From Zoogloea sp. (lineage in GTDB: Bacteria > Pseudomonadota > Gammaproteobacteria > Burkholderiales > Rhodocyclaceae): DNA of 64,000 bases. The stretch spans positions 319,501 to 383,500 of the forward strand of contig JADJBR010000004.1 of the NCBI GenBank assembly GCA_016703645.1. The letters run 5' to 3'. The notes below the pieces were generated by a model. That model had not been told where the DNA came from. It ran no database searches and saw only the letters and a program-made list of their open reading frames with translations. Made by a program: the position numbers and the translations under genes. Shown here piece after piece: positions 1 to 64,000 of the stretch. Position 1 is the first letter of the stretch. Every line of letters begins with the position of its first letter.

Positions 1-523
1 TGCCCGGGTAGGCGGTGACGGTGTTGTTGGGGGACACCAGGGGGCGGATCACCGGTACCAGCTGCGAGGCGGACTCGTGTTGCAGGGTGAACACCTGGGT
101 GGTGAGGCGGTCACCGCCGCCGGCGCCCTGGCCCTTGCCCACCGGTACGGCGTGGAGCTTGGCGTCGGCCTCGGGAACGATCTTGGTGACGCCCTGGCCC
201 TCGATGGCGGCGTAGCCCTGCAGGCGCAGGGCCGAGAGCAGGATGGAGTAACTGAGGTTGCGCGGCACCGGGCGTGCCGTGACGATGTTGAGGGTGCCCT
301 TGACCCGTGGGTCCACCACGAAGTTGCGCCCGGAGATCTTCGAGATTGCCTGGATCACTGCGCCCACATCCGCGTTCACGAAGTTGAGGGAAACGGTCTC
401 GCCCGTGTCCGCCGAGCCCGGGGCGATGGGGGGGGCGGCGACGGCAAGGGGCATGGCCACGGTCGTGGCGAGGCAGGCGGCGAGGATGCGACGGGCGAAA
501 CCCTGGCGGCGGGCTGATTTCAT
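1..523 (-). CDS. gspD: Type II secretion outer-membrane secretin GspD, N-terminal part (cut by window edge)
   Basis: Secretin of the type II secretion system; the family forms the outer-membrane channel for folded exoproteins. About 174 residues are visible. A basic signal peptide with an Ala-rich core covers roughly residues 1-30, followed by a secretin N0 domain (VSLNFVNADVGAVIQAISK, then GRNFVVDPRVKGTLNI) and the start of the N1 repeat. The remainder lies beyond base 1. The ATG overlaps the gspC stop in an ATGA arrangement, so the two are translationally coupled as in gsp operons. The identification rests on the clear N0 motif and the GspC neighbour. Confidence 0.9.
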   Translation of the reverse strand, partial: MKSARRQGFARRILAACLATTVAMPLAVAAPPIAPGSADTGETVSLNFVNADVGAVIQAISKISGRNFVVDPRVKGTLNIVTARPVPRNLSYSILLSALRLQGYAAIEGQGVTKIVPEADAKLHAVPVGKGQGAGGGDRLTTQVFTLQHESASQLVPVIRPLVSPNNTVTAYPG

Positions 524-1155
524 TGGCTGGGGACGGGTTGAACCGGAAAGCCGGGAGGCAAGGGGCGGGGCCCCGAGTCCGGTGCTTCGGTGGTGTTGTC
601 GATGATGGATGCGCCCTGCTGGAGCTGCGGAAGTTGGGCAATGCCGGCGGGAAGCGGTGAGGCTGCTGTTGGGCTGCTGGCGCCCCGCTCGGCAAGCCGG
701 ATGGTTTGACGCACGCCCCCCGTGGTGATCTCGACGCTACCGGCCTGTACGCGCTCAAGACGCACCCCTGAATGGACGTCCTGACCTTCAATGACACCCT
801 GCTGGGGACCGCCATCGATGCTCAGGATGGCCCAGCCGGGTCGGCCGCCGGCGCCGGTCACCACGGCTTGCAGGGTGTAGCGGGCAGGGGCGGCGTTGAC
901 CGGGCCGGCCGCGGTGCCGGTGCCGGCTCCATTCCCCATCAGATGTCGGCTTGCGATGGCCTGGGCCGCGAGCTGCGGGTCACTGGGGCTGACTACGGGC
1001 AGGGCCGGCGGGCGCGGGGCACTGAACCGCCAGAACAGATCAGCGACAACCCAGGCCGTGACGGCCATGGCCACACCCCAGGCCAGCGCAGGGCCTGAGC
1101 GTGTTACCCACGGCAGAGGGAAGCGGGATGGGTCGAAGCGGTCTGAGAGTTTCAT
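520..1155 (-). CDS. gspC: Type II secretion inner-membrane protein GspC
   Basis: Bitopic inner-membrane subunit that links the secretin to the inner-membrane platform. From the chosen start (MKLSDRF) the protein has 211 residues: a short cytoplasmic N-terminus, one membrane segment near residues 23-42, and a periplasmic HR-type domain around residues 60-160 containing RYTLQAVV and AILSIDGGPQQGVIEGQ. The tail is Pro-rich. It lacks the C-terminal PDZ domain of longer GspC proteins. An upstream in-frame ATG nine codons earlier gives a less typical N-terminus. The stop overlaps the gspD start. Confidence 0.85.
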   Translation of the reverse strand: MKLSDRFDPSRFPLPWVTRSGPALAWGVAMAVTAWVVADLFWRFSAPRPPALPVVSPSDPQLAAQAIASRHLMGNGAGTGTAAGPVNAAPARYTLQAVVTGAGGRPGWAILSIDGGPQQGVIEGQDVHSGVRLERVQAGSVEITTGGVRQTIRLAERGASSPTAASPLPAGIAQLPQLQQGASIIDNTTEAPDSGPRPLPPGFPVQPVPSQ

Positions 1156-1265
1156 CGGGGGCGCAGCACAAAAGGCCGACAATCTTAGCCGGCCTGTGTT
1201 ACGGGTGAAAGCGCCACGTTGTCGCTGAATGTGCAGGCCGCTTTCCGCCCGGCTGCGAACCCTCC

Positions 1266-2114
1266 TCAGGAAGCGATGCCCACCACCAGCGAGGCGCTGT
1301 AGCCGTTAGTCGTGGTGCCACTGATGGAGGCCATTTGCTGCTCGGTTCCGTCGCTGAAGACATTGTCACTGGCGAAACTGATGGCGGCAAGATTGATGGC
1401 GCTGTTGCCATAGCCGCTGGTGGCATAGACATCGTTGCACGTCGCGGTCGGGAAAGCGATCTGCGACGTCTTCACCTTGTTGGCGGCGCCAGTGGCACTG
1501 GCCAGGCTGGGATAGACCTCGAAGTGCATGTGGGGCATGCGACCGGCGTAGCAGCCCGGGAAAATGGTCAGGAAGGTGGCTTTGCCGTTGCTGTCGGTCT
1601 GCTGCACACCGCGGAGGAAGTTCTCACCCGTGACGCCGGTGCTGTACATGGAGTAAAGGCCGTCGCGGGTGCAGTGCCACAGGTAGATGGCATAGCCGGC
1701 AAGGTTCGCGCAGTTTCCTGCCGTATTGACGAGCTGCAGGGTGAGGGTGAGGGGGATTCCGGCGGCGGTGCCGGTGGCACCGCCAATGCTGCTGCGGATG
1801 TCACTGCGAACGATGCCGGACAGGCTGAGGGCGTTGGCAATGCCATTGCTGTTGTAGTTGGAACCGTCGCCGGGGTAGGGGCCGGCCGTCTCTTCGGGGA
1901 TGATGGTGCAAGTGCTGACAGTGCTGGCGGTGTCTGACGAACTGGAGCCCGTCGAACTCCCGACGCCGCCAATGCTGACCTCCGCTCCGCCGCCGCACGC
2001 GGCAAGCGGGGCACTGGCGCCTGCCAGCAGCCAGCGCAGGATCTGGCGCCGTTCCGGGGCTGTGCGGAGCAGGGCTTCCAGGTCGTTGGCAAGGGCGCGG
2101 CGGGGAATGGGCAT
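1266..2114 (-). CDS. Intradiol ring-cleavage dioxygenase-like lipoprotein
   Basis: Member of the intradiol (catechol/protocatechuate) dioxygenase family, non-heme Fe(III) enzymes. The 282-residue protein begins with an RR-containing signal (residues 22-40) ending in a lipobox, LAAC, with Cys40 as the likely lipidation site, so it is probably exported. A low-complexity Gly/Ser linker follows. The iron-ligand pattern is visible: Tyr154 in DGLYS, Tyr189 in PGCYAGR, and His195 and His197 in PHMHF. The start at 2114 has GGAG eight bases upstream; an in-frame start at 2153 is possible but has a poorer ribosome site. No other aromatic-degradation genes are nearby, so the substrate is unknown. Confidence 0.85.
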   Translation of the reverse strand: MPIPRRALANDLEALLRTAPERRQILRWLLAGASAPLAACGGGAEVSIGGVGSSTGSSSSDTASTVSTCTIIPEETAGPYPGDGSNYNSNGIANALSLSGIVRSDIRSSIGGATGTAAGIPLTLTLQLVNTAGNCANLAGYAIYLWHCTRDGLYSMYSTGVTGENFLRGVQQTDSNGKATFLTIFPGCYAGRMPHMHFEVYPSLASATGAANKVKTSQIAFPTATCNDVYATSGYGNSAINLAAISFASDNVFSDGTEQQMASISGTTTNGYSASLVVGIAS

Positions 2115-2190
2115 GGGAAAGCTCCGAAAGCAGTGGGCGTGCCGGGTTGGCATCTGATCGGAGTCGACTGTAGGCGGGGCCCGGGTTAAG

Positions 2191-2952
2191 TCATGTTGCC
2201 CCGGCGTAAAGGGATGTAAAGAAGGCGCTTGGCAGTGCCGCCTGCCAGCCCAGGGCGTCCGCCACGCGGGCGAAGTCTCCGTCGAGGGGGGCGAACAGGT
2301 CCAGGGGCTGTCCGTTGACGGGGTGGACCAGCTGCATCCGGGCACAGGCCAGCAGCATGCGCTGGCAGCCGAATAACTCCTGAAACAAACGGTTGTGGCG
2401 GCCCTTGCCGAAGGTGGCATCGCCGATGATCGGGTGGGCGATGTGCTTGAGGTGACGGCGGATCTGGTGGCGGCGCCCAGTCCGGGGGGTCAGCTCGACC
2501 AGGGCGTAGCGACTGGTCGGGTAGCGGTCTACCGCATGGGGGAGCTCGCAGGTGGCCAGGCGGCGGAAGTCGGTGATGGCGTCCTGGGCCTCGTCGGTGC
2601 TGCGGCTGCCCACCCATTCGGCGTCGTCCCGGCGGCGGGTGAGGGCGTGGTCGATGCGCCCCTGCTCCGCCGGGTGGCCCCGCACAACGGCCAGGTAGGT
2701 CTTGCTCACTTCCTGGCGTTCGAACTGGCCGCCCAGATGGCGGGCGCCGTCCTTGTTCAGCGCAAAGACCAGCACGCCGGAGGTGCCCCGGTCGAGCCGG
2801 TGGGCGGGGTGGACGTGGCGACCGAGCTGGTCGCGCAGCAGTTGCACGGCAAAGCGGGTTTCGTGACGATCCAGCTCACTGCGATGGACCAGCAGGCCGG
2901 CGGGCTTGTGGATGACGACCACGTGGTCGTCCTGGTAGAGGATGGGCAGCAT
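2191..2952 (-). CDS. truC: tRNA pseudouridine synthase TruC (RluA family)
   Basis: RluA-family pseudouridine synthase; the TruC branch modifies U65 in tRNAs. With the start at MLPILYQDD the protein is 253 residues, normal for TruC and lacking the S4 domain of RluC/RluD. The catalytic motif HRLDRGTSG has its Asp near residue 54, and RTGRRHQIRRHLKH is the typical second motif. Upstream in-frame codons reach 3009, but homologs start with this MLPILYQDD-like sequence. Assignment to TruC rather than another RluA paralogue is by length and motif style. Confidence 0.8.
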   Translation of the reverse strand: MLPILYQDDHVVVIHKPAGLLVHRSELDRHETRFAVQLLRDQLGRHVHPAHRLDRGTSGVLVFALNKDGARHLGGQFERQEVSKTYLAVVRGHPAEQGRIDHALTRRRDDAEWVGSRSTDEAQDAITDFRRLATCELPHAVDRYPTSRYALVELTPRTGRRHQIRRHLKHIAHPIIGDATFGKGRHNRLFQELFGCQRMLLACARMQLVHPVNGQPLDLFAPLDGDFARVADALGWQAALPSAFFTSLYAGAT

Positions 2953-3062
2953 GGGCGGAATGGTAACCGGGGACTGCGTCCCCGAGCGCGCCAACCGAGC
3001 CGGTAGCATTCTGCTGCATGTTGCAGTGAACCAGGCGCTGTCGGCTGAGTCATACTCGGCCT

Positions 3063-5159
3063 ATGCAGAATACCTTCACCTTCTCTCCGGACAGCGTGCT
3101 GGCGTGCATCCACGCGGCGCTTCCCCCCCAGCGTCAAAACCAGCGGAACCTGCCCGGGCTGGCGAAGCGTTTGTCCAATCTCGTCTTGGCCGAGCATCTT
3201 CCCGATCGCCTTGATGCCTGGCGTTCCATGACCACCTGGCTGTCGGGCGGCTCCCTGTGGAGCGACGTGTACATTGATTCGGCCGACGTGCATGGGTCGG
3301 CGACCCAGCGTTTTGCCGTTCTGATGGATGTGCTGGCGGCCACTCCCCCGCTGGCTGCGGCCGTTCGGGCCGCCCTGCGCTGCATCCTCGAGGAAACCGA
3401 GGGTGCAAACCTGTTTGGCGAGGTCGGGATTCCCAGCGACCGGGGCTTCCTGTCGGAGTTCGGCGACCGCCTCACGTCCAAGCTGATTCCCTCGCCCCGG
3501 GACGATCACGATCTCGGGCACCTGATGAACCGCAGCTACCAGCGCCGGCGTGACCTGACCCTGATCCGCGGGCTGCAGCCCTCCACCTTGCAGCGCGCGG
3601 TGGATATCCTTTTTCCGGCCGATGCGCCGGAGATGACGGCAGCCCTGGAGCGCGCCATGGCGGACGGCTTCCGTCTGCTCGTCGCGCGGGTGCAGGGCCA
3701 GGGCCTGTCCCTCAAGCTGCGGGCCCGCAGTCAGCCCGGGCCGGTGGCCAGGTCGCCGTTCAAGCGCCTCGCCGACAGTGGCGAAAACCTGTTGTGCGCG
3801 TGGGAGCAGGCGCGCCTCACGGGCGATCTCCTGGATGCCTGGCGGGAGGACGTGGTCGCCTGCCGGGACGAAATGCAGCTGATCTCGACCCGTCTCGAGT
3901 CGGAAGGTATCAGCGTGGACATCGTCTATGGCCTGGATGTGCTCGAGCGCTGTATTGCCCGCATGGAGGCCATCGTGGCGGTCATGAGCACCGGGCGCGA
4001 GGCGCCGGGGCCGGTGCTGCTGCTGCTCCAGCAACTGGCCTACGCCGCCCGTGAGAGCACCAGTCTGCGTCACCTGGTGCGCAGCAACCTGCAGCGCCTG
4101 CAGCGGCGCATCGTCGATCGGGCTGGCAAGACCGGTGAGCACTACATCGCCGAAACGCCTGCTGATTACCGCCACATCTGGGCCGCGGCGGCCGGGGGGG
4201 GCTTGCTCACGGTGGGGACAGCGGCCATGAAGATGGCCATTGCCGGTGCCGGTCTGGCCCTGTTCATGGAAGGGTTCGCGTCCGGCCTCAACTATGCCGT
4301 GAGCTTCCTGATTCTGCAGGCCCTTGGCCTGATCCTCGCCACCAAGCAGCCGGCGATGACCGCCGCGGCCTTCGCTGCGATCATCCGCGACCGGAAGGGC
4401 GGAGAGCGCCTGGAGGTGATCGTCGACTACGCCACCTGCATTTGCCATTCCCAGTTGGCGGCCACCATCGCCAACGTCGTGGTGGTGGCCACGGGCGCCT
4501 ACGCCTTTGATGCGATGTGGCAGTGGATCACCGGGCATTCGTTTCTCAGCATGACCGAGGCGACCTACGTCTTTCAGGCTCTCAGCCCGGTGGACAGCGG
4601 CACCGTCTTCTATGCGGCCCTCACCGGCTGCATCCTGTACCTGGCTGCCCTGGTGGGCGGCTGGGTGGACAACTGGGCGGTCTATCACCGTCTGCCCCAG
4701 GCCATCGCCGAGCACCGCCTCGGCCTGCGCTTTGGACGCCTGCGCATGATCCGTCTGGCCGGGGTCGTGTCGCGCAACATGTCAGGTTGGGCCACCAACA
4801 TCTCCCTGGGCCTGATGCTGGGCATGACACCAGTGCTGGGCAAGTTCTTCGGCCTGCCCCTGGACGTGCGCCACGTGACCCTCAATTCCGGCATCCTGAG
4901 CCTCGCCACCGCCTCCCTTGACGTGGAGTGGGTGGGGACGGGGCTGTTGTCCCTGGCGATCCTCGGCGTGGCGGTGATGTTCGTGCTCAACCTGGGGGTC
5001 AGTTTTGCCCTGTCGCTGATGACCGCCGTGCGCGCCTACGATCTGTCCCCGGATGATCTGCGCGATCTGGGGCGTCGTTTGTGGCACCGCCTGTGCACCC
5101 GCCCTCGGGATTTCATCATGCCGCCGCGGCGCCCGATACCGCCAGCGTCCTCCACCTAG
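3063..5159 (+). CDS. Gcr-type 'site-specific recombinase' family membrane protein
   Basis: The 698-residue protein resembles the family annotated as site-specific recombinase Gcr in Neisseria and other betaproteobacteria. The N-terminal half is soluble and helical; the C-terminal half, from about residue 375, has several hydrophobic segments (near 395-430, 465-490, 520-545, 575-600 and 625-660). That architecture looks like a membrane protein, and no catalytic recombinase motif is visible. The family name is historical, so the real function should be treated as unknown. It is transcribed alone, divergently from truC. Confidence 0.7.
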   Translation: MQNTFTFSPDSVLACIHAALPPQRQNQRNLPGLAKRLSNLVLAEHLPDRLDAWRSMTTWLSGGSLWSDVYIDSADVHGSATQRFAVLMDVLAATPPLAAAVRAALRCILEETEGANLFGEVGIPSDRGFLSEFGDRLTSKLIPSPRDDHDLGHLMNRSYQRRRDLTLIRGLQPSTLQRAVDILFPADAPEMTAALERAMADGFRLLVARVQGQGLSLKLRARSQPGPVARSPFKRLADSGENLLCAWEQARLTGDLLDAWREDVVACRDEMQLISTRLESEGISVDIVYGLDVLERCIARMEAIVAVMSTGREAPGPVLLLLQQLAYAARESTSLRHLVRSNLQRLQRRIVDRAGKTGEHYIAETPADYRHIWAAAAGGGLLTVGTAAMKMAIAGAGLALFMEGFASGLNYAVSFLILQALGLILATKQPAMTAAAFAAIIRDRKGGERLEVIVDYATCICHSQLAATIANVVVVATGAYAFDAMWQWITGHSFLSMTEATYVFQALSPVDSGTVFYAALTGCILYLAALVGGWVDNWAVYHRLPQAIAEHRLGLRFGRLRMIRLAGVVSRNMSGWATNISLGLMLGMTPVLGKFFGLPLDVRHVTLNSGILSLATASLDVEWVGTGLLSLAILGVAVMFVLNLGVSFALSLMTAVRAYDLSPDDLRDLGRRLWHRLCTRPRDFIMPPRRPIPPASST

Positions 5160-5312
5160 CGATCCCGGCCGGGCGCCTCAAGCTTGCGTCCTGGCCGCCG
5201 TTAATCCGGCACAACTTCAGGCTGCACCCGACCCCTCAAGGGCGTGTGTGCCTGTTTTCAGCCCTCGCCGTCCACGAGTCCCGCTGCGGCTGCTGCCGCC
5301 TGAGAGTCCAGC

Positions 5313-5936
5313 ATGAACGCGCCAGAACGAAACCTGCACCTGAAAGCGCCCGCCTCGGGGGAGCTCGCCCGAATCGTCCGCGTCAATGAAGAGATCAAGG
5401 CCATTGTGGCCACGGCCTTCCGGATCAACCTGATGGCACTCAACGCGATCTTCCTGGCCAAGCGGGCAGGCAACGCGGCGCTGGGCTTTGGCGTGCTGTC
5501 GAACGAGCTGCGCCGCTTTGCCCAGGATCTCACCCGGCATATGTCCTCCCTGCGCGACATGACTTCCGGCTCAGTGGGCAGTGTCACGGGTGTGGTCCAG
5601 CATCAGCGCACATCGGCCATTCTTGCCAAGGCCATCCGCCTGAGCGGCGAGGGGGTTCCGGGCGTGCGCGAAGCCCGCCGGCGCGGCGCTGCGAGGTTGG
5701 CCGAACAGCAATCGCGCTTGCGCTCCCTCGATCTACGCCTTCGTTCGGCGGTGGAGGAGACTCAGCAGCTGGTCGAACTGGGGGGAGTGCTGGCCCGTTC
5801 GGCCAAGATTGAAGCGGCGTACGGGGGGAGCTTCAGCCCGGCGCTGATGCAGGTTTCAACGGATTTCGCCGAGGTCATCGCGCAAATCAAGCGATCACTG
5901 GAAATTCTCGGCAAGGAACGCCTTATTAAGGACTAG
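5313..5936 (+). CDS. Short soluble chemoreceptor-like protein (degenerate MCP signalling domain)
   Basis: A 207-residue, helical, membrane-free protein. Residues around 40-75 follow the MCP signalling-tip pattern: INLMALNAIFLAKRAG, a Gly-Phe pair, then NELRRFA, matching the family's INLLALNAAIEAARAG...GF..V..EVR.LA. A second weaker echo lies near residues 155-200 (SAKIEAAYGG, then TDFAEVI). It has no HAMP or sensor domain. It ends six bases before the ATG of the ODP-type gene and is almost certainly co-transcribed with it. In other bacteria ODP-type proteins are sensors for MCPs, which suggests a joint oxygen/redox signalling role. The exact output is unknown. Confidence 0.65.
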   Translation: MNAPERNLHLKAPASGELARIVRVNEEIKAIVATAFRINLMALNAIFLAKRAGNAALGFGVLSNELRRFAQDLTRHMSSLRDMTSGSVGSVTGVVQHQRTSAILAKAIRLSGEGVPGVREARRRGAARLAEQQSRLRSLDLRLRSAVEETQQLVELGGVLARSAKIEAAYGGSFSPALMQVSTDFAEVIAQIKRSLEILGKERLIKD

Positions 5937-5942
5937 GAGACC

Positions 5943-6683
5943 ATGAAGCAGGCCCATTGCATCTATCAACAGGACGACCACCGCTGGCTTGCCATTGCAC
6001 GTGATGCCACCAAGCCTGGTTACATCATCGACACCAACGAGTACGTGGTGTTGAGTGGCGAGGAGGCTCTTCTCTGCGACCCGGGCGGCATCGAGATCTT
6101 TCCTTCGGTGTTCTCCGCGCTCTCGGCCGAATGCGATCCGACCCGTCTGGCAGGCATCTTTGCCTCCCATCAGGACCCGGACATCATTTCGTCCCTTGCT
6201 CTTTGGCTCGAGTTCAAGCCCGATCTCAAGTGCTACATTAGCTGGCTGTGGCAATCCTTCCTGCCCCATTTCGGCGGTCAGGAAAGCACGTTTGTCGCTA
6301 TCCCTGACTCCGGCATGCCGATCCGCCTGGGCGCACTGGAGCTGCAGGCCATTCCGGCCCACTATCTGCACTCGTCGGGCAACTTCCATCTCTACGACCC
6401 GAAAGCGAAGATCCTCTTTTCGGGGGACGTGGGGGCAGCCCTGTTGCCGGCTGACGCCAGCAACCTCTACGTTGAGGATTTTTCCCGCCACATTCGCCAT
6501 GCAGAGGCGTTCCACAAGCGCTGGATGGGCTCCGATCGGGCGAAGCGCGACTGGTGCGAGCGGGTTTCCCGCCTGGAGATCGACATGATGGTGCCCCAGC
6601 ATGGGGCCATCTATCAGGGGGCTGACGTTCAGCGCTTCATCAACTGGTTTGCCGCGCTGGAAGTCGGCGTCCTCAAGGGATAG
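5943..6683 (+). CDS. ODP-type metallo-beta-lactamase-fold protein (candidate diiron oxygen sensor)
   Basis: A 246-residue protein with a metallo-beta-lactamase fold. The canonical HxHxDH metal motif is replaced by H76-Q-D78-P-D80-I, the altered first-metal motif seen in ODP-type proteins. The remaining ligands are present as PAHYLHSSGNFHLY, FSGD and VPQHG. There is no fused flavodoxin or rubredoxin domain, unlike flavodiiron NO/O2 reductases. ODP of Treponema denticola is a diiron oxygen sensor acting on a chemoreceptor, and the gene directly upstream here is chemoreceptor-like. The ribosome site AGGAG sits just before the ATG. A hydrolase role cannot be excluded. Confidence 0.75.
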   Translation: MKQAHCIYQQDDHRWLAIARDATKPGYIIDTNEYVVLSGEEALLCDPGGIEIFPSVFSALSAECDPTRLAGIFASHQDPDIISSLALWLEFKPDLKCYISWLWQSFLPHFGGQESTFVAIPDSGMPIRLGALELQAIPAHYLHSSGNFHLYDPKAKILFSGDVGAALLPADASNLYVEDFSRHIRHAEAFHKRWMGSDRAKRDWCERVSRLEIDMMVPQHGAIYQGADVQRFINWFAALEVGVLKG

Positions 6684-6754
6684 AGTCGCGGGGCCCGTGT
6701 TGGCGGGCCCGGCGGCCCGGTGGGCGTGTCGCCGGACATACCGGATCTGGCGAC

Positions 6755-7141
6755 ATGTACCTGGCCCTCAAGCACTTTCACCTCACTTGTGTGGTTCTCA
6801 GTATTGCAGGCTTTGCCCTGCGGGGCTGGTGGTCCATCACCGGCTCGCCCCGGTTGCGGGCCAGGCTGACCCGAACCCTTCCCCATCTGGTGGATTCATG
6901 TCTCCTGGCCAGTGCGATCACGATGGCCTGGATCGCAGGTTTCGTGCCTTTCGTGGATGGATGGCTGACCGCCAAGATTGGAGCGCTGCTGGTTTACATC
7001 GCTCTCGGCGCGGTGGCGCTCAAAACGACCCGACCCCTGGCGCAACGGGCTACCGCCTGGGCCGCGGCAATGGCCGTGTATTCCTACATTGTCGCAGTGG
7101 CGATCACCAAGAATCCCTTGGGCTGGCTCGCCCTGCTGTAG
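6755..7141 (+). CDS. sirB2: SirB2 family membrane protein
   Basis: A 128-residue protein with four hydrophobic segments (about residues 7-25, 45-65, 72-90 and 100-120). The N-terminal KHFHLTCVVLSIAGFALRG pattern and the PHLVDS motif match SirB2/invasion-expression-up-regulator family proteins. The biochemical function is not established; many members sit near redox or respiration genes, as here. It ends nine bases from the stop of the convergent fnr. Confidence 0.8.
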   Translation: MYLALKHFHLTCVVLSIAGFALRGWWSITGSPRLRARLTRTLPHLVDSCLLASAITMAWIAGFVPFVDGWLTAKIGALLVYIALGAVALKTTRPLAQRATAWAAAMAVYSYIVAVAITKNPLGWLALL

Positions 7142-7150
7142 GCCGGCGAC

Positions 7151-7885
7151 TCAGGCGGCGTGGTGGCTGAGGATGCGCTTGAGGCCCGGCGTGTCGAGGA
7201 TGCGGATGTGTTTCTGCTGGACGGCCACCAGACCTTCATCCTGGAAACGGGAAAAGGCACGGGAGACGGTTTCGAGCTTGAGCCCCAGGTAAGAGCCGAT
7301 CTCGTCACGGGTCATCCGCAGGTGGAACTCCGATGGCGAAAAGCCCCGGGCCGTGAAACGCTGCGACATGTTGAGCAGGAAGGCCGCGAGGCGTTCTTCC
7401 GCGCGCATGGAGCCGAGCAGCATCATCACGCCGTGGTCGCGGACGATCTCGCGACTCATGATCTTGTGGAATTGGTGTTGCAGGCTTTCCACCTGACGGG
7501 ACAGTTCTTCGAGCCGGCTGAAAGGGATCACGCAGACTTCGCTGTCTTCAAGGGCGATTGCGTTGCAGGAGTGCTGCTCTCCACTGATGCCGTCGAGGCC
7601 AAGAACCTCACCCGTCATCTGGAAGCCGGTCACCTGATCGCGTCCGTCCTCAAGGATGACATCGGTCTTGAAGGAGCCCGCACGAATGGCGTAGATGGCC
7701 TCGAAGGGGTCGCCTGAGCGGTAAAGGTGCTGTTGCCGCTTGATCTTGCGGCGACTCCCGACGAGTTCGTCAAGCTGATTGACCTCACGGGGATCAAGTC
7801 CGAAAGGCAGGCATAGCTCCCGCAGGTTGCACTGGGAACAGGCTGTCTTGATCTCCACTGCCGTTATGGGCACTACCGATTTCAT
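7151..7885 (-). CDS. fnr: FNR/Anr-type anaerobic transcription regulator
   Basis: CRP/FNR-family regulator. From ATG 7885 the protein has 244 residues. Cys16, Cys19 and Cys25 form the N-terminal cluster and Cys118 (in EVCVIPF) occupies the position of E. coli Cys122, so all four [4Fe-4S] ligands are present and the protein should sense oxygen. The cyclic-nucleotide-like barrel is followed by a helix-turn-helix with ETVSRAF, the E..SR signature that recognises TTGAT half-sites. A TTG four codons upstream is an unlikely start because it abuts the AGGTGA ribosome site. It diverges from hemN around a perfect FNR box. Confidence 0.93.
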   Translation of the reverse strand: MKSVVPITAVEIKTACSQCNLRELCLPFGLDPREVNQLDELVGSRRKIKRQQHLYRSGDPFEAIYAIRAGSFKTDVILEDGRDQVTGFQMTGEVLGLDGISGEQHSCNAIALEDSEVCVIPFSRLEELSRQVESLQHQFHKIMSREIVRDHGVMMLLGSMRAEERLAAFLLNMSQRFTARGFSPSEFHLRMTRDEIGSYLGLKLETVSRAFSRFQDEGLVAVQQKHIRILDTPGLKRILSHHAA

Positions 7886-7936
7886 CTGCACGCGCAATCA
7901 CCTGAACTTTGTGGTCATTCTAAGGTTTGGAGCCCT

Positions 7937-7950
7937 TTGATCCACATCAA
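7937..7950. promoter_or_regulatory. Perfect FNR/Anr box between fnr and hemN
   Basis: TTGAT-CCAC-ATCAA matches the FNR consensus TTGAT-N4-ATCAA at all ten specified positions. It lies 55 bases upstream of the hemN ATG and about 52 bases from the fnr start, so it can serve anaerobic activation of hemN and autoregulation of fnr. Confidence 0.88.
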
Positions 7951-8004
7951 TACGATTTTTTGACGATTCTGCGATTGTCTCGTGCAACCAACAGAAGCCT
8001 CTCC

Positions 8005-9399
8005 ATGAACACGGCACAAAAAGATCTGATATTCGACCCTGTCCTCATTCGCAAGTTCGATGTGAATGGGCCTCGCTACACGTCCTATCCCACCGCGGAC
8101 CGCTTCGTCGAGGCCTTCAACGCCGAGGCACTTGGCGACTGGTTGGGCAAGCGCACGATTGGCGGAATCGGCAAACCGCTCTCATTATACTTCCACATCC
8201 CCTTCTGCAATACGATCTGCTACTACTGCGCCTGCAACAAGATCATCACGAAGGACCATGGGCGTTCCGCCAAGTATCTGAATTACCTTGAAAAGGAAGT
8301 CGATCTCCAGGTGGCCAGCCTCGAAGGGCCACGGGAAGTCCTGCAGCTTCACCTGGGCGGCGGCACGCCCACCTTCCTGTCCCATGACGAGTTGCGGCAG
8401 TTGATGGGCATCGTCAAGAAGCATTTCACGCTTGTACCCGATGGTGAGTATTCCATCGAGGTTGACCCCCGCAAGGTCGATGAAGCCACGGTTGCGCTGC
8501 TCGCCGAGCTGGGCTTCAACCGCATGAGCGTGGGTATCCAGGACTTCAACCCGGATGTGCAGCAGGCCGTCAATCGGGTGCAGAGCGAGGAAGAGACCAA
8601 GCTGGTCATTGATGCCGCCCGCGCCCACGGTTTCAAGTCGGTCAGTGTTGACCTGATCTATGGTTTGCCCAAGCAAAACGTCATCAGCTTCAACCGTACC
8701 CTCGAGCAGATCCTTGCCCTTTCGCCTGATCGCCTGTCGATATACAACTACGCCCATCTGCCCAGCCTGTTCAAGCCCCAGCGGCGCATCATGGATGCCC
8801 AGTTGCCGTCGGGAGAGACCAAGCTGCAGATCCTTCAGCTCGCGATCCGCCGGCTGACCGAGGCGGGTTATGTTTACATCGGCATGGACCATTTCGCCAA
8901 GCCGACCGACGAACTCACCACGGCCCAGCGCCAGGGGCGGCTGCATCGCAACTTCCAGGGTTACTCCACCTATGCGGAGTGTGATCTGCTGGCCTTCGGC
9001 GTGTCGGCCATCGGCATGGTGGGTCCGACTTATGCGCAGAACGTCAAGACCCTTGACGAGTACTACGATATCCTCGACTCGGGCCGGCTCCCCGTGCTGC
9101 GCGGCATTGAGCTGACCCCGGATGATCTGCTGCGCCGGGCGATCATCCAGGCCCTGATGTGCCACTTCGAGTTGTCCATCGAGTCCATCGAGATCGCGCA
9201 CCTGATCGACTTCCGTAAGTATTTCGCGGCCGAACTGGCCGATCTGCAGGAAATGGAAGAAGGCGGCTTGCTGACCATTGATGACCAGTGGATCTCGGTA
9301 CTGCCGGCGGGCCGCATGCTGGTTCGGGCGATTGCCATGGTCTTTGACCGTTACCTGCGTTCGGATCGCGAGCGCACCCGCTACTCCAAGGTGATCTGA
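8005..9399 (+). CDS. hemN: Oxygen-independent coproporphyrinogen III oxidase HemN
   Basis: Radical-SAM enzyme that decarboxylates coproporphyrinogen III to protoporphyrinogen IX without oxygen, in the cytoplasm. The 464-residue protein has the CxxxCxxC cluster motif as C68-NTI-C72-YY-C75, the GGGTPTFLS motif and the HemN C-terminal region; the length matches true HemN rather than the shorter HemW. ATG 8005 was chosen over an upstream in-frame TTG at 7927, which would lie across the FNR box. The upstream FNR box predicts anaerobic induction by the divergent fnr product. Confidence 0.93.
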   Translation: MNTAQKDLIFDPVLIRKFDVNGPRYTSYPTADRFVEAFNAEALGDWLGKRTIGGIGKPLSLYFHIPFCNTICYYCACNKIITKDHGRSAKYLNYLEKEVDLQVASLEGPREVLQLHLGGGTPTFLSHDELRQLMGIVKKHFTLVPDGEYSIEVDPRKVDEATVALLAELGFNRMSVGIQDFNPDVQQAVNRVQSEEETKLVIDAARAHGFKSVSVDLIYGLPKQNVISFNRTLEQILALSPDRLSIYNYAHLPSLFKPQRRIMDAQLPSGETKLQILQLAIRRLTEAGYVYIGMDHFAKPTDELTTAQRQGRLHRNFQGYSTYAECDLLAFGVSAIGMVGPTYAQNVKTLDEYYDILDSGRLPVLRGIELTPDDLLRRAIIQALMCHFELSIESIEIAHLIDFRKYFAAELADLQEMEEGGLLTIDDQWISVLPAGRMLVRAIAMVFDRYLRSDRERTRYSKVI

Positions 9400-9453
9400 G
9401 CAGGCCAGCCCGGTCGGTGCCGGGCTAGAATGCCAAGGCAAGTGCGATTTTCT

Positions 9454-9482
9454 GCGCCCCGTGCTTTCGCGGGGCGCTTTGC
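9454..9482 (+). terminator. Intrinsic terminator after hemN
   Basis: GCGCCCCG and CGGGGCGC form an 8-bp stem with an 8-base loop, followed by TTTGCTT. It separates hemN from the TauE/SafE gene. Confidence 0.75.
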
Positions 9483-9497
9483 TTCCAGGTCTGGACC

Positions 9498-10214
9498 ATG
9501 CCCGAAACCGGCTATCTCGCAGTCTTTCTCATCGGCCTCCTGGGGGGCACCCACTGTGTCGGAATGTGTGGCGGCATCGTCAGCGCCCTGACGGTGAACA
9601 CCGTTCGCATGCCCGGCGAGTCACGGCGTGAGTGGCCGTTGCATCTGGCCTACAACATCGGTCGAATTGCCAGTTACACCCTGGCCGGGGCGGCCATGGG
9701 TGCCATCGGCACCGTGGGCATGCTTTTCAACGACATCCTGCCCATCCAGTTGGGGCTGTACGTGGCCGCCAACCTCATGCTCATCGCGCTCGGCCTTTAC
9801 CTCACCGGTTTCACGCGCGCCTTGTCCGGTGTGGAGCAGCTCGGTAGCCGCCTGTGGTCGCGCATCCAGCCTCTGACGCGGCGCTTCCTTCCCGCCCGGA
9901 GCGTGGCCCAGGCGCTGCCGCTGGGCTTGCTGTGGGGTTTCCTGCCCTGCGGTCTGGTGTATAGCGTGCTCGCGACCGCACTGGTCACGGGTGCCGCGGA
10001 GCGGGGGGCCATGCTGATGCTGGCTTTTGGTCTTGGTACCTTGCCCAATCTTCTTCTGGCTGGCCTGCTGCTCAAGCGCCTCAAGGACGTGGTGCGGAAC
10101 CGCGCAGTGCGCACGGGGTCTGGACTGGTGGTGCTGGCCTTCGGTGTGTATGGCCTGGCGACAGCGCCGACCCTTGGCAGCAACCTGTGGAACGGGGTTG
10201 TCTGCCACTTCTGA
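9498..10214 (+). CDS. Sulfite exporter TauE/SafE (DsbD-like) membrane protein
   Basis: A 238-residue polytopic membrane protein with six or seven hydrophobic segments. The N-terminal GGTHCVGMCGG and the mid-protein GFLPCGLVY motifs, each with Cys and Gly, mark the TauE/SafE-DsbD-like subgroup commonly encoded next to cbb3-oxidase assembly and copper-ATPase genes. The name TauE/SafE reflects fold only; in this context a role in copper delivery or cytochrome assembly is more likely than sulfite export. It is followed 22 bases later by the copper ATPase, probably in one operon. Confidence 0.8.
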   Translation: MPETGYLAVFLIGLLGGTHCVGMCGGIVSALTVNTVRMPGESRREWPLHLAYNIGRIASYTLAGAAMGAIGTVGMLFNDILPIQLGLYVAANLMLIALGLYLTGFTRALSGVEQLGSRLWSRIQPLTRRFLPARSVAQALPLGLLWGFLPCGLVYSVLATALVTGAAERGAMLMLAFGLGTLPNLLLAGLLLKRLKDVVRNRAVRTGSGLVVLAFGVYGLATAPTLGSNLWNGVVCHF

Positions 10215-10236
10215 CCCGGGCGGGGAGTGGAACACG

Positions 10237-12633
10237 GTGAGCCAGGACGTGCGTTACGATTTTTCCGTGAGTGGCATGACCTGCGCAGCCTGTGCGGCAC
10301 GGTTGGAAAAAGTGCTCAACCGCCTCCCCGGCGTTGAGGCCACCGTCAATTTCGGCACCGGCAAGGCCAGGGTGATGGCTTTGCCTGACGCACCCCCGGC
10401 AGCCGACATGGTGGCCGCCATCCGCAAGGCCGGGTTCGATGTTCCTCCCGGTGCACTCGACCTCACCCTTGCCGGCATGAGCTGCGCCGCCTGCGCCGCA
10501 CGCATCGAGAAAGTGCTCAATCGTCTGCCCAGCGTCGAAGCGAGCGTCAATTTTGCTGCGGAAACAGCACGGGTGCGTTACACCCCCGGTGTGGTCGAGC
10601 CAGCGGCGATCGTTGCCGCCGTTGCAAAGGCGGGCTTTACCGCCACCCCCGTTGCGGTCCGCGACCGGGAGGCCGACAAGGCCCGCAAGGCGTCGGAGGC
10701 GGCAGCCGAGCTGCGCCTGTTCTGGCTGTCCGCCGGGCTCAGCCTCCCCTTCCTGATCCAGATGGTCGGCATGCTCGGCGCCGATACGGCGAGCGGCCAT
10801 CATGCCGATCTGCTGCCGCGCTGGCTGCAGTGCCTGCTCGCCACGCCCGTGCAGTTCTGGATCGGGCGGCGTTTCTACACGGGCGCCTGGTCGTCCCTGC
10901 GCGGTGGCGGGGCCAACATGGATGTGTTGGTGGCCCTGGGCACCAGCGTGGCCTATTTCTTCAGTCTGGCGGTGGTCGTTCTTGGGCGCCATGACCTTCA
11001 TGTGTACTTCGAGGCGTCGGCCAGCATCATCACCCTGGTGCTGCTCGGCAAGCTGCTCGAAGCCCGCGCCCGCGCCCGTACTTCCGCGGCCATCGAAGCC
11101 CTGCTGCGCCTGCAGCCGCCGACGGCATGGGTCGAGCAGGGCGGGCAGCTGGTCGAGGTGCCGGTGGAGCAGGTGGTGGTGGGCACCCTCTTCGTACTTC
11201 GCCCCGGCGACGCGGTGCCGGTGGATGGCGACGTGCTGGAAGGCGAATCCTCTGCCGACGAGGCCATGCTCACCGGCGAGAGCATCCCGGTGGTCAAGGC
11301 GCCCGGTGATCAGGTCTTTGCCGCCACGGTGAATGGTGACGGCGTCTTGCGCTGCCGGGCCACCGGCGTGGGTACCGAGACTTTGCTGGCGGGCATCGTG
11401 CGACTCGTCGAACAGGCCCAGGGCGGCAAGCCGGCCGTGCAGCGCCTGGCAGACCGGGTCGCCGCCATCTTTGTGCCCGCGGTTGTGGGCATCGCCCTGG
11501 TCACCTTTCTGGGCTGGTGGTGGCTCGGAGGCGAACTGGCCCCGGCGCTGGTCAATGCCGTGGCCGTGCTGGTGATCGCCTGCCCCTGCGCGCTGGGTCT
11601 GGCCACGCCGACCGCGGTGATGGTGGGAACGGGGCAGGGGGCCCGCGCCGGCATACTCGTCAAGAACGCGGAGGCGCTGGAACTGGCCGAGAAGATCAAG
11701 GTGTTGGTGGTGGACAAAACCGGCACGCTGACCGAAGGTCGGCCTGCCGTCCTGGATGCAAGGATGGCCGCCGGTGTGGTGCGCGAGGATTGTCTGGCCC
11801 TGGCCGCCGGGCTGGAGCAGACCAGCCACCATCCCCTGGCCCGCGCGGTGGTGGCCGCCGCGCAGGACGCCGGTGTGGTGTTGAGCCTGCCGGAGGCCGT
11901 TCAGGCGGTCAGCGGCAAGGGTGTCACCGGACGCGTGGGAGGCCGGATGGTGGTGGTGGGGTCGCCGGACTTTCTCGCCGCCCAGGGCTCGCCCCTTCCG
12001 GCGGATCTGCTCGAACCTTTGCTCGCCGCAGCCTTGACCCCCGTCGGTGTGGCGGCCGAGGGCAAGGTGCTGGGCGTGCTGGGGCTTGCCGATCCCCTGC
12101 GTGCCACATCGAAGGCGGCGGTGACACGCCTGCAGGGTCTGGGGCTGCGGGTGGTGATGCTGACTGGCGATCATCCGGCGGTGGCGGCACGGATCGCCGC
12201 GGAAGCAGGAATCACCGAATTTCGCGCCCAGGTCATGCCGGAGGGCAAGGCCGAGGCCGTTGCGGCGCTGCGTGGCGAAGGGCTGGTCGGGATGGTCGGA
12301 GACGGAATCAACGACGCGCCGGCACTGGCCGCCGCCGACGTGTCCTTTGCCGTCGGCGCGGGCTCCGATGTGGCCATCGAGGCCGCCGACCTGACCCTGG
12401 TGCGCAACGACCTGGCGGGGGTCGCCGACGCCATCTCCCTTTCCCGGGCAACCCTTGGCAAGATCCGCCAGAATCTGTTCTTTGCCTTCATCTACAACAT
12501 TCTCGGCATTCCGGCCGCAGCCCTCGGGCTGCTCAACCCGGTGATCGCCGGTGCGGCGATGGCCTTGAGTTCGGTGTCGGTCGTGAGCAACTCGCTGCTG
12601 CTCAGGCGCTGGCGTCCGGGAAAATCAGACTGA
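10237..12633 (+). CDS. copA: Cu(+)-translocating P1B-type ATPase with two metal-binding domains
   Basis: Exports Cu(+) across the inner membrane. The 798-residue protein has two heavy-metal domains with GMTCAAC (Cys16, Cys19) and GMSCAAC (Cys83, Cys86), then eight membrane segments, the membrane CPC motif near residues 449-451, the DKTGTLTEG phosphorylation motif near 493, and GDGINDAPALA. The start is the GTG at 10237, with GGGGAG about nine bases upstream; the open frame extends back to 10027 but that part overlaps the upstream gene. The neighbouring membrane protein, copper chaperone and hemN could indicate a CcoI-like role in cbb3 oxidase maturation, but two N-terminal domains favour CopA. 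Confidence 0.9.
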   Translation: MSQDVRYDFSVSGMTCAACAARLEKVLNRLPGVEATVNFGTGKARVMALPDAPPAADMVAAIRKAGFDVPPGALDLTLAGMSCAACAARIEKVLNRLPSVEASVNFAAETARVRYTPGVVEPAAIVAAVAKAGFTATPVAVRDREADKARKASEAAAELRLFWLSAGLSLPFLIQMVGMLGADTASGHHADLLPRWLQCLLATPVQFWIGRRFYTGAWSSLRGGGANMDVLVALGTSVAYFFSLAVVVLGRHDLHVYFEASASIITLVLLGKLLEARARARTSAAIEALLRLQPPTAWVEQGGQLVEVPVEQVVVGTLFVLRPGDAVPVDGDVLEGESSADEAMLTGESIPVVKAPGDQVFAATVNGDGVLRCRATGVGTETLLAGIVRLVEQAQGGKPAVQRLADRVAAIFVPAVVGIALVTFLGWWWLGGELAPALVNAVAVLVIACPCALGLATPTAVMVGTGQGARAGILVKNAEALELAEKIKVLVVDKTGTLTEGRPAVLDARMAAGVVREDCLALAAGLEQTSHHPLARAVVAAAQDAGVVLSLPEAVQAVSGKGVTGRVGGRMVVVGSPDFLAAQGSPLPADLLEPLLAAALTPVGVAAEGKVLGVLGLADPLRATSKAAVTRLQGLGLRVVMLTGDHPAVAARIAAEAGITEFRAQVMPEGKAEAVAALRGEGLVGMVGDGINDAPALAAADVSFAVGAGSDVAIEAADLTLVRNDLAGVADAISLSRATLGKIRQNLFFAFIYNILGIPAAALGLLNPVIAGAAMALSSVSVVSNSLLLRRWRPGKSD

Positions 12634-12641
12634 AAGGAAAC

Positions 12642-12851
12642 ATGATGGAAGAAGTGCTCATCAAGGTGGCAGGCATGAGCTGCCAGGGCTGCGTGAAGAA
12701 CCTGACCGGCGCGCTGTCGGCCACGCCGGGCGTGGCCAGCGTGGCGGTTTCCCTGGAGCAGGGCGAGGCGCGGGTTGGCTACGACCCGGCCCGGGTTTCG
12801 GCCAATGCCCTGCGCACGGTGGTGGAAGACTGTGGTTTTGACGCTAGCTGA
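12642..12851 (+). CDS. copZ: Copper chaperone, single heavy-metal-associated domain
   Basis: A 69-residue cytosolic protein consisting of one ferredoxin-like HMA domain with GMSCQGC (Cys14, Cys17). Such proteins shuttle Cu(+) to P1B ATPases. It starts eight bases after the ATPase stop and has an AAAGGA ribosome site, so the two are one operon. The start codon is a tandem ATGATG. Confidence 0.88.
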   Translation: MMEEVLIKVAGMSCQGCVKNLTGALSATPGVASVAVSLEQGEARVGYDPARVSANALRTVVEDCGFDAS

Positions 12852-12879
12852 GCGGATTTCCGCCATCAGGGTTCATCCG

Positions 12880-12903
12880 ATGTGAGCACGCCTCACATAT
12901 AAT
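12880..12903 (+). promoter_or_regulatory. Palindromic operator-like site and -10 element upstream of ppa
   Basis: ATGTGAG (12880-12886) and CTCACAT (12892-12898) form a perfect 7-bp inverted repeat with a 5-base spacer. The last base is the first base of TATAAT (12898-12903), a consensus -10, 39 bases before the ppa ATG. No good -35 is visible. The repeat resembles a CRP-type TGTGA...TCACA site but its spacer is 7 rather than 6. Confidence 0.55.
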
Positions 12904-12941
12904 GCTGCGCTGTCTTACATCTAATAACGGGAGGTAGTGAT

Positions 12942-13469
12942 ATGGGTTTCGATCAGGTCAAGGCCGGCAAGGACGTTCCGAACGACATCAACGTGATCAT
13001 CGAGATCTCCGCCCAGGGCGATCCGATCAAGTTCGAGGTGGACAAGGATAGCGGCGCAATCTTCGTCGACCGCTTCATGGGCACCTCCATGCGTTACCCG
13101 ATCAACTACGGCTACGTGCCGCACACCATCGCCGGCGATGGCGACCCGGTGGACGTGCTGGTCGTCACCCCCTTCCCGCTGGCGCCGGGCGTGGTCATCC
13201 GCTGCCGCCCGGTGGGCGTGCTGAAGATGGAAGATGACGGCGGCGTGGATGCCAAGGTTGTGGCCGTGCCCATCTCCAAGCTGACCCCGCTGTACGACAA
13301 GGTCCAGACCACCGACGATCTGCCCGAGCTGCTGATGAAGCAGACCGTGCACTTCTTCGAGCACTACAAGGATCTCGAGCCGGGCAAGTGGGTCAAGATC
13401 CTGGGCTGGGGCACCGTCGAGGAAGCCAAGCAGGAAATCGTGAACGGCCTGGCTGCTGCTGCCAAGTAA
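12942..13469 (+). CDS. ppa: Inorganic pyrophosphatase (family I)
   Basis: Hydrolyses pyrophosphate in the cytoplasm, driving biosynthetic reactions. The 175-residue length is normal for bacterial family I enzymes. The active-site signature DGDPVDVLV is present, with upstream [11 protein letters not shown] and downstream KWVKILGWG. The ribosome site GGGAGG lies about eight bases before the ATG. It has its own -10 element and ends at a strong terminator, so it is probably monocistronic. Confidence 0.95.
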
Positions 13470-13491
13470 GCGTCCGCTTCCGCTGCTGAAA

Positions 13492-13517
13492 GGGCCCGCC
13501 GCGTGCGGGCCTTTTTC
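13492..13517. terminator. Intrinsic terminator between ppa and the convergent flavoprotein gene
   Basis: GGCCCGC (13493-13499) pairs with GCGGGCC (13505-13511) and is followed by CTTTTTCTT. The flavoprotein stop lies 14 bases beyond, so it may act on both transcripts. Confidence 0.85.
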
Positions 13518-13524
13518 TTGCCCT

Positions 13525-14748
13525 TCAGGCGGCCTGGCCGGCAGCGTGGCCCGAGGCCCAGGCCCACTGGAAGTTGTACCCGCCCAGGTGGCCTGTAACG
13601 TCCACGACTTCACCCACGAAGAACAGGCCCGGTACGTCCCGTGCCTCCATGGTCTTGGAGGAAAGGGTGCGCGTATCCACGCCGCCCAGGGTGACTTCGG
13701 CCTTGGCGTAGCCGAGGGTGCCGTTGGGTGTGATCGCCCAGCCCGACAGGGCTGTCGCAATGGCGTCCAGCTCCCGGGCGTTGAACTGGTGGGTGGGCTT
13801 GTTCCAGCCCCGTTGTTCGCACCAGGCCTGGGCGAAGCGCTTGGGCAGGCGTTCGGTGAGCAGGTTGGCCAGCAGGCTCTTGCTGCGGGCGCGCTCCCCC
13901 AGCCAGTCGCGGACGTTCTCTGCCGGAAAGAGATTGACCGTGACCTGGGTGCCGCCGTCCGCCTCGCCGTAGTCCCGGGCCTGCCAGTAGGACGAGGCCT
14001 GCAGGATCACCGGCCCCGACAGCCCCCGGTGGGTGAACAGCAGGTTCTCCCGGAAGCGCCCGGCGCCGCATTCGGCTACCGCGTCGAAGGCCATGCCGGA
14101 GAGCTCCTTGTAGATGGCGAGCTCTTCGGGTGGCAGGGTCAGGGGCACCAGGGCCGGCTTGGGGGCAATGATGGCGAGCCCGAATTGCTCCGCAATCTTG
14201 TAGCCCAGGGGGGTGGCGCCGATCTTGGGAATGGACAGCCCGCCGGTGGCGACGACCAGGCTGGCGCAGGCCAGGCGCCCGTGACTGGTGTCCAGGATGA
14301 AGCGCGTCTCCGGCGAGTCGCCGGCCGCCAGCGATTGGAGCGTGCACGGCATGGCCCAGTTCACGGCGCCGTCCTCGCATTCGGCGCGCAGCATGTCGAT
14401 GATGTCCTGGGCCGAGTCGTCGCAGAAAAGCTGACCATGCTCACGCTCGTGCCAGGGGATGCCGTGGCGGTCCACCAGTCCGATGAAGTGCGCCGGCGTG
14501 TAGCGGGCCAGGGCCGATCGGCAGAACTGCGGGTTGCGCGACAGATAGTTGCCGATGCCCACATCAAGGTTGGTGAAGTTGCACCGTCCGCCGCCGGATA
14601 TGCGGATCTTCTCGGCGAGCTTGGTGGCGTGGTCGAGGATCAGCACGCGACGCCCGCGTTTGCCGGCTTCGGCGGCACACACCATGCCGGCGGCACCGGC
14701 GCCGATCACGATCACGTCGTAGCGGGAAATCCTGGCGGGGTGGTTCAT
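13525..14748 (-). CDS. HI0933/BaiN-family FAD-dependent flavoprotein
   Basis: A 407-residue flavoprotein of the HI0933-like (BaiN/RdsA) family of NAD(P)/FAD oxidoreductases. It has an N-terminal dinucleotide-binding motif, VIVIGAGAAGMVCAAEAG, the family-specific SGGGRCNFTN, a middle GGLSIPKIGATPLGY, and the C-terminal FAD motif near GLFFVGEVVDVTGHLGGYN. The physiological substrate is not known for most members. It is transcribed divergently from the AsmA-like gene. Confidence 0.85.
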   Translation of the reverse strand: MNHPARISRYDVIVIGAGAAGMVCAAEAGKRGRRVLILDHATKLAEKIRISGGGRCNFTNLDVGIGNYLSRNPQFCRSALARYTPAHFIGLVDRHGIPWHEREHGQLFCDDSAQDIIDMLRAECEDGAVNWAMPCTLQSLAAGDSPETRFILDTSHGRLACASLVVATGGLSIPKIGATPLGYKIAEQFGLAIIAPKPALVPLTLPPEELAIYKELSGMAFDAVAECGAGRFRENLLFTHRGLSGPVILQASSYWQARDYGEADGGTQVTVNLFPAENVRDWLGERARSKSLLANLLTERLPKRFAQAWCEQRGWNKPTHQFNARELDAIATALSGWAITPNGTLGYAKAEVTLGGVDTRTLSSKTMEARDVPGLFFVGEVVDVTGHLGGYNFQWAWASGHAAGQAA

Positions 14749-14917
14749 TGCGACGGGGCGAGGAGAGCGGTAACGGGCCCGGAGGATAGACTGCGGCTTG
14801 CGTTACGGCAAACACCGCGCAGAACGTCATTTGCAGCACCGCCTTCCCCTGCTAGGCTTCCGGGATACAGGAATGCTCGCCCGCGCCGTCGGCGCGGAGA
14901 AAAAGGGACACGACGAG

Positions 14918-17900
14918 ATGGGACAGAAGGTGCGCGTAGCCGGTCGGCCGGCCAGGTGGGCACTGTGGGGCGCAGGTGTTTTTGCGCTGGTGGGCGTGGT
15001 GGGCTTTCTGCTTGCCCCACCACTGGTCAGGTCGGTGGCGCAAAGCACCCTGTCCGATCTGCTGCACCGGCCGGTGAGCATAGAGGGGGTATCCATCAAT
15101 CCCTACGCCCTGTCGGCGGAAGTCCGTGGTTTTCGCATGCAGGAGCGGGACAGCGATGCGACGGCGGCCAGCTTCACCTCCCTGTATGTCAATGTTGAGC
15201 TGGAATCCCTGTTTCGGGGTGGGGTGGTTGTCGAGGAGCTGAAGCTTGTCGAGCCAGTGGTCAGCGTGGTTCGGCTTGAAGGCCGGCGCTTCAACTGGTC
15301 GGACGTGATCGACGAGATCCTCAACAAGCCGGACGATGGCTCCTCCAGCCACTTTGCCGTCAATAACATCCGTGTTGAAAAAGGGCGGATTGATTTCGAC
15401 GACAAGCCCGAAGGCCGCAAACATGCCTTGACCGAGCTGGAGCTCGGCCTGCCCTTCGTCTCCAACATGCCGTCCCATGTGTCCACCTTTGTCGAGCCCC
15501 TGCTGGCGATGAAGGTGGATGAGGCCCCCTTTGAGGTTCGTGGCAAGGCCCTGCCGTTCTCGCCCAACCGCGAGTCTCTGGTCAATCTGCGCATTGACCG
15601 GTTCGACCTGACCCGCTACGTGGATTACCTCCCCGTGGAGAAGACCTTCCGCCTGCCCGGCGCACGCTTCTCCAGCGACCTTGAGCTGCGCTTTGCCCAG
15701 CCGCCCAATGCGGCCCCCGATCTGAGCGTGAAAGGCACGCTGGGCCTCGATGACGTGGAGATCCAGCATGCGGACGGCCGCCCGGCCATCAAGCTGGCTG
15801 CGGTGCGCGTGGGGATCGACAAGCTTGCGCCCCTGGGCAGCGAGCTGGCCCTTGGCACGGTGTCCATCGACAAACCCGACCTCAGCGTGAGCCGCGGCCG
15901 GGATGGTCAGTTGAGCCTGCTGGCGCTGATACCCAAGCGGGCCCCCTTGCCTTCGGACAAGCAGGCGGCGCCCGCCGCCCCATCTTCCAATACGAAGCCC
16001 TTTGCCCTGTCCCTGGCCGAGTTCAAGCTGACGGGCGGTCGGGTCCACATCACCGACGAGCTGCCCGCCAGCCCTTACCAGAAGACCCTGCAGGATCTGC
16101 ATGTGTCCCTGCGTCAGTTGCGCCTGCCGGGCAGCGAGCCGGCTGCGCTGGATTTCGGCTTCGGAACCGGGTCGGGTGAGACCTTCGAGCACAAGGGCAG
16201 CTTGGCGATCGCGCCCCTCAAGGCCAGTGGCACACTGGTGGCGGCCGGTGTCGATGTGCCGGCGCTGAAGCCCTATCTCGAAGCCGCGCTCAAGCAGGCC
16301 GAGATGCTGTCGGGCAAGGTCGATGCGCGTGTGGCCTACGACGTGTCCCTGATTGAGGGCGAGCCCAAGGTCGGGCTGAAGGCCGAATCCATCAAGCTCA
16401 GTGATCTGAGTGTCCGCCTGAAGGGCGAAAAGCAGCCGCTGGCGCGCCTTGGCTTGCTCGAGCTGCGGGATGCGGAGGTGGATGCCGCCAGCCGCAAGGT
16501 GACGCTTGGCACGGTCGCCGGCAATGCCACGCGGATCGACCTGGTGCGGGGCCGGGACGGGCTGTTCAATGCCCAGCGCCTGATGGGCGAGACAGCGGCC
16601 GGGAGTCGGGCTCCGCCGGCAAAGGCAGCGCCGCCGGTAGCTGCTGGCGGCGGTGCTCCGCCGAAGGATTGGCAGGTGGAGATCAAACGTATCGCCCTTG
16701 ATGATTGGGGGGTGAGGCTCGAGGATCAGACCCTGGCGCCTGCCGTGGTGCTCAACGTGGAGCCCCTCAGCCTGAAGGTGGAAGGTTTGTCCACGGTGAA
16801 GGGGAGCAAGGCAAAGCTGAATCTCCAGACCGCGGTGAACAAGCGCGGCCGCGTCGGCGTTGTCGGCACGCTGGGGTTGGCGCCGCTGGCAGGCAGTCTG
16901 GACCTGGACCTGAAAGCCGTGGATCTGGCCATGCTCCAGCCCTACGTCACCGAGAAGGTCAAGATCGCGATCACCCGCGGCAATGTCACCTCCCGTGGCC
17001 GGCTGGCTTTTGAGCTGCCGGCCACCGGTGGGGTGAAGGGCGGTTTCAAGGGTTCGCTCACGGTGGGCAACTTCGCCTCGGTGGACAAACTCAACGCGGC
17101 GGACTTCCTCAAGTGGAAGTCGCTGTACTTCGGTGGCATGGATATCCGCCTGTCGCCGCTGGCCGTGAGCATCGACGAGATCGCCCTGAGTGACTTCTAT
17201 ACCCGGCTGATCCTGGATGCCCAGGGTGGGCTCAACATCCGTGAGCTCACCGCGCAGCAGGCCATCGAGAAAAAGGAAGCGGCCGCGGTGAAGGCGGCAG
17301 CTGAGGCCACCGCGCCCGCCCAGCCACTGCCACCCATCCTGATCAAGCGCATCACCCTGCAGGGGGGCAACATCGCCTACAGCGACCGCTTCATCCGCCC
17401 CAACTATGATGCCAACCTCACAGGCATGGGCGGGCAGCTCACGGGGCTCTCGTCGGACCCGGGCACCATCGCCGAACTCGACCTGCGGGGCAAGGTGGAC
17501 AATGCCGCGCCCGTCGAGGTGGTTGGCAAGCTCAACCCTTTCCGCCAGGACAAGGCGCTCGACATCCACGCTTCGGTGAAGGACTTCGAGCTCTCGGGTG
17601 TGTCCACTTACGCTGCCAAGTATGTGGGCTACGGTATCGAGAAGGGCAAGCTCTCGGCGGATCTGAAGTACAAGGTCGAGGATCGCAAGCTCACCGCCAC
17701 CAATGAAATCTTCCTGGATCAACTGACCTTCGGCGAGCAGGTGGACAGCCCCAGCGCCCTCAAGCTGCCGGTGCTCCTTGCGGTGTCCCTGCTCAAGAAC
17801 AGCCGTGGCGAGATCGACCTCAAGCTGCCCGTGGGGGGCTCTCTGGACGACCCCGAGTTCAGCGTTGGTGGGCTTGTCTTCAAGGTCATCGTCAACCTGA

Positions 17901-18526
17901 TCGGCAAGGCCATCACTTCACCCTTTGCCCTGCTAGGGGCAATGCTGGGTGGCGACAGTGAAGAATTGGCATGGGTCGATTTCGATCCTGGCTTTGCCCG
18001 GGTGCCCGAGTCGGCGGAGGCCAAGCTCAAGGCCATTTCCCGGGCCATGACGGACAAGCCGGGCCTCAAGCTCGACATTGCCGGGCGGGTGGACACCTTG
18101 AATGATCCTGAGGGGCTCAAACGCGCCCTGCTGCTTGGCAAGATCGAGGCCCTGAAGGTAAAGGACATGGCCCGGAAGGGTGAGTCGGTGGAGGAGGGGG
18201 GGCGGGTGTCCGTCTCTCCCACCGAGTACCCCGCGCTCCTGGGCCGGGTATATGGTGCCGAGAAGTTTGCCAAGCCCCGCAACATGATCGGATTGGCCAA
18301 GGAGCTGCCGGCTGCCGAGATGGAGAAGCTGATCCTCGCCAGCATCCAGGTGGGCGATGACGAGTTGCGGCTGCTCGCCCAGCAGCGCGCCCAGGCGGTC
18401 AAGACCTGGTTGCTGGAGCAGGGCAAGGTACCCGCTGAACGTGTCTTTCTCCTTGCGCCCCGTAGCGGGGACGATGGAAAGCACCCCAAGGCCCGCATCA
18501 GCCGGGTCGACTTCTCCTTGCGCTGA
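14918..18526 (+). CDS. Large AsmA-like DUF748 protein
   Basis: About 1202 residues with a single N-terminal membrane anchor (WALWGAGVFALVGVVGFLL) and a long periplasmic region rich in beta-structure repeats. Family features are the VSIEGVSINPYALSAEVRGF opening, repeated blocks ending in 'LxLxDLxVRL', and a C-terminal tail resembling an OmpA-like fold (LKLDIAGRVDTLNDPEG). AsmA/TamB-type proteins are implicated in phospholipid transfer across the envelope; a role here is inference. ATG 14918 precedes the anchor closely and has AGGGA upstream; ATG 14873 is also in frame. phhB follows 15 bases downstream. Confidence 0.8.
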   Translation: MGQKVRVAGRPARWALWGAGVFALVGVVGFLLAPPLVRSVAQSTLSDLLHRPVSIEGVSINPYALSAEVRGFRMQERDSDATAASFTSLYVNVELESLFRGGVVVEELKLVEPVVSVVRLEGRRFNWSDVIDEILNKPDDGSSSHFAVNNIRVEKGRIDFDDKPEGRKHALTELELGLPFVSNMPSHVSTFVEPLLAMKVDEAPFEVRGKALPFSPNRESLVNLRIDRFDLTRYVDYLPVEKTFRLPGARFSSDLELRFAQPPNAAPDLSVKGTLGLDDVEIQHADGRPAIKLAAVRVGIDKLAPLGSELALGTVSIDKPDLSVSRGRDGQLSLLALIPKRAPLPSDKQAAPAAPSSNTKPFALSLAEFKLTGGRVHITDELPASPYQKTLQDLHVSLRQLRLPGSEPAALDFGFGTGSGETFEHKGSLAIAPLKASGTLVAAGVDVPALKPYLEAALKQAEMLSGKVDARVAYDVSLIEGEPKVGLKAESIKLSDLSVRLKGEKQPLARLGLLELRDAEVDAASRKVTLGTVAGNATRIDLVRGRDGLFNAQRLMGETAAGSRAPPAKAAPPVAAGGGAPPKDWQVEIKRIALDDWGVRLEDQTLAPAVVLNVEPLSLKVEGLSTVKGSKAKLNLQTAVNKRGRVGVVGTLGLAPLAGSLDLDLKAVDLAMLQPYVTEKVKIAITRGNVTSRGRLAFELPATGGVKGGFKGSLTVGNFASVDKLNAADFLKWKSLYFGGMDIRLSPLAVSIDEIALSDFYTRLILDAQGGLNIRELTAQQAIEKKEAAAVKAAAEATAPAQPLPPILIKRITLQGGNIAYSDRFIRPNYDANLTGMGGQLTGLSSDPGTIAELDLRGKVDNAAPVEVVGKLNPFRQDKALDIHASVKDFELSGVSTYAAKYVGYGIEKGKLSADLKYKVEDRKLTATNEIFLDQLTFGEQVDSPSALKLPVLLAVSLLKNSRGEIDLKLPVGGSLDDPEFSVGGLVFKVIVNLIGKAITSPFALLGAMLGGDSEELAWVDFDPGFARVPESAEAKLKAISRAMTDKPGLKLDIAGRVDTLNDPEGLKRALLLGKIEALKVKDMARKGESVEEGGRVSVSPTEYPALLGRVYGAEKFAKPRNMIGLAKELPAAEMEKLILASIQVGDDELRLLAQQRAQAVKTWLLEQGKVPAERVFLLAPRSGDDGKHPKARISRVDFSLR

Positions 18527-18541
18527 AGGACGGGACGACGC

Positions 18542-18853
18542 ATGAGGCCCCAAAGACTGGATACGGCCGCTCGGCAGGCCGCCCTGGCTGATCTGGCGGG
18601 ATGGCAGTTGCTTCCGGATCGCGATGCCATTCACAAGTGCTTTCGTTTCGCTGACTTCAGCCGCGCCTTTGGTTGGATGACCCGGGTTGCGCTGATGGCC
18701 GAGAAGCTGGATCACCATCCTGAGTGGTCCAATGTCTATGGCCGCGTGGAGGTCACCCTGAGCACCCATGACGTGGGTGGGCTGACCGTGCTCGATCTGG
18801 AACTGGCCCGGTTCATGGACGCTGCCGCAGCGCTATGCGGCGGCGCGGCATGA
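18542..18853 (+). CDS. phhB: Pterin-4a-carbinolamine dehydratase
   Basis: A 103-residue enzyme that recycles the carbinolamine form of tetrahydrobiopterin and, in some bacteria, supports molybdopterin metabolism. The signature [18 protein letters not shown], with the paired His residues, and the following LSTHDVGG are intact. It lies 15 bases after the DUF748 gene. No phenylalanine hydroxylase gene is visible in the window, so its pterin partner is unknown. Confidence 0.9.
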
Positions 18854-18972
18854 TTGTCTGCGCCGAGGGTGCTAACCTTCGCCCACCGGATCTGTTGGTT
18901 TCATCGATTTCGGCATTCATGGAGTCTGGGCCGACAAAAATAATCCGGACAACCCGAGGGAGAACATAGCCG

Positions 18973-19901
18973 ATGCACCTGACCTTTCACTGGAGTGGAA
19001 CCCTGCGTCGTTCGCGCCTGCGCACCGTGTCGTCGGGTGACGAACAGGCGGAAAGCCGGCGTACCTGGAAGCGCTTTCCTTACGGCGACCGGATCTACCG
19101 CTACGGTGGCACAGCCCTTCAGAGCAATTGGTCACGCCTCCATCGGGGCGATCGGGAGCCCTATCCGTCTGTAGACAGTCTTGATGCCCTGTTGCGTGCC
19201 AACCCCGCCCTGGCACCCAGCGTCCCTTCGGCGGAAGTCCTGGTCCCGATTCTTGAAGATGCCTGGCGGGCCTACCACGCGGGTGATTTTGCCGACGCGG
19301 TGGATCGTGGCCTGGCCGCGGGGCCCGTGGGTCTGGTCGTTTCCGCGCGGGCTGCCGCTGTCTATGCCTCGCACCTGGAGGAGAACGAAGCGCGGCGGAT
19401 CGCCATCCTGAAGGGCGTGGTGGAATCGTGCTCTGCCTTGGTGCAACTGGCGCCAAACTGGGCCAACGCCTGGTATGTCCATGGACTGGCCCTGGGGCGC
19501 TTCAGCCAGAATATCTCGGTGGTTCGAGCCCTTTCCCAGGGGTTGGGTGGCAAGGTCAGGGACAGTCTGCAAAGGGCCATAGACCTGGAGCCCGGGCATG
19601 CGGATGCCCATGTGGGCTTGGGGTCTACCATGCCGAGGTGATCGACAAGGTCGGTGCGTTGATGGCCGCCTTCACCTACGGTGCACGCCGCACGGCCGTG
19701 ACCGAGCACTTCGAGGCTGCCCGCGCCCTCCATCCCCAATCCCCGGTGGTCCTGGCGGAATACGCCCGATCCACGGTGCTGGCCTTCGGGAACCTGCACC
19801 AGGGGAGGGCCCATCAGATCTTCGGTGAGGCTGCGGCCTGCCAGCCGGCCGATGCGCTGGAGCGCCTAGATGTGGAGTGGGCCCTCGGCGAAATCGAGTA
19901 G
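18973..19901 (+). CDS. Conserved TPR-like protein, frameshifted
   Basis: A helical, TPR-like protein of about 309 residues if the frame is restored. The first part (18973-19641) contains LVQLAPNWANAWYVHGLALG and ends prematurely; the conserved continuation, YHAEVIDKVGALMAAFTYGA to VEWALGEIE, is in the -1 frame and ends at 19901. The break coincides with GGGG at 19620-19623, where a fifth G would give the uninterrupted reading GLGVYHAEV. The second half is well preserved, so a sequencing or assembly deletion is likelier than old decay. Function is unknown. Confidence 0.65.
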
Positions 19902-19910
19902 CCCTCCCCA

Positions 19911-20357
19911 TCACGCCTTGGCACGTACCAGACGTGCCTTTTCCCGGACCCAGTCGCGTTCCTTCTCGGTCTCGCGCTTGTCGAACTGCTTCTTGCCCTT
20001 TGCCAGGCCTACCGTCGCCTTGACGCGCCCCTTGTTGTAATGCAGATCCAGGGGCACCAGCGCGTAGCCGGCCCGCTCCACCTTGCCAATGAGCTTGGCG
20101 ATCTCTTCTGCGTGCAGCAGCAGCTTGCGGGTGCGGGTCGGGTCGGGGTGGATGTGGGTCGAGGCCGACTCGAGCGGGGTGATGTGCATGCCGACGATGA
20201 AGATCTCGGCGCCGCGGATCACCACGTAGCTTTCCTTGATGTTGGCGCGCCCGGCGCGAATGGCCTTGACCTCCCATCCCTCCAGCACCAGGCCGGCTTC
20301 GTACTTGTCCTCGATGAAATAATCGTGGAAGGCCTTGCGGTTGTCGATGATGCTCAT
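19911..20357 (-). CDS. smpB: SsrA-binding protein SmpB
   Basis: Binds tmRNA and delivers it to stalled ribosomes in trans-translation. The 148-residue protein shows [29 protein letters not shown] and a basic C-terminal tail beginning [17 protein letters not shown], all typical. The ATG at 20357 gives the canonical [13 protein letters not shown] start; the upstream open frame is not conserved sequence. It diverges from ratA, the usual arrangement in beta- and gammaproteobacteria. The tmRNA gene itself was not found here. Confidence 0.95.
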
Positions 20358-20424
20358 TGGCGTAGGTTTGAACGGGCGCGTAAAATCGCGCATTTTAACA
20401 GCTCGGTAGTCCGCTCGCGCCCCA

Positions 20425-20862
20425 ATGGCAGCCGTCAAGAAAATAGTCCTGATCGAGTTCACGCCGGCCCAGATGTTCGATCTGGTGGATCGCTGCGAGG
20501 ATTACCCCAAGTTTCTGCCCTGGTGTGGCGGCAGCGAGGTGCAGTCCCGCGACGAAAAGATCACCCGGGCCACCCTTCACATCAACTACCACGGGATCAA
20601 GTCCCACTTCAGTACCGAGAACGACAAGGACTATCCCCGGCATATGCACATCCGCCTGACCGACGGGCCTTTCACCCACCTGGACGGCAGTTGGGATTTC
20701 ACCCCCCTCGGGGATGCGGCCTGCAAGGTGGAGTTCAACCTGCACTACGAGTTTTCCAGCCGTCTGATCGAGAAAGCGGTTGGCCCCGTGTTCAGCCACA
20801 TCGCCAATACCTTCGTCGATTCCTTCGTCAAGCGCGCTGCGCAGATCTATACCAAGGGCTGA
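20425..20862 (+). CDS. ratA: RatA/Coq10 START-domain protein
   Basis: A 145-residue START/polyketide-cyclase-fold protein. The pattern [20 protein letters not shown] and the C-terminal [19 protein letters not shown] are diagnostic for the RatA/Coq10 family. E. coli RatA was reported to inhibit 50S-30S association, while Coq10 homologs bind ubiquinone; which applies here is open. It is followed two bases later by rnfH and diverges from smpB. Confidence 0.88.
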
Positions 20863-20863
20863 A

Positions 20864-21193
20864 ATGAGCGATTCAATCAACGTGGATGTCTGTTACGCCC
20901 GGCGGGACGCCCAGGAGATCGTGCATCTTCGTCTGCCCGAAGGCAGCACCGTGCAACGTGCCGTCGAGGCATCGGGCCTCCTCCAGAAACACCCGGAGAT
21001 TGATCTTGCCAAGGGCAACAAGCTCGGCATCTTCGCCAAGCTGGTCAAGGCCGATACGGTGCTCCGGGACAAGGATCGGGTCGAGATCTACCGCCCGCTG
21101 ATTGCCGACCCCAAGGAGGTTCGGCGCAAGCGGGCCGAAGAGGGCAAGGTGATGAAGAAAGGCGGCGGGCCGGCGGAGGAGGCCTCGGGCTGA
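20864..21193 (+). CDS. rnfH: RnfH family ubiquitin-like protein (UPF0125)
   Basis: A 109-residue protein with a beta-grasp (ubiquitin/ThiS-like) fold: VCYARRDAQEIVHLRLPEG, AVEASGLL, then GIFAKLVKADTVLRDKDRV and EIYRPLIADPKEVRRKRA. The family is linked by name to the Rnf complex but its role is unclear. The start overlaps nothing and follows the ratA stop directly, so the pair is co-transcribed. The last 15 residues are a Lys/Gly-rich tail. Confidence 0.88.
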   Translation: MSDSINVDVCYARRDAQEIVHLRLPEGSTVQRAVEASGLLQKHPEIDLAKGNKLGIFAKLVKADTVLRDKDRVEIYRPLIADPKEVRRKRAEEGKVMKKGGGPAEEASG

Positions 21194-21211
21194 GGCCCCG
21201 GAAGTGATTGT

Positions 21212-23214
<2,003 letters not shown>

Positions 23215-23232
23215 CGCTTTGATCCCGTGTTG

Positions 23233-23266
23233 CGGACAAGGGCAGCCTGTGGGCTGCCCTTGTCCG
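23233..23266 (+). terminator. Long hairpin after guaB
   Basis: A perfect 15-bp stem (23233-23247 with 23252-23266) and a TGTG loop lie 18 bases after the guaB stop. No U-tract follows, so termination may need Rho, or the stem may protect the 3' end. Confidence 0.6.
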
Positions 23267-23358
23267 TTCACCACCTGGCGTGTCATGGCTGACAGGTATC
23301 ATCGGGAGCCTCGCATCATCGCGCTGAACCTATCGCGCCGAGCACACTCCACACCTCC

Positions 23359-24078
23359 ATGCTGACCCGAACCTATCAAGACTCCACCTCTGCCGCGGCC
23401 GCCCTTGCGCCGGTTGTCGAGGTGAGCGGCCTGTGCCGCACTGTAAGCGCTGACAACGGCGCGGCCCTGCGCATTCTCGATGATGTGTCCTTCCGCATCC
23501 TGGCGGGCGAGGCTGTGGCCATCGTCGGCGCCTCCGGCTCCGGCAAGTCCACGCTGCTCGGTCTGCTGGCCGGGCTGGACGAACCGAGCAGTGGCGCCGT
23601 GCATATCCGTGGCCAGGATCTGTTCGCCCTCGACGAGGACGGCCGGGCCGCCCTGCGGGGCGCCTGCGTGGGCTTCGTCTTCCAGTCCTTCCAGCTCCTG
23701 CCGGCCTTGACTGCCCTCGAGAACGTGATGCTTCCCCTGGAGCTGGCCGGTCGCGGCGATGCCCGCAAGGAAGCGGAGCTGTGGCTGGGCCGTGTCGGGC
23801 TCGGTGCCCGCCTGGGGCACTATCCGCGCCAGCTATCCGGGGGCGAGCAGCAACGCGTCGCCGTTGCCCGGGCCTTCGCGCCCCAGCCGGCGCTGGTGCT
23901 CGCCGACGAACCCACCGGCAACCTGGATGTGGCCACCGGCGACGCGGTCATCGAGCTGATGTTCTCCCTCAACGCCGAAGCTGGCACGACCCTGGTGCTG
24001 GTTACCCACGACAATGCCCTGGCCGCCCGCTGTGGTCGGACACTGCGTCTGGCTGCGGGTCGGCTGGTGGAGGGTTGA
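23359..24078 (+). CDS. ABC transporter ATP-binding protein, LolD/YbbA type
   Basis: A 239-residue ATPase with Walker A GASGSGKST, Q-loop VFQSFQLLP, signature LSGGEQQR, Walker B ALVLADEPTGNLD and H-loop VTHD. The QSFQLLP and EPTGNLD variants mark the LolD/YbbA/MacB branch. No permease gene follows; the next genes are on the opposite strand. In many proteobacteria a YbbA-like ATPase is encoded with a lysophospholipase and a large permease, neither of which is here, so its partner must be elsewhere. Confidence 0.85.
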   Translation: MLTRTYQDSTSAAAALAPVVEVSGLCRTVSADNGAALRILDDVSFRILAGEAVAIVGASGSGKSTLLGLLAGLDEPSSGAVHIRGQDLFALDEDGRAALRGACVGFVFQSFQLLPALTALENVMLPLELAGRGDARKEAELWLGRVGLGARLGHYPRQLSGGEQQRVAVARAFAPQPALVLADEPTGNLDVATGDAVIELMFSLNAEAGTTLVLVTHDNALAARCGRTLRLAAGRLVEG

Positions 24079-24165
24079 GGGGTTGGCAGGCGGCGGAGGC
24101 GGAGTGAATTCGACGGCGGACGGTGATCGAGGATATTTCCCGCTGACGAGCGCGTCGCGCCCGTC

Positions 24166-25491
24166 TCAGTTCAGCAGAAAGGCGCTTTCCTTCAGCCCGC
24201 AGCGCTTGAGGATGCCGCGCGCCGCGCTGATGCCGCTGCGCACCGCAGCTTCCAGGGTGGCGGGGTAGGGCGAGGCCACGTAGTCCCCGGCCAGCCACAG
24301 TCCGGCTTCCGGTGTGCTCGTGGCGGGGCGGACGACGCCCGGTGTGCAGGCGAAGGTGGCCCGCTTTTCGGTGATGGTCTTCGACCACTTGAGGGCAGGC
24401 AAGCGCCCGAGGGCCTCCTGGAGCTCGGTCACCAGGGCGATCTCCAGTGCCTCCTTGCTGATTTCCTGATGGGCGCCGCTGGCGCTGATGACCACCCCGA
24501 CAAGTCCTTCCGGGCCGCCCAGCGCTGCCCGGTCGAAGGCCCACTGGCCGTAGCCACCGCTGAGACCGATCATGGGGTCGGGGAAATGTACGGGGCCGTC
24601 AAAGGCCAGCCAGCTAGTGACGATAGGTTCATGGCGGAGGGCGCCGATGCAGGCGGTCACCGGCGCCATGGCCGGCAGGGCCTCCACCAGCGCGGCCACG
24701 TGGTAGGGCGCCGTGGCGATCACCACGTGATCGTAGAGGCTGCGCCACGGGTCGCCGTCCAGGCGGTAGCCGTCGTCGTGGCGTTCGATGGCCTTGATGG
24801 GCTCGGCCGTGCGCACCTGATGGCCGCGCATGGCCAGCCAGCGCGAGGCCGGCACTGGAAATAGTTCGGACAGATCCACCCTCGGGATCAGCAGATCCGA
24901 GGCCGAGGCTGACGCGGCCAGGCTGTCCTGCAGCACGCGGGCAAACACCTGGGCCGAGGCTTCGCTGACCGGCGTGTTGAGGGCGGCGATGCACAGGGGC
25001 TCCCAGATCAGCCGGCTCAGGGTGTCGGTCTGGCCGGATTCGGCCAGCAGCGCCGCCACCGGGCGATCCGGTTCGACGCGATAGGCCTGGCGCTTGAGTT
25101 GCCCCATCAGGCGGGCCATGGCGCGCTTGTCGGCCCAGCTCAGGCCTTTGGCGCGCAGCAGGCCGAGGGCCAGGTGGAGGGGGGCGGGCAGCGGCGCGGC
25201 ACGCAGCTCGCACAGGCCCGGATAGACCAGGGCCAGGCGCCGGGTTTCCAGAACGCCGGGCTTGACCCCCACCAGGCGCAGCATGCGCAGGGTCTCGGCG
25301 TAGGCGCCAAGCAGGATGTGCTGGCCGTTGTCGAGGCAGTAGTCGAGCGTGTCCACCACCCGGGCACGTCCGCCCAGGGTGCGTGAGGATTCGAAGAGGC
25401 TGACCCGCGCGCCGCCGCGGGCCAGGGTGACGGCCGCCGCGAAGCCGGCGTAACCGCCACCGACCACGGCAACCTGCGGGGCTGAACTCAT
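24166..25491 (-). CDS. hpnE: Hydroxysqualene dehydroxylase / squalene-associated FAD desaturase HpnE
   Basis: A 441-residue FAD protein: N-terminal VAVVGGGYAGFAAAVTLARGG, ESSRTLGGRAR, and a C-terminal GLWLAGDYVASPYPATLEAAVRSG-like FAD motif. HpnE reduces hydroxysqualene to squalene in the bacterial HpnCDE pathway. The start overlaps the hpnD stop (ATGA), giving a tight hpnC-hpnD-hpnE operon. No squalene-hopene cyclase follows within the window. Confidence 0.9.
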   Translation of the reverse strand: MSSAPQVAVVGGGYAGFAAAVTLARGGARVSLFESSRTLGGRARVVDTLDYCLDNGQHILLGAYAETLRMLRLVGVKPGVLETRRLALVYPGLCELRAAPLPAPLHLALGLLRAKGLSWADKRAMARLMGQLKRQAYRVEPDRPVAALLAESGQTDTLSRLIWEPLCIAALNTPVSEASAQVFARVLQDSLAASASASDLLIPRVDLSELFPVPASRWLAMRGHQVRTAEPIKAIERHDDGYRLDGDPWRSLYDHVVIATAPYHVAALVEALPAMAPVTACIGALRHEPIVTSWLAFDGPVHFPDPMIGLSGGYGQWAFDRAALGGPEGLVGVVISASGAHQEISKEALEIALVTELQEALGRLPALKWSKTITEKRATFACTPGVVRPATSTPEAGLWLAGDYVASPYPATLEAAVRSGISAARGILKRCGLKESAFLLN

Positions 25492-26324
25492 CCCTTGAAC
25501 CAGGTCATGCCCGCCAGCCAGATCTTGCGCAGGGGCGTGAGGGAGGTGCGCCGGTCAAGCACGAGGAAGCCGTCGGCCTCGATCTCGTCGAGCAGGCTGC
25601 GGTAGATGGCGGCCATGATCAGCCCCGGGCGCTGGGCCTTGCGGTCTTCGGCGGGTAGCTGGGCGAAGGCCTGGTCGTAGAGCTGGCGGGCCCGCTCGGC
25701 CTGGAAGCTCATGAGCTTGCGGAAGTCTTCCGAGTACTGACCGTCGAGGATCTGCCGCGCCGGCACGTTGAAGCGCTGCAGTTCGTCGATGGGAAGGTAG
25801 ATGCGGCCACGCCGGGCGTCCTCGCCCACGTCGCGGATGATGTTGGTGAGCTGGAAGGCCAGGCCCAGGTCGTGGGCGTACTTGAGGGTCTGGCGGTTGG
25901 TGTAGCCGAAGATCTCGGCCGACAGCAGGCCGACCACGCTGGCCACCCGGTAGCAGTAGAGGTGCAGGGCCTTCCAGTCCAGGTAGCGGGTCTGGAGCAG
26001 ATCCATCTGCATGCCGTCGATGATCTCCAGAAGTTGCTCGCGGGGCAGGTTGAAGCGCTGGCTGACGTCCTTCAGGGCCAGACCCACCGGGTGCTGGGGT
26101 TCGCCGTCGAATACCAGGGCCACCTGATGGCGCCACCAGTCGAGCTTGGTCTGGGCGACCTGCATGTCGTGGCATTCGTCCACCACGTCATCCACCTCGC
26201 GGCAGAAGGCGTACAGGGCTGTGATGGCCTGGCGCCGCTCGGGGGGCAGGAACATGAAGCTGTAGTAGAAGCTGGAGCCGCTGCTGGCGGCTTTCTCCTG
26301 GCAGTAGGCGTGGGGGTCGCTCAT
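25488..26324 (-). CDS. hpnD: Presqualene diphosphate synthase HpnD
   Basis: Squalene/phytoene synthase-fold enzyme condensing two farnesyl diphosphates to presqualene diphosphate. From the MSDPHAYCQEKA start the protein is 278 residues. The first Asp-rich motif is REVDDVVDE and the second is RDVGEDARRGR; FYYSFMFLP is the typical opening. The upstream open frame overlaps hpnC and is not used. The stop overlaps the hpnE start. Confidence 0.9.
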   Translation of the reverse strand: MSDPHAYCQEKAASSGSSFYYSFMFLPPERRQAITALYAFCREVDDVVDECHDMQVAQTKLDWWRHQVALVFDGEPQHPVGLALKDVSQRFNLPREQLLEIIDGMQMDLLQTRYLDWKALHLYCYRVASVVGLLSAEIFGYTNRQTLKYAHDLGLAFQLTNIIRDVGEDARRGRIYLPIDELQRFNVPARQILDGQYSEDFRKLMSFQAERARQLYDQAFAQLPAEDRKAQRPGLIMAAIYRSLLDEIEADGFLVLDRRTSLTPLRKIWLAGMTWFKG

Positions 26325-26329
26325 GGGGA

Positions 26330-27151
26330 TCACCGGGTGGCGGCGCGCCAGGCGAGGCGCAGCCAGTCTGTCTTGCCGAGGGTCGGCCGGCATTTGAAGA
26401 TGTCGTAGCCGTTGGCCTCAATCTTTTCAAGCACGGCCAGCCCGCCCTGCACGATGAGGCGCAGCTCCCAGCCGATGCGGCCGGGCAGGCGGTGGGCCAG
26501 GGGGGCGCCGTGCAACATCATGGTGCGCGCCCGCTGGATCTCGAAATCCATCAGGGCGGAGAAGGCGTGGGTCACTTCACCGGCGGCAATGCAAGCCTCG
26601 CTCACGCCAAAGCGGGCCATGTCGGCCTGGGGCAGGTAGATGCGTTGCTTCTGCCAATCCACGGCCACGTCCTGCCAGAAGTTGATCAGCTGCAGGCTGG
26701 TGCAGATCTGGTCGGACATGGCCAGGTTGTCGGGGGTGTCGGCCTTGTACAGGCATAGCAGCAGACGGCCCACCGGGTTGGCGGAGCGGCGGCAGTAGTC
26801 GCTGAGCTCGGCAAAATCGGCGTAGCGGGTCTTGCCCACGTCCTGGCTGAAGGCGTCGAGCAGGTCGCGGAACAGGCCGGCCGGCAGCTTGAAGGCCCGC
26901 ATGTTGCGCCCCAGGCGCTCAAAGATGGGAATCAGGCTGGGGTCATCGAAGGGACGGCCCTGTTCGATGGCCAGCAGCGCCCGGCGGTAGTCATTGAGGC
27001 GGGCCAGGCGCATCACCGGCAGGGCGTCGCCCTCGTCGGCAATGTCGTCGGCGCTGCGCGCAAAGGCATAGATGGCCTCCACCGGCTCGCGCAGGTGTGC
27101 GGGCAGCAGAAAGGAGGCAACCGGGAAGTTTTCGTAGTGGTCGACGGGCAT
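26330..27151 (-). CDS. hpnC: Hydroxysqualene synthase HpnC
   Basis: A 273-residue squalene/phytoene synthase-fold protein that converts presqualene diphosphate to hydroxysqualene. The HpnC-type N-terminus HYENFPVASFLLP is present, with Asp-rich motifs ARSADDIADE and WQDVAVDWQKQR. It is the first gene of hpnCDE and ends five bases before the hpnD ATG. It diverges from an ABC ATPase gene 65 bases away, so the two operons share a short promoter region. Confidence 0.9.
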   Translation of the reverse strand: MPVDHYENFPVASFLLPAHLREPVEAIYAFARSADDIADEGDALPVMRLARLNDYRRALLAIEQGRPFDDPSLIPIFERLGRNMRAFKLPAGLFRDLLDAFSQDVGKTRYADFAELSDYCRRSANPVGRLLLCLYKADTPDNLAMSDQICTSLQLINFWQDVAVDWQKQRIYLPQADMARFGVSEACIAAGEVTHAFSALMDFEIQRARTMMLHGAPLAHRLPGRIGWELRLIVQGGLAVLEKIEANGYDIFKCRPTLGKTDWLRLAWRAATR

Positions 27152-27216
27152 GGGCGCGCGGAGTATACCCTGCGCAGGTAACGGAACCGACCGTTCCCGC
27201 CGCCCTCTGATACGCC

Positions 27217-27870
27217 ATGCTCGAAATCGAAAAGCTGTCCCGCCATTTCAATGGCCGCACCGTGCTCCGGGACGTGTCCCTGCAGCTTAAGCCCGGCGAA
27301 TACGTGGCCATCGTTGGGGAGTCGGGGGTGGGCAAGTCCACCCTGCTCAATCTCGTCGCCGGCCTCGATCGGCCCGATGGTGGCCGACTGTGCCTGGACG
27401 GGGAGGACTACGGCCGCCTCGACGAGGACGCCCTGACCCGCCTGCGCCGGGACAAGCTGGGCTTCGTGTTTCAGGCTTTTCACGTACTACCCCACCTGAC
27501 CGTCGGCCAGAACGTGGCCCTGCCCCTGTGGTTGCAGGGCCTGGATGCGGCCGCCGCCGCAGCGCCGGCCCGGCAGCTACTGGACGCGGTGGGCCTGGCC
27601 GAGCGGGCCGATTCCTGGCCGCGGGAGCTCTCCGGTGGCGAGATGCAGCGCGTCGCCATCGCCCGCGCCCTGGTGCATCGCCCGCGCCTGGTGCTGGCCG
27701 ACGAGCCCACCGGCAACCTGGACCCAGCCAACGGCAACAAGGTGCTGCACCTGCTGGCCACGCGCATCCGCGAGGCCGGCGCCATCGGCATCCTGGTCAC
27801 CCATTCCCTTGAGGCGGCGGCCACCGCCGACCGGGTGCTGCGCCTGACGCCGGAAGGCCTGTGCGGATGA
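27217..27870 (+). CDS. ABC transporter ATP-binding protein (LolD/AttE-like)
   Basis: A 217-residue ATPase with Walker A GESGVGKST, VFQAFHVLPHL, signature LSGGEMQR, Walker B LVLADEPTGNLD and VTHS. It is coupled by an ATGA overlap to an FtsX-type permease and then a lipocalin-like protein. That order (ATPase, MacB/FtsX permease, AttH-like protein) matches the att-type ABC operons of Agrobacterium and others. The substrate is unknown; lipid or lipoprotein handling is inferred from the MacB/LolD kinship. Confidence 0.85.
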   Translation: MLEIEKLSRHFNGRTVLRDVSLQLKPGEYVAIVGESGVGKSTLLNLVAGLDRPDGGRLCLDGEDYGRLDEDALTRLRRDKLGFVFQAFHVLPHLTVGQNVALPLWLQGLDAAAAAAPARQLLDAVGLAERADSWPRELSGGEMQRVAIARALVHRPRLVLADEPTGNLDPANGNKVLHLLATRIREAGAIGILVTHSLEAAATADRVLRLTPEGLCG

Positions 27871-30369
27871 GGCTGGCACCGGTCTTTCTCGGCTCGCTGG
27901 CCCGGCGCCGCATGGCCACCCTGTTTTCCCTTGTTGCCATCGTTTTGGGCGTGGCCTTGGGCATGGCCGTGCAGGCGGTGCACGAGGCCGCCCTGAGCGA
28001 GTTCGGCCGCGGCCTGCGCACCCTGGCCGGGCAGGCCGACTTGCAGGTACTCGGCCCGCGCGGGGGCTTCGACGAAGCGCTCTACCCCCTGCTGGCCGCC
28101 GCGCCGGAGGTGGCCGACGCCAGCCCGGTGTTGGAGATCGACGCCCGCCTCGCCGGGCGGGAAGACAGCCTGAGCATCCAGGGTGTGGACCTGTTCTCCC
28201 TGGCCCGGGTCACGCCCCGGCTGCTGCCCCGGGCGGCGGACGAGGGCGAGCGCGAGGGCGAGCGCTTTGCCGCCCTGGCCGACGATGCCCTGTTCCTCAC
28301 CGAGGGCGCGCGTCAGGCCCTGGGCGTCAAGGCGGGGGAGGTGTTGCACTTCCAGGCCGGCTCGGGCCGGCTGGCCCTGCGGGTGGCCGGCGATCTGCCC
28401 GGGCTGGATGACGGGCGTCGCCTGGCGGTGATGGACATCGCCGGCGCCCAGTGGCACTTCGGGCGCCTGGGGCGACTCACCCGCATCGACCTGCGCCTGC
28501 GCGATGGCATTGCGCCCGAGGCGGCACGCGCCGTCCTTCAGGCCCGGCTACCAGCCGGGGTCGTAGTGACGCTGCCCGAGGCAGCCGAGGACGAGGCCGC
28601 CAATCTGTCCCGGGCCTATCGGGTCAATCTGACCCTGCTGGCGGCCATCGCCCTGCTCACCGGAGGCTTTCTGGTGTTCTCGGCCCAGGCCCTGTCGGTG
28701 GTGCGGCGGCGCACTGAATTTGCCTTTCTGCGCGCCGTGGGCCTGGCCCGGCGCACCCTGTTCGGCTGGCTGCTGGCCGAGGGGGCGGCGGTGGGGCTGG
28801 CCGGGGGCGTGCTCGGCGTAGCGTTGGGGCACGCTTTAGCCTGGGGGGCGCTGGCCGTGCTGGGCGGTGATCTGGGGGCCGGCTACTTTTCGGGCCTCAG
28901 CCCGCGGCTGCAATTTCAGCCCGGGGTGAGCGCGCTGTATGTGCTGCTGGGCATGCTCGCCGGCCTGGCGGGCGCCTGGCTGCCGGCGCGGGAGGCCGCC
29001 ACCGTCTCGCCGGCCCGGGCCTTGAAGGCCGGGGACGAGGCCAGCGTGGGCGGCGGGCGCGGCCATCCGCGCCTCGGGCTGGCGGTGCTGGCGGCGAGCC
29101 TGCCCGCCTGCCTGATTCCGCCGCTGGAGGGTCTGCCCCTCGGGGGCTACCTGGCGGTGGCCTGCCTGCTGGCGGGCGGCGTGCTGTTGTTGCCGGCGCT
29201 GGCCGCCGGTCTGGCACGTCTGCTGCCCAGGGGCGGGCCGGTCTCGGCGCGCCTGGCCGCCGCCCGCCTGTCGGCGGCGCCGGGGCATGCGGTGGTGGCG
29301 GCTGCCGGTGTGCTGACCAGCGTGGCCCTGGCGGTAGCCATGGCCATCATGGTGGCCTCCTTCCGGGATTCGGTGGACCAGTGGCTGGGCCAGATCCTCC
29401 CCGCCGACCTCTACGTGCGTGCCGGCCGGGCCAGCGGCAGCGGGCATCTGGATGAAACCCTGCAGGCCCGTATCGCCGCGCTGCCCGGTGTGGGCCGGGT
29501 GGATTTCATCCGCCACGACACGCTGCGCCTCATCGCAGGCCAGCCGCCCGTGGCCCTGATCGCCCGCCCGGTGGCGGCTGACGGCAGCGACCTGCCTCTG
29601 GTGGCGCGGGCCGGTGCAGCGGGCACGCTGCCGCGCATCTGGATCTCCGAGGCGCTGCAGGACCTCCGGGGCTGGCAGCCGGGCCAGCAGGTGGACCTGC
29701 CCCTGGCCGGTCGCCGCGTGTCGGTGGCGGTGGCCGGCGTGTGGCGTGACTACGCGCGCCAGACCGGCGCCGTGATGATGGATCTGGCCGACTACCGGCG
29801 ACTCACCGGGGACAGACTGGCGAACGATGGGGCGGTGCATCTGGGCCCCGGCGCCCGGGCGGACGATGTTGCCGATGCCCTGGCCAGCCTGGCCGGCCCC
29901 GGCGCGCTGGAGATCGCTCGGCCCGGCGAGATCCGGGCCATCAGCCTGCGCATCTTCGACCGCAGCTTCGCCGTCACCTATCTGCTTGAGGCGGTGGCCG
30001 TGGTCATCGGCCTGGCCGGCGTGGCGGCCAGCTTCGCCGCCCTGGCCGCGGCGCGACGGCGGGAGTTCGGCATGCTCCGCCACCTGGGCCTGACCCGTCG
30101 CCAGATCGGCGCCATGCTGGCGCGGGAGGGCCGTCGCGGCGGGCGTTGGCGTGCTCGGCGGCATGCTGGTTGGTGGGGCCATCGGCCTGGTGCTGATCGA
30201 GGTGGTCAATCGCCAGAGCTTCCACTGGAGCATGGACCTGCACGTGCCCTGGCTGTCCCTGCTGCTCTTCGGCACCGGGCTGGTGGCCCTGGCCGCCGTG
30301 GCCGCCGTGCTGGCCGGGCGGCAGGCCATGGGGCAGAGCGCCGTGCTGGCCGTGCGGGAGGACTGGTGA
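27867..30369 (+). CDS. FtsX/MacB-type ABC permease, frameshifted near its end
   Basis: A roughly 830-residue permease with two FtsX modules: membrane segments near residues 18-38, 265-290, 315-345 and 355-375, then a second set after about residue 460. It begins at ATG 27867, overlapping the ATPase stop. The frame breaks at about 30127-30133: after MLAREG the sequence should continue as VGVLGGMLVGGAIGLVLIEV, which lies in the +1 frame and ends at a TGA at 30367-30369 just where the next gene starts. Read literally, the first frame runs on into the lipocalin-like gene and gives a false fusion. A two-base loss or one-base gain explains it. Confidence 0.75.
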
Positions 30370-31436
30370 TGCAGCGTCGCCGCTTTCTGTTTGCCCTGGC
30401 AGGTCTGGCTGCCGTACCCGCCAGTGCCACGGAGTTCGCCCGGGTGCTGCCGGGGCGCCGCCTGGCCTTTCCGGCCGATCATGGCGCCCATCCGGATTTC
30501 CGCACCGAATGGTGGTACGCCACCGGCTGGCTCAAGCTCCCGGACGGCAGCCCAGTGGGCTTCCAGGTCACCTTCTTCCGGGTACGCACCGGCCTGGGCG
30601 AAGGCAACCCGAGTACCTTCGCCCCGCGCCAGTTGATCCTCGCCCATGCTGCCATCGCCGACCCGCGCCTCGGCCGGCTGCGCCACGACGAACGATCGGC
30701 CCGTGTCGGCCCCGGCCACGCCGGCTTCGACACCGGCACCACCCGCGTGTGGCTGGGTGACTGGCGCTTCGAGCTTGGCCCCAAGGGTTACCACGCCCGC
30801 GTCCAGGGCGCGGATTTTGCCTACCAGCTCGACCTGCAACCCGACGGCCTGCCGCTGCTGCAAGGGCAGGCCGGCTTCAGTCGCAAGGCCGCCGACCCCC
30901 GCCACGCCAGCTACTACTACAGCCGCCCCCAGCTACGGGTCAGCGGCCAGCTCACCCTGGACGGCACAGCCCGGCCGGTTACCGGCCAGGCCTGGCTGGA
31001 CCACGAATGGTCCAGCGAACTGCTGCCCGAGGGTGCCCAGGGTTGGGACTGGATCGGCCTCAACCTGGACGACGGTAGCGGGCTGATGGCCTTCCGCCTG
31101 CGCGACGCCGCCGGCAAGGCCCTGTGGTCCGCCGCCACCATCCGCCCCGCCGGCCAGATCGGGCAGGTGCTGCCACCCGAGGCGGTGCACTTCACCCCCC
31201 TGCGCCAATGGCACTCCCCCCGTTCGGGCATCGACTGGCCGGTGGTCTGGCGGGTGCAGGCGGGCGGGCGTCAGCTAGAGCTGCAGCCGCTGATCAATGA
31301 TCAGGAACTGGACAGTCGGCGCTCCACCGGCGCGATCTACTGGGAGGGGGCTGTGCGGGCGCTGGAAGGCGGTCGCGAGGTGGGGCGTGGGTATCTGGAG
31401 ATGACGGGGTATGGGAAGAAGATTCGGGTAGGGTAG
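30369..31436 (+). CDS. AttH/CrtC-like lipocalin-family protein
   Basis: A 355-residue exported protein with a twin-arginine-like signal (MQRRRFLFALAGLAAVPASA). The lipocalin-like AttH/carotenoid 1,2-hydratase family is shown by DFRTEWWYATGWL, GFQVTFFR, and the paired motif GQAWLDHEWSSE. CrtC hydrates carotenoids, but this AttH subgroup sits with ABC permeases and its substrate is unknown. The TGATG overlap couples it to the permease. No carotenoid genes are present. Confidence 0.82.
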   Translation: MQRRRFLFALAGLAAVPASATEFARVLPGRRLAFPADHGAHPDFRTEWWYATGWLKLPDGSPVGFQVTFFRVRTGLGEGNPSTFAPRQLILAHAAIADPRLGRLRHDERSARVGPGHAGFDTGTTRVWLGDWRFELGPKGYHARVQGADFAYQLDLQPDGLPLLQGQAGFSRKAADPRHASYYYSRPQLRVSGQLTLDGTARPVTGQAWLDHEWSSELLPEGAQGWDWIGLNLDDGSGLMAFRLRDAAGKALWSAATIRPAGQIGQVLPPEAVHFTPLRQWHSPRSGIDWPVVWRVQAGGRQLELQPLINDQELDSRRSTGAIYWEGAVRALEGGREVGRGYLEMTGYGKKIRVG

Positions 31437-31505
31437 GGCAGTGGTGCGGTTGATTCCGAGGACGCGTTGCCTGGACGAGAATATAAGGAGGTGGGGCCGA
31501 TCGAA

Positions 31506-31694
31506 GTGAGCGTCAGGAAGCTCACAGTGTTCCATGCGGATCCGACGAAGGAACAGGCGAATGCGGCCCTGTCCGAGAAAGCACGCGCAATCGGCGCGGA
31601 CGCGGTTGTCAATACCCGATACAAGAGCGGCGTTGGATTCACGACCTGGGGGTACCTTGACGCGAATGGCACGGGCGTAAAGCTCGCGGATTGA
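31506..31694 (+). CDS. Small conserved protein of unknown function
   Basis: About 62 residues from GTG 31506: VSVRKLTVFHADPTKEQ, then a short helix, IGADAVVNTRYKSG and FTTWGYLDANGTGVKL. The alternating pattern resembles the RcsF/YbjQ-like 'ADAVIN' folds but is not a firm match. AAGGAGGT at 31485-31492 is a perfect Shine-Dalgarno, 13 bases before the GTG; a GTG at 31491 is too close. The frame is open back to 31437 with no signal peptide, so it could be the remnant of a longer lipoprotein. A terminator 50 bases downstream supports transcription. Confidence 0.5.
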   Translation: MSVRKLTVFHADPTKEQANAALSEKARAIGADAVVNTRYKSGVGFTTWGYLDANGTGVKLAD

Positions 31695-31743
31695 TCGTCG
31701 GGTCGGGCGTGCTGCAGGGGCTCCGTCGCTACCGTTCTTGATC

Positions 31744-31766
31744 ACCGGCCAGACGGCCGGTTTTTC
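31744..31766 (+). terminator. Intrinsic terminator upstream of clpB
   Basis: ACCGGCC (31744-31750), loop AGAC, GGCCGGT (31755-31761) then TTTTC. It ends transcription from the att-like operon and the small gene before the clpB promoter. Confidence 0.8.
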
Positions 31767-31838
31767 GTTTCTGATTGCATGATTTGCTCTGGCGCTTGAT
31801 CCAGCTCAAACCGTCTGGCATTCATCTTGGCGCTGCCG

Positions 31839-31866
31839 CTTGAAAGCCCCGTTTCACCCCCCATCT
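31839..31866 (+). promoter_or_regulatory. Sigma32 heat-shock promoter of clpB
   Basis: CTTGAAA (31839-31845), 13-base spacer, CCCCATCT (31859-31866). This matches the RpoH consensus CTTGAAA-N11-15-CCCCATNT completely. Transcription would start about 22 bases before the clpB ATG. Confidence 0.9.
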
Positions 31867-31894
31867 AGGCCTCAGACCAGAATCCGGAGGCCTT

Positions 31895-34474
<2,580 letters not shown>

Positions 34475-34480
34475 TGACAG

Positions 34481-34513
34481 GGGCCGGTGCCCGATCCGTG
34501 GTGGCACCGGCCT
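34481..34513 (+). terminator. Hairpin after clpB
   Basis: GGCCGGTGCC pairs with GGCACCGGCC (10 bp, 11-base loop) five bases after the clpB stop. There is no U-tract, so it is only terminator-like. Confidence 0.5.
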
Positions 34514-34643
34514 CCGTGCGGGGCGTGCTGTTTTCAGGAATAGGTTTTTAACCTTCCCTTCTCGCATCCTTCGAAGTACACCCGATTAAGTCGGTATACT
34601 TGCAAGGTTTGATTTCAACCTTGACCTAGAAAGGAATTTTCCG

Positions 34644-35129
34644 ATGCAAGAAGACGACGACAACCAGAACCTCGTACTGGGCATTCTGTTCGGCATCATC
34701 GCCCTGGTAATCGGCCTGGTGATCGGCCTGACTGTTTACGTCACCGGCCAGACCAATGCGGCCAAGACTGCTCCCGTTGCCGCGGTTGCCGACGCACCGG
34801 AAATCGCCGAAGTCGGTGAGGCTCTGGCAAAGCTCTACTTCGATTCCGGCAAGGCCGACCTGCCCGCCAACGTGGCTGAAGAAGTGGCCAAGGTCATCGC
34901 CAAGCTGCAGGAAGATTCCAGCAAGATCGTGCTGATCTCCGGCTACCACGACGAAACCGGTGGCGCCGCCGTCAATGCCGAAGTGGCCAAGGCCCGTGCT
35001 GTGGCCCTCAAGGACGCCCTGATTGCTGCCGGCGTGCCGGCCGACAAGGTGGCCATGCGCAAGCCCGCCGTGACCCTGGGTGGCACCGATGCCGCCGAGG
35101 CCCGTCGCGTGGAAGTGCGCGTGCAGTAA
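34644..35129 (+). CDS. OmpA-domain membrane protein
   Basis: A 161-residue protein: acidic N-terminus, one membrane segment (residues 10-33, LVLGILFGIIALVIGLVIGL), an Ala/Pro linker, and an OmpA/MotB C-terminal domain (FDSGKADLPAN, then VLISGYHDETGG and KARAVALKDAL) that binds peptidoglycan in the family. The inner-membrane anchor instead of a lipobox or beta-barrel makes it MotB-like in topology. It stands alone between the clpB region and the group II intron. AGAAAGGAA precedes the ATG. Confidence 0.82.
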   Translation: MQEDDDNQNLVLGILFGIIALVIGLVIGLTVYVTGQTNAAKTAPVAAVADAPEIAEVGEALAKLYFDSGKADLPANVAEEVAKVIAKLQEDSSKIVLISGYHDETGGAAVNAEVAKARAVALKDALIAAGVPADKVAMRKPAVTLGGTDAAEARRVEVRVQ

Positions 35130-35150
35130 GCGGAACACCGCGCACTGCCG

Positions 35151-35180
35151 AAAAGGCCGGGGTTTCCCGGCCTTTTCTTT
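35151..35180 (+). terminator. Intrinsic terminator, insertion point of the group II intron
   Basis: AAAAGGCCGGG (35151-35161), loop GTTT, CCCGGCCTTTT (35166-35176) then CTTT. The intron begins at the next base, 35181. Confidence 0.9.
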
Positions 35181-37014
35181 GTGCGCCCAGCATGGGCGCA
35201 CTCCTGCGGGTGTAAGTCCCGCCGTAAGTTGATCACAGCGAACGAAGTGAAGCGCAACTGCGTGAGGGCGACCGAGCGTGGGAAGGAAGCGTGGAGCATA
35301 AGCTGCGAGCCGATGAACAAGAACCGGATAGAAGGCGCTGCCGAGCAGGGCGAGCGGGCAATGAACCGCGAAGCTCTCGTGATCAAGGCGAAGTGGCGTA
35401 AATCCGGCGGTTGTGCAGCGAAGGAGTGCGTTCTTACCTGGGGAGATCTCGCCTTGTGCCTGAAAGGGCGACGGTGCTGAGCCGGAGCGAGAAGTCAGCA
35501 GAGGCCGCAGTAGCTGCTGGTTTGGGGCGAAGGGCCGAACGAATAGGAGGGCCGAAGGCCGTGTTGCTCGGACGTGCAATGCATCAGAAGCCTGGGAAAC
35601 TGGGGCGCAACGGGGGAGGGCGAGGTGAAGCCGAGTCTGAAGCGGTGTGTGATGAAGCACGGACGGCGCGGCATGAAACTGGAAGCCCGGGGCGAGATGA
35701 CCTGCTTGCGCGGGCGCTCGCGAAAGCGAACATGGAGGCGGCGTGGAAACGCGTCAAATCCAATGGCGGCAGTGCTGGGGTGGATGGGCTGTCGATTGCC
35801 GAGACGGCGGACTACCTGAAAGCGCATTGGCCCCGGATTCGGGAATCCTTGTTCGATGGCAGCTACCGGCCTGCGCCGGTGCGCCGCGTCCAGATCCCGA
35901 AGCCCGGTGGCGGGGTGCGCGAGTTGGGGATTCCGACGGTGACGGATCGGCTGATCCAGCAAGCCCTGCTGCAAGTCTTGCAGCCCATGATTGATCGGAC
36001 GTTCTCCGAACACAGCTACGGCTTCCGGGCCGCCGCGCGCACGACGCGGTGCTCGAAGCACAGCGCTACGTGCAGGACGGCTACCGGGTGGTGGTCGATG
36101 TGGATTTGGAGAAGTTCTTCGACCGGGTCAATCTGACATTCTGATGGAACGCTTATCGAGACGAATCGAGGATAAGGCCGTGTTGCGGCTGATCCGTCGC
36201 TACCTTGTGGCCGGCATCATGGATGGCGGAGTGGTCATGGAGCGCTACGAAGGCACGCCGCAAGGCGGGCCGCTGTCGCCGCTCTTGGCCAACGTGCTGT
36301 TGGACGAGGTGGATCGGGAACTGGAGGTGCGTGGCCATCGGTTCGTGCGCTATGCCGACGACTGCAACGTGTACGTGCGCAGTCACAACGCGGGCGAACG
36401 GGTGCTGAAAGGGCTGCGCAAGCGCTACGACCGGCTCCATCTGAAGGTCAACGAGGCCAAGACGGCGGTCGCGCCGGCGACCGGTCGCAAGTTTCTGGGC
36501 TACGAGCTGTGGCACAGTACGGGGATCGGATCAAGTGTGCGGTCGCTCGAAAGGCGCTCGAAGCCTTCAAGCAACGCATTCGGGAAATGACGCGTCGCTC
36601 GGGTGGGCGCAGCCTGCCGGAGGTCGCCGAACGACTACGGACTTACATGCCGGGCTGGAAGGCGTACTTCAACTTGCGCAGACACCCAGGGTGTTCCGCG
36701 AACTCGACGAGTGGCTTCGTCACCGGCTGCGTGCGTTGCAGCTCAAGCACTGGCGTCGGGGCACGACGATATATCGGGAACTGAAGGCAATGGGCGCCTC
36801 GAAAACGGACGCCCGGCAGGTGGCCGCGAACAGTCGGAGGTGGTGGCGTAACAGCCGCTTCCTGCTGAACCGCGCCATGCCTGTTGCCTACTTTGATCGG
36901 CTCGGCGTGCCTCGGCTTTCATGACCTCAACTGCTCGAACCGCCCGGTGCGGACCCGCATGCCGGGTGGTGTGGGAGGGGAACGGTCAGGTTAGCTGACC
37001 GCCCCTATCCCGAT
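35181..37014 (+). mobile_element. Group II intron, probably class IIC, with reverse-transcriptase ORF
   Basis: The 5' end GTGCGCCCAGCATGGGCGC fits the GUGYG consensus and the opening of domain I. After the ORF, a 34-base domain V hairpin (about 36939-36971: CCGCCCGGTGCGG paired with the CGCATGCCGGGTGG side) precedes domain VI, whose stem GGGAGGGG/CCCCTATCCC carries an unpaired A in the 3' arm, the branch-point position. The intron ends at AT 37013-37014. It lies immediately after an intrinsic terminator, the preferred target of class IIC introns. The class is inferred from that location and the compact structure, not from a full fold. Confidence 0.85.
35561..36924 (+). pseudogene. ltrA: Group II intron reverse transcriptase/maturase, multiply frameshifted
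   Basis: Homologous blocks follow in order but in changing frames: DLLARALAKANMEAAWKRVK and GSAGVDG (RT0), IPKPGGGVRELGIPTVTDR, then DVDLEKFFDRVN, GTPQGGPLSPLLANVLLDE, the catalytic RYADD at about 36349-36363, then the maturase X region WKAYFNLAQTPRVF and HWRRGTTIYREL. Breaks lie near 36026-36040, 36132, 36521 (GGGG where GGGGG is needed) and 36674. Each shift is -1. All motifs are intact otherwise, so this is either very recent decay or a sequencing artefact. The GTG start at 35561 has AGGAGG ten bases upstream. Confidence 0.8.
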
Positions 37015-37055
37015 TTGGGGCGGCCCCGCGGCAGGGGCTGCTACCATCGCCCCCC

Positions 37056-38510
37056 ATGAGTCTTTACCAGACCCTTGCCGACGACACCGCCCGGCTGATT
37101 GCCGAGGGCGTGCTGCGCCCCGGTGACCGCCTGCCTTCGGTGCGCCAGAGCTGCCGCATCCATGGCATTGCGCCGGTGACGGTCACCCAGGCCTATCACC
37201 TGCTGGAGAGCCGGGGCCTGATCGAGGCGAGGCCCAAGTCGGGCTATTTCGTCCGCGCCCGGCTGGGGCAGCGCTTGCCCGAGCCGGAAATGAGCCGCCC
37301 GGTGGGCCATTCCACGGCTCTGGACGTCAGTGACTTCATCTTCGAGATCCTCGACAGCGTCAAGGATCCGGCCGTGGTGCCGCTGGGCTCAAGCTTTCCG
37401 AGCCCGCGGCTTTTCCCCCTGGACAAACTGGGGCGCTTTCTCGCTGCGGCGGCACGGCATCTGGACCCCATGTCCACCATCACCGATCTGCCGCCGGGCA
37501 ACGACGAGCTGCGCCGCCAGCTGTCCCTGCGCTACCTGGCCCAGGGCGCCCATGTGTCGCCCCAGGAGATCGTCATCACCTCGGGGGCGATGGAGGGCCT
37601 GAACCTGTGCCTGCAGGCCGTCACCCGCCCGGGCGACCTCATCGCCATCGAATCGCCGACCTTTTACGCTGGCCTGCAGGCCAGCGAGCGACTCGGCCTG
37701 AAGGTCATCGAGATCCCCAGTCACCCGCGCGAGGGCGTCAGCCTTGCGGCCCTGGAAGACGTCTTGCGCCACCATCCGGTCAAGGTCTGCCTGTTCATGC
37801 TCAACTTTGCCAACCCCACCGGCAGCCATGTACCGGACGCGCGCAGGCGGGCGCTGATCGAACTCCTCGACCGCCACGATGTACCGCTGATCGAAGACGA
37901 CGTGTATGCCGAGCTGTACTTCGGGGCCGACGCCCCCCTGTGCAGCAAGGCGGTGGACCCCAATGGCCGGGTGATGCACGTGTCGTCCTTCTCCAAGTGT
38001 GTGGCTCCCGGCTACCGCATCGGCTGGGTGGCGGCTGGCCGTTACGCCGGTCTGATCCAGCGCCAGAAGCTGTCCACCAGCCTGGCCACCACGGTGCCGG
38101 TGCAGATTGCCCTGGCTGATTACCTGAAGCAGGGCGGCTATGAGAACCACCTGCGCCACCTGCGGCGCACCCTGGCGGCCCACGAGGCGGCGCTGGTCGA
38201 GGCGGTGGAGGCGCATTTCCCCGAAGGCACGCGCCTGGCCCGGCCGGCGGGTGGCTACTTCCTGTGGGTCGAGCTGCCCCGGCAGGTGGACGCCCTCGCC
38301 CTGCACCGGCAGGCCCTCGCCCAGGGCATCAGCCTGGCGCCGGGGCCGATCTTCTCGGCCAAGCGGGAGTTCGGCCACTGCATCCGGCTCAATTTCGGCC
38401 ACCCCTTCGATGCACGGGCTCGGGATGCCGTGGCCAGTCTGGGGCGCTGGGTATGTGAGCAGGCGTCCACGGGCGGCTTTTCTGTGCCTATAGAAAACAG
38501 CACAGGCTGA
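37056..38510 (+). CDS. MocR/GntR-type regulator with aminotransferase domain
   Basis: A 484-residue PLP-dependent regulator or aminotransferase. An N-terminal winged helix (residues 1-70: LRPGDRLPSVRQSCRIHGIA, VTVTQAYHLLESRGLIEARP) is joined to a fold-type I aminotransferase domain with GAMEGLNLCL, the Asp-containing LIEDDVYAELYF, and SSFSKCVAPGYRIGW, where Lys314 would bind PLP. MocR proteins usually control PLP- or amino-acid-related genes nearby. The gene lies just after the intron; the ccoG gene follows 55 bases later. Confidence 0.88.
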   Translation: MSLYQTLADDTARLIAEGVLRPGDRLPSVRQSCRIHGIAPVTVTQAYHLLESRGLIEARPKSGYFVRARLGQRLPEPEMSRPVGHSTALDVSDFIFEILDSVKDPAVVPLGSSFPSPRLFPLDKLGRFLAAAARHLDPMSTITDLPPGNDELRRQLSLRYLAQGAHVSPQEIVITSGAMEGLNLCLQAVTRPGDLIAIESPTFYAGLQASERLGLKVIEIPSHPREGVSLAALEDVLRHHPVKVCLFMLNFANPTGSHVPDARRRALIELLDRHDVPLIEDDVYAELYFGADAPLCSKAVDPNGRVMHVSSFSKCVAPGYRIGWVAAGRYAGLIQRQKLSTSLATTVPVQIALADYLKQGGYENHLRHLRRTLAAHEAALVEAVEAHFPEGTRLARPAGGYFLWVELPRQVDALALHRQALAQGISLAPGPIFSAKREFGHCIRLNFGHPFDARARDAVASLGRWVCEQASTGGFSVPIENSTG

Positions 38511-38565
38511 ATCTGTTTCCATTTTCGTCCGGGTGATCTACTCCTGCTCCAGGAGGAATACCCGA

Positions 38566-39924
38566 ATGAACAAGCCTGTCAGCAAGGTCCGCGAAGCCAG
38601 ACTCGAGTTGTACCGCAAGAAAGGGAAGATCCACGCCCGCGAGGTGAGTGGTCGTTTCAACACGCTCCGCTGGGGCATGGTGTGGTTCACCCAGATCATC
38701 TTCTACGGGGCCTGCTGGCTCCAGTGGGATGGGCGCCAAGCCTTGTTGTTCGACATTCCCCACGAAAAGTTCCACCTCTTTGGCCTGGTGCTGTGGCCCC
38801 AGGACGCCCTGCTGCTGGCCATCGCCCTGATCCTGGCGGCCACCGGCCTGTTCCTGGTCACGGCCCTGGCGGGGCGGCTGTTCTGCGGGTTCGCCTGCCC
38901 GCAGACGGTGTACACCTCCATTTTCATGTGGATCGAGACCCGTGTGGAGGGCGATCACCTGGCCCGCCTGCGCCTCGACCAGGCACCCCTGGGGCCGCGC
39001 AAGCTGGGCCTGAAGGCGGCCAAGCATGGCCTGTGGCTGCTCTTTGCCGGGTGGACGGGCATCACCTTCGTCGGCTACTTCACGCCCATCCGCGAGCTGC
39101 TGCCGGCCCTGGCGGGCTGGAACGTAGGGCCCTGGGAGGGCTTCTGGGTGCTGTTCTACGCGCTGTTCACCTACCTCCAGGCCGGGTTTGCCCGGGAGGC
39201 GGTGTGCCAGCACATGTGTCCGTACTCCCGCTTCCAGGGGGTGATGTTTGACGCCACCACCCGCACCGTGAGCTACGACGCCACCCGCGGCGAACCCCGC
39301 AAGGGCAAGGGCGGTGGCGACTGCATCGACTGCGGCATCTGCGTGCAGGTGTGCCCCACCGGCATCGACATCCGCGACGGACTCCAGTACCCGTGCATCA
39401 ACTGCGGCCTGTGCGTGGATGCCTGTGACGAGGTGATGACCCGCGTGGCCAAGCCCCTGGGCCTGATCCGCTTTGCCTCGGAACAGGAGCTGGCGGGGAT
39501 GCCGCGGCGGGGCGGGCGCCCCCGCCTGGCGGTGTATGGCGGCTTGATCGGCGTTTTTGTTGCCCTCGGTGCGTGGACGGCGACCCAGCGCTCGCTGCTG
39601 CTGGTGGACGTGCTGCGCGACCGGGGCAGCCTGGCCCGGGAGGCCACCGATGGCCGCATCGAGAACGCCTACACCCTCAAGCTGGCCAATCTGGCCGAGA
39701 TGCGACGGGACTTCGAGGTGGAGGTCAGCGGCCTGCCGGGTATCGAGCTGGTCGGCACCCGGCGCTTCGCCGGCGAGGCCGGCAGCATCCGCGCCGTGCA
39801 GGTCACGGTGGCGGCATCGGCCGACGGCGGTCCGTCCGGCGCCCGGCCGATCACCTTCCACGTGCGCGCCGCCGACGACCCGTCAACTCGGGTCACCGAG
39901 AAGAGCACCTTCGTTCTTCCCTGA
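38566..39924 (+). CDS. ccoG: Cytochrome cbb3 oxidase assembly protein CcoG (RdxA/FixG)
   Basis: A 452-residue membrane ferredoxin-like protein. It has several membrane segments (about residues 32-52, 75-100, 150-175, 185-210, 330-350), GRLFCGFACPQTVYT and QHMCPYSRFQG, two [4Fe-4S] motifs CIDCGICVQVCPTGID and CINCGLCVDAC, and a C-terminal Ig-like periplasmic domain. CcoG-type proteins reduce Cu(II) for cbb3 oxidase assembly. AGGAGG nine bases upstream fixes ATG 38566. It is isolated from ccoNOPQ, though the copper ATPase and hemN at 8-12.6 kb serve the same pathway. Confidence 0.93.
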   Translation: MNKPVSKVREARLELYRKKGKIHAREVSGRFNTLRWGMVWFTQIIFYGACWLQWDGRQALLFDIPHEKFHLFGLVLWPQDALLLAIALILAATGLFLVTALAGRLFCGFACPQTVYTSIFMWIETRVEGDHLARLRLDQAPLGPRKLGLKAAKHGLWLLFAGWTGITFVGYFTPIRELLPALAGWNVGPWEGFWVLFYALFTYLQAGFAREAVCQHMCPYSRFQGVMFDATTRTVSYDATRGEPRKGKGGGDCIDCGICVQVCPTGIDIRDGLQYPCINCGLCVDACDEVMTRVAKPLGLIRFASEQELAGMPRRGGRPRLAVYGGLIGVFVALGAWTATQRSLLLVDVLRDRGSLAREATDGRIENAYTLKLANLAEMRRDFEVEVSGLPGIELVGTRRFAGEAGSIRAVQVTVAASADGGPSGARPITFHVRAADDPSTRVTEKSTFVLP

Positions 39925-39948
39925 TCCAACTGAACTGCCGAGATCACC

Positions 39949-41607
39949 ATGTACCGATACAAGCAAGCCGACCAGCGTCTGGTGGAAGACCGCGTTGCCC
40001 AGTTTCGCGACCAGATGACCCGCTTTCTGGACGGGCGCCTCGGGGAGGATGAGTTCCGCCCCCTGCGCCTGCAGAACGGCCTTTACGTGCAGCGCCATGC
40101 ACCCATGCTGCGGGTGGCGATTCCCTACGGCACCCTGGCGGCCTACCAGCTACGCAAACTCGCCGACATCGCCCGCCGCTTCGACCGGGGCTATGGCCAC
40201 TTCACCACCCGCAGCAACATCCAGTTCAACTGGGTGCGCCTGGAGGAGGCGCCGGACATCCTGGCCGAGCTGGCCACGGTGCAGATGCACGCCATCCAGA
40301 CCTCGGGCAACTGCATCCGCAACATCACCACCGACCCCTTTGCCGGCGTGGCGGCGGATGAGCTGTTCGATCCGCGGCCTTACTGCGAGATCGTGCGCCA
40401 GTGGTCCACCCTGGCGCCGGAATTCCTGTTCCTGCCGCGCAAGTTCAAGATCGCTTTTGCCGGTGGGGCGGAAGACCGGGCCGCGGTGCGCTTTCACGAC
40501 ATTGGCGCCCTTGCCCGGGTGGCCGATGATGGCCGCATCGGCTTCGAGATCTTCGTCAGCGGCGGGCTCGGGCGCACGCCGATGGTGGGGCGCTCCATGC
40601 GCGATTTCCTGCCCCGGGAAGAGCTGCTCAACTATTTCGAGGCCATCCTGCGGGTTTATAACCGCCATGGCCGGCGCGACAACAAGTACAAGGCGCGCAT
40701 CAAGATCCTGGTGAAGGATCTCACCCTGGAAGGCTTCACCCGGGAGGTGGAGGACGAATGGGCGTGGACCCGGGGCGGCCCGGGCTGCATCAGCGACGCG
40801 ACCTTCCGGGAGATGGAAGCCTTCTTCGCCCGGCACGACTACGCGCCTGCCGCTGCCGACGATCCGGGCTACCGTGCTGCGCTGGCCGGCAGTCGCGCCT
40901 TTGCCCGTTGGGTCGAGCGCAATGTCTTGGCTCACCGGGAGCCGGGCTATGCCGTCGTGACGCTGTCCCTGAAGAAGACCGGCGTGCCCCCCGGCGACGC
41001 CACCGCTGAACAGATGGACGGGGTCGCCGAGCTGGCGGAGCGCTTCAGTGCCGGCGAGATCCGCGTCAGCCACGAGCAGAACCTGGTGCTGCCCCACGTG
41101 GCCCGCCGGGATTTGCCAGCCCTGTGGGAAGGCGCCCGCGCCCTCGGCATGGCGACGCCCAACATCGGGCTGCTCACCGATCTGGTGTGCTGCCCCGGGG
41201 GCGATTTCTGCTCCCTGGCCAACGCCCGTTCAATCCCGGTGGCGGCGGCCATCCAGCAGCGCTTCGACGACCTGGACTACCTGTTCGACCTGGGGCCGCT
41301 GGAGCTCAACATGTCGGGCTGCGTGAATGCCTGCGGTCACCACCACATTGGTCACATCGGCATTCTCGGTGTGGATAAGAACAACGAGGAGTGGTACCAG
41401 GTGACCCTGGGCGGGCGGGAAGGCAGCCAGGCGGCGCTGGGCCGGGTGATTGGCCCGTCCTTTGCCGCAGGGCAGATCCCGGACGTGATCGCGCATCTGC
41501 TCGAGGTGTACGTCGGCGTGCGTCACCAGGGGGAGCCCTTCATCGACGCGCTCGAACGGGTCGGTCTGGATGCCTTCAAGGCGCGGGTCTATGGAGGGGC
41601 GGCATGA
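39949..41607 (+). CDS. cysI: Sulfite reductase hemoprotein subunit (siroheme, 4Fe-4S)
   Basis: A 552-residue nitrite/sulfite reductase-fold protein. Two ferredoxin-like half-domains and the siroheme/[4Fe-4S] site are seen: LVCCPGGDFCSLANAR (Cys414, Cys415 region) and NMSGCVNACGHHHIGHIG. RSNIQFNW is the typical substrate-side motif. It is coupled by ATGA overlap to a DUF934 gene, the usual arrangement in beta- and gammaproteobacterial assimilatory sulfate-reduction operons. cysH, cysD and cysN are not found downstream. Assimilatory sulfite reduction is favoured over nitrite reduction by the DUF934 partner. Confidence 0.9.
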   Translation: MYRYKQADQRLVEDRVAQFRDQMTRFLDGRLGEDEFRPLRLQNGLYVQRHAPMLRVAIPYGTLAAYQLRKLADIARRFDRGYGHFTTRSNIQFNWVRLEEAPDILAELATVQMHAIQTSGNCIRNITTDPFAGVAADELFDPRPYCEIVRQWSTLAPEFLFLPRKFKIAFAGGAEDRAAVRFHDIGALARVADDGRIGFEIFVSGGLGRTPMVGRSMRDFLPREELLNYFEAILRVYNRHGRRDNKYKARIKILVKDLTLEGFTREVEDEWAWTRGGPGCISDATFREMEAFFARHDYAPAAADDPGYRAALAGSRAFARWVERNVLAHREPGYAVVTLSLKKTGVPPGDATAEQMDGVAELAERFSAGEIRVSHEQNLVLPHVARRDLPALWEGARALGMATPNIGLLTDLVCCPGGDFCSLANARSIPVAAAIQQRFDDLDYLFDLGPLELNMSGCVNACGHHHIGHIGILGVDKNNEEWYQVTLGGREGSQAALGRVIGPSFAAGQIPDVIAHLLEVYVGVRHQGEPFIDALERVGLDAFKARVYGGAA

Positions 41608-42077
41608 GCACGCTGATTCGCCACGGCAAAGTGGCTGACGATCATTGGCAATGGATCGAAGGAGACGTACCCCGGGTCGTTGAACGGCTGGAGGCAGGCG
41701 AGCACCTGGTGCTGCCGCTGGCGGTGTGGTCCGCCCACCGGGCCCGCCTTGACCCACTCCGCGCCAGCGTGTGGCTTGGCCCGGATGACGTGCCCGAGAC
41801 ATTATTGCCCTGGCTGGCTGGCATCCCGCTGGTTGCCATCCACTTTCCGGTGTTTACCGACGGACGGGGTTATTCCGTGGCCCATCTGCTGCGCCGCCGC
41901 CACGGCTACACCGGCGAGTTGCGGGCGGTCGGTGATGTGCTGGTGGACCAGCTCGCCCTGATGGCCCAGTGCGGAATTGACAGCTTCCGCCTGCGCGCCG
42001 ACCAGCCACCGGCTGCGGCTCTCGCTGCGCTGGCCGGTGGGCTGCGCTCGCCATGGCCCGGCTCCGTCGTGCCCTGA
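41604..42077 (+). CDS. DUF934 protein linked to assimilatory sulfite reductase
   Basis: A 157-residue soluble protein with the DUF934 core FPVFTDGRGYSVAHLLR, GELRAVGDVLVDQL and GIDSFRLR. Members are nearly always encoded beside CysI-type reductases and are suspected electron-transfer or assembly partners; the mechanism is not established. The ATG overlaps the cysI stop. The operon ends here: the next 160 bases contain no gene. Confidence 0.85.
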   Translation: MSTLIRHGKVADDHWQWIEGDVPRVVERLEAGEHLVLPLAVWSAHRARLDPLRASVWLGPDDVPETLLPWLAGIPLVAIHFPVFTDGRGYSVAHLLRRRHGYTGELRAVGDVLVDQLALMAQCGIDSFRLRADQPPAAALAALAGGLRSPWPGSVVP

Positions 42078-42240
42078 TTTGCAGCAGCCCACGCGGGACG
42101 TCATGTGACACCTGCTTACAGTCTGGACATGACGCACTGCCGCATCGACGGGCGGGACTGAACTGAGCGGGTGGCACGGCCCTTGCCCTTCTTTCGGGTC
42201 GCGCTCCCCATGCCGGGGGCGTTTCCCGAAGGAGGTGAGC

Positions 42241-42975
42241 ATGGTGGATGGGCTGGCGTTGTGGAAGCAGTTGCTGCAGGTGCAGGAGCCCTGGGTCGTC
42301 CAGGCCTGCCGGGCGGACGAGTTCAACCGATGCATGGCGGTTTGGATTGGCGTGGAGGCGCCACGAAGCTGGTTTGGCCTGGGCCGTCCACGGGTGGTGG
42401 AAGGGGGCGCCGAAGCGACCTGGCGGCATACCGGCTTCGGAGGCTGGCGGGTTCAGGTGCACGTGCGCGTGCCGGTGGGGAGCGAATTGCCGCGCCACTC
42501 CTGGGCCGGTGAGGCCGGCATGCCCTTCACCCGGGCTCTCGATCGCCAGATTCTGTCCCTGCTCAATGAGGGGGTTGGGATGAGCGGGGTTTGCAGCATT
42601 CTCGACCTGCCCATGACCGATCTTTGGCGGTATCGCTATGCCCTGGACCACGGCCGTCACGCCGTGGGGGCGGCGGATGCCGTACCGATGCCTGCAAGTC
42701 CCGCCGAGGCGGCCGTGCCCCCGGCGCTGATGGCCTTCAGCCGGGTACCGAATCTGGAAGACCCGGTATGGGTGCGCCTTCTGGACGGAAGCGTGAAGCT
42801 GGATGTGCGTGTTCTTGGTCTGCAGCTACTCTTGTCCCGGACCCGCTCCCAGGTGGCGGTGATCGCGGATGAGGAGGTGCGCATGATGAAATTGCGCGAG
42901 TTGCACCGCTACTTCGTGAAGAACGAACGCATGCTTGCCCATGAACTGCACCAGTTGGTGTCGGAGGCTGCATGA
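42241..42975 (+). CDS. Unknown protein resembling the N-terminal region of ISL3-family transposases
   Basis: A 244-residue protein with no catalytic motif. Residues 1-115 follow the layout of ISL3 transposase N-termini: LWKQLLQVQEPWVV, a short strand, WRHTGFGGWRVQVHVRVP, then MPFTRALDRQILSLLNEG and a helix-turn-helix-like GVCSILDLPMTDLWRY. The CPxC zinc-binding cysteines of true ISL3 proteins are missing, as is the DDE domain. A separate C-terminal segment (residues 160-244) is helical. AAGGAGG precedes the ATG. It overlaps the next gene by ATGA, so they form an operon. Domestication from a transposase is inference. Confidence 0.6.
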   Translation: MVDGLALWKQLLQVQEPWVVQACRADEFNRCMAVWIGVEAPRSWFGLGRPRVVEGGAEATWRHTGFGGWRVQVHVRVPVGSELPRHSWAGEAGMPFTRALDRQILSLLNEGVGMSGVCSILDLPMTDLWRYRYALDHGRHAVGAADAVPMPASPAEAAVPPALMAFSRVPNLEDPVWVRLLDGSVKLDVRVLGLQLLLSRTRSQVAVIADEEVRMMKLRELHRYFVKNERMLAHELHQLVSEAA

Positions 42976-43958
42976 GCCCGCTGAAGAATGGATTGATGTT
43001 GCCCGATGAGGTTGCCGGCCTGATCGAGGCTGGCCATTGTCTGATGGTTGCGGGTGACGAAGCTTTGCTGCGTCTTCTTCCTTCCGGTCAGTGGATTGGC
43101 GGCACGATTCCCTACTTCATGGGGAGTGAAGGAGGGCAGGTGAGTCGTGAGCGGCTCTTTGTGACGCATATTCCGACGGATGCCGGGGCTCCGGAGATTC
43201 GCAGCTACGATATCACCAGCATCAGCCATCTCTGCGCGGATGCACCGGCCAACGGTTTCAGTCTGATCATCATTCCTGCCTTTTCGGCCACCCACTCCCT
43301 CTATGCCCGCAAGGCGCCGGAGTTCGAGGATATGTTCATGAAGCCGGTGGTGGGTTGGATTGCCGGCTGCCACCTGGACGATTTGGGTCGGGTGGCACCC
43401 GCGGTGGTGAGCGGCCCCGAACTGGCCTTCGACACGGAGCGGGCGGTGGTGATGCATGTTCCCCTGCCGCCCCAGCGCTACGCCCATGTTCATATTGCCA
43501 ATCGCATGCGCCAGGGTGAAGGCGGGCTGCTGCGCTTCCCGGAGACAGGCTTTTCTGCGGGTCGGTGTACCGTGGATGGCGTGGAAACCACGCTGGCGGC
43601 GTATCTGGATGCAAACCGTGCGGATCTGCGTCTGCCCCTCGTCGCAGATTATGGCGGCGCGTCGGTCAACGTATCGATCAAAGGCATCGACCGGGATGCC
43701 GGACGGGTGGATTTCTACGCGCCAGTGTTTGGTGACGTGGCGTACCGCCTTGCTGAGCCAGTGGATTTTACTGCGGACGATGAGCCGGGGGCTGATGCAG
43801 TGAACGCCCTCTGGTCGTGCAACTGCATTCTCAATTACCTCTATTGCGGCCTGGAGGGGCGGAAGGGCTCCGCGCCAGGGGGGCCGATGACCTTCGGGGA
43901 GATCGCCTATCTGCTTCTCAACCAGACCCAGGTCTTCCTGGAGATCAAGGAGGTCTGA
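42972..43958 (+). CDS. Unknown protein, remotely FIST-like
   Basis: A 328-residue soluble protein with no signal peptide. Its visible marks are QWIGGTIPYFMGSEGG near residue 40, conserved-looking NALWSCNCILNYLYCGLEG near 275, and PMTFGEIAYLLLNQTQVFLE at the end. The C-terminal 'GEI...NQT' pattern recalls the FIST_C sensor domain, and the two-half layout is compatible, but this is a weak similarity. It is translationally coupled to the ISL3-like gene. I do not assign a function. Confidence 0.6.
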   Translation: MSPLKNGLMLPDEVAGLIEAGHCLMVAGDEALLRLLPSGQWIGGTIPYFMGSEGGQVSRERLFVTHIPTDAGAPEIRSYDITSISHLCADAPANGFSLIIIPAFSATHSLYARKAPEFEDMFMKPVVGWIAGCHLDDLGRVAPAVVSGPELAFDTERAVVMHVPLPPQRYAHVHIANRMRQGEGGLLRFPETGFSAGRCTVDGVETTLAAYLDANRADLRLPLVADYGGASVNVSIKGIDRDAGRVDFYAPVFGDVAYRLAEPVDFTADDEPGADAVNALWSCNCILNYLYCGLEGRKGSAPGGPMTFGEIAYLLLNQTQVFLEIKEV

Positions 43959-44111
43959 TCACCGCAGTGGTGACGATGATCTTGAGTGCGCGGGAATGTG
44001 AAATTGATCGCGGGAGGCGACACAAGTCTTGCGGAGACACGATTCCGTCACGGGACGCGACGGTAAAGGCCGCCATCATACGGGCTCTGAATTCACGTTG
44101 CCCCACCTCCG

Positions 44112-45017
44112 ATGATCATTTCCCGCCTCGCCGGCCTCCACCGCCTCATCCTCGCCGCCACTTTGGCCTGTACGGCCGTGGGTGTGCAGGCAGCAGGCCG
44201 TGATGTGGAAGGGGTGGAGGCGCCCGAGTGGAGCGACGAACCCCCCGCACTGGCCCGGCTCCTCGAGACCGGCCATCGGGCGGAGGTGGCGCGTCAGCCT
44301 GGTGTGGCTGCGGCCCATTTTTGCGCCGCAGCCCGGGACGGTAGTGTTGAAGGTCAGTATCGTCTTGGTCGCCTTTACCTGCTGGGTCGAGGGGTGGCAA
44401 GGGATGGTCAGGTGGCCAATACCCTGCTGTCCATCGCTGCCCAGCGCGGCCACGAGAAGGCACAGAGTCTGGTGGAGCCCCTGGCTGCCGCCGAGAAGCT
44501 CCCCGATTGCCTGGTTTCAGGCAAGGCGCCGGAGGTGATGCTTGCCATCGATAACGGGGAAGCCGTGCCCCATGAGGTGGTGGAACGATTCATCAGGGCG
44601 TTGCCGGCGGACAAGCGCCGCCATGCCCAGATGGTCCAGAAGCTGGCCCCGCGTTTCAGTGTCGATCCCCGGCTTGCTTTGGCGATTGTACGAACCGAGT
44701 CGAACTTCGACGCTGCCGCCCGCTCACCGAAGAATGCCCTCGGCCTGATGCAGTTGATTCCGGATACTGCCGAACGCTTTGGAGTTCGCGATGCACTGGA
44801 TCCCGAGCAGAACGTCCGGGGGGGGCTGGCCTATCTGCGCTGGTTGCTGCAGCACTTCAAGGGCGACGTGGCCCTGGCTGCCGCGGCCTACAACGCTGGT
44901 GAGGGCAATGTGGCTCGCTACCGGGGGGTTCCTCCCTTCGCGGAAACCCAGGAATATGTGCGCCGGGTGATGGCCTTCTACCGGGCTCCGCGGCACCCCG
45001 AGACCATGCGCGGCTGA
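44112..45017 (+). CDS. Periplasmic lytic transglycosylase with Sel1-like repeats
   Basis: A 301-residue exported protein: signal peptide (cleaved after about residue 28, VQAAG), Sel1-like repeats (residues 60-120, GQYRLGRLYLLGRGVARD) and a C-terminal family 1 SLT domain. The catalytic Glu is Glu196 in VRTESNFD, followed by SPKNALGLMQLIPDTA and AAAAYNAGEGNVARYRG. It cleaves peptidoglycan glycan strands with formation of anhydromuramyl ends. It stands alone; no secretion or phage genes are adjacent. Confidence 0.9.
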   Translation: MIISRLAGLHRLILAATLACTAVGVQAAGRDVEGVEAPEWSDEPPALARLLETGHRAEVARQPGVAAAHFCAAARDGSVEGQYRLGRLYLLGRGVARDGQVANTLLSIAAQRGHEKAQSLVEPLAAAEKLPDCLVSGKAPEVMLAIDNGEAVPHEVVERFIRALPADKRRHAQMVQKLAPRFSVDPRLALAIVRTESNFDAAARSPKNALGLMQLIPDTAERFGVRDALDPEQNVRGGLAYLRWLLQHFKGDVALAAAAYNAGEGNVARYRGVPPFAETQEYVRRVMAFYRAPRHPETMRG

Positions 45018-45088
45018 CGAGGGCTTCACGCCAGCGCTCGGTTTCCTGTACTTTCTCTCCGCTTCGATAACAACAGAGGACGGAGAAC

Positions 45089-46522
45089 ATGCCCCATCAT
45101 CATCAGTTCTACATCGGTGGCCAGTGGGTCGACACGACCAGCCCTGCCCGGTTCGATGTCATCAGCCCTGCCACCGAAGCGGCGGTCGGCTCCATTGCCC
45201 TCGGTGGGCCGGACGACGTGGTGCGCGCCGTGGCTGCAGCCCGGGCGGCTTTTCCAGCCTTTTCCGCCAGCACCCGGGAAGCACGACTCGACTTGCTGCA
45301 GCGCATCTGTGCCGCCTACAAGGCGCGCTATGAGGACATGGCCCGGGCCATCTCAACCGAAATGGGGGCGCCTTACAAGCATCTGGCCGGCAGTGCCCAG
45401 TCGGGCTCCGGCCTGGCCCACTTCAAGGCGGCGGCCGCCGCACTGGCGGATTTCCCTTTCGAGCACAGTCGCGGCACCACGCGCATCCTGCGCGAGCCCA
45501 TTGGCGTTTGCGCGCTGATCACGCCCTGGAACTGGCCAGCCAACCAGATGGCCTGCAAGGTGGCGCCGGCTCTCGCTGCCGGTTGTACGATGGTGCTCAA
45601 ACCATCCGAGCTGGCCCCCCTGTCGGCGATCATCCTTGCCGAGATCCTTGACGCGGCCGGGGTGCCGGAGGGGGTATTCAATCTCGTCAATGGTGACGGC
45701 CCCGGTGTCGGCGCACCGCTCTGCGCCCATCCTGAGGTGGACATGGTGTCCTTTACCGGATCCACCCGGGCCGGCAAGCAGGTCATGAAGAGCGCAGCCG
45801 ATACCATCAAGAAGGTCGCTCTGGAGCTGGGTGGCAAGTCAGCCAATATTCTCCTCGACGACGCGGATTTTCCGCGCATGGTTAAACTGGGCGTGCTGAC
45901 ACTGATGACCAACTCGGGTCAGAACTGCAATGCGCCGTCCCGGATGCTGGTGCCTGAGGCACGTCTCGCGGAGGTGGAGGAGATCGCTGCCGCAGCGCTG
46001 TCCCGGGTTGTGGTGGGCGATCCGGATGCGGATGGCACGACCATGGGGCCGCTGGCCAACCGGGCCCAGTTCGAACGGGTCCAGGCGCTGATCGCCACGG
46101 GGCTTGCGGAAGGTGGAAAGCTGGTGGCCGGTGGCCCGGGCAGACCGGACGGGATGGAGCGGGGTTTCTTCGCTCGGCCGACGATCTTCAGCGGTGTGAC
46201 GCCGACCATGACCATCGCCCGGGAGGAGATCTTCGGTCCGGTGCTGTCCATCCTGACCTACAAGGACGAAGAGGACGCCATCCGCATCGCCAACGACACG
46301 GTGTACGGCCTCTCGGGCTACGTGTCCTCCTCGGACCTGGGGCGCGCGCGCGCGGTGGCCCGTCGCCTGCGTACCGGTAATGTGCATCTCAACGGTGCCC
46401 CCATTGATCTGGCGGGGCCGTTCGGGGGCTACAGACAGTCGGGTCTGGGGCGGGAGTGGGGCGCTTTCGGGATCGAGGAGTTCCTCGAGGTGAAGGCGAT
46501 CCTGGGTTACGGCGACGACTGA
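45089..46522 (+). CDS. NAD(P)-dependent aldehyde dehydrogenase family protein
   Basis: A 477-residue ALDH-fold enzyme. The Rossmann motifs ITPWNWPANQ and SFTGSTRAGKQV, the general-base Glu in ALELGGKSANI, and the catalytic Cys280 in NSGQNCNAPSRML are all present, as is EEIFGPVLSILTYKDEEDA. The substrate cannot be told from sequence; it is a broad-specificity type close to betaine- or succinate-semialdehyde-like members. GGAG precedes the ATG. No neighbouring pathway genes help. Confidence 0.88.
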   Translation: MPHHHQFYIGGQWVDTTSPARFDVISPATEAAVGSIALGGPDDVVRAVAAARAAFPAFSASTREARLDLLQRICAAYKARYEDMARAISTEMGAPYKHLAGSAQSGSGLAHFKAAAAALADFPFEHSRGTTRILREPIGVCALITPWNWPANQMACKVAPALAAGCTMVLKPSELAPLSAIILAEILDAAGVPEGVFNLVNGDGPGVGAPLCAHPEVDMVSFTGSTRAGKQVMKSAADTIKKVALELGGKSANILLDDADFPRMVKLGVLTLMTNSGQNCNAPSRMLVPEARLAEVEEIAAAALSRVVVGDPDADGTTMGPLANRAQFERVQALIATGLAEGGKLVAGGPGRPDGMERGFFARPTIFSGVTPTMTIAREEIFGPVLSILTYKDEEDAIRIANDTVYGLSGYVSSSDLGRARAVARRLRTGNVHLNGAPIDLAGPFGGYRQSGLGREWGAFGIEEFLEVKAILGYGDD

Positions 46523-46625
46523 AGGGGCGTACGGAAGGATGCGGTGAAGAAGGCGTCGGCTGACGGGGGTGTCGGCCGGCGCGATGCCCGTGGAGTGGCT
46601 CGCGCGTGTCTTCAGGGTGCGCTGG

Positions 46626-46710
46626 TGGTGCGGGGCAAGGGACTCGAACCCTCACGCCTTGCGGCGCTGGAACCTAAATCCAGTGCGTCTACCAATTCCG
46701 CCAACCCCGC
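46626..46710 (-). tRNA. tRNA-Leu (anticodon UAG)
   Basis: The minus strand folds as a long-variable-arm tRNA: acceptor 5' GCGGGGT paired with the 3' GCCCCGC side, D-arm GGCGGAATTGGTAGACGC, anticodon stem-loop CTGGATTTAGGTTCCAG with TAG at the anticodon, variable arm CGCCGCAAGGCG, and T-arm GGGTTCGAGTCCC. The discriminator A and a genomically encoded CCA are present. It reads CUA and related Leu codons. Confidence 0.95.
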
Positions 46711-46808
46711 ATCCAGCGGCGCGCATTGTAATGGTAGCCGCTCCCCGGGGCCAGCGTTTTGTTCCGGCTGCTTCCCGACCGGAGTTGGTCAGGGTCGTAA
46801 ACGAACTC

Positions 46809-46853
46809 GCCCGGGCTGCACGGCCGGTGAGATCCACCGTGTGCAGCCCGGGC
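46809..46853 (-). terminator. Large hairpin downstream of rho
   Basis: GCCCGGGCTGCAC (46809-46821) and GTGCAGCCCGGGC (46841-46853) form a perfect 13-bp stem, with a nested CGGTG/CACCG stem in the loop. It lies 28 bases beyond the rho stop. Confidence 0.75.
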
Positions 46854-46880
46854 GGGGCGACGGCCAGCCTGCGTCGGGGC

Positions 46881-48139
46881 TTAGCCGCGGCGCATGGCGT
46901 CGAAGAATTCGCCGTTGTTCTTCGTTGCCTTGATTTTGTCCAGCAGAAACTCCATCGCATCGATGTCGTCCATGCCGTATAGCAATTTGCGCAGTACCCA
47001 GACCTTTTGCAGGACGTCGGACTTGAGCAGGAGCTCTTCGCGCCGGGTGCCCGAGCGGTTGACGTTGATGGCGGGGTAGACCCGCTTTTCCGCCATGCGC
47101 CGGTCAAGGTGGATTTCCATGTTGCCGGTGCCCTTGAACTCTTCGTAGATCACGTCGTCCATGCGGCTGCCGGTGTCGATCAGGGCGGTAGCGATGATGG
47201 TCAATGAGCCGCCTTCCTCGATGTTGCGAGCGGCGCCGAAGAAGCGCTTCGGCTTTTGCAGGGCGTTGGCGTCCACACCACCGGTCAGTACCTTGCCGGA
47301 GGCAGGCACCACGGTGTTGTAGGCACGGGCCAGGCGAGTCAGCGAGTCCAGGAGGATGACCACGTCCTTCTTGTGCTCCACCAGGCGCTTCGCCTTCTCG
47401 ATGACCATTTCGGCCACTTGCACGTGGCGGATGGCAGGCTCGTCAAAGGTCGAGGCCACGACTTCGCCCTTGACCGAGCGCTGCATCTCGGTCACTTCCT
47501 CGGGGCGTTCGTCGATCAGCAGTACGATCACCACCACGTCGGGGTGGTTTGAAGTGATCGAGTGGGCAATGTGCTGCAGCATCACCGTCTTGCCGCTTTT
47601 CGGCGGGGCCACCAGCAAACCGCGCTGGCCCTTGCCGATGGGGAGATCATGTCGATCACGCGGGAGGTGATGTTTTCCTCGGCCCGGATGTCCCTTTCCA
47701 GTTTGAGGCACTGGTTGGGGTGGAGCGGGGTGAGGTTCTCGAAGAGAATCTTGTGCTTGGAGGCTTCCGGTGGCTCGAAGTTGACCTTGTCGACCTTGAC
47801 GAGGGCAAAGTAGCGCTCACCGTCCTTCGGGGTCCTGATCTCTCCCTCGACCGTGTCGCCAGTATGCAGGTTGAACCTGCGGATCTGGCTGGGCGACACA
47901 TAAATGTCGTCAGTGCCGGCGAGGTAGGAGGTGTCGGGCGACCGCAGGAAGCCGAAGCCGTCGGGCAAGACCTCCATCACGCCGTCGCCGTAGATCGGCT
48001 CGCCTTTCTTGGCGCGGTTCTTGAGCAGCGCAAAGACCAGTTCCTGCTTGCGCAGGCGGTTGGCGCCTTCGATGTCGTTGGCAATGGCCATTTCGAGCAA
48101 TTGGCCGACGTGGAGAGACTTGAGCTCCGAGAGGTGCAT
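46881..48139 (-). CDS. rho: Transcription termination factor Rho, with an apparent frameshift
   Basis: RNA-dependent hexameric ATPase that terminates transcription. The N-terminal RNA-binding part ([18 protein letters not shown], then [19 protein letters not shown]) and the C-terminal ATPase part ([12 protein letters not shown] Walker [44 protein letters not shown]) are in two frames. The break is at GGGG 47640-47643 (plus strand); one more G gives the continuous reading [13 protein letters not shown]. With it restored the protein is about 419 residues, the normal length. trxA lies upstream in the usual trxA-rho order. The break is most likely an assembly error. Confidence 0.9.
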
Positions 48140-48301
48140 GGCAGGCAGCGGTGGGAGAGAGATTGGGAGGGGTATGGGAACAGCAGGAAACAGCTAGTAC
48201 GGCAACAGATGTGCTCGAACTGTGAAGCGGCGCCGGGCTGGCCGGGTGGTTCGCCCCGATGGCGCCGCTAAGCAAAGACTACTTTGGAAAGAGTATGCCG
48301 A

Positions 48302-48628
48302 TCAGAGGTGGCTGTCAATGAAGGCGGCAAGTTGCGACTTCGAAAGCGCACCCACCTTGGTGGCTTCGATGTTGCCGCCCTTGAACAGCATCAGCGTGGG
48401 AATGCCACGGATACCGTACTTGGCAGGGGTTTCCTGATTTTCGTCGATATTGAGCTTGGCGACCTTGAGCTTGCCAGCGTATTCCTTCGCGACTTCATCG
48501 AGGATGGGGGCGATCATCTTGCACGGACCACACCACTCTGCCCAGTAATCTACCAGCACGGGGCTGGTGGACTGCAGAACCTCCGCTTCGAAGTTCGCAT
48601 CGGTGACGTAATGGATATGTTCGCTCAT
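48302..48628 (-). CDS. trxA: Thioredoxin
   Basis: A 108-residue cytosolic disulfide reductase with the active site AEWCGPCKM (Cys33, Cys36) and the cis-Pro motif RGIPTLMLF. The start [13 protein letters not shown] is standard and has GAGGAATC upstream; a longer open frame starting four codons earlier is less likely. It lies upstream of rho with a 162-base gap and diverges from fdxA. Confidence 0.95.
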
Positions 48629-48671
48629 GATTCCTCGCATCAGGGGATATTTAAGGTGTCACCGCGGGTGG

Positions 48672-48683
48672 GGAACATGTTCC
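48672..48683. promoter_or_regulatory. Perfect 12-bp palindrome upstream of trxA
   Basis: GGAACATGTTCC is perfectly self-complementary and lies 44 bases upstream of the trxA start in the 332-base trxA-fdxA region. No named regulator is proposed. Confidence 0.4.
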
Positions 48684-48749
48684 GGAGGGGAACCCCGCAA
48701 CTCGGGCGACAAGACAAGATAGCGGGATGCTAGCGAATAATCAGTAGCA

Positions 48750-48765
48750 AGAAAAGCGCTTTTCT
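48750..48765. promoter_or_regulatory. Perfect 16-bp palindrome between trxA and fdxA
   Basis: AGAAAAGCGCTTTTCT lies near the middle of the divergent 48629-48960 region and could be an operator for either gene. Apart from this and the 12-bp palindrome, that region holds nothing I can support as a gene. Confidence 0.45.
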
Positions 48766-48960
48766 CGCCACCCCCCATGAGATGTGGTAACGGTGGCACA
48801 CTCGGAACAATTTTCGGCGGGGGCTGTCTGGCTTTTCGGGGGGCTGTACGAGGTGTCCTCTTAAGTCTCGTCCGATGGAGTATATTTCCGGCCCTCGATA
48901 TCTTTACGTGAAGCTGTCGCTGCCCGGGTGGTGACAATTCAAACAACAGGAGCGCGCCCG

Positions 48961-49284
48961 ATGACTTACGTCGTTACTGAAAATTGCATCCGCTGCAAGT
49001 ACACCGACTGCGTGGATGTTTGTCCGGTCGACTGCTTTCGCGAGGGGCCAAATTTTCTGGTAATCGATCCGGAGGAGTGCATCGACTGCACCCTGTGCGT
49101 CGCTGAGTGTCCGGCTGAGGCGATTTTTGCGGAGGACGATGTTCCAGCTGATCAGGAGGCCTTCATCGGTCTGAACGCGGAGCTTGCGGCAAAGTGGGTG
49201 CCGATCGTCGAGCGCAAGGAGCCTCCCGCCGATGCCGATGCGTGGCGTGGCGTTGCCGACAAGTTGCAGTATCTCGAACGCTGA
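48961..49284 (+). CDS. fdxA: 7Fe ferredoxin FdxA
   Basis: A 107-residue ferredoxin with one [3Fe-4S] and one [4Fe-4S] cluster. Cysteines at 9, 12, 17, 21, 40, 43, 46 and 50 follow the FdxA pattern ([19 protein letters not shown], then [11 protein letters not shown]). The C-terminal half is the typical helical extension ending LQYLER. ATG 48961 gives the standard [10 protein letters not shown] start; upstream in-frame starts are not conserved. It diverges from trxA. Confidence 0.95.
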
Positions 49285-49488
49285 CACCAGGACTGGCTTG
49301 CCTGTCCCCGATGGGGTGGGCGTGACTTTGGAGCGGGACTGCTCCTGATTCTGCAAGGCGCTTCCCATGCGGGAGCTTGCGGTAGGGGTAATTCCTGACT
49401 TTTCGATGCTTTGCGCCGTCGCCTGCAATCGAATACCATCGTGGGCAGTAGAGTTCCGGCGGATGTGCGCCTAGAAAAGGAAAATAAA

Positions 49489-49935
49489 ATGCTGGTCAGT
49501 GAAATTCTCGCGATCAAGGGTAAGGTGTTGTTCACCGTTGCCGCCAACAAGACGCTCGTGGATGCAGTTGAGGTGATGACGGAGCAAGATGTCGGATCCC
49601 TGGTTGTTTTTGACAAGGGTCGCATGGCGGGTTTGCTGACCTTCCGCGAGGTTCTGGTCGCCACAAAAAAGGCCGGCGTCGATTGGCAGTCTTTGTCTGT
49701 CGAGGATGCAATGCTCAAGGATCCTGTGGTCGCAGCGCCGAACATGGAGATGGATGAGCTGCGCAGGCAGATGGTGGAGCACCATCAGCGTTATCTCCCG
49801 GTCATGGATGATGGGGTGTTGATGGGTGTGGTTTCGTTCCACGATGTGGCCAAGGCCGTTCTGGAAGAGCAGAGCTTCGAGAATCGCATGCTGAAAAACT
49901 ACATTCGCAACTGGCCTGCAGAGGATCAGGCTTGA
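49489..49935 (+). CDS. Two-CBS-domain protein
   Basis: A 148-residue soluble protein consisting of two CBS repeats (residues 5-65 and 75-135): GKVLFTVAANKTLVDAVEVM, DVGSLVVFDKGRMAGLLTFR, then MVEHHQRYLPVMDDGVLMGV. CBS pairs bind adenine nucleotides and regulate partner proteins, but the partner is unknown. The ribosome site AAAGGA lies upstream of ATG 49489. It is followed by 219 bases containing a run of nine G residues at 49978-49986 and no gene. Confidence 0.82.
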   Translation: MLVSEILAIKGKVLFTVAANKTLVDAVEVMTEQDVGSLVVFDKGRMAGLLTFREVLVATKKAGVDWQSLSVEDAMLKDPVVAAPNMEMDELRRQMVEHHQRYLPVMDDGVLMGVVSFHDVAKAVLEEQSFENRMLKNYIRNWPAEDQA

Positions 49936-50154
49936 GCGGCGTCGAATCCTAAGCTGCAAACAGGTCATCTCGCCAAAGGGGGGGGGATGGCCTGACAACA
50001 AGGCGCTTGAGCGCCAGTCGAAAAGTACGTTGGAAGCCGACACTGTTTCAGTGTTGGGCCGCCTGGGGAGGGCGGGTCCCTGGTCTTGGATGTTGCCCAT
50101 GATGGCGGCACCGGGCTGGTCAGGCCTTGAACCAACTACATAGGAGACAGACAA

Positions 50155-51837
50155 ATGAAGAAAATATGGCTGAAAAGCTACCCCCCAGGCGTTCCGGAAG
50201 AGATCGATGTCAACCAGTTTGCATCCCTGGGCGATCTGTTCGAGAAGAGCGTCGCCCGCTTTGCGGATCACACGGCCTACGTCAATATGGGCAAGTCCAT
50301 CAGCTATGCCCAGCTTGATTCGCTTTCGCGTCAATTCGCGGGTTATCTCCAGGGTGAGTTGAAACTTGGCAGAGGTGCCCGGGTGGCGCTGATGATGCCC
50401 AACTGCCTTCAGTATCCTGTTGCCATGTTCGCCGTGCTGCGCGCGGGATTCACCGTGGTTAACGTGAATCCGCTCTACACGGCCCGGGAGCTTGAGCATC
50501 AGTTGCGGGATTCGGGTTGCGAGGCGGTCGTGATCATGGAGAATTTTGCGCACACCCTTGCCGAGGTGATGGGACGCACATCGGTGCGTCACATTGTCGT
50601 CACCGGCTTGGGCGACATGCTTGGTTTTCCGAAGTCCCTGCTCGTCAATCTGGTTGTTCGCCACGTGAAGAAGATGGTGCCTCCCTGGAGCCTGCCAGGG
50701 CACGTCGGGTTTCGCGATGCCCTCGACAAGGGGGCTGCCCACGGTCTGGCGCCGGTGGCGATGACCCATGACGACCTGGCATACCTGCAATATACGGGCG
50801 GAACGACGGGGGTGGCGAAGGGGGCGATGCTGACCCATGGCAACATCATCGCCAATCTCCAGCAGGCCCATGCGTGGATCAGTCCGTACGTGAAGGAAGG
50901 CGAAGAGGTCATCATCACGGCCCTGCCGCTCTATCACATCTTTTCGCTCACAGCGAATTGCCTTACTTTCTTCAAGATCGGCGCCAGCAATGTGCTGATC
51001 ACCAATCCGCGGGATATTCCGGCTTTCGTCGCAGAACTGGGCAAGTACCCCTTCACCGTGATCACTGGCGTCAATACCCTGTTTAATGCCTTGCTCAACA
51101 ATCCGGAGTTCGAAAAGCTCGATTTCCGCACACTCAAGGTGGCTCTTGGAGGAGGCATGGCGGTGCAGCAGGCGGTGGCTGATCGTTGGAAGCGGGTAAC
51201 GGGGAAGGCCTTGGCCGAGGCCTATGGCCTCACGGAGACATCGCCGGCCGTCTGTATCAATCCGCTGGATCTCCCGGAGTTCAATCATTCCATCGGACTG
51301 CCCATTTCTTCGACGGATGTCAGCCTGCGGGATGACGATGGGTATGAGGTTTCCATGGGAATACCCGGAGAACTGTGCGTGAAAGGCCCCCAGGTCATGA
51401 AGGGGTATTACAACCGGCCGGAGGATACGGCCCGGACATTCACCCATGATGGCTATCTGCGTACGGGTGATGTGGCCACCATTGATGATGATGGCTTTGT
51501 ACGCATCGTCGATCGCAAGAAAGACATGATTCTCGTCTCGGGCTTCAACGTCTATCCGAACGAGGTGGAAGACGTGGTTGCCGCACACCCGGGTGTGATG
51601 GAGGTGGCTGCCCTTGGTGTCCCCGATGAGCATTCCGGCGAGGCGGTAAAGGTCTTTGTGGTGCGAAAGGACCCCGCCCTGACGGCGGAGGCGCTGATTG
51701 CTCACTGCCGGGCGGGGCTGACGGGATACAAGGTGCCACGTTTCGTCGAGTTTCGTGACGAGTTGCCGAAAAGCAACGTGGGCAAGATCCTGCGCCGGGT
51801 CTTGCGTGACACGTCCCAAGGTTCAGGGCATGCCTGA
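50155..51837 (+). CDS. fadD: Long-chain fatty acid-CoA ligase
   Basis: A 560-residue AMP-forming ligase that activates fatty acids to acyl-CoA. The ATP/AMP motif [28 protein letters not shown], the hinge [20 protein letters not shown] and the C-terminal [10 protein letters not shown] are all present. The length and the N-terminal [18 protein letters not shown] match FadD-type enzymes. No other beta-oxidation genes are nearby. A GGAGAC ribosome site precedes the ATG. Confidence 0.9.
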
Positions 51838-51982
51838 GTGCTCGTGAATACATCCAACGGGCGGCCGGACTGCGCATCTTGCGACACCCGCCGTAGCTCT
51901 TGTACGGTTGCACCTCTCTGCGCGAACTCGAACCGATAGCGGGATTTCTTCACGAGCACCGATCCGTGCCTGAAAATAGCGC

Positions 51983-52011
51983 TTGTGTTTTCGGGCTGTT
52001 GTGCGAATAAT
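51983..52011 (+). promoter_or_regulatory. Promoter of the ilvBN leader
   Basis: TTGTGT (51983-51988), a 17-base spacer, and AATAAT (52006-52011) give a reasonable sigma70 promoter. Transcription would begin about 20 bases before the leader-peptide ATG, the spacing expected for an attenuated leader. Confidence 0.6.
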
Positions 52012-52037
52012 TCGCAGCTAGTCTTGTAGATGACCTC

Positions 52038-52118
52038 ATGACCCTTTTCGCATTCGCCCTGCCTGTCGACGTCGTTGCTGTAGTACGCGTAGTAAGCGTA
52101 GGTGAGCGCGCGTCGTAA
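52038..52118 (+). CDS. Valine-rich leader peptide of ilvBN (ivbL-like)
   Basis: A 26-codon frame from ATG 52038 to TAA 52118 encodes a peptide with eight Val among residues 10-21 (VDVVAVVRVVSVG), plus two Leu. It resembles the E. coli IvbL leader peptide in having a VVRVV core. It ends 33 bases before an intrinsic terminator that precedes ilvB. This is the layout of a transcription-attenuation leader in which ribosome stalling at valine codons reports charged tRNA-Val. The ribosome site is weak. Confidence 0.82.
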   Translation: MTLFAFALPVDVVAVVRVVSVGERAS

Positions 52119-52192
52119 GGGTCTCCAGGTAGTCGATACAGTATTTCAGACCCCCGCCGGCGCGCAACCGGCGGGGGTTTTGTCTTTTTGTC
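52119..52192 (+). terminator. Attenuator of ilvBN: terminator with overlapping antiterminator
   Basis: CCCCCGCCGG (52151-52160), a 7-base loop and CCGGCGGGGG (52168-52177) form a 10-bp stem followed by TTTTGTCTTTTTG. Upstream, GGGTCT (52119-52124, directly after the leader stop) can pair with AGACCC (52148-52153), which takes the first bases of the terminator stem. Mutually exclusive pairing is what attenuation needs. Confidence 0.82.
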
Positions 52193-52244
52193 TTACCCCA
52201 GGCCCGGAAAGCGTTTCGGCTTCCAAAGCCCCAAGGAGAAATCG

Positions 52245-53909
52245 ATGATGCAAATGACTGGAGCAGACCTGATCGTGAAGCTGCTCGAACGGCAGGGAAT
52301 CAGCACCATCGCCGGTGTGCCCGGCGGTGCAGCCCTGCCGATGTACGATGCCCTGTCCAAGAGCGAACAGATCCACCACGTCCTTTGCCGCCATGAACAA
52401 GGCGCGGGCTTCATTGCCCAGGGCATGGCACGTGTCTCGGGTCGTCCCGAGGTGTGCCTGGCGTCCAGTGGCCCGGGTGCCACCAACTTGATCACGGCCA
52501 TTGCCGACGCCAAGCTTGACTCCATTCCCATCATTGCGCTGACTGGTCAGGTGCCCCTGTCGATGATCGGCACCGATGCCTTCCAGGAGGTGGACACCTA
52601 CGGTCTGACCATTCCCATCACCAAGCACAACTTCCTGGTTCGTTCGGCCAAGGAACTGCTGACCGCTGTTCCTGCGGCCTTTCGCATCGCCATGTCCGAC
52701 CGGCCGGGTCCGGTGCTGATCGATGTGCCCAAGGATGTGCAGAACCAGATGGTCAGCTTCGAGGAATTCCCCGATGTGGTGGTTCCCGATGCGGCTCCGA
52801 GCTTCGACATCGCGGCGATTGAAGAGGCCGCGAAGATGATTGAGGCAGCCGAGCGCCCGGTTCTTTACTTGGGTGGTGGTGTGATCCATTCGGGCGCTGC
52901 CCATATGGCTGTCACCCTGGCCGAGCAGGCCTCCCTGCCGACCACCATGACCCTGATGGCCCTCGGCGCGATGCCCATGGACCATCCCCTGTCCCTGGGC
53001 ATGCTTGGCATGCACGGTGCCCGATATACCAACTACGTGCTAGAGGAGGCGGACCTGCTGATCTGTGTGGGTGCCCGTTTCGATGACCGTGCCATCGGCA
53101 AGACCGCCGAGTTCTGCCCGAACGCCAAGATCATCCACGTCGACATCGACCGTTCTGAACTTCACAAGGTCAAGAACGCCCACGTGGCCATCGCGGGCGA
53201 TGTGGCGCAGGTGTTGTCGGAGCTGCTGCCGCGCGTCAAGCCCCAGTTGCGCAAACGCTGGTTGTCCCACGTGGAGAGCCTCAAGGGCCGCTTCCCCCTG
53301 GCCATGCCGGGCATCGACAACCCGCGTTCGCCCTATGGCCTGATCCATGCCGTGGCCAACTGTCTCGACGATAACGCCATCATCACCAGCGACGTCGGTC
53401 AGCATCAGATGTGGGTGGCCCAGGCCTACCCGTTTCGCCGTTCGCGCCAGTGGCTCAATTCCGGTGGTCTCGGCACCATGGGCTTCGGCTTCCCGGCCGC
53501 GATCGGCGCTGCGCTGGCTGCGCCGGATCGCACCGTGGTGTGCTTCTCCGGCGACGGCAGCCTGAAGATGAACATCCAGGAGATGGCAACGGCCGCCCAG
53601 GAGAACGTCAATGTGAAGATCGTGCTGTTCAACAACCAGTCCCTGGGCCTGGTGCATCAGCAGCAGAACCTCTTCTATGGCAAGCGCATCATGGCGTCGC
53701 GCTACGAGCGTCCCACCGACTTCCTCAAGATCGCCGACGGCTTCGGCATGCGTGCGGTGGATCTCGATCCGGCGCCGAATCCCCGGGCCACGCTTGCGGA
53801 GGCGCTCAACACCCCGGGCCCCTGCCTGATCCATGCCTCGATCGACCCGAACGAATTCGTTTACCCGATGGTGCCGCCGGGCGCCGCCAACTCCGAGATG
53901 ATCGGCTGA
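52245..53909 (+). CDS. ilvB: Acetolactate synthase large subunit, IlvB type
   Basis: Catalyses the first shared step of branched-chain amino-acid synthesis, with thiamine diphosphate, FAD and Mg2+. The 554-residue protein has the catalytic Glu51 in CRHEQGAGF, GPGATNLITAIADA, the FAD region ending GARFDDRAIGK, and the ThDP-binding SGDGSLKMN...NQSLGLVHQQ. Its sequence follows enterobacterial IlvB (isozyme I) closely rather than IlvI. AAGGAG seven bases upstream sets ATG 52245. It is preceded by a valine leader-peptide attenuator and followed by ilvN. Confidence 0.93.
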   Translation: MMQMTGADLIVKLLERQGISTIAGVPGGAALPMYDALSKSEQIHHVLCRHEQGAGFIAQGMARVSGRPEVCLASSGPGATNLITAIADAKLDSIPIIALTGQVPLSMIGTDAFQEVDTYGLTIPITKHNFLVRSAKELLTAVPAAFRIAMSDRPGPVLIDVPKDVQNQMVSFEEFPDVVVPDAAPSFDIAAIEEAAKMIEAAERPVLYLGGGVIHSGAAHMAVTLAEQASLPTTMTLMALGAMPMDHPLSLGMLGMHGARYTNYVLEEADLLICVGARFDDRAIGKTAEFCPNAKIIHVDIDRSELHKVKNAHVAIAGDVAQVLSELLPRVKPQLRKRWLSHVESLKGRFPLAMPGIDNPRSPYGLIHAVANCLDDNAIITSDVGQHQMWVAQAYPFRRSRQWLNSGGLGTMGFGFPAAIGAALAAPDRTVVCFSGDGSLKMNIQEMATAAQENVNVKIVLFNNQSLGLVHQQQNLFYGKRIMASRYERPTDFLKIADGFGMRAVDLDPAPNPRATLAEALNTPGPCLIHASIDPNEFVYPMVPPGAANSEMIG

Positions 53910-53928
53910 GCCCCGAGGAGAGAATACG

Positions 53929-54264
53929 ATGTCCGAACAGAACACCAACCTTTCCGAGTACATCCCCGATGTTCCCGAGCACAATGGCTTCACCAAGGTC
54001 GTGCTTGAGTTGGGGGTGGCCAACCACCCTGGCGTGATGAGCCATATCTGCGGTCTTTTTGCCCGCCGTGCTTTCAACGTGGAAGGCATTCTCTGCATGC
54101 CCGTGGGCTCAGGCAACACCAGCCGAATCTGGCTGCTGATCTTCGAGGATGAGCGACTGTCCAAGATGATCAAGCAAGTTGAGAAGCTTGAGGACGTGCT
54201 CTACGTGCGTCAGCATGTGGGCGAGCACCCCGTCTTTGGCCGGCTTGACGAGTTCTTCCAGTAA
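53929..54264 (+). CDS. ilvN: Acetolactate synthase small subunit, IlvN type
   Basis: A 111-residue regulatory subunit with a single ACT domain: ELGVANHPGVMSHICGLFARRAFNVEGILCMPVG. IlvH-type subunits are about 165 residues with a second domain, so the length, together with the IlvB-like partner, assigns it to IlvN. It mediates valine feedback inhibition in the family. GAGGAGAG precedes the ATG, 19 bases after the ilvB stop. Confidence 0.92.
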   Translation: MSEQNTNLSEYIPDVPEHNGFTKVVLELGVANHPGVMSHICGLFARRAFNVEGILCMPVGSGNTSRIWLLIFEDERLSKMIKQVEKLEDVLYVRQHVGEHPVFGRLDEFFQ

Positions 54265-54343
54265 GCTGGTGTCCGTTTCCGCCGCCGAACCAGCGCCGGC
54301 GGCGTGTTAGATTCTTCCTTCATTCCGTTTTCGCGAGCTCCCC

Positions 54344-55483
54344 ATGTCCGGTAATACCCTCGGCACGCTTTTCTGCGTCACTTCCTTCGGCGAGTCCCAT
54401 GGCCCCGCCATCGGTTGCGTGGTGGACGGCTGTCCGCCGGGTCTGGCCATCAGCGAAGCCGACATCCAGGCGGAGTTGGATCGGCGCAAACCGGGCACCT
54501 CCCGGCACGTTACCCAACGTCGAGAGCCTGATGCCGTGGAGATTCTGTCCGGCGTGTTTGAGGGTGTGACCACGGGAACACCCATTGCCTTGCTGATTCG
54601 CAATCAGGATCAGCGCTCGAAGGACTACGGCAACATCGCCGAGAGTTTTCGCCCAGGTCATGCGGACTACGGATACTGGCAAAAATACGGTATCCGGGAC
54701 TATCGTGGCGGAGGGCGTTCGTCGGCCCGCGAGACAGCGGTCCGTGTCGCTGCTGGCGCCATTGCCCGGAAGTGGCTGCAAGAGCGCTACGGGATTGTGA
54801 TCCGGGGTTATATGGCCCAGTTGGGGCCTGTGGAGATCCCTTTCGTATCCTGGGACGAGGTGGAGGGAAACGCTTTTTTTGCCCCCAACCAGGCGATCGT
54901 TCCCCAGCTCGAGCGCTATATGGATGATCTGCGCAAGTCCGGTGACTCGGTAGGCGCGCGCATCAATGTTGTGGCCAGCGGTGTGCCAGTGGGGTGGGGC
55001 GAGCCGGTCTATGATCGCCTCGATGCGGACATTGCCCATGCCATGATGAGCATCAATGCCGTCAAAGGCGTCGAGATCGGTGCCGGCTTTGCCAGCGTTT
55101 CACAGCTTGGGACCCAGCATTCCGACGAGATGAGCCCCGAGGGCTTTCTGTCGAACCATGCGGGAGGCGTCCTCGGTGGTATTTCCACCGGGCAGGACGT
55201 GCTGGTGAGCATGGCCATCAAACCGACGTCCAGTACCCGTCTTGACCGGCGCTCCATCAACAAGGCCGGTGAGCCGGTGGTGGTCAATACGCACGGTCGG
55301 CACGATCCCTGTGTGGGGATTCGCGCCACCCCCATTGCCGAGTCCATGCTGGCCATCGTGCTGATGGATCATGCCCTGCGCCATCGTGCTCAGAACGGTG
55401 ATGTGGTGTGTTCGACTCCGACAATTCCACGATTGGCGCCCGAGGGGCGGCAGGCGGTACCGTCGCCTGAGTCCAAGAGTTGA
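54344..55483 (+). CDS. aroC: Chorismate synthase
   Basis: Makes chorismate from EPSP with reduced FMN, the end of the common aromatic pathway. The 379-residue protein has [39 protein letters not shown] with [18 protein letters not shown], and [16 protein letters not shown], all diagnostic. The stop TGA lies inside an FNR-like sequence. The next gene is YdcH-like. Confidence 0.96.
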
Positions 55484-55493
55484 TCGCAGTCAA
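55480..55493. promoter_or_regulatory. FNR-like box upstream of the YdcH/MFS frame
   Basis: TTGAT-CGCA-GTCAA matches nine of the ten FNR consensus positions and lies 76 bases before ATG 55569, overlapping the aroC stop. An FNR gene is encoded at 7.2 kb, so control by oxygen is possible. Confidence 0.45.
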
Positions 55494-55568
55494 CTTTTCC
55501 GGCCCGCCCGCGGCGTACAGTCGAATCACGGTATCCGACAATTCAATGACAAAACGGGAGATGACTGC

Positions 55569-55889
55569 ATGGAGCAACACGATCTGAACCACGAGCTTCC
55601 TGAGTATCGCGAACAGATTCACGCCCTCAAAATGTCGAATGGACACTTTGCGAGGCTTTTCGATGAATACCATGATGTCAATCGTCATGTGGTGCGTGTT
55701 GAGGTCCATGCCGAGACGGCCACTGACTTCGAGCTCGAAGATCTCAAGAAGTGTCGGCTCAAGCTCAAGGACGAGCTCTACGAAATGTTGAAGAGCGCGT
55801 CCGTAAACCGATTTACAGTCAGTCCATCGCGATGGGAAGAGCGCTTGCGGGCGCTCTTTTTCATGGTGGGCCCGGGTAGAATCGCGCCG
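55569..55889 (+). CDS. YdcH-like DUF465 segment, open into the downstream transporter
   Basis: From ATG 55569 about 78 residues match the DUF465/YdcH family: MEQHDLNHELPEYREQIHAL, NGHFARLFDEYHDVN, then EDLKKCRLKLKDELYEML. These small coiled-coil proteins normally stop there. Here no stop occurs: the frame continues through a terminator hairpin into the MFS gene in the same frame. A TAA at 55804-55806 in the +1 frame would end the protein at the expected place, so a small indel could have removed the natural stop. Function of the family is unknown. Confidence 0.6.
55837..55861 (+). terminator. Intrinsic terminator inside the YdcH-MFS open frame
   Basis: AAGAGCGC (55837-55844), loop TTGCGG, GCGCTCTT (55851-55858), then TTTC. 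It would end transcripts of a ydcH-type gene, which supports two separate genes. Confidence 0.75.
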
Positions 55890-57074
55890 ATGATTCCCTA
55901 CTGGCGCCTGTCCGGCTACTACTTTTTCTACTTCGCCTTCATTGGTGCCTTCTCCCCTTATTTCGGCCTGTATCTTCAGTCCATAGGAGTCTCCGCGGCA
56001 CAGATTGCGCTGCTGATGTCGCTGATGTCCGTGATGCGCATGCTTGCCCCCACCTTGTGGGGCTGGCTGGCCGACCGGTTGGGCGTGCGGACGCCCATCG
56101 TGCGCCTCTCCGCGGTATTGTCGATGGCAGGTTTCGCCGGCTTTCTCGTGACCGACGCCTACGTCGGCCTCTTCCTCAGCATGGCTTTCCTGTCGTTCTT
56201 CTGGAGCGCAGCGCTTCCGTTGGTCGAGACGCTGACCTTCTCCCATCTTGGCGGGCAGGCCAGCCGCTACGGAAACATCCGGGTCTGGGGTTCGATCGGG
56301 TTCGTGCTGGCAGTCCTGGGCCTTGGCTACCTGCTGGATGGCCTGCCGGTGCGGGCCTTGCTCTGGATCACGCTGGTCCTCCTGGCCGGTATTGCGTTCT
56401 GCGCCATGCTGATTCCCGAGGCGGGGCGTCCAGGCGCTCCGCCAAGGCCGGTGGCCCTGGGGGAGATACTCCGTCGTCCCGAAGTGGCGGGGCTGCTGGC
56501 TGCCTGCTTCTTCATGTCCGCTGCCCACGGCGCCCTGTATGTCTTTTACTCGCTGCATTTGGTCGCCCATGGGTACAGCAAGTCCCTCATAGGGTGGATG
56601 TGGACACTGGGTGTGGTTGCCGAGATCGCGGTGTTTATGGCAATGCCCCAGATACTGAGAGCGTATTCCTTGCGTGGCCTGATGATCTTCAGCTTTGTTG
56701 CGGCCGTACTTCGCTTCGTGCTGATAGGCTGGGGGGCGGAGTCCGTTGCCGTGCTCGTATTTGCCCAAGTACTCCATGGCGCAACATTCGGTGTCTATCA
56801 CGCAGCAGCAGTTGCTGCCGTGAATCGCTGGTTTGGTGCTCAACATCAAGCCCGCGGGCAGGCGCTCTACGGCAGTATTTCCTTTGGGGCCGGGGGCATG
56901 ATCGGCGGGCTCGTCAGCGGCTACACTTGGGAGTCGGTAGGCCCCGAGTGGACCTATTCGCTGGGTTCCTTGTTTGCCTTTGCGGGTTTGATGGTGCTGC
57001 TCGTGTGGTGGAAAGACGGGGGGCCTGCTCAGCTTGGCTCCAATGATGTTCAGGGTGGACGAAAAGGACTATGA
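55890..57074 (+). CDS. MFS transporter (3-phenylpropionate permease-like)
   Basis: A 394-residue transporter with twelve hydrophobic segments. MIPYWRLSGYYFFYFAFIGA is the usual start of the 3-phenylpropionic acid/nucleoside-type MFS (PPP) family, and the loop motif GWLADRLGVRTP follows. ATG 55890 was chosen because it gives that start, although the frame is open from 55569. The substrate is not known. The stop overlaps the ATG of the M48 gene (ATGA). Confidence 0.82.
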   Translation: MIPYWRLSGYYFFYFAFIGAFSPYFGLYLQSIGVSAAQIALLMSLMSVMRMLAPTLWGWLADRLGVRTPIVRLSAVLSMAGFAGFLVTDAYVGLFLSMAFLSFFWSAALPLVETLTFSHLGGQASRYGNIRVWGSIGFVLAVLGLGYLLDGLPVRALLWITLVLLAGIAFCAMLIPEAGRPGAPPRPVALGEILRRPEVAGLLAACFFMSAAHGALYVFYSLHLVAHGYSKSLIGWMWTLGVVAEIAVFMAMPQILRAYSLRGLMIFSFVAAVLRFVLIGWGAESVAVLVFAQVLHGATFGVYHAAAVAAVNRWFGAQHQARGQALYGSISFGAGGMIGGLVSGYTWESVGPEWTYSLGSLFAFAGLMVLLVWWKDGGPAQLGSNDVQGGRKGL

Positions 57075-57913
57075 AATCGGCTTTCGACTGGCTGCGGGAC
57101 GTGCTCCCGGTGATTGTGGCGGCAGCAGTGGTGAGTGCCTGCCAGACTGTCAATACGACGCATACGGGTGCGGTCGGCATTGAGCGCCGGCAGATGATGA
57201 TGGTGTCGTCGGGGGAGATGGAAAGAGCCTCCTCGCAGACCTATCAGAAGATCCTCCAGCAGGCGGGGCAAAAAAACGCCCTGAACCGGGACAAGGAGCA
57301 GGTTGCGCGGGTACGTGACGTGGCAAGCCGCCTGATACCCGCAACGGGGGCATTCCGGCCGGATGCTCCCCAGTGGCGCTGGGAGGTCAATGTACTGACA
57401 TCGAACCAGCTAAATGCCTGGTGCATGGCAGGCGGGAAGATCGCGTTCTACTCCGGCATCATCGAGAAGCTTGATCTGACTGACGACGAGATTGCGGCGA
57501 TCATGGGGCACGAGATCGCCCACGCCCTCAGGGAGCACGCTCGCGAGCGGGCATCCCAGGCGGTGGTGACCAATATCGGGGTCAGCGTGCTGGGCGCGGC
57601 ACTCGGGGTGGGGCAGGCGGGGACGGATCTGATCGGATCCGTCGCCAAGGTGACTTTCGAGCTGCCCAACAGCCGTGAGCATGAGATCGAGGCAGACCGT
57701 ATCGGCGTCGAACTCGCAGCCCGGGGAGGCTATGACCCCCGGGCTGCAATCACGCTGTGGCAGAAGATGGCGAAGGCCAATAGTGGTCAGCCGCCCCAGT
57801 GGCTGTCCACCCATCCGTCAAACGAGAGCCGCCAGAAAGATCTCGCCCAGTACGCAGCCCGTGTGATGCCGCTCTACGAGCAAGCTACTCAGCACGCAAA
57901 GCCTGTGAAATAA
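57071..57913 (+). CDS. Periplasmic M48 metalloprotease lipoprotein (BepA/LoiP-like)
   Basis: A 280-residue zinc metalloprotease. The N-terminal signal ends in a lipobox-like VVSAC (Cys near residue 24), so it is probably lipid-anchored. The zinc motif HEIAH is at residues 147-151 and the third ligand lies in EHEIEADRIG. The QPPQWLSTHPSNESR motif is typical of the LoiP/YcaL subgroup, which helps outer-membrane protein quality control. It is coupled to the MFS gene by ATGA overlap. leuC begins 34 bases later. Confidence 0.88.
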   Translation: MKSAFDWLRDVLPVIVAAAVVSACQTVNTTHTGAVGIERRQMMMVSSGEMERASSQTYQKILQQAGQKNALNRDKEQVARVRDVASRLIPATGAFRPDAPQWRWEVNVLTSNQLNAWCMAGGKIAFYSGIIEKLDLTDDEIAAIMGHEIAHALREHARERASQAVVTNIGVSVLGAALGVGQAGTDLIGSVAKVTFELPNSREHEIEADRIGVELAARGGYDPRAAITLWQKMAKANSGQPPQWLSTHPSNESRQKDLAQYAARVMPLYEQATQHAKPVK

Positions 57914-57947
57914 TTGAAGTTTTTCTGCCCTCACCTGTCCTTCGCCC

Positions 57948-59357
57948 ATGCAAGCGCAAACGCTTTACGAAAAACTGTGGTCGAGTCACGTGGTGCACGT
58001 CGAAGATGACGGTACCGCGCTGATCTACATTGACCGCCATCTCGTTCATGAAGTCACCAGTCCGCAGGCCTTTGAAGGCCTGAAACTGGCTGGCCGCAAG
58101 CCTTGGCGCGTCGACTCCATCGTCGCGACGGCGGACCACAATACGCCCACTGATCACTGGGAAATGGGTATCCAGGATCCGGTTTCCCGCCAGCAGGTCG
58201 AAACGCTCGACAGCAACATCCGTGAAGTCGGCGCCCTGGCCTACTTCCCGTTCAAGGATGAGCGGCAGGGCATTGTGCACGTCATCGGGCCTGAAAACGG
58301 CGCCACCCTGCCTGGGATGACCGTGGTGTGCGGCGATTCCCACACATCGACGCATGGCGCTTTCGCCTGCCTGGCCCACGGCATCGGGACGTCCGAAGTC
58401 GAACATGTGATGGCCACCCAGTGTCTGCTGCAGAAGAAGTCGAAGACCATGTCGGTCCGAGTGGATGGACAGCTGGGTGCCGGTGTCACGGCAAAGGATG
58501 TGGTGCTTGCCATCATCGGTCGCATCGGCACGGCCGGCGGCACGGGCTATGCAATCGAATTCGGGGGTAGCGCCATACGTAGCCTGTCCATGGAAGGGCG
58601 GATGACGATCTGCAACATGGCCATTGAGGCGGGCGCCCGTGCCGGTCTGGTTGCTGTGGATGACCAGACGGTGGCCTACCTCAAGGATCGTCCCTTCTCG
58701 CCCCGTGGTGACCAGTGGGACCGGGCTGTTGCCTATTGGCGAACCCTGCATTCCGACGACGGTGCTGTTTTTGATGCGGTGGTCGAGCTGGACGCCGCTG
58801 TGATCAAGCCCCAGGTTACCTGGGGGACGTCGCCCGAGATGGTGGCCGCCATTGATGACTGCGTGCCCGACCCGACTCTTGAGAAGGATCCGGTCAAGCG
58901 CGAAGGCATGGAGCGGGCGCTCCAGTACATGGGCCTCAATCCGCGTACGCCGATCAATACGATCACCATCGACAAGGTCTTCATCGGCTCCTGTACCAAC
59001 TCGCGCATTGAAGATCTGCGTGCCGCGGCCTTTGTGGCCCGCGGGCGTAACAAGGCCGCCAACGTCAAGCTGGCCCTGGTCGTGCCGGGCTCCGGTCTGG
59101 TCAAGCGCCAGGCGGAGGCCGAAGGCCTCGACAAGATCTTCATCGCCGCAGGCTTCGAGTGGCGTGAACCGGGGTGCTCCATGTGCCTGGCCATGAACGC
59201 GGATCGGCTTGAGCCGGGCGAGCGCTGTGCGTCCACCTCGAATCGCAACTTTGAAGGACGACAGGGCGCGGGCGGGCGGACGCACCTGGTCAGTCCGGCC
59301 ATGGCCGCTGCCGCGGCGATCGCTGGCCGTTTTGCCGATGTGCGTGAGCTGGCCTGA
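57948..59357 (+). CDS. leuC: 3-isopropylmalate dehydratase large subunit
   Basis: Isomerises 2-isopropylmalate to 3-isopropylmalate with LeuD, using a [4Fe-4S] cluster. The 469-residue protein has [38 protein letters not shown] and [11 protein letters not shown] with the cluster cysteines. It opens the leuC-(entericidin-like)-leuD-leuB-asd-fimV order common in betaproteobacteria. It has its own start 34 bases after the M48 gene. Confidence 0.97.
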
Positions 59358-59374
59358 GCGAAAAGGGGATCCAA

Positions 59375-59500
59375 ATGCATAGATTGACGGCCATGGCCGG
59401 TGTGTTTGCGTTGCTGATCCTGGCGGGTTGCAATACCGTCCAGGGTCTGGGCAAGGATATTGAAAAGGGTGGTGAAGCCATCCAGAAGGTAGCCAAGTAA
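59375..59500 (+). CDS. Entericidin-like small lipoprotein
   Basis: A 41-residue protein with an N-terminal signal (MHRLTAMAGVFALLILAGC, lipobox LAGC) and the entericidin core NTVQGLGKDIEKGGEAIQK. The stop TAA directly precedes the leuD ATG, so it is embedded in the leu operon. Entericidins were named as toxin/antidote lipoproteins in E. coli, but the role of this leu-linked copy is unknown. Small size makes it easy to miss. Confidence 0.88.
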   Translation: MHRLTAMAGVFALLILAGCNTVQGLGKDIEKGGEAIQKVAK

Positions 59501-60139
59501 ATGAATCCCTTCCGTAAACTCGATGGTCTGGTGGCACCGATGGATCGTGCCAACGTGGACACCGACGCGATCATTCCCAAGCAGTTCCTCAAGTCGATCA
59601 AGCGTAGTGGCTTCGGCCCCAACCTTTTCGACGAATGGCGTTATCTGGATGTCGGGCAGCCGGGTCAGGACAACTCGGGTCGTCCCAGGAACCCCGATTT
59701 CGTGCTCAATCAGGCGCGTTATCAGGGCGCCCAGATCCTGCTCACCCGGGACAACTTCGGTTGTGGCAGCTCCCGCGAGCACGCGCCTTGGGCTCTTGAG
59801 GACTTTGGTTTTCGCGTCATCATCGGGCCGAGCTTTGCCGACATCTTCTTCAACAACTGCTTCAAGAACGGTCTGCTGCCCATCAAGCTCGATGCCGCCG
59901 AAGTCGATGCCCTGTTCGCCCAGTGCCTTGGCGCAAGCGGCTACCGGCTGAACGTGGATCTGGAGACCCAGACCATCACCCGTCCCGACGGCAAGGTCAT
60001 TCCCTTCAGTGTGGATCCATTCCGCCGTGAATGCCTGCTCAATGGCTGGGACGACATCGGTCTGACCCTGCGCCATGCTGACAGGATCCGTGAGTTTGAG
60101 GCCCGTCGCCGCATCGAGCAGCCGTGGCTGTTTGCCTGA
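59501..60139 (+). CDS. leuD: 3-isopropylmalate dehydratase small subunit
   Basis: A 212-residue partner of LeuC supplying the substrate-recognition domain. [14 protein letters not shown] and [21 protein letters not shown] are diagnostic, as is the downstream [12 protein letters not shown]. The ATG starts at the base after the entericidin-like gene's stop. leuB follows 52 bases on. Confidence 0.97.
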
Positions 60140-60191
60140 CTGAGTGCCGTCCCTCGGGTCGGCGTCATACAACCAAAAACAGAAAGACAAA

Positions 60192-61253
60192 ATGAAGATC
60201 TGTGTTCTGCCGGGAGACGGCATCGGCCCTGAAATCATGGAACAGGCCCTGCGCGTGCTCGATGCCTTGCGCGGTGACGGTTTCAGCTTTGAAGCTGAGA
60301 CGGCTCTGATCGGTGGCTGTGCCGTGGATGCCACGGGGACCCCCTATCCGGAGGCCACCAGCAAGCTGGCCAAGTCTGCAGATGCAATCCTGCTCGGCGC
60401 CGTCGGTGGCCCCCAGTGGGACAACCTGCCCCGTGAGCAGCGTCCCGAGCGTGGCTTGCTGGCGATCCGCAAGGAACTCAACCTGTTTGCCAACCTGCGC
60501 CCGGCCATCCTCTACCCGGAGCTGGCCAATGCCTCCACCTTGAAGCCGGAGATCGTCGCTGGTCTAGACATCCTGATCGTCCGCGAGCTGACCGGTGACA
60601 TCTACTTTGGCCAGCCCCGCGGTATTCGCGAAGAAGGCGGGGAACGCGTCGGTTTCAACACCATGGTGTACGCCGAGTCCGAAATCCGTCGCATCGGCAA
60701 GGTCGCCTTCGAGGCGGCCCGCAAGCGTGGCAAGAGGCTCTGCTCGGTGGACAAGATGAACGTTCTCGAATGCACCCAGCTTTGGCGTGACGTGATGATC
60801 GAACTGTCGGCCGACTATCCGGATGTGGAGTTGTCCCACATGCTGGTGGATAACGCCGCCATGCAGCTGGTGCGCGCGCCCAAGCAGTTTGACGTGATGG
60901 TGACCGGAAACATGTTCGGTGACATCCTCTCCGATGAAGCCTCCATGCTCACCGGCTCCATCGGCATGCTGCCGTCCGCGTCCCTTGACGCCAACAACAA
61001 GGGCCTCTACGAGCCCAGCCATGGTTCCGCGCCGGACATCGCCGGCAAGGGCGTGGCCAATCCGCTCGCCACCATCCTGTCGGCGGCGATGATGCTGCGC
61101 TATACCTTCAGTCTCGAGGCCCCTGCCGTGCGCATCGAGAGTGCGGTGAAGAAGGTGCTGGCTGCCGGCTACCGGACCGGCGACATCTACGAGGCGGGGA
61201 CCCATCGGGTTGGCACCAGGGAAATGGGCGATGCAGTCATTGCAGCGCTGTAA
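60192..61253 (+). CDS. leuB: 3-isopropylmalate dehydrogenase
   Basis: Oxidatively decarboxylates 3-isopropylmalate using NAD+. The 353-residue protein has the start [15 protein letters not shown], the substrate-binding [14 protein letters not shown] with [13 protein letters not shown] and the NAD motif [17 protein letters not shown] 60192 was chosen over the upstream in-frame start at 60144 as it gives the standard N-terminus. asd follows. Confidence 0.97.
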
Positions 61254-61293
61254 GCAATCAAGAAAAACATATCAAGTCTGATCGGGGATCAAA

Positions 61294-62418
61294 ATGAAAA
61301 GAGTAGGTCTGGTTGGCTGGCGTGGCATGGTTGGCTCCGTGCTGATGCAGCGCATGCGTGAGGAAAACGACTTCGCACTGATCGAACCGGTGTTCTTCAC
61401 CACCTCCAACCCGGGGGGCAAGGCGCCCAATTTCGGCAAGGAAGCCCCTGCCCTGAAGGATGCCAAGGACGTCGAGGCGCTCAAGTCAATGGACATCGTC
61501 ATCACCTGTCAGGGCGGTGACTACACCAACGAGGTGTACCCCAAGCTGCGCGCTGCTGGCTGGAATGGTCACTGGATCGACGCTGCGTCCGCCCTTCGGA
61601 TGGACCCGAAGGCCGTGATCATCCTCGACCCGGTCAACCTCAATGTCATCAAGGATTCCCTGGCCAAGGGCGGCCGTGACTGGATCGGCGGCAACTGTAC
61701 CGTGTCCCTGATGCTGATGGCGCTCGGCGGCCTGTTCCAGCGCGATCTGGTCGAATGGGCAACCTCCATGACCTACCAGGCTGCTTCCGGTGCCGGTGCC
61801 CAGAACATGCGCGAGCTCTTGTCCCAGATGGGCGAGTTGAACCGCTCCGTCAAGGAACTGCTGGACGACCCCGCTTCCGCGATTCTCGACATCGACCGCG
61901 AAGTCGCCGGCACCATGCGCGACGACGCCTTCCCGGCCTCCAACTTCGGCGTGCCCCTGGCGGGCTCCCTGATCCCCTGGATCGACAAGGATCTTGGAAA
62001 TGGCCAGTCGAAGGAAGAGTGGAAGGGTGGTGTCGAAACCAACAAGATTCTGGGGCGTGGTGAAGGCTTCGGTTCGCCAGCCGTGCCCATTGATGGCCTG
62101 TGTGTGCGTATCGGTGCGATGCGTTGCCACAGCCAGGCGCTGACCCTGAAGCTGCGCAAGGACATCCCGATCGATGAAATTGAAGGCATGCTTGCCACCG
62201 CAAACGACTGGGTCAAGGTCGTACCCAATCAGCGCGATGTCACCATGCGTGAGCTGACCCCGACTGCGGTCACCGGCACCCTGACCGTTCCGGTTGGTCG
62301 CCTGCGTAAGCTGGCCATGGGCGGTGAATACCTGTCCGCCTTCACTGTGGGTGACCAGCTACTGTGGGGGGCTGCGGAGCCTCTGCGCCGCATGTTGCGC
62401 GTCCTCCTGGAGGACTGA
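61294..62418 (+). CDS. asd: Aspartate-semialdehyde dehydrogenase
   Basis: Reduces aspartyl phosphate to aspartate semialdehyde for lysine, methionine and threonine and for peptidoglycan diaminopimelate. The 374-residue protein has the NADP motif [11 protein letters not shown], the catalytic Cys in [10 protein letters not shown], and the conserved [11 protein letters not shown] and [10 protein letters not shown]. The length matches the gram-negative type. A strong terminator follows five bases after the stop. Confidence 0.97.
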
Positions 62419-62422
62419 GTCG

Positions 62423-62450
62423 AAAAAGGCGGCCTTGGCCGCCTTTTTTC
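62423..62450 (+). terminator. Intrinsic terminator after asd
   Basis: AAAAAGGCGGC (62423-62433) and GCCGCCTTTTT (62438-62448) form the stem, with CTTG as loop and TC following. It ends the leu-asd transcript before fimV. Confidence 0.85.
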
Positions 62451-62464
62451 CATGGGTCGCAGGT

Positions 62465-62501
62465 GTGAGGCAAGTTCAAACATGGCTTGAACTTGCCTCA
62501 C
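62465..62501. repeat. Perfect 15-bp inverted repeat upstream of fimV
   Basis: GTGAGGCAAGTTCAA (62465-62479) and TTGAACTTGCCTCAC (62487-62501) are exact reverse complements separated by seven bases. No T-tract follows, so it is not a normal terminator. Confidence 0.8.
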
Positions 62502-62553
62502 CAAACCCATGATGTTATGTTCATCAGCAACTCGATTTCGACGACAAGCCTTC

Positions 62554-64000
62554 GTGCCCAAGAACCTCGTGAAAAGCCGGCTCAAACGCACCCTGATTGC
62601 AGCATCCATCAGCGCCCTGTCTTTCGGCGCCAATGCTGCTGGTCTCGGACGCATCACCGTTCTCAGCGGACTCGGACAGCCTCTTCGTGCGGAAGTGGAT
62701 ATTTCCGCCACGCCTGAAGAACTTCAAAACATGACCGCGCGACTCGCCTCTGCCGAAGCATTCAGGCAGGCCGGTATCGATTTCGCACCATCGGTCAATG
62801 GCTTGCGCATGTCCATTGAGCGCAGGGGCGGGGGGGCGGTGGTGCGGGTCACCAGTGATCGTCCGATCAACGAACCCTTCGTGGACATGCTTGTTGAACT
62901 CAACTGGTCTGCAGGCCGGCTGATCCGCGAATACACTTTCCTGCTTGATCCGCCCGATCTGGGTTCGAGTCGGGTGGCTGCACCACCTGTCGCCTCTCCG
63001 GAAATGCGCCCGGGGGTTTCAAGCAGTGGTTTCGCTGCGTCGCCCAAGCGTCCGTCCGTTGCGAGGGTCGCCCGCGCTGCCGCTGCATCTGGCGGAACTG
63101 GGCGTACGTATATGGTGCAGCCCGGTGATACGCTGAATCGCATTGCTGCCGAAAATCGCCCTGAAGGTGTGTCGATGGAGCAGATGCTCCTTGCCCTGTT
63201 TCAGGGCAATCGTTCGGCCTTTGATGCGGACAACATGAATCGTCTTCAGGCAGGCAAGATTCTCCGTATCCCCGATGCCGAGAGCGCCAGGCAGCTCGCA
63301 GGGGGGGCGCCCAGGCCGCAGGTTGTCGCCCATTCGTCCGATTTTGGCCGCTACCGTCAGAAGCTTGCCGAGCAGGCCGCGGGCATGCCTGCGAAGGAGG
63401 CGCCGGTCCAGCAAGGCAGTAGTGGGCGGATTGGTGCGAAGGTGGAGGACCGGGCTCCGGCAGCTACCGGAGTGGCTGACCAGCTAAAGGTCTCCAAGAG
63501 CGAAGAGGGCTTGAAGGCCGGTTCGACAGCTGGCAATGAGAAGTCGGTCGCCCGCTTGCAGGCACTGGAAGAAGATCTTGTCTCCCGCGACAAGGCCCTG
63601 CGAGAGGCGAATACTCGCCTGGCTGAACTCGAGAAGAGCATCAAGGAGCTTCAGCGCCTGGTTGAGCTCAAGAGCCAGGGTATGGCACAGGCCCAGCCGG
63701 AGCCGGCCCGAGTTGATGCGCCGGTCACTGCGCCTCCGGTCGCCGAGCCGGCACCGCAGGTTCAGACGCCAGCACCGGCGGTGGCTCAGGAAGCACCCAA
63801 GCCGCAGGAGCCAGTACCCGAGGTCAAGCCCACGCCGCAAGTCGTCGCCGAGCCCAAGCCTGCAACGCCGGAGCCGCCAAAGGCTCCCCCGGTTCAGGCC
63901 AGCGCACCTGAAGACATGTCCCTGCTACTGGGTGGTGGTGGGATTCTTGCCCTGTTGCTTGGCTGGGGCGGATACAAGATCTATCAGCGCCGCACCGCGG
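62554..64000 (+). CDS. fimV: FimV/TspA-like LysM membrane protein, N-terminal part (cut by window edge)
   Basis: The 482 visible residues follow the FimV plan: signal peptide (LKRTLIAASISALSFGANA), the conserved GLGRITVLSGLGQPLRAEVD domain, a LysM repeat near residues 187-240 (YMVQPGDTLNRIAAENRP), a coiled coil near 330-370 (QALEEDLVSRDKAL), a Pro/Ala-rich segment, and a membrane segment at 460-480. FimV organises cell-pole and type IV pilus or T2SS assembly. The start is uncertain: GTG 62554, GTG 62569 and ATG 62512 are in frame. The C-terminal cytoplasmic part lies beyond 64000. The position after asd is typical. Confidence 0.85.
   Translation, partial: MPKNLVKSRLKRTLIAASISALSFGANAAGLGRITVLSGLGQPLRAEVDISATPEELQNMTARLASAEAFRQAGIDFAPSVNGLRMSIERRGGGAVVRVTSDRPINEPFVDMLVELNWSAGRLIREYTFLLDPPDLGSSRVAAPPVASPEMRPGVSSSGFAASPKRPSVARVARAAAASGGTGRTYMVQPGDTLNRIAAENRPEGVSMEQMLLALFQGNRSAFDADNMNRLQAGKILRIPDAESARQLAGGAPRPQVVAHSSDFGRYRQKLAEQAAGMPAKEAPVQQGSSGRIGAKVEDRAPAATGVADQLKVSKSEEGLKAGSTAGNEKSVARLQALEEDLVSRDKALREANTRLAELEKSIKELQRLVELKSQGMAQAQPEPARVDAPVTAPPVAEPAPQVQTPAPAVAQEAPKPQEPVPEVKPTPQVVAEPKPATPEPPKAPPVQASAPEDMSLLLGGGGILALLLGWGGYKIYQRRTA

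Follow-up and report, generated by a model that had tools for sequence, protein, structure and literature searches.

The window analysed in this study, a stretch of 64,000 nucleotides from a Zoogloea sp. contig, carries on its forward strand the genes ilvB and ilvN for the large and small subunits of AHAS I, preceded by a leader with a short valine-rich ORF and an intrinsic terminator (Table 1). A first-pass annotation of this DNA had named the two genes ilvBN, and this was borne out by the NCBI AHAS I models NF006016 and NF006036, both of which matched over their cut-offs. The nearest named relative in the genome collection was Zoogloea sp. UWPOB_ZOOG2, whose IlvB is 100% identical. The same genome contains a second AHAS large-subunit-like gene (G000:C7:728242-729930), 43% identical to IlvB; the covariance model R1 used below found only one leader in the genome. 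Elsewhere in the window, group II intron domains (35262-35535; Rfam RF02001 and RF01998) and a tRNA gene on the minus strand (46629-46710) were seen.

Table 1. Features of the ilvBN leader and operon of Zoogloea sp. (positions are those of the window)
Feature	Position	Strand	Description	Basis
Promoter candidate	51983-52011	+	-35 TTGTGT (51983-51988), 17-nt spacer, -10 AATAAT (52006-52011)	By eye
Mini-ORF	52030-52041	+	ATG ACC TCA TGA; overlaps the leader start codon (ATGA)	ATGAC unchanged across 21 leaders
Leader peptide ORF	52038-52118	+	26 codons; Val control run 52065-52100	
Segment 1	52040-52046	+	GACCCUU; predicted to pair with segment 2, AAGGGUC (52117-52123)	Helix list, folding, swap test
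Segment 2a	52108-52115	+	GCGCGUCG; antiterminator arm within the end of the leader ORF; pairs with 52158-52165	Folding, swaps, covariation
Segment 2b	52119-52124	+	GGGUCU; antiterminator arm just past the leader stop; pairs with 52148-52153	Folding, covariation
Segment 3	52148-52165	+	Antiterminator 3' arms (52148-52153, 52158-52165); includes terminator 5' arm (52148-52160)	Folding, covariation
Intrinsic terminator	52148-52190	+	Stem 52148-52180, U-rich tail 52181-52190	Terminator scan, covariation
Ribosome-binding site of ilvB	52233-52238	+	AAGGAG	Read from sequence
ilvB	52245-53909	+	AHAS I large subunit	NF006016, 1024.7 bits (cut-off 870)
ilvN	53929-54264	+	AHAS I small subunit, one ACT domain	NF006036, 152.1 bits (cut-off 128); PF22629

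Read from the window sequence, the leader ORF starts with ATG at 52038, stops with TAA at 52116-52118 and encodes the peptide MTLFAFALPVDVVAVVRVVSVGERAS, in which eight of the twelve residues from position 10 to position 21 are valine. Only one of the 631 short ORFs of the window (12-60 aa, both strands) reaches eight Val in 12 residues, the next best having five, and none of the 49,613 short ORFs from 60 order-3 Markov simulations did so, the best having seven. The Val density of the leader ORF is therefore far beyond chance, and the first-pass description of eight valines in a twelve-residue stretch was confirmed. That description spoke of valine/leucine attenuation, of which the valine part stood; leucine sensing was rejected because the two Leu codons of the leader, at positions 3 and 8, both lie before the control run. 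No Shine-Dalgarno sequence was apparent by eye before the leader start.

The terminator stem comprises 13 pairs, 10 of them G-C, followed by TGTCTTTTTG, and begins 29 nt after the leader ORF. Upstream of the operon there is thus a short ORF in which codons for one of the pathway's amino acids are clustered, and an intrinsic terminator separates that ORF from the first gene; the strong terminator noted at first pass was confirmed, its pairs being kept with compensatory changes (see below). As the hairpin also lies downstream of an acyl-CoA ligase-like gene on the same strand (50155-51837), it might be a mere terminator of that gene, with the Val-rich ORF arising by chance. This explanation can practically be dismissed, given that no simulated ORF matched the Val density and that the leader set recurs before ilvB in other genera and phyla, a conservation which already contradicts it.

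The promoter proposed upstream matches the consensus at 8 of 12 positions when counted by hand, and a strict sigma-70 scan returned 0 sites. When 5' regions of the Zoogloea clade were compared, its AATAAT was nevertheless seen in all 21, preceded in 20 of them by CTTGTG (CTTGTC in L028). This candidate promoter is the less certain part of the leader. The mini-ORF follows it and overlaps the leader start. Its ATGAC stands 23-25 nt from the start of AATAAT in the 21 Zoogloea-clade leaders, the leader start shifting from 8 to 19 nt further on, and in 17 of the 21 the mini-ORF stop and the leader start overlap. A role of the mini-ORF in frame keeping was considered and is not supported: of the five spacings seen, those of 8 and 17 nt give the overlap and those of 16, 18 and 19 nt do not, and mini-ORF and leader are in the same frame in L017. 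Alternatively, its conserved sequence may form part of the region of the 1:2 pairing.

The antiterminator consists of an 8-bp helix, GCGCGUCG/CGGCGCGC, together with 6 bp of GGGUCU/AGACCC, about 14 bp in all, and uses parts of the terminator 5' arm and of the terminator loop. The GGGTCT/AGACCC pairing suggested at first pass as the antiterminator does exist, but it is only a part, the 8-bp helix lying outside it. Folding of the transcript to 52166 was computed with a masking ribosome whose A site was placed at each Val codon or at the stop codon. P for the 6-bp arm was 0.98 whichever Val codon the ribosome occupied; for the 8-bp arm it was 0.87-0.96 at seven of the eight Val codons and 0.46 at the last. 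With the ribosome at the stop codon, P was 0 for both arms. In computed folding, antiterminator and terminator thus exclude each other, the antiterminator being able to form when the ribosome stalls on a control codon and not when it has reached the stop.

In transcripts without a ribosome, the 1:2 pairing had P 0.97-0.99 for ends from 52125 to 52160, was displaced at equilibrium by the antiterminator at 52166 and 52170, and stood together with the terminator in the finished RNA. Such a predicted protector pairing would complete the classical attenuator logic. When the full RNA was folded to equilibrium, the terminator won in all four states tested, including those with the ribosome on Val codons; antitermination would therefore need kinetic trapping, and the switch would have to act by the order of synthesis. 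Switching by the order of RNA synthesis is the logic of classical attenuators.

We infer from these features that the leader is translated, that stalling and readthrough occur on it, and that the operon responds to valine, in the following manner. A ribosome would translate the leader peptide while transcription by RNA polymerase is under way. When valyl-tRNA is plentiful, the ribosome would reach the stop codon at 52116 and cover segments 2a and 2b, leaving segment 3 free to form the 3:4 terminator, and transcription would stop near 52190. When valyl-tRNA is short, the ribosome would stall in the Val run, 2a and 2b would capture segment 3 ahead of the synthesis of segment 4, and, the terminator being blocked, ilvBN would be transcribed. 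If the leader were not translated at all, 1:2 would form first and favour termination. The tRNA sensed would be valyl-tRNA, leucine not being supported.

The helices were examined for compensatory change in alignment A1, which holds 75 distinct leaders including E. coli ivbL, and this covariation of the hairpins in relatives was one of the checks put forward at first pass. For the terminator, 94.3% of cells were paired and 8 of 13 pairs had changed on both sides, against 44.5-66.6% and 2-4 pairs in the slid controls. For the antiterminator, 81.5% of cells were paired and 7 of 13 pairs, in 58 cells, had changed on both sides; the slid controls gave 33.4-50.3%, 4-7 pairs and 5-19 cells, the one slid version that also reached 7 such pairs doing so in 12 cells. 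Two pairs of A1 were weak, 47-119 being unpaired in 41 of the 75 leaders and 58-107 in 27. Across the 75 distinct leaders, both helices are thus preserved, with compensatory changes. RNAalifold on the 21 Zoogloea-clade leaders alone gave 0 pairs changed on both sides, because this clade is too uniform, and on that set it did not choose the proposed 1:2 helix.

Segments 2 and 3 were also exchanged between groups, using 69 distinct leaders of the 88 loci described below, in 20 groups. Own pairing was stronger in both directions in 15 of the 20 groups; for Zoogloea it was -24.7, against -18.4 and -22.0 when swapped. One swap direction was slightly stronger than the own pairing for L103 and L074 and one was equal for L071, while both were stronger for L078 and L105/L107. 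In these last three leaders the antiterminator duplex is weak in the fixed window; by eye the helix persists, with the stop codon shifted. The 1:2 pairing was on average stronger own than swapped in the compared groups (Zoogloea, -13.1 vs -8.7 kcal/mol, 19 loci; Enterobacteriaceae, -12.0 vs -9.4 kcal/mol, 25 loci), with 4-36% of swaps, depending on the group, equal or stronger.

The 88 loci (80 + 8) were picked by IlvB similarity, at an identity of at least 55%. Every one of them has a Val-rich, or in four loci Val/Leu-rich, short ORF before ilvB, in agreement with the first-pass expectation that the peptide would be present in related ilvB leaders. At least six Val in 12 residues occur in 84 of the leaders, the other four (L024-L027, Tepidiphilus and a relative) having 4-5 together with Leu. 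Leader scores were 5.5-11 in correctly read loci. In 13 control loci for which the opposite strand had been read they ranged from none to 4.5, and two loci with a different type of AHAS (43-45% identity) scored 2.5-3.0. The terminator begins 19-33 nt after the leader stop in 84 of the 88; in L048-L051 it was placed by motif, 27 nt after the stop, before A1 was built. The leaders of L058 and L059 encode the E. coli peptide.

These same lineages served to train covariance model R1, whose weak matches are lost under strict filters. In the family of Zoogloea, at E up to 1e-6, the model matched 98 of 199 genomes, in 33 of 68 genera, and AHAS I ilvB stood beside the match in all 30 family loci checked out of the 98 matching genomes. 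A draw of 300 genomes from the order gave 37 matches at E up to 0.01 and five below 1e-9, the latter comprising, under strict filters, four of the nine family members among those listed and one of the 291 others. A draw of 398 from the phylum gave 73 matches at E up to 0.01 and ten below 1e-9, these being, besides the Zoogloea genome itself, nine members of family f58, with an ilvB of 66-69% identity. R1 also matched, at E up to 1e-6, 10 of 240 genomes of the Coraliomargarita phylum and 7 of 247 of the Pseudodesulfovibrio phylum; 12 of the 18 matches there lie before ilvB, and five are leaders rich in branched-chain amino acids before other things (L183, L185, L187, L188, L191). The remaining locus, L180 (E 1.8e-10), was rejected as a false match, a terminator with neither Val-rich leader nor ilvB, by which R1 is unclean even below E 1e-6. 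Weaker matches from the order and phylum draws, with E above 1e-6 (L116-L140, L150-L169), were not counted because they are mostly plain terminators; only L153 among them has an ilvB-like gene (42% identity) within 1.5 kb. In a draw of 274 genomes from the class, eight had AHAS I at E up to 1e-180, and six of the seven others showed a clear Val leader, L230 by eye a weak one only.

In all, the leader was present in 94 of the 95 close ilvB relatives examined, in several phyla. Some of these phyla are represented by a single metagenome bin each, which may include foreign contigs; the genomes of Coraliomargarita and Puniceicoccaceae K14 carry no such mark. The first-pass view that such leaders are seldom annotated in betaproteobacteria holds in that the curated IvbL models miss the peptide; the leader itself is common in the family of Zoogloea and was rare, under strict filters, among the other genomes drawn from the order.

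Some of these loci depart from the usual arrangement. Candidatus Scalindua L080 has two tandem Val-rich leaders before ilvB, each with a terminator (366-485 and 530-647), and R1 found both (E 2.6e-8 and 4.4e-12) although the upstream one was outside the training set. In the Coraliomargarita phylum, L183 and L188 have a Val-rich leader and terminator (near 1501-1615) before a PLP-dependent aminotransferase-like gene, for which a scan of L183 put no NCBIfam model above its threshold; comparable leaders occur in L185 and L187, with no named gene downstream. A Leu/Val-rich leader of the Pseudodesulfovibrio phylum (L191, 1501-1628) precedes a partial ilvD-like gene, cut off, whose best match was NF002068 (601 bits, 644 needed).

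Sequence, folding, covariation and relatives together support the first-pass proposal of an ivbL-kind system, and we hold it highly probable that the Zoogloea ilvBN leader is a ribosome-mediated transcription attenuator of this type. Such leaders are not always attenuators, since in Streptomyces coelicolor changes to the leader codons before ilvB were without effect according to PMC1262725. By this precedent the Zoogloea leader ORF could be translated while ilvB is controlled by another route, such as translation coupling, reinitiation or a regulator protein, the hairpin being only a partial terminator; the overlapping mini-ORF hints at coupling upstream. Such control seems improbable here. 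The antiterminator arms, one at the ORF end and one after the stop, show covariation with the terminator arm, for which a termination switch is the best explanation, and a distance of 126 nt between leader stop and ilvB start, interrupted by a strong hairpin, is poor for reinitiation.

A further role of the leader peptide or of the terminated short RNA in trans would be compatible with attenuation, and such action is described for peTrpL of Sinorhizobium (PMC7298713). The RVV and VG residues are kept through the Zoogloea peptides listed, but they fall on Val codons and on the RNA arms, and differ in other lineages. Nothing else points toward trans action, and we regard it as very unlikely.

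Five of the eight leader Val codons are GTA, compared with 8 of 208 in six genes of the window (p 4e-6). The same preference was seen in 23 of the 25 betaproteobacterial loci listed, where GTA makes up 0.56-1.00 of the leader Val codons and at most 0.11 of those of ilvB, the exceptions being L105 (0.38) and L107 (0.14). The five enterobacterial loci listed have no GTA in the leader, and the share in twelve other loci was 0-0.67. ARAGORN, with which 56 of the 62 tRNA matches of the genome were read (the other six being 82 nt long), gave one Val tRNA gene each with anticodon UAC, GAC and CAC in the Zoogloea genome. GTA should be read by the UAC anticodon alone. The preference may serve sensing or RNA structure. 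The contrast between GTA in most betaproteobacteria and GTG/GTC in enterics offers a natural experiment on the theory that explains control codons by isoacceptor charging (PMC1183508).

The history of the operon was approached through an IlvB tree of 58 rows, 37 betaproteobacterial and 12 enterobacterial (one of the latter of family f58). The 12 enterobacterial rows nest inside the betaproteobacterial ones, next to L106, L029/L104 and L102 (support 99-100 / 88-99), and holding the betaproteobacteria together was rejected (AU p 0.0005). The tested group had been chosen once a first tree, of 74 rows, was at hand, and 16, then 15, of the rows of that first tree, mostly long-branched ones, were excluded. 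In a quick tree of 66 rows, with eight other gammaproteobacterial rows added, the nesting stood (p 0.00005), with SH-aLRT values of 83, 98 and 89 on the three forks. Like that of E. coli, the leader peptides of L029 and L106 have GNAP at their end, an independent sign. The E. coli ivbL-ilvBN cassette may thus have come from the betaproteobacterial family of Zoogloea. We lean slightly towards a broader picture, in which the Val attenuator and the AHAS I genes form one transferable, self-regulated cassette whose RNA switch was kept across several phyla, the E. coli operon derives from a transfer out of this family, and the switch was also put before ilvD and an aminotransferase gene. PMC5727371 places AHAS I only in gammaproteobacteria, apart from Desulfovibrio and one firmicute, and holds that it arose there by duplication; the present data argue against this view. 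If the tree is right, the textbook E. coli operon was acquired together with its switch.

Among known systems, the Zoogloea peptide matched no curated family at E up to 10, the IvbL models PF08049 (Pfam) and NF007579 (NCBI) included; with a limit of E 0.01, three of 33 leaders matched PF08049 and four NF007579. Neither the leader of the window nor those of 20 related loci had an Rfam 15 match at gathering score; at a lax threshold the best was rnk_pseudo (23.7 bits vs 55), and riboswitch, T-box, His_leader and similar families were not reached. Among the matches listed from the open PMC literature, none described an attenuator of ilvBN for Zoogloea or for the family it belongs to. The review PMC6123439, citing Vitreschak 2004, mentions putative leaders before branched-chain genes across various Gram-negatives, and the attenuator of this family may already be in print in that survey. 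The ilvB-OMG RNA motif and Corynebacterium ilvB-II uORF (PMC10272879) resemble the Zoogloea leader in having a uORF rich in branched-chain codons before ilvB. Actinobacterial ilvB leader peptides likewise combine a short Ile/Val/Leu ORF with a terminator before ilvB (PMC1262725), but their AHAS genes belong to another cluster according to PMC5727371.

The closest counterpart is E. coli ivbL-ilvBN (PF08049, NF007579), in which a Val-run leader likewise precedes an AHAS I ilvB, the leader end pairs with the apical GGCGC of the terminator, and a GGG past the stop with a CCC in the terminator arm; in A1 both leaders align in register. The Zoogloea leader differs in its shorter peptide, unmatched by either family, in its GTA codons where E. 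coli uses GTG and GTC only, in two Leu codons outside the control run, and in the mini-ORF overlapping its start. The Zoogloea switch looks ordinary in mechanism and of the same kind as that of E. coli. Its interest is that a well-supported attenuator stands in a group where AHAS I is reported absent (PMC5727371) and where curated family models miss the leader, and that, with RNA arms which the alignment shows to be held by selection, it makes the E. coli mechanism testable in a distant setting.
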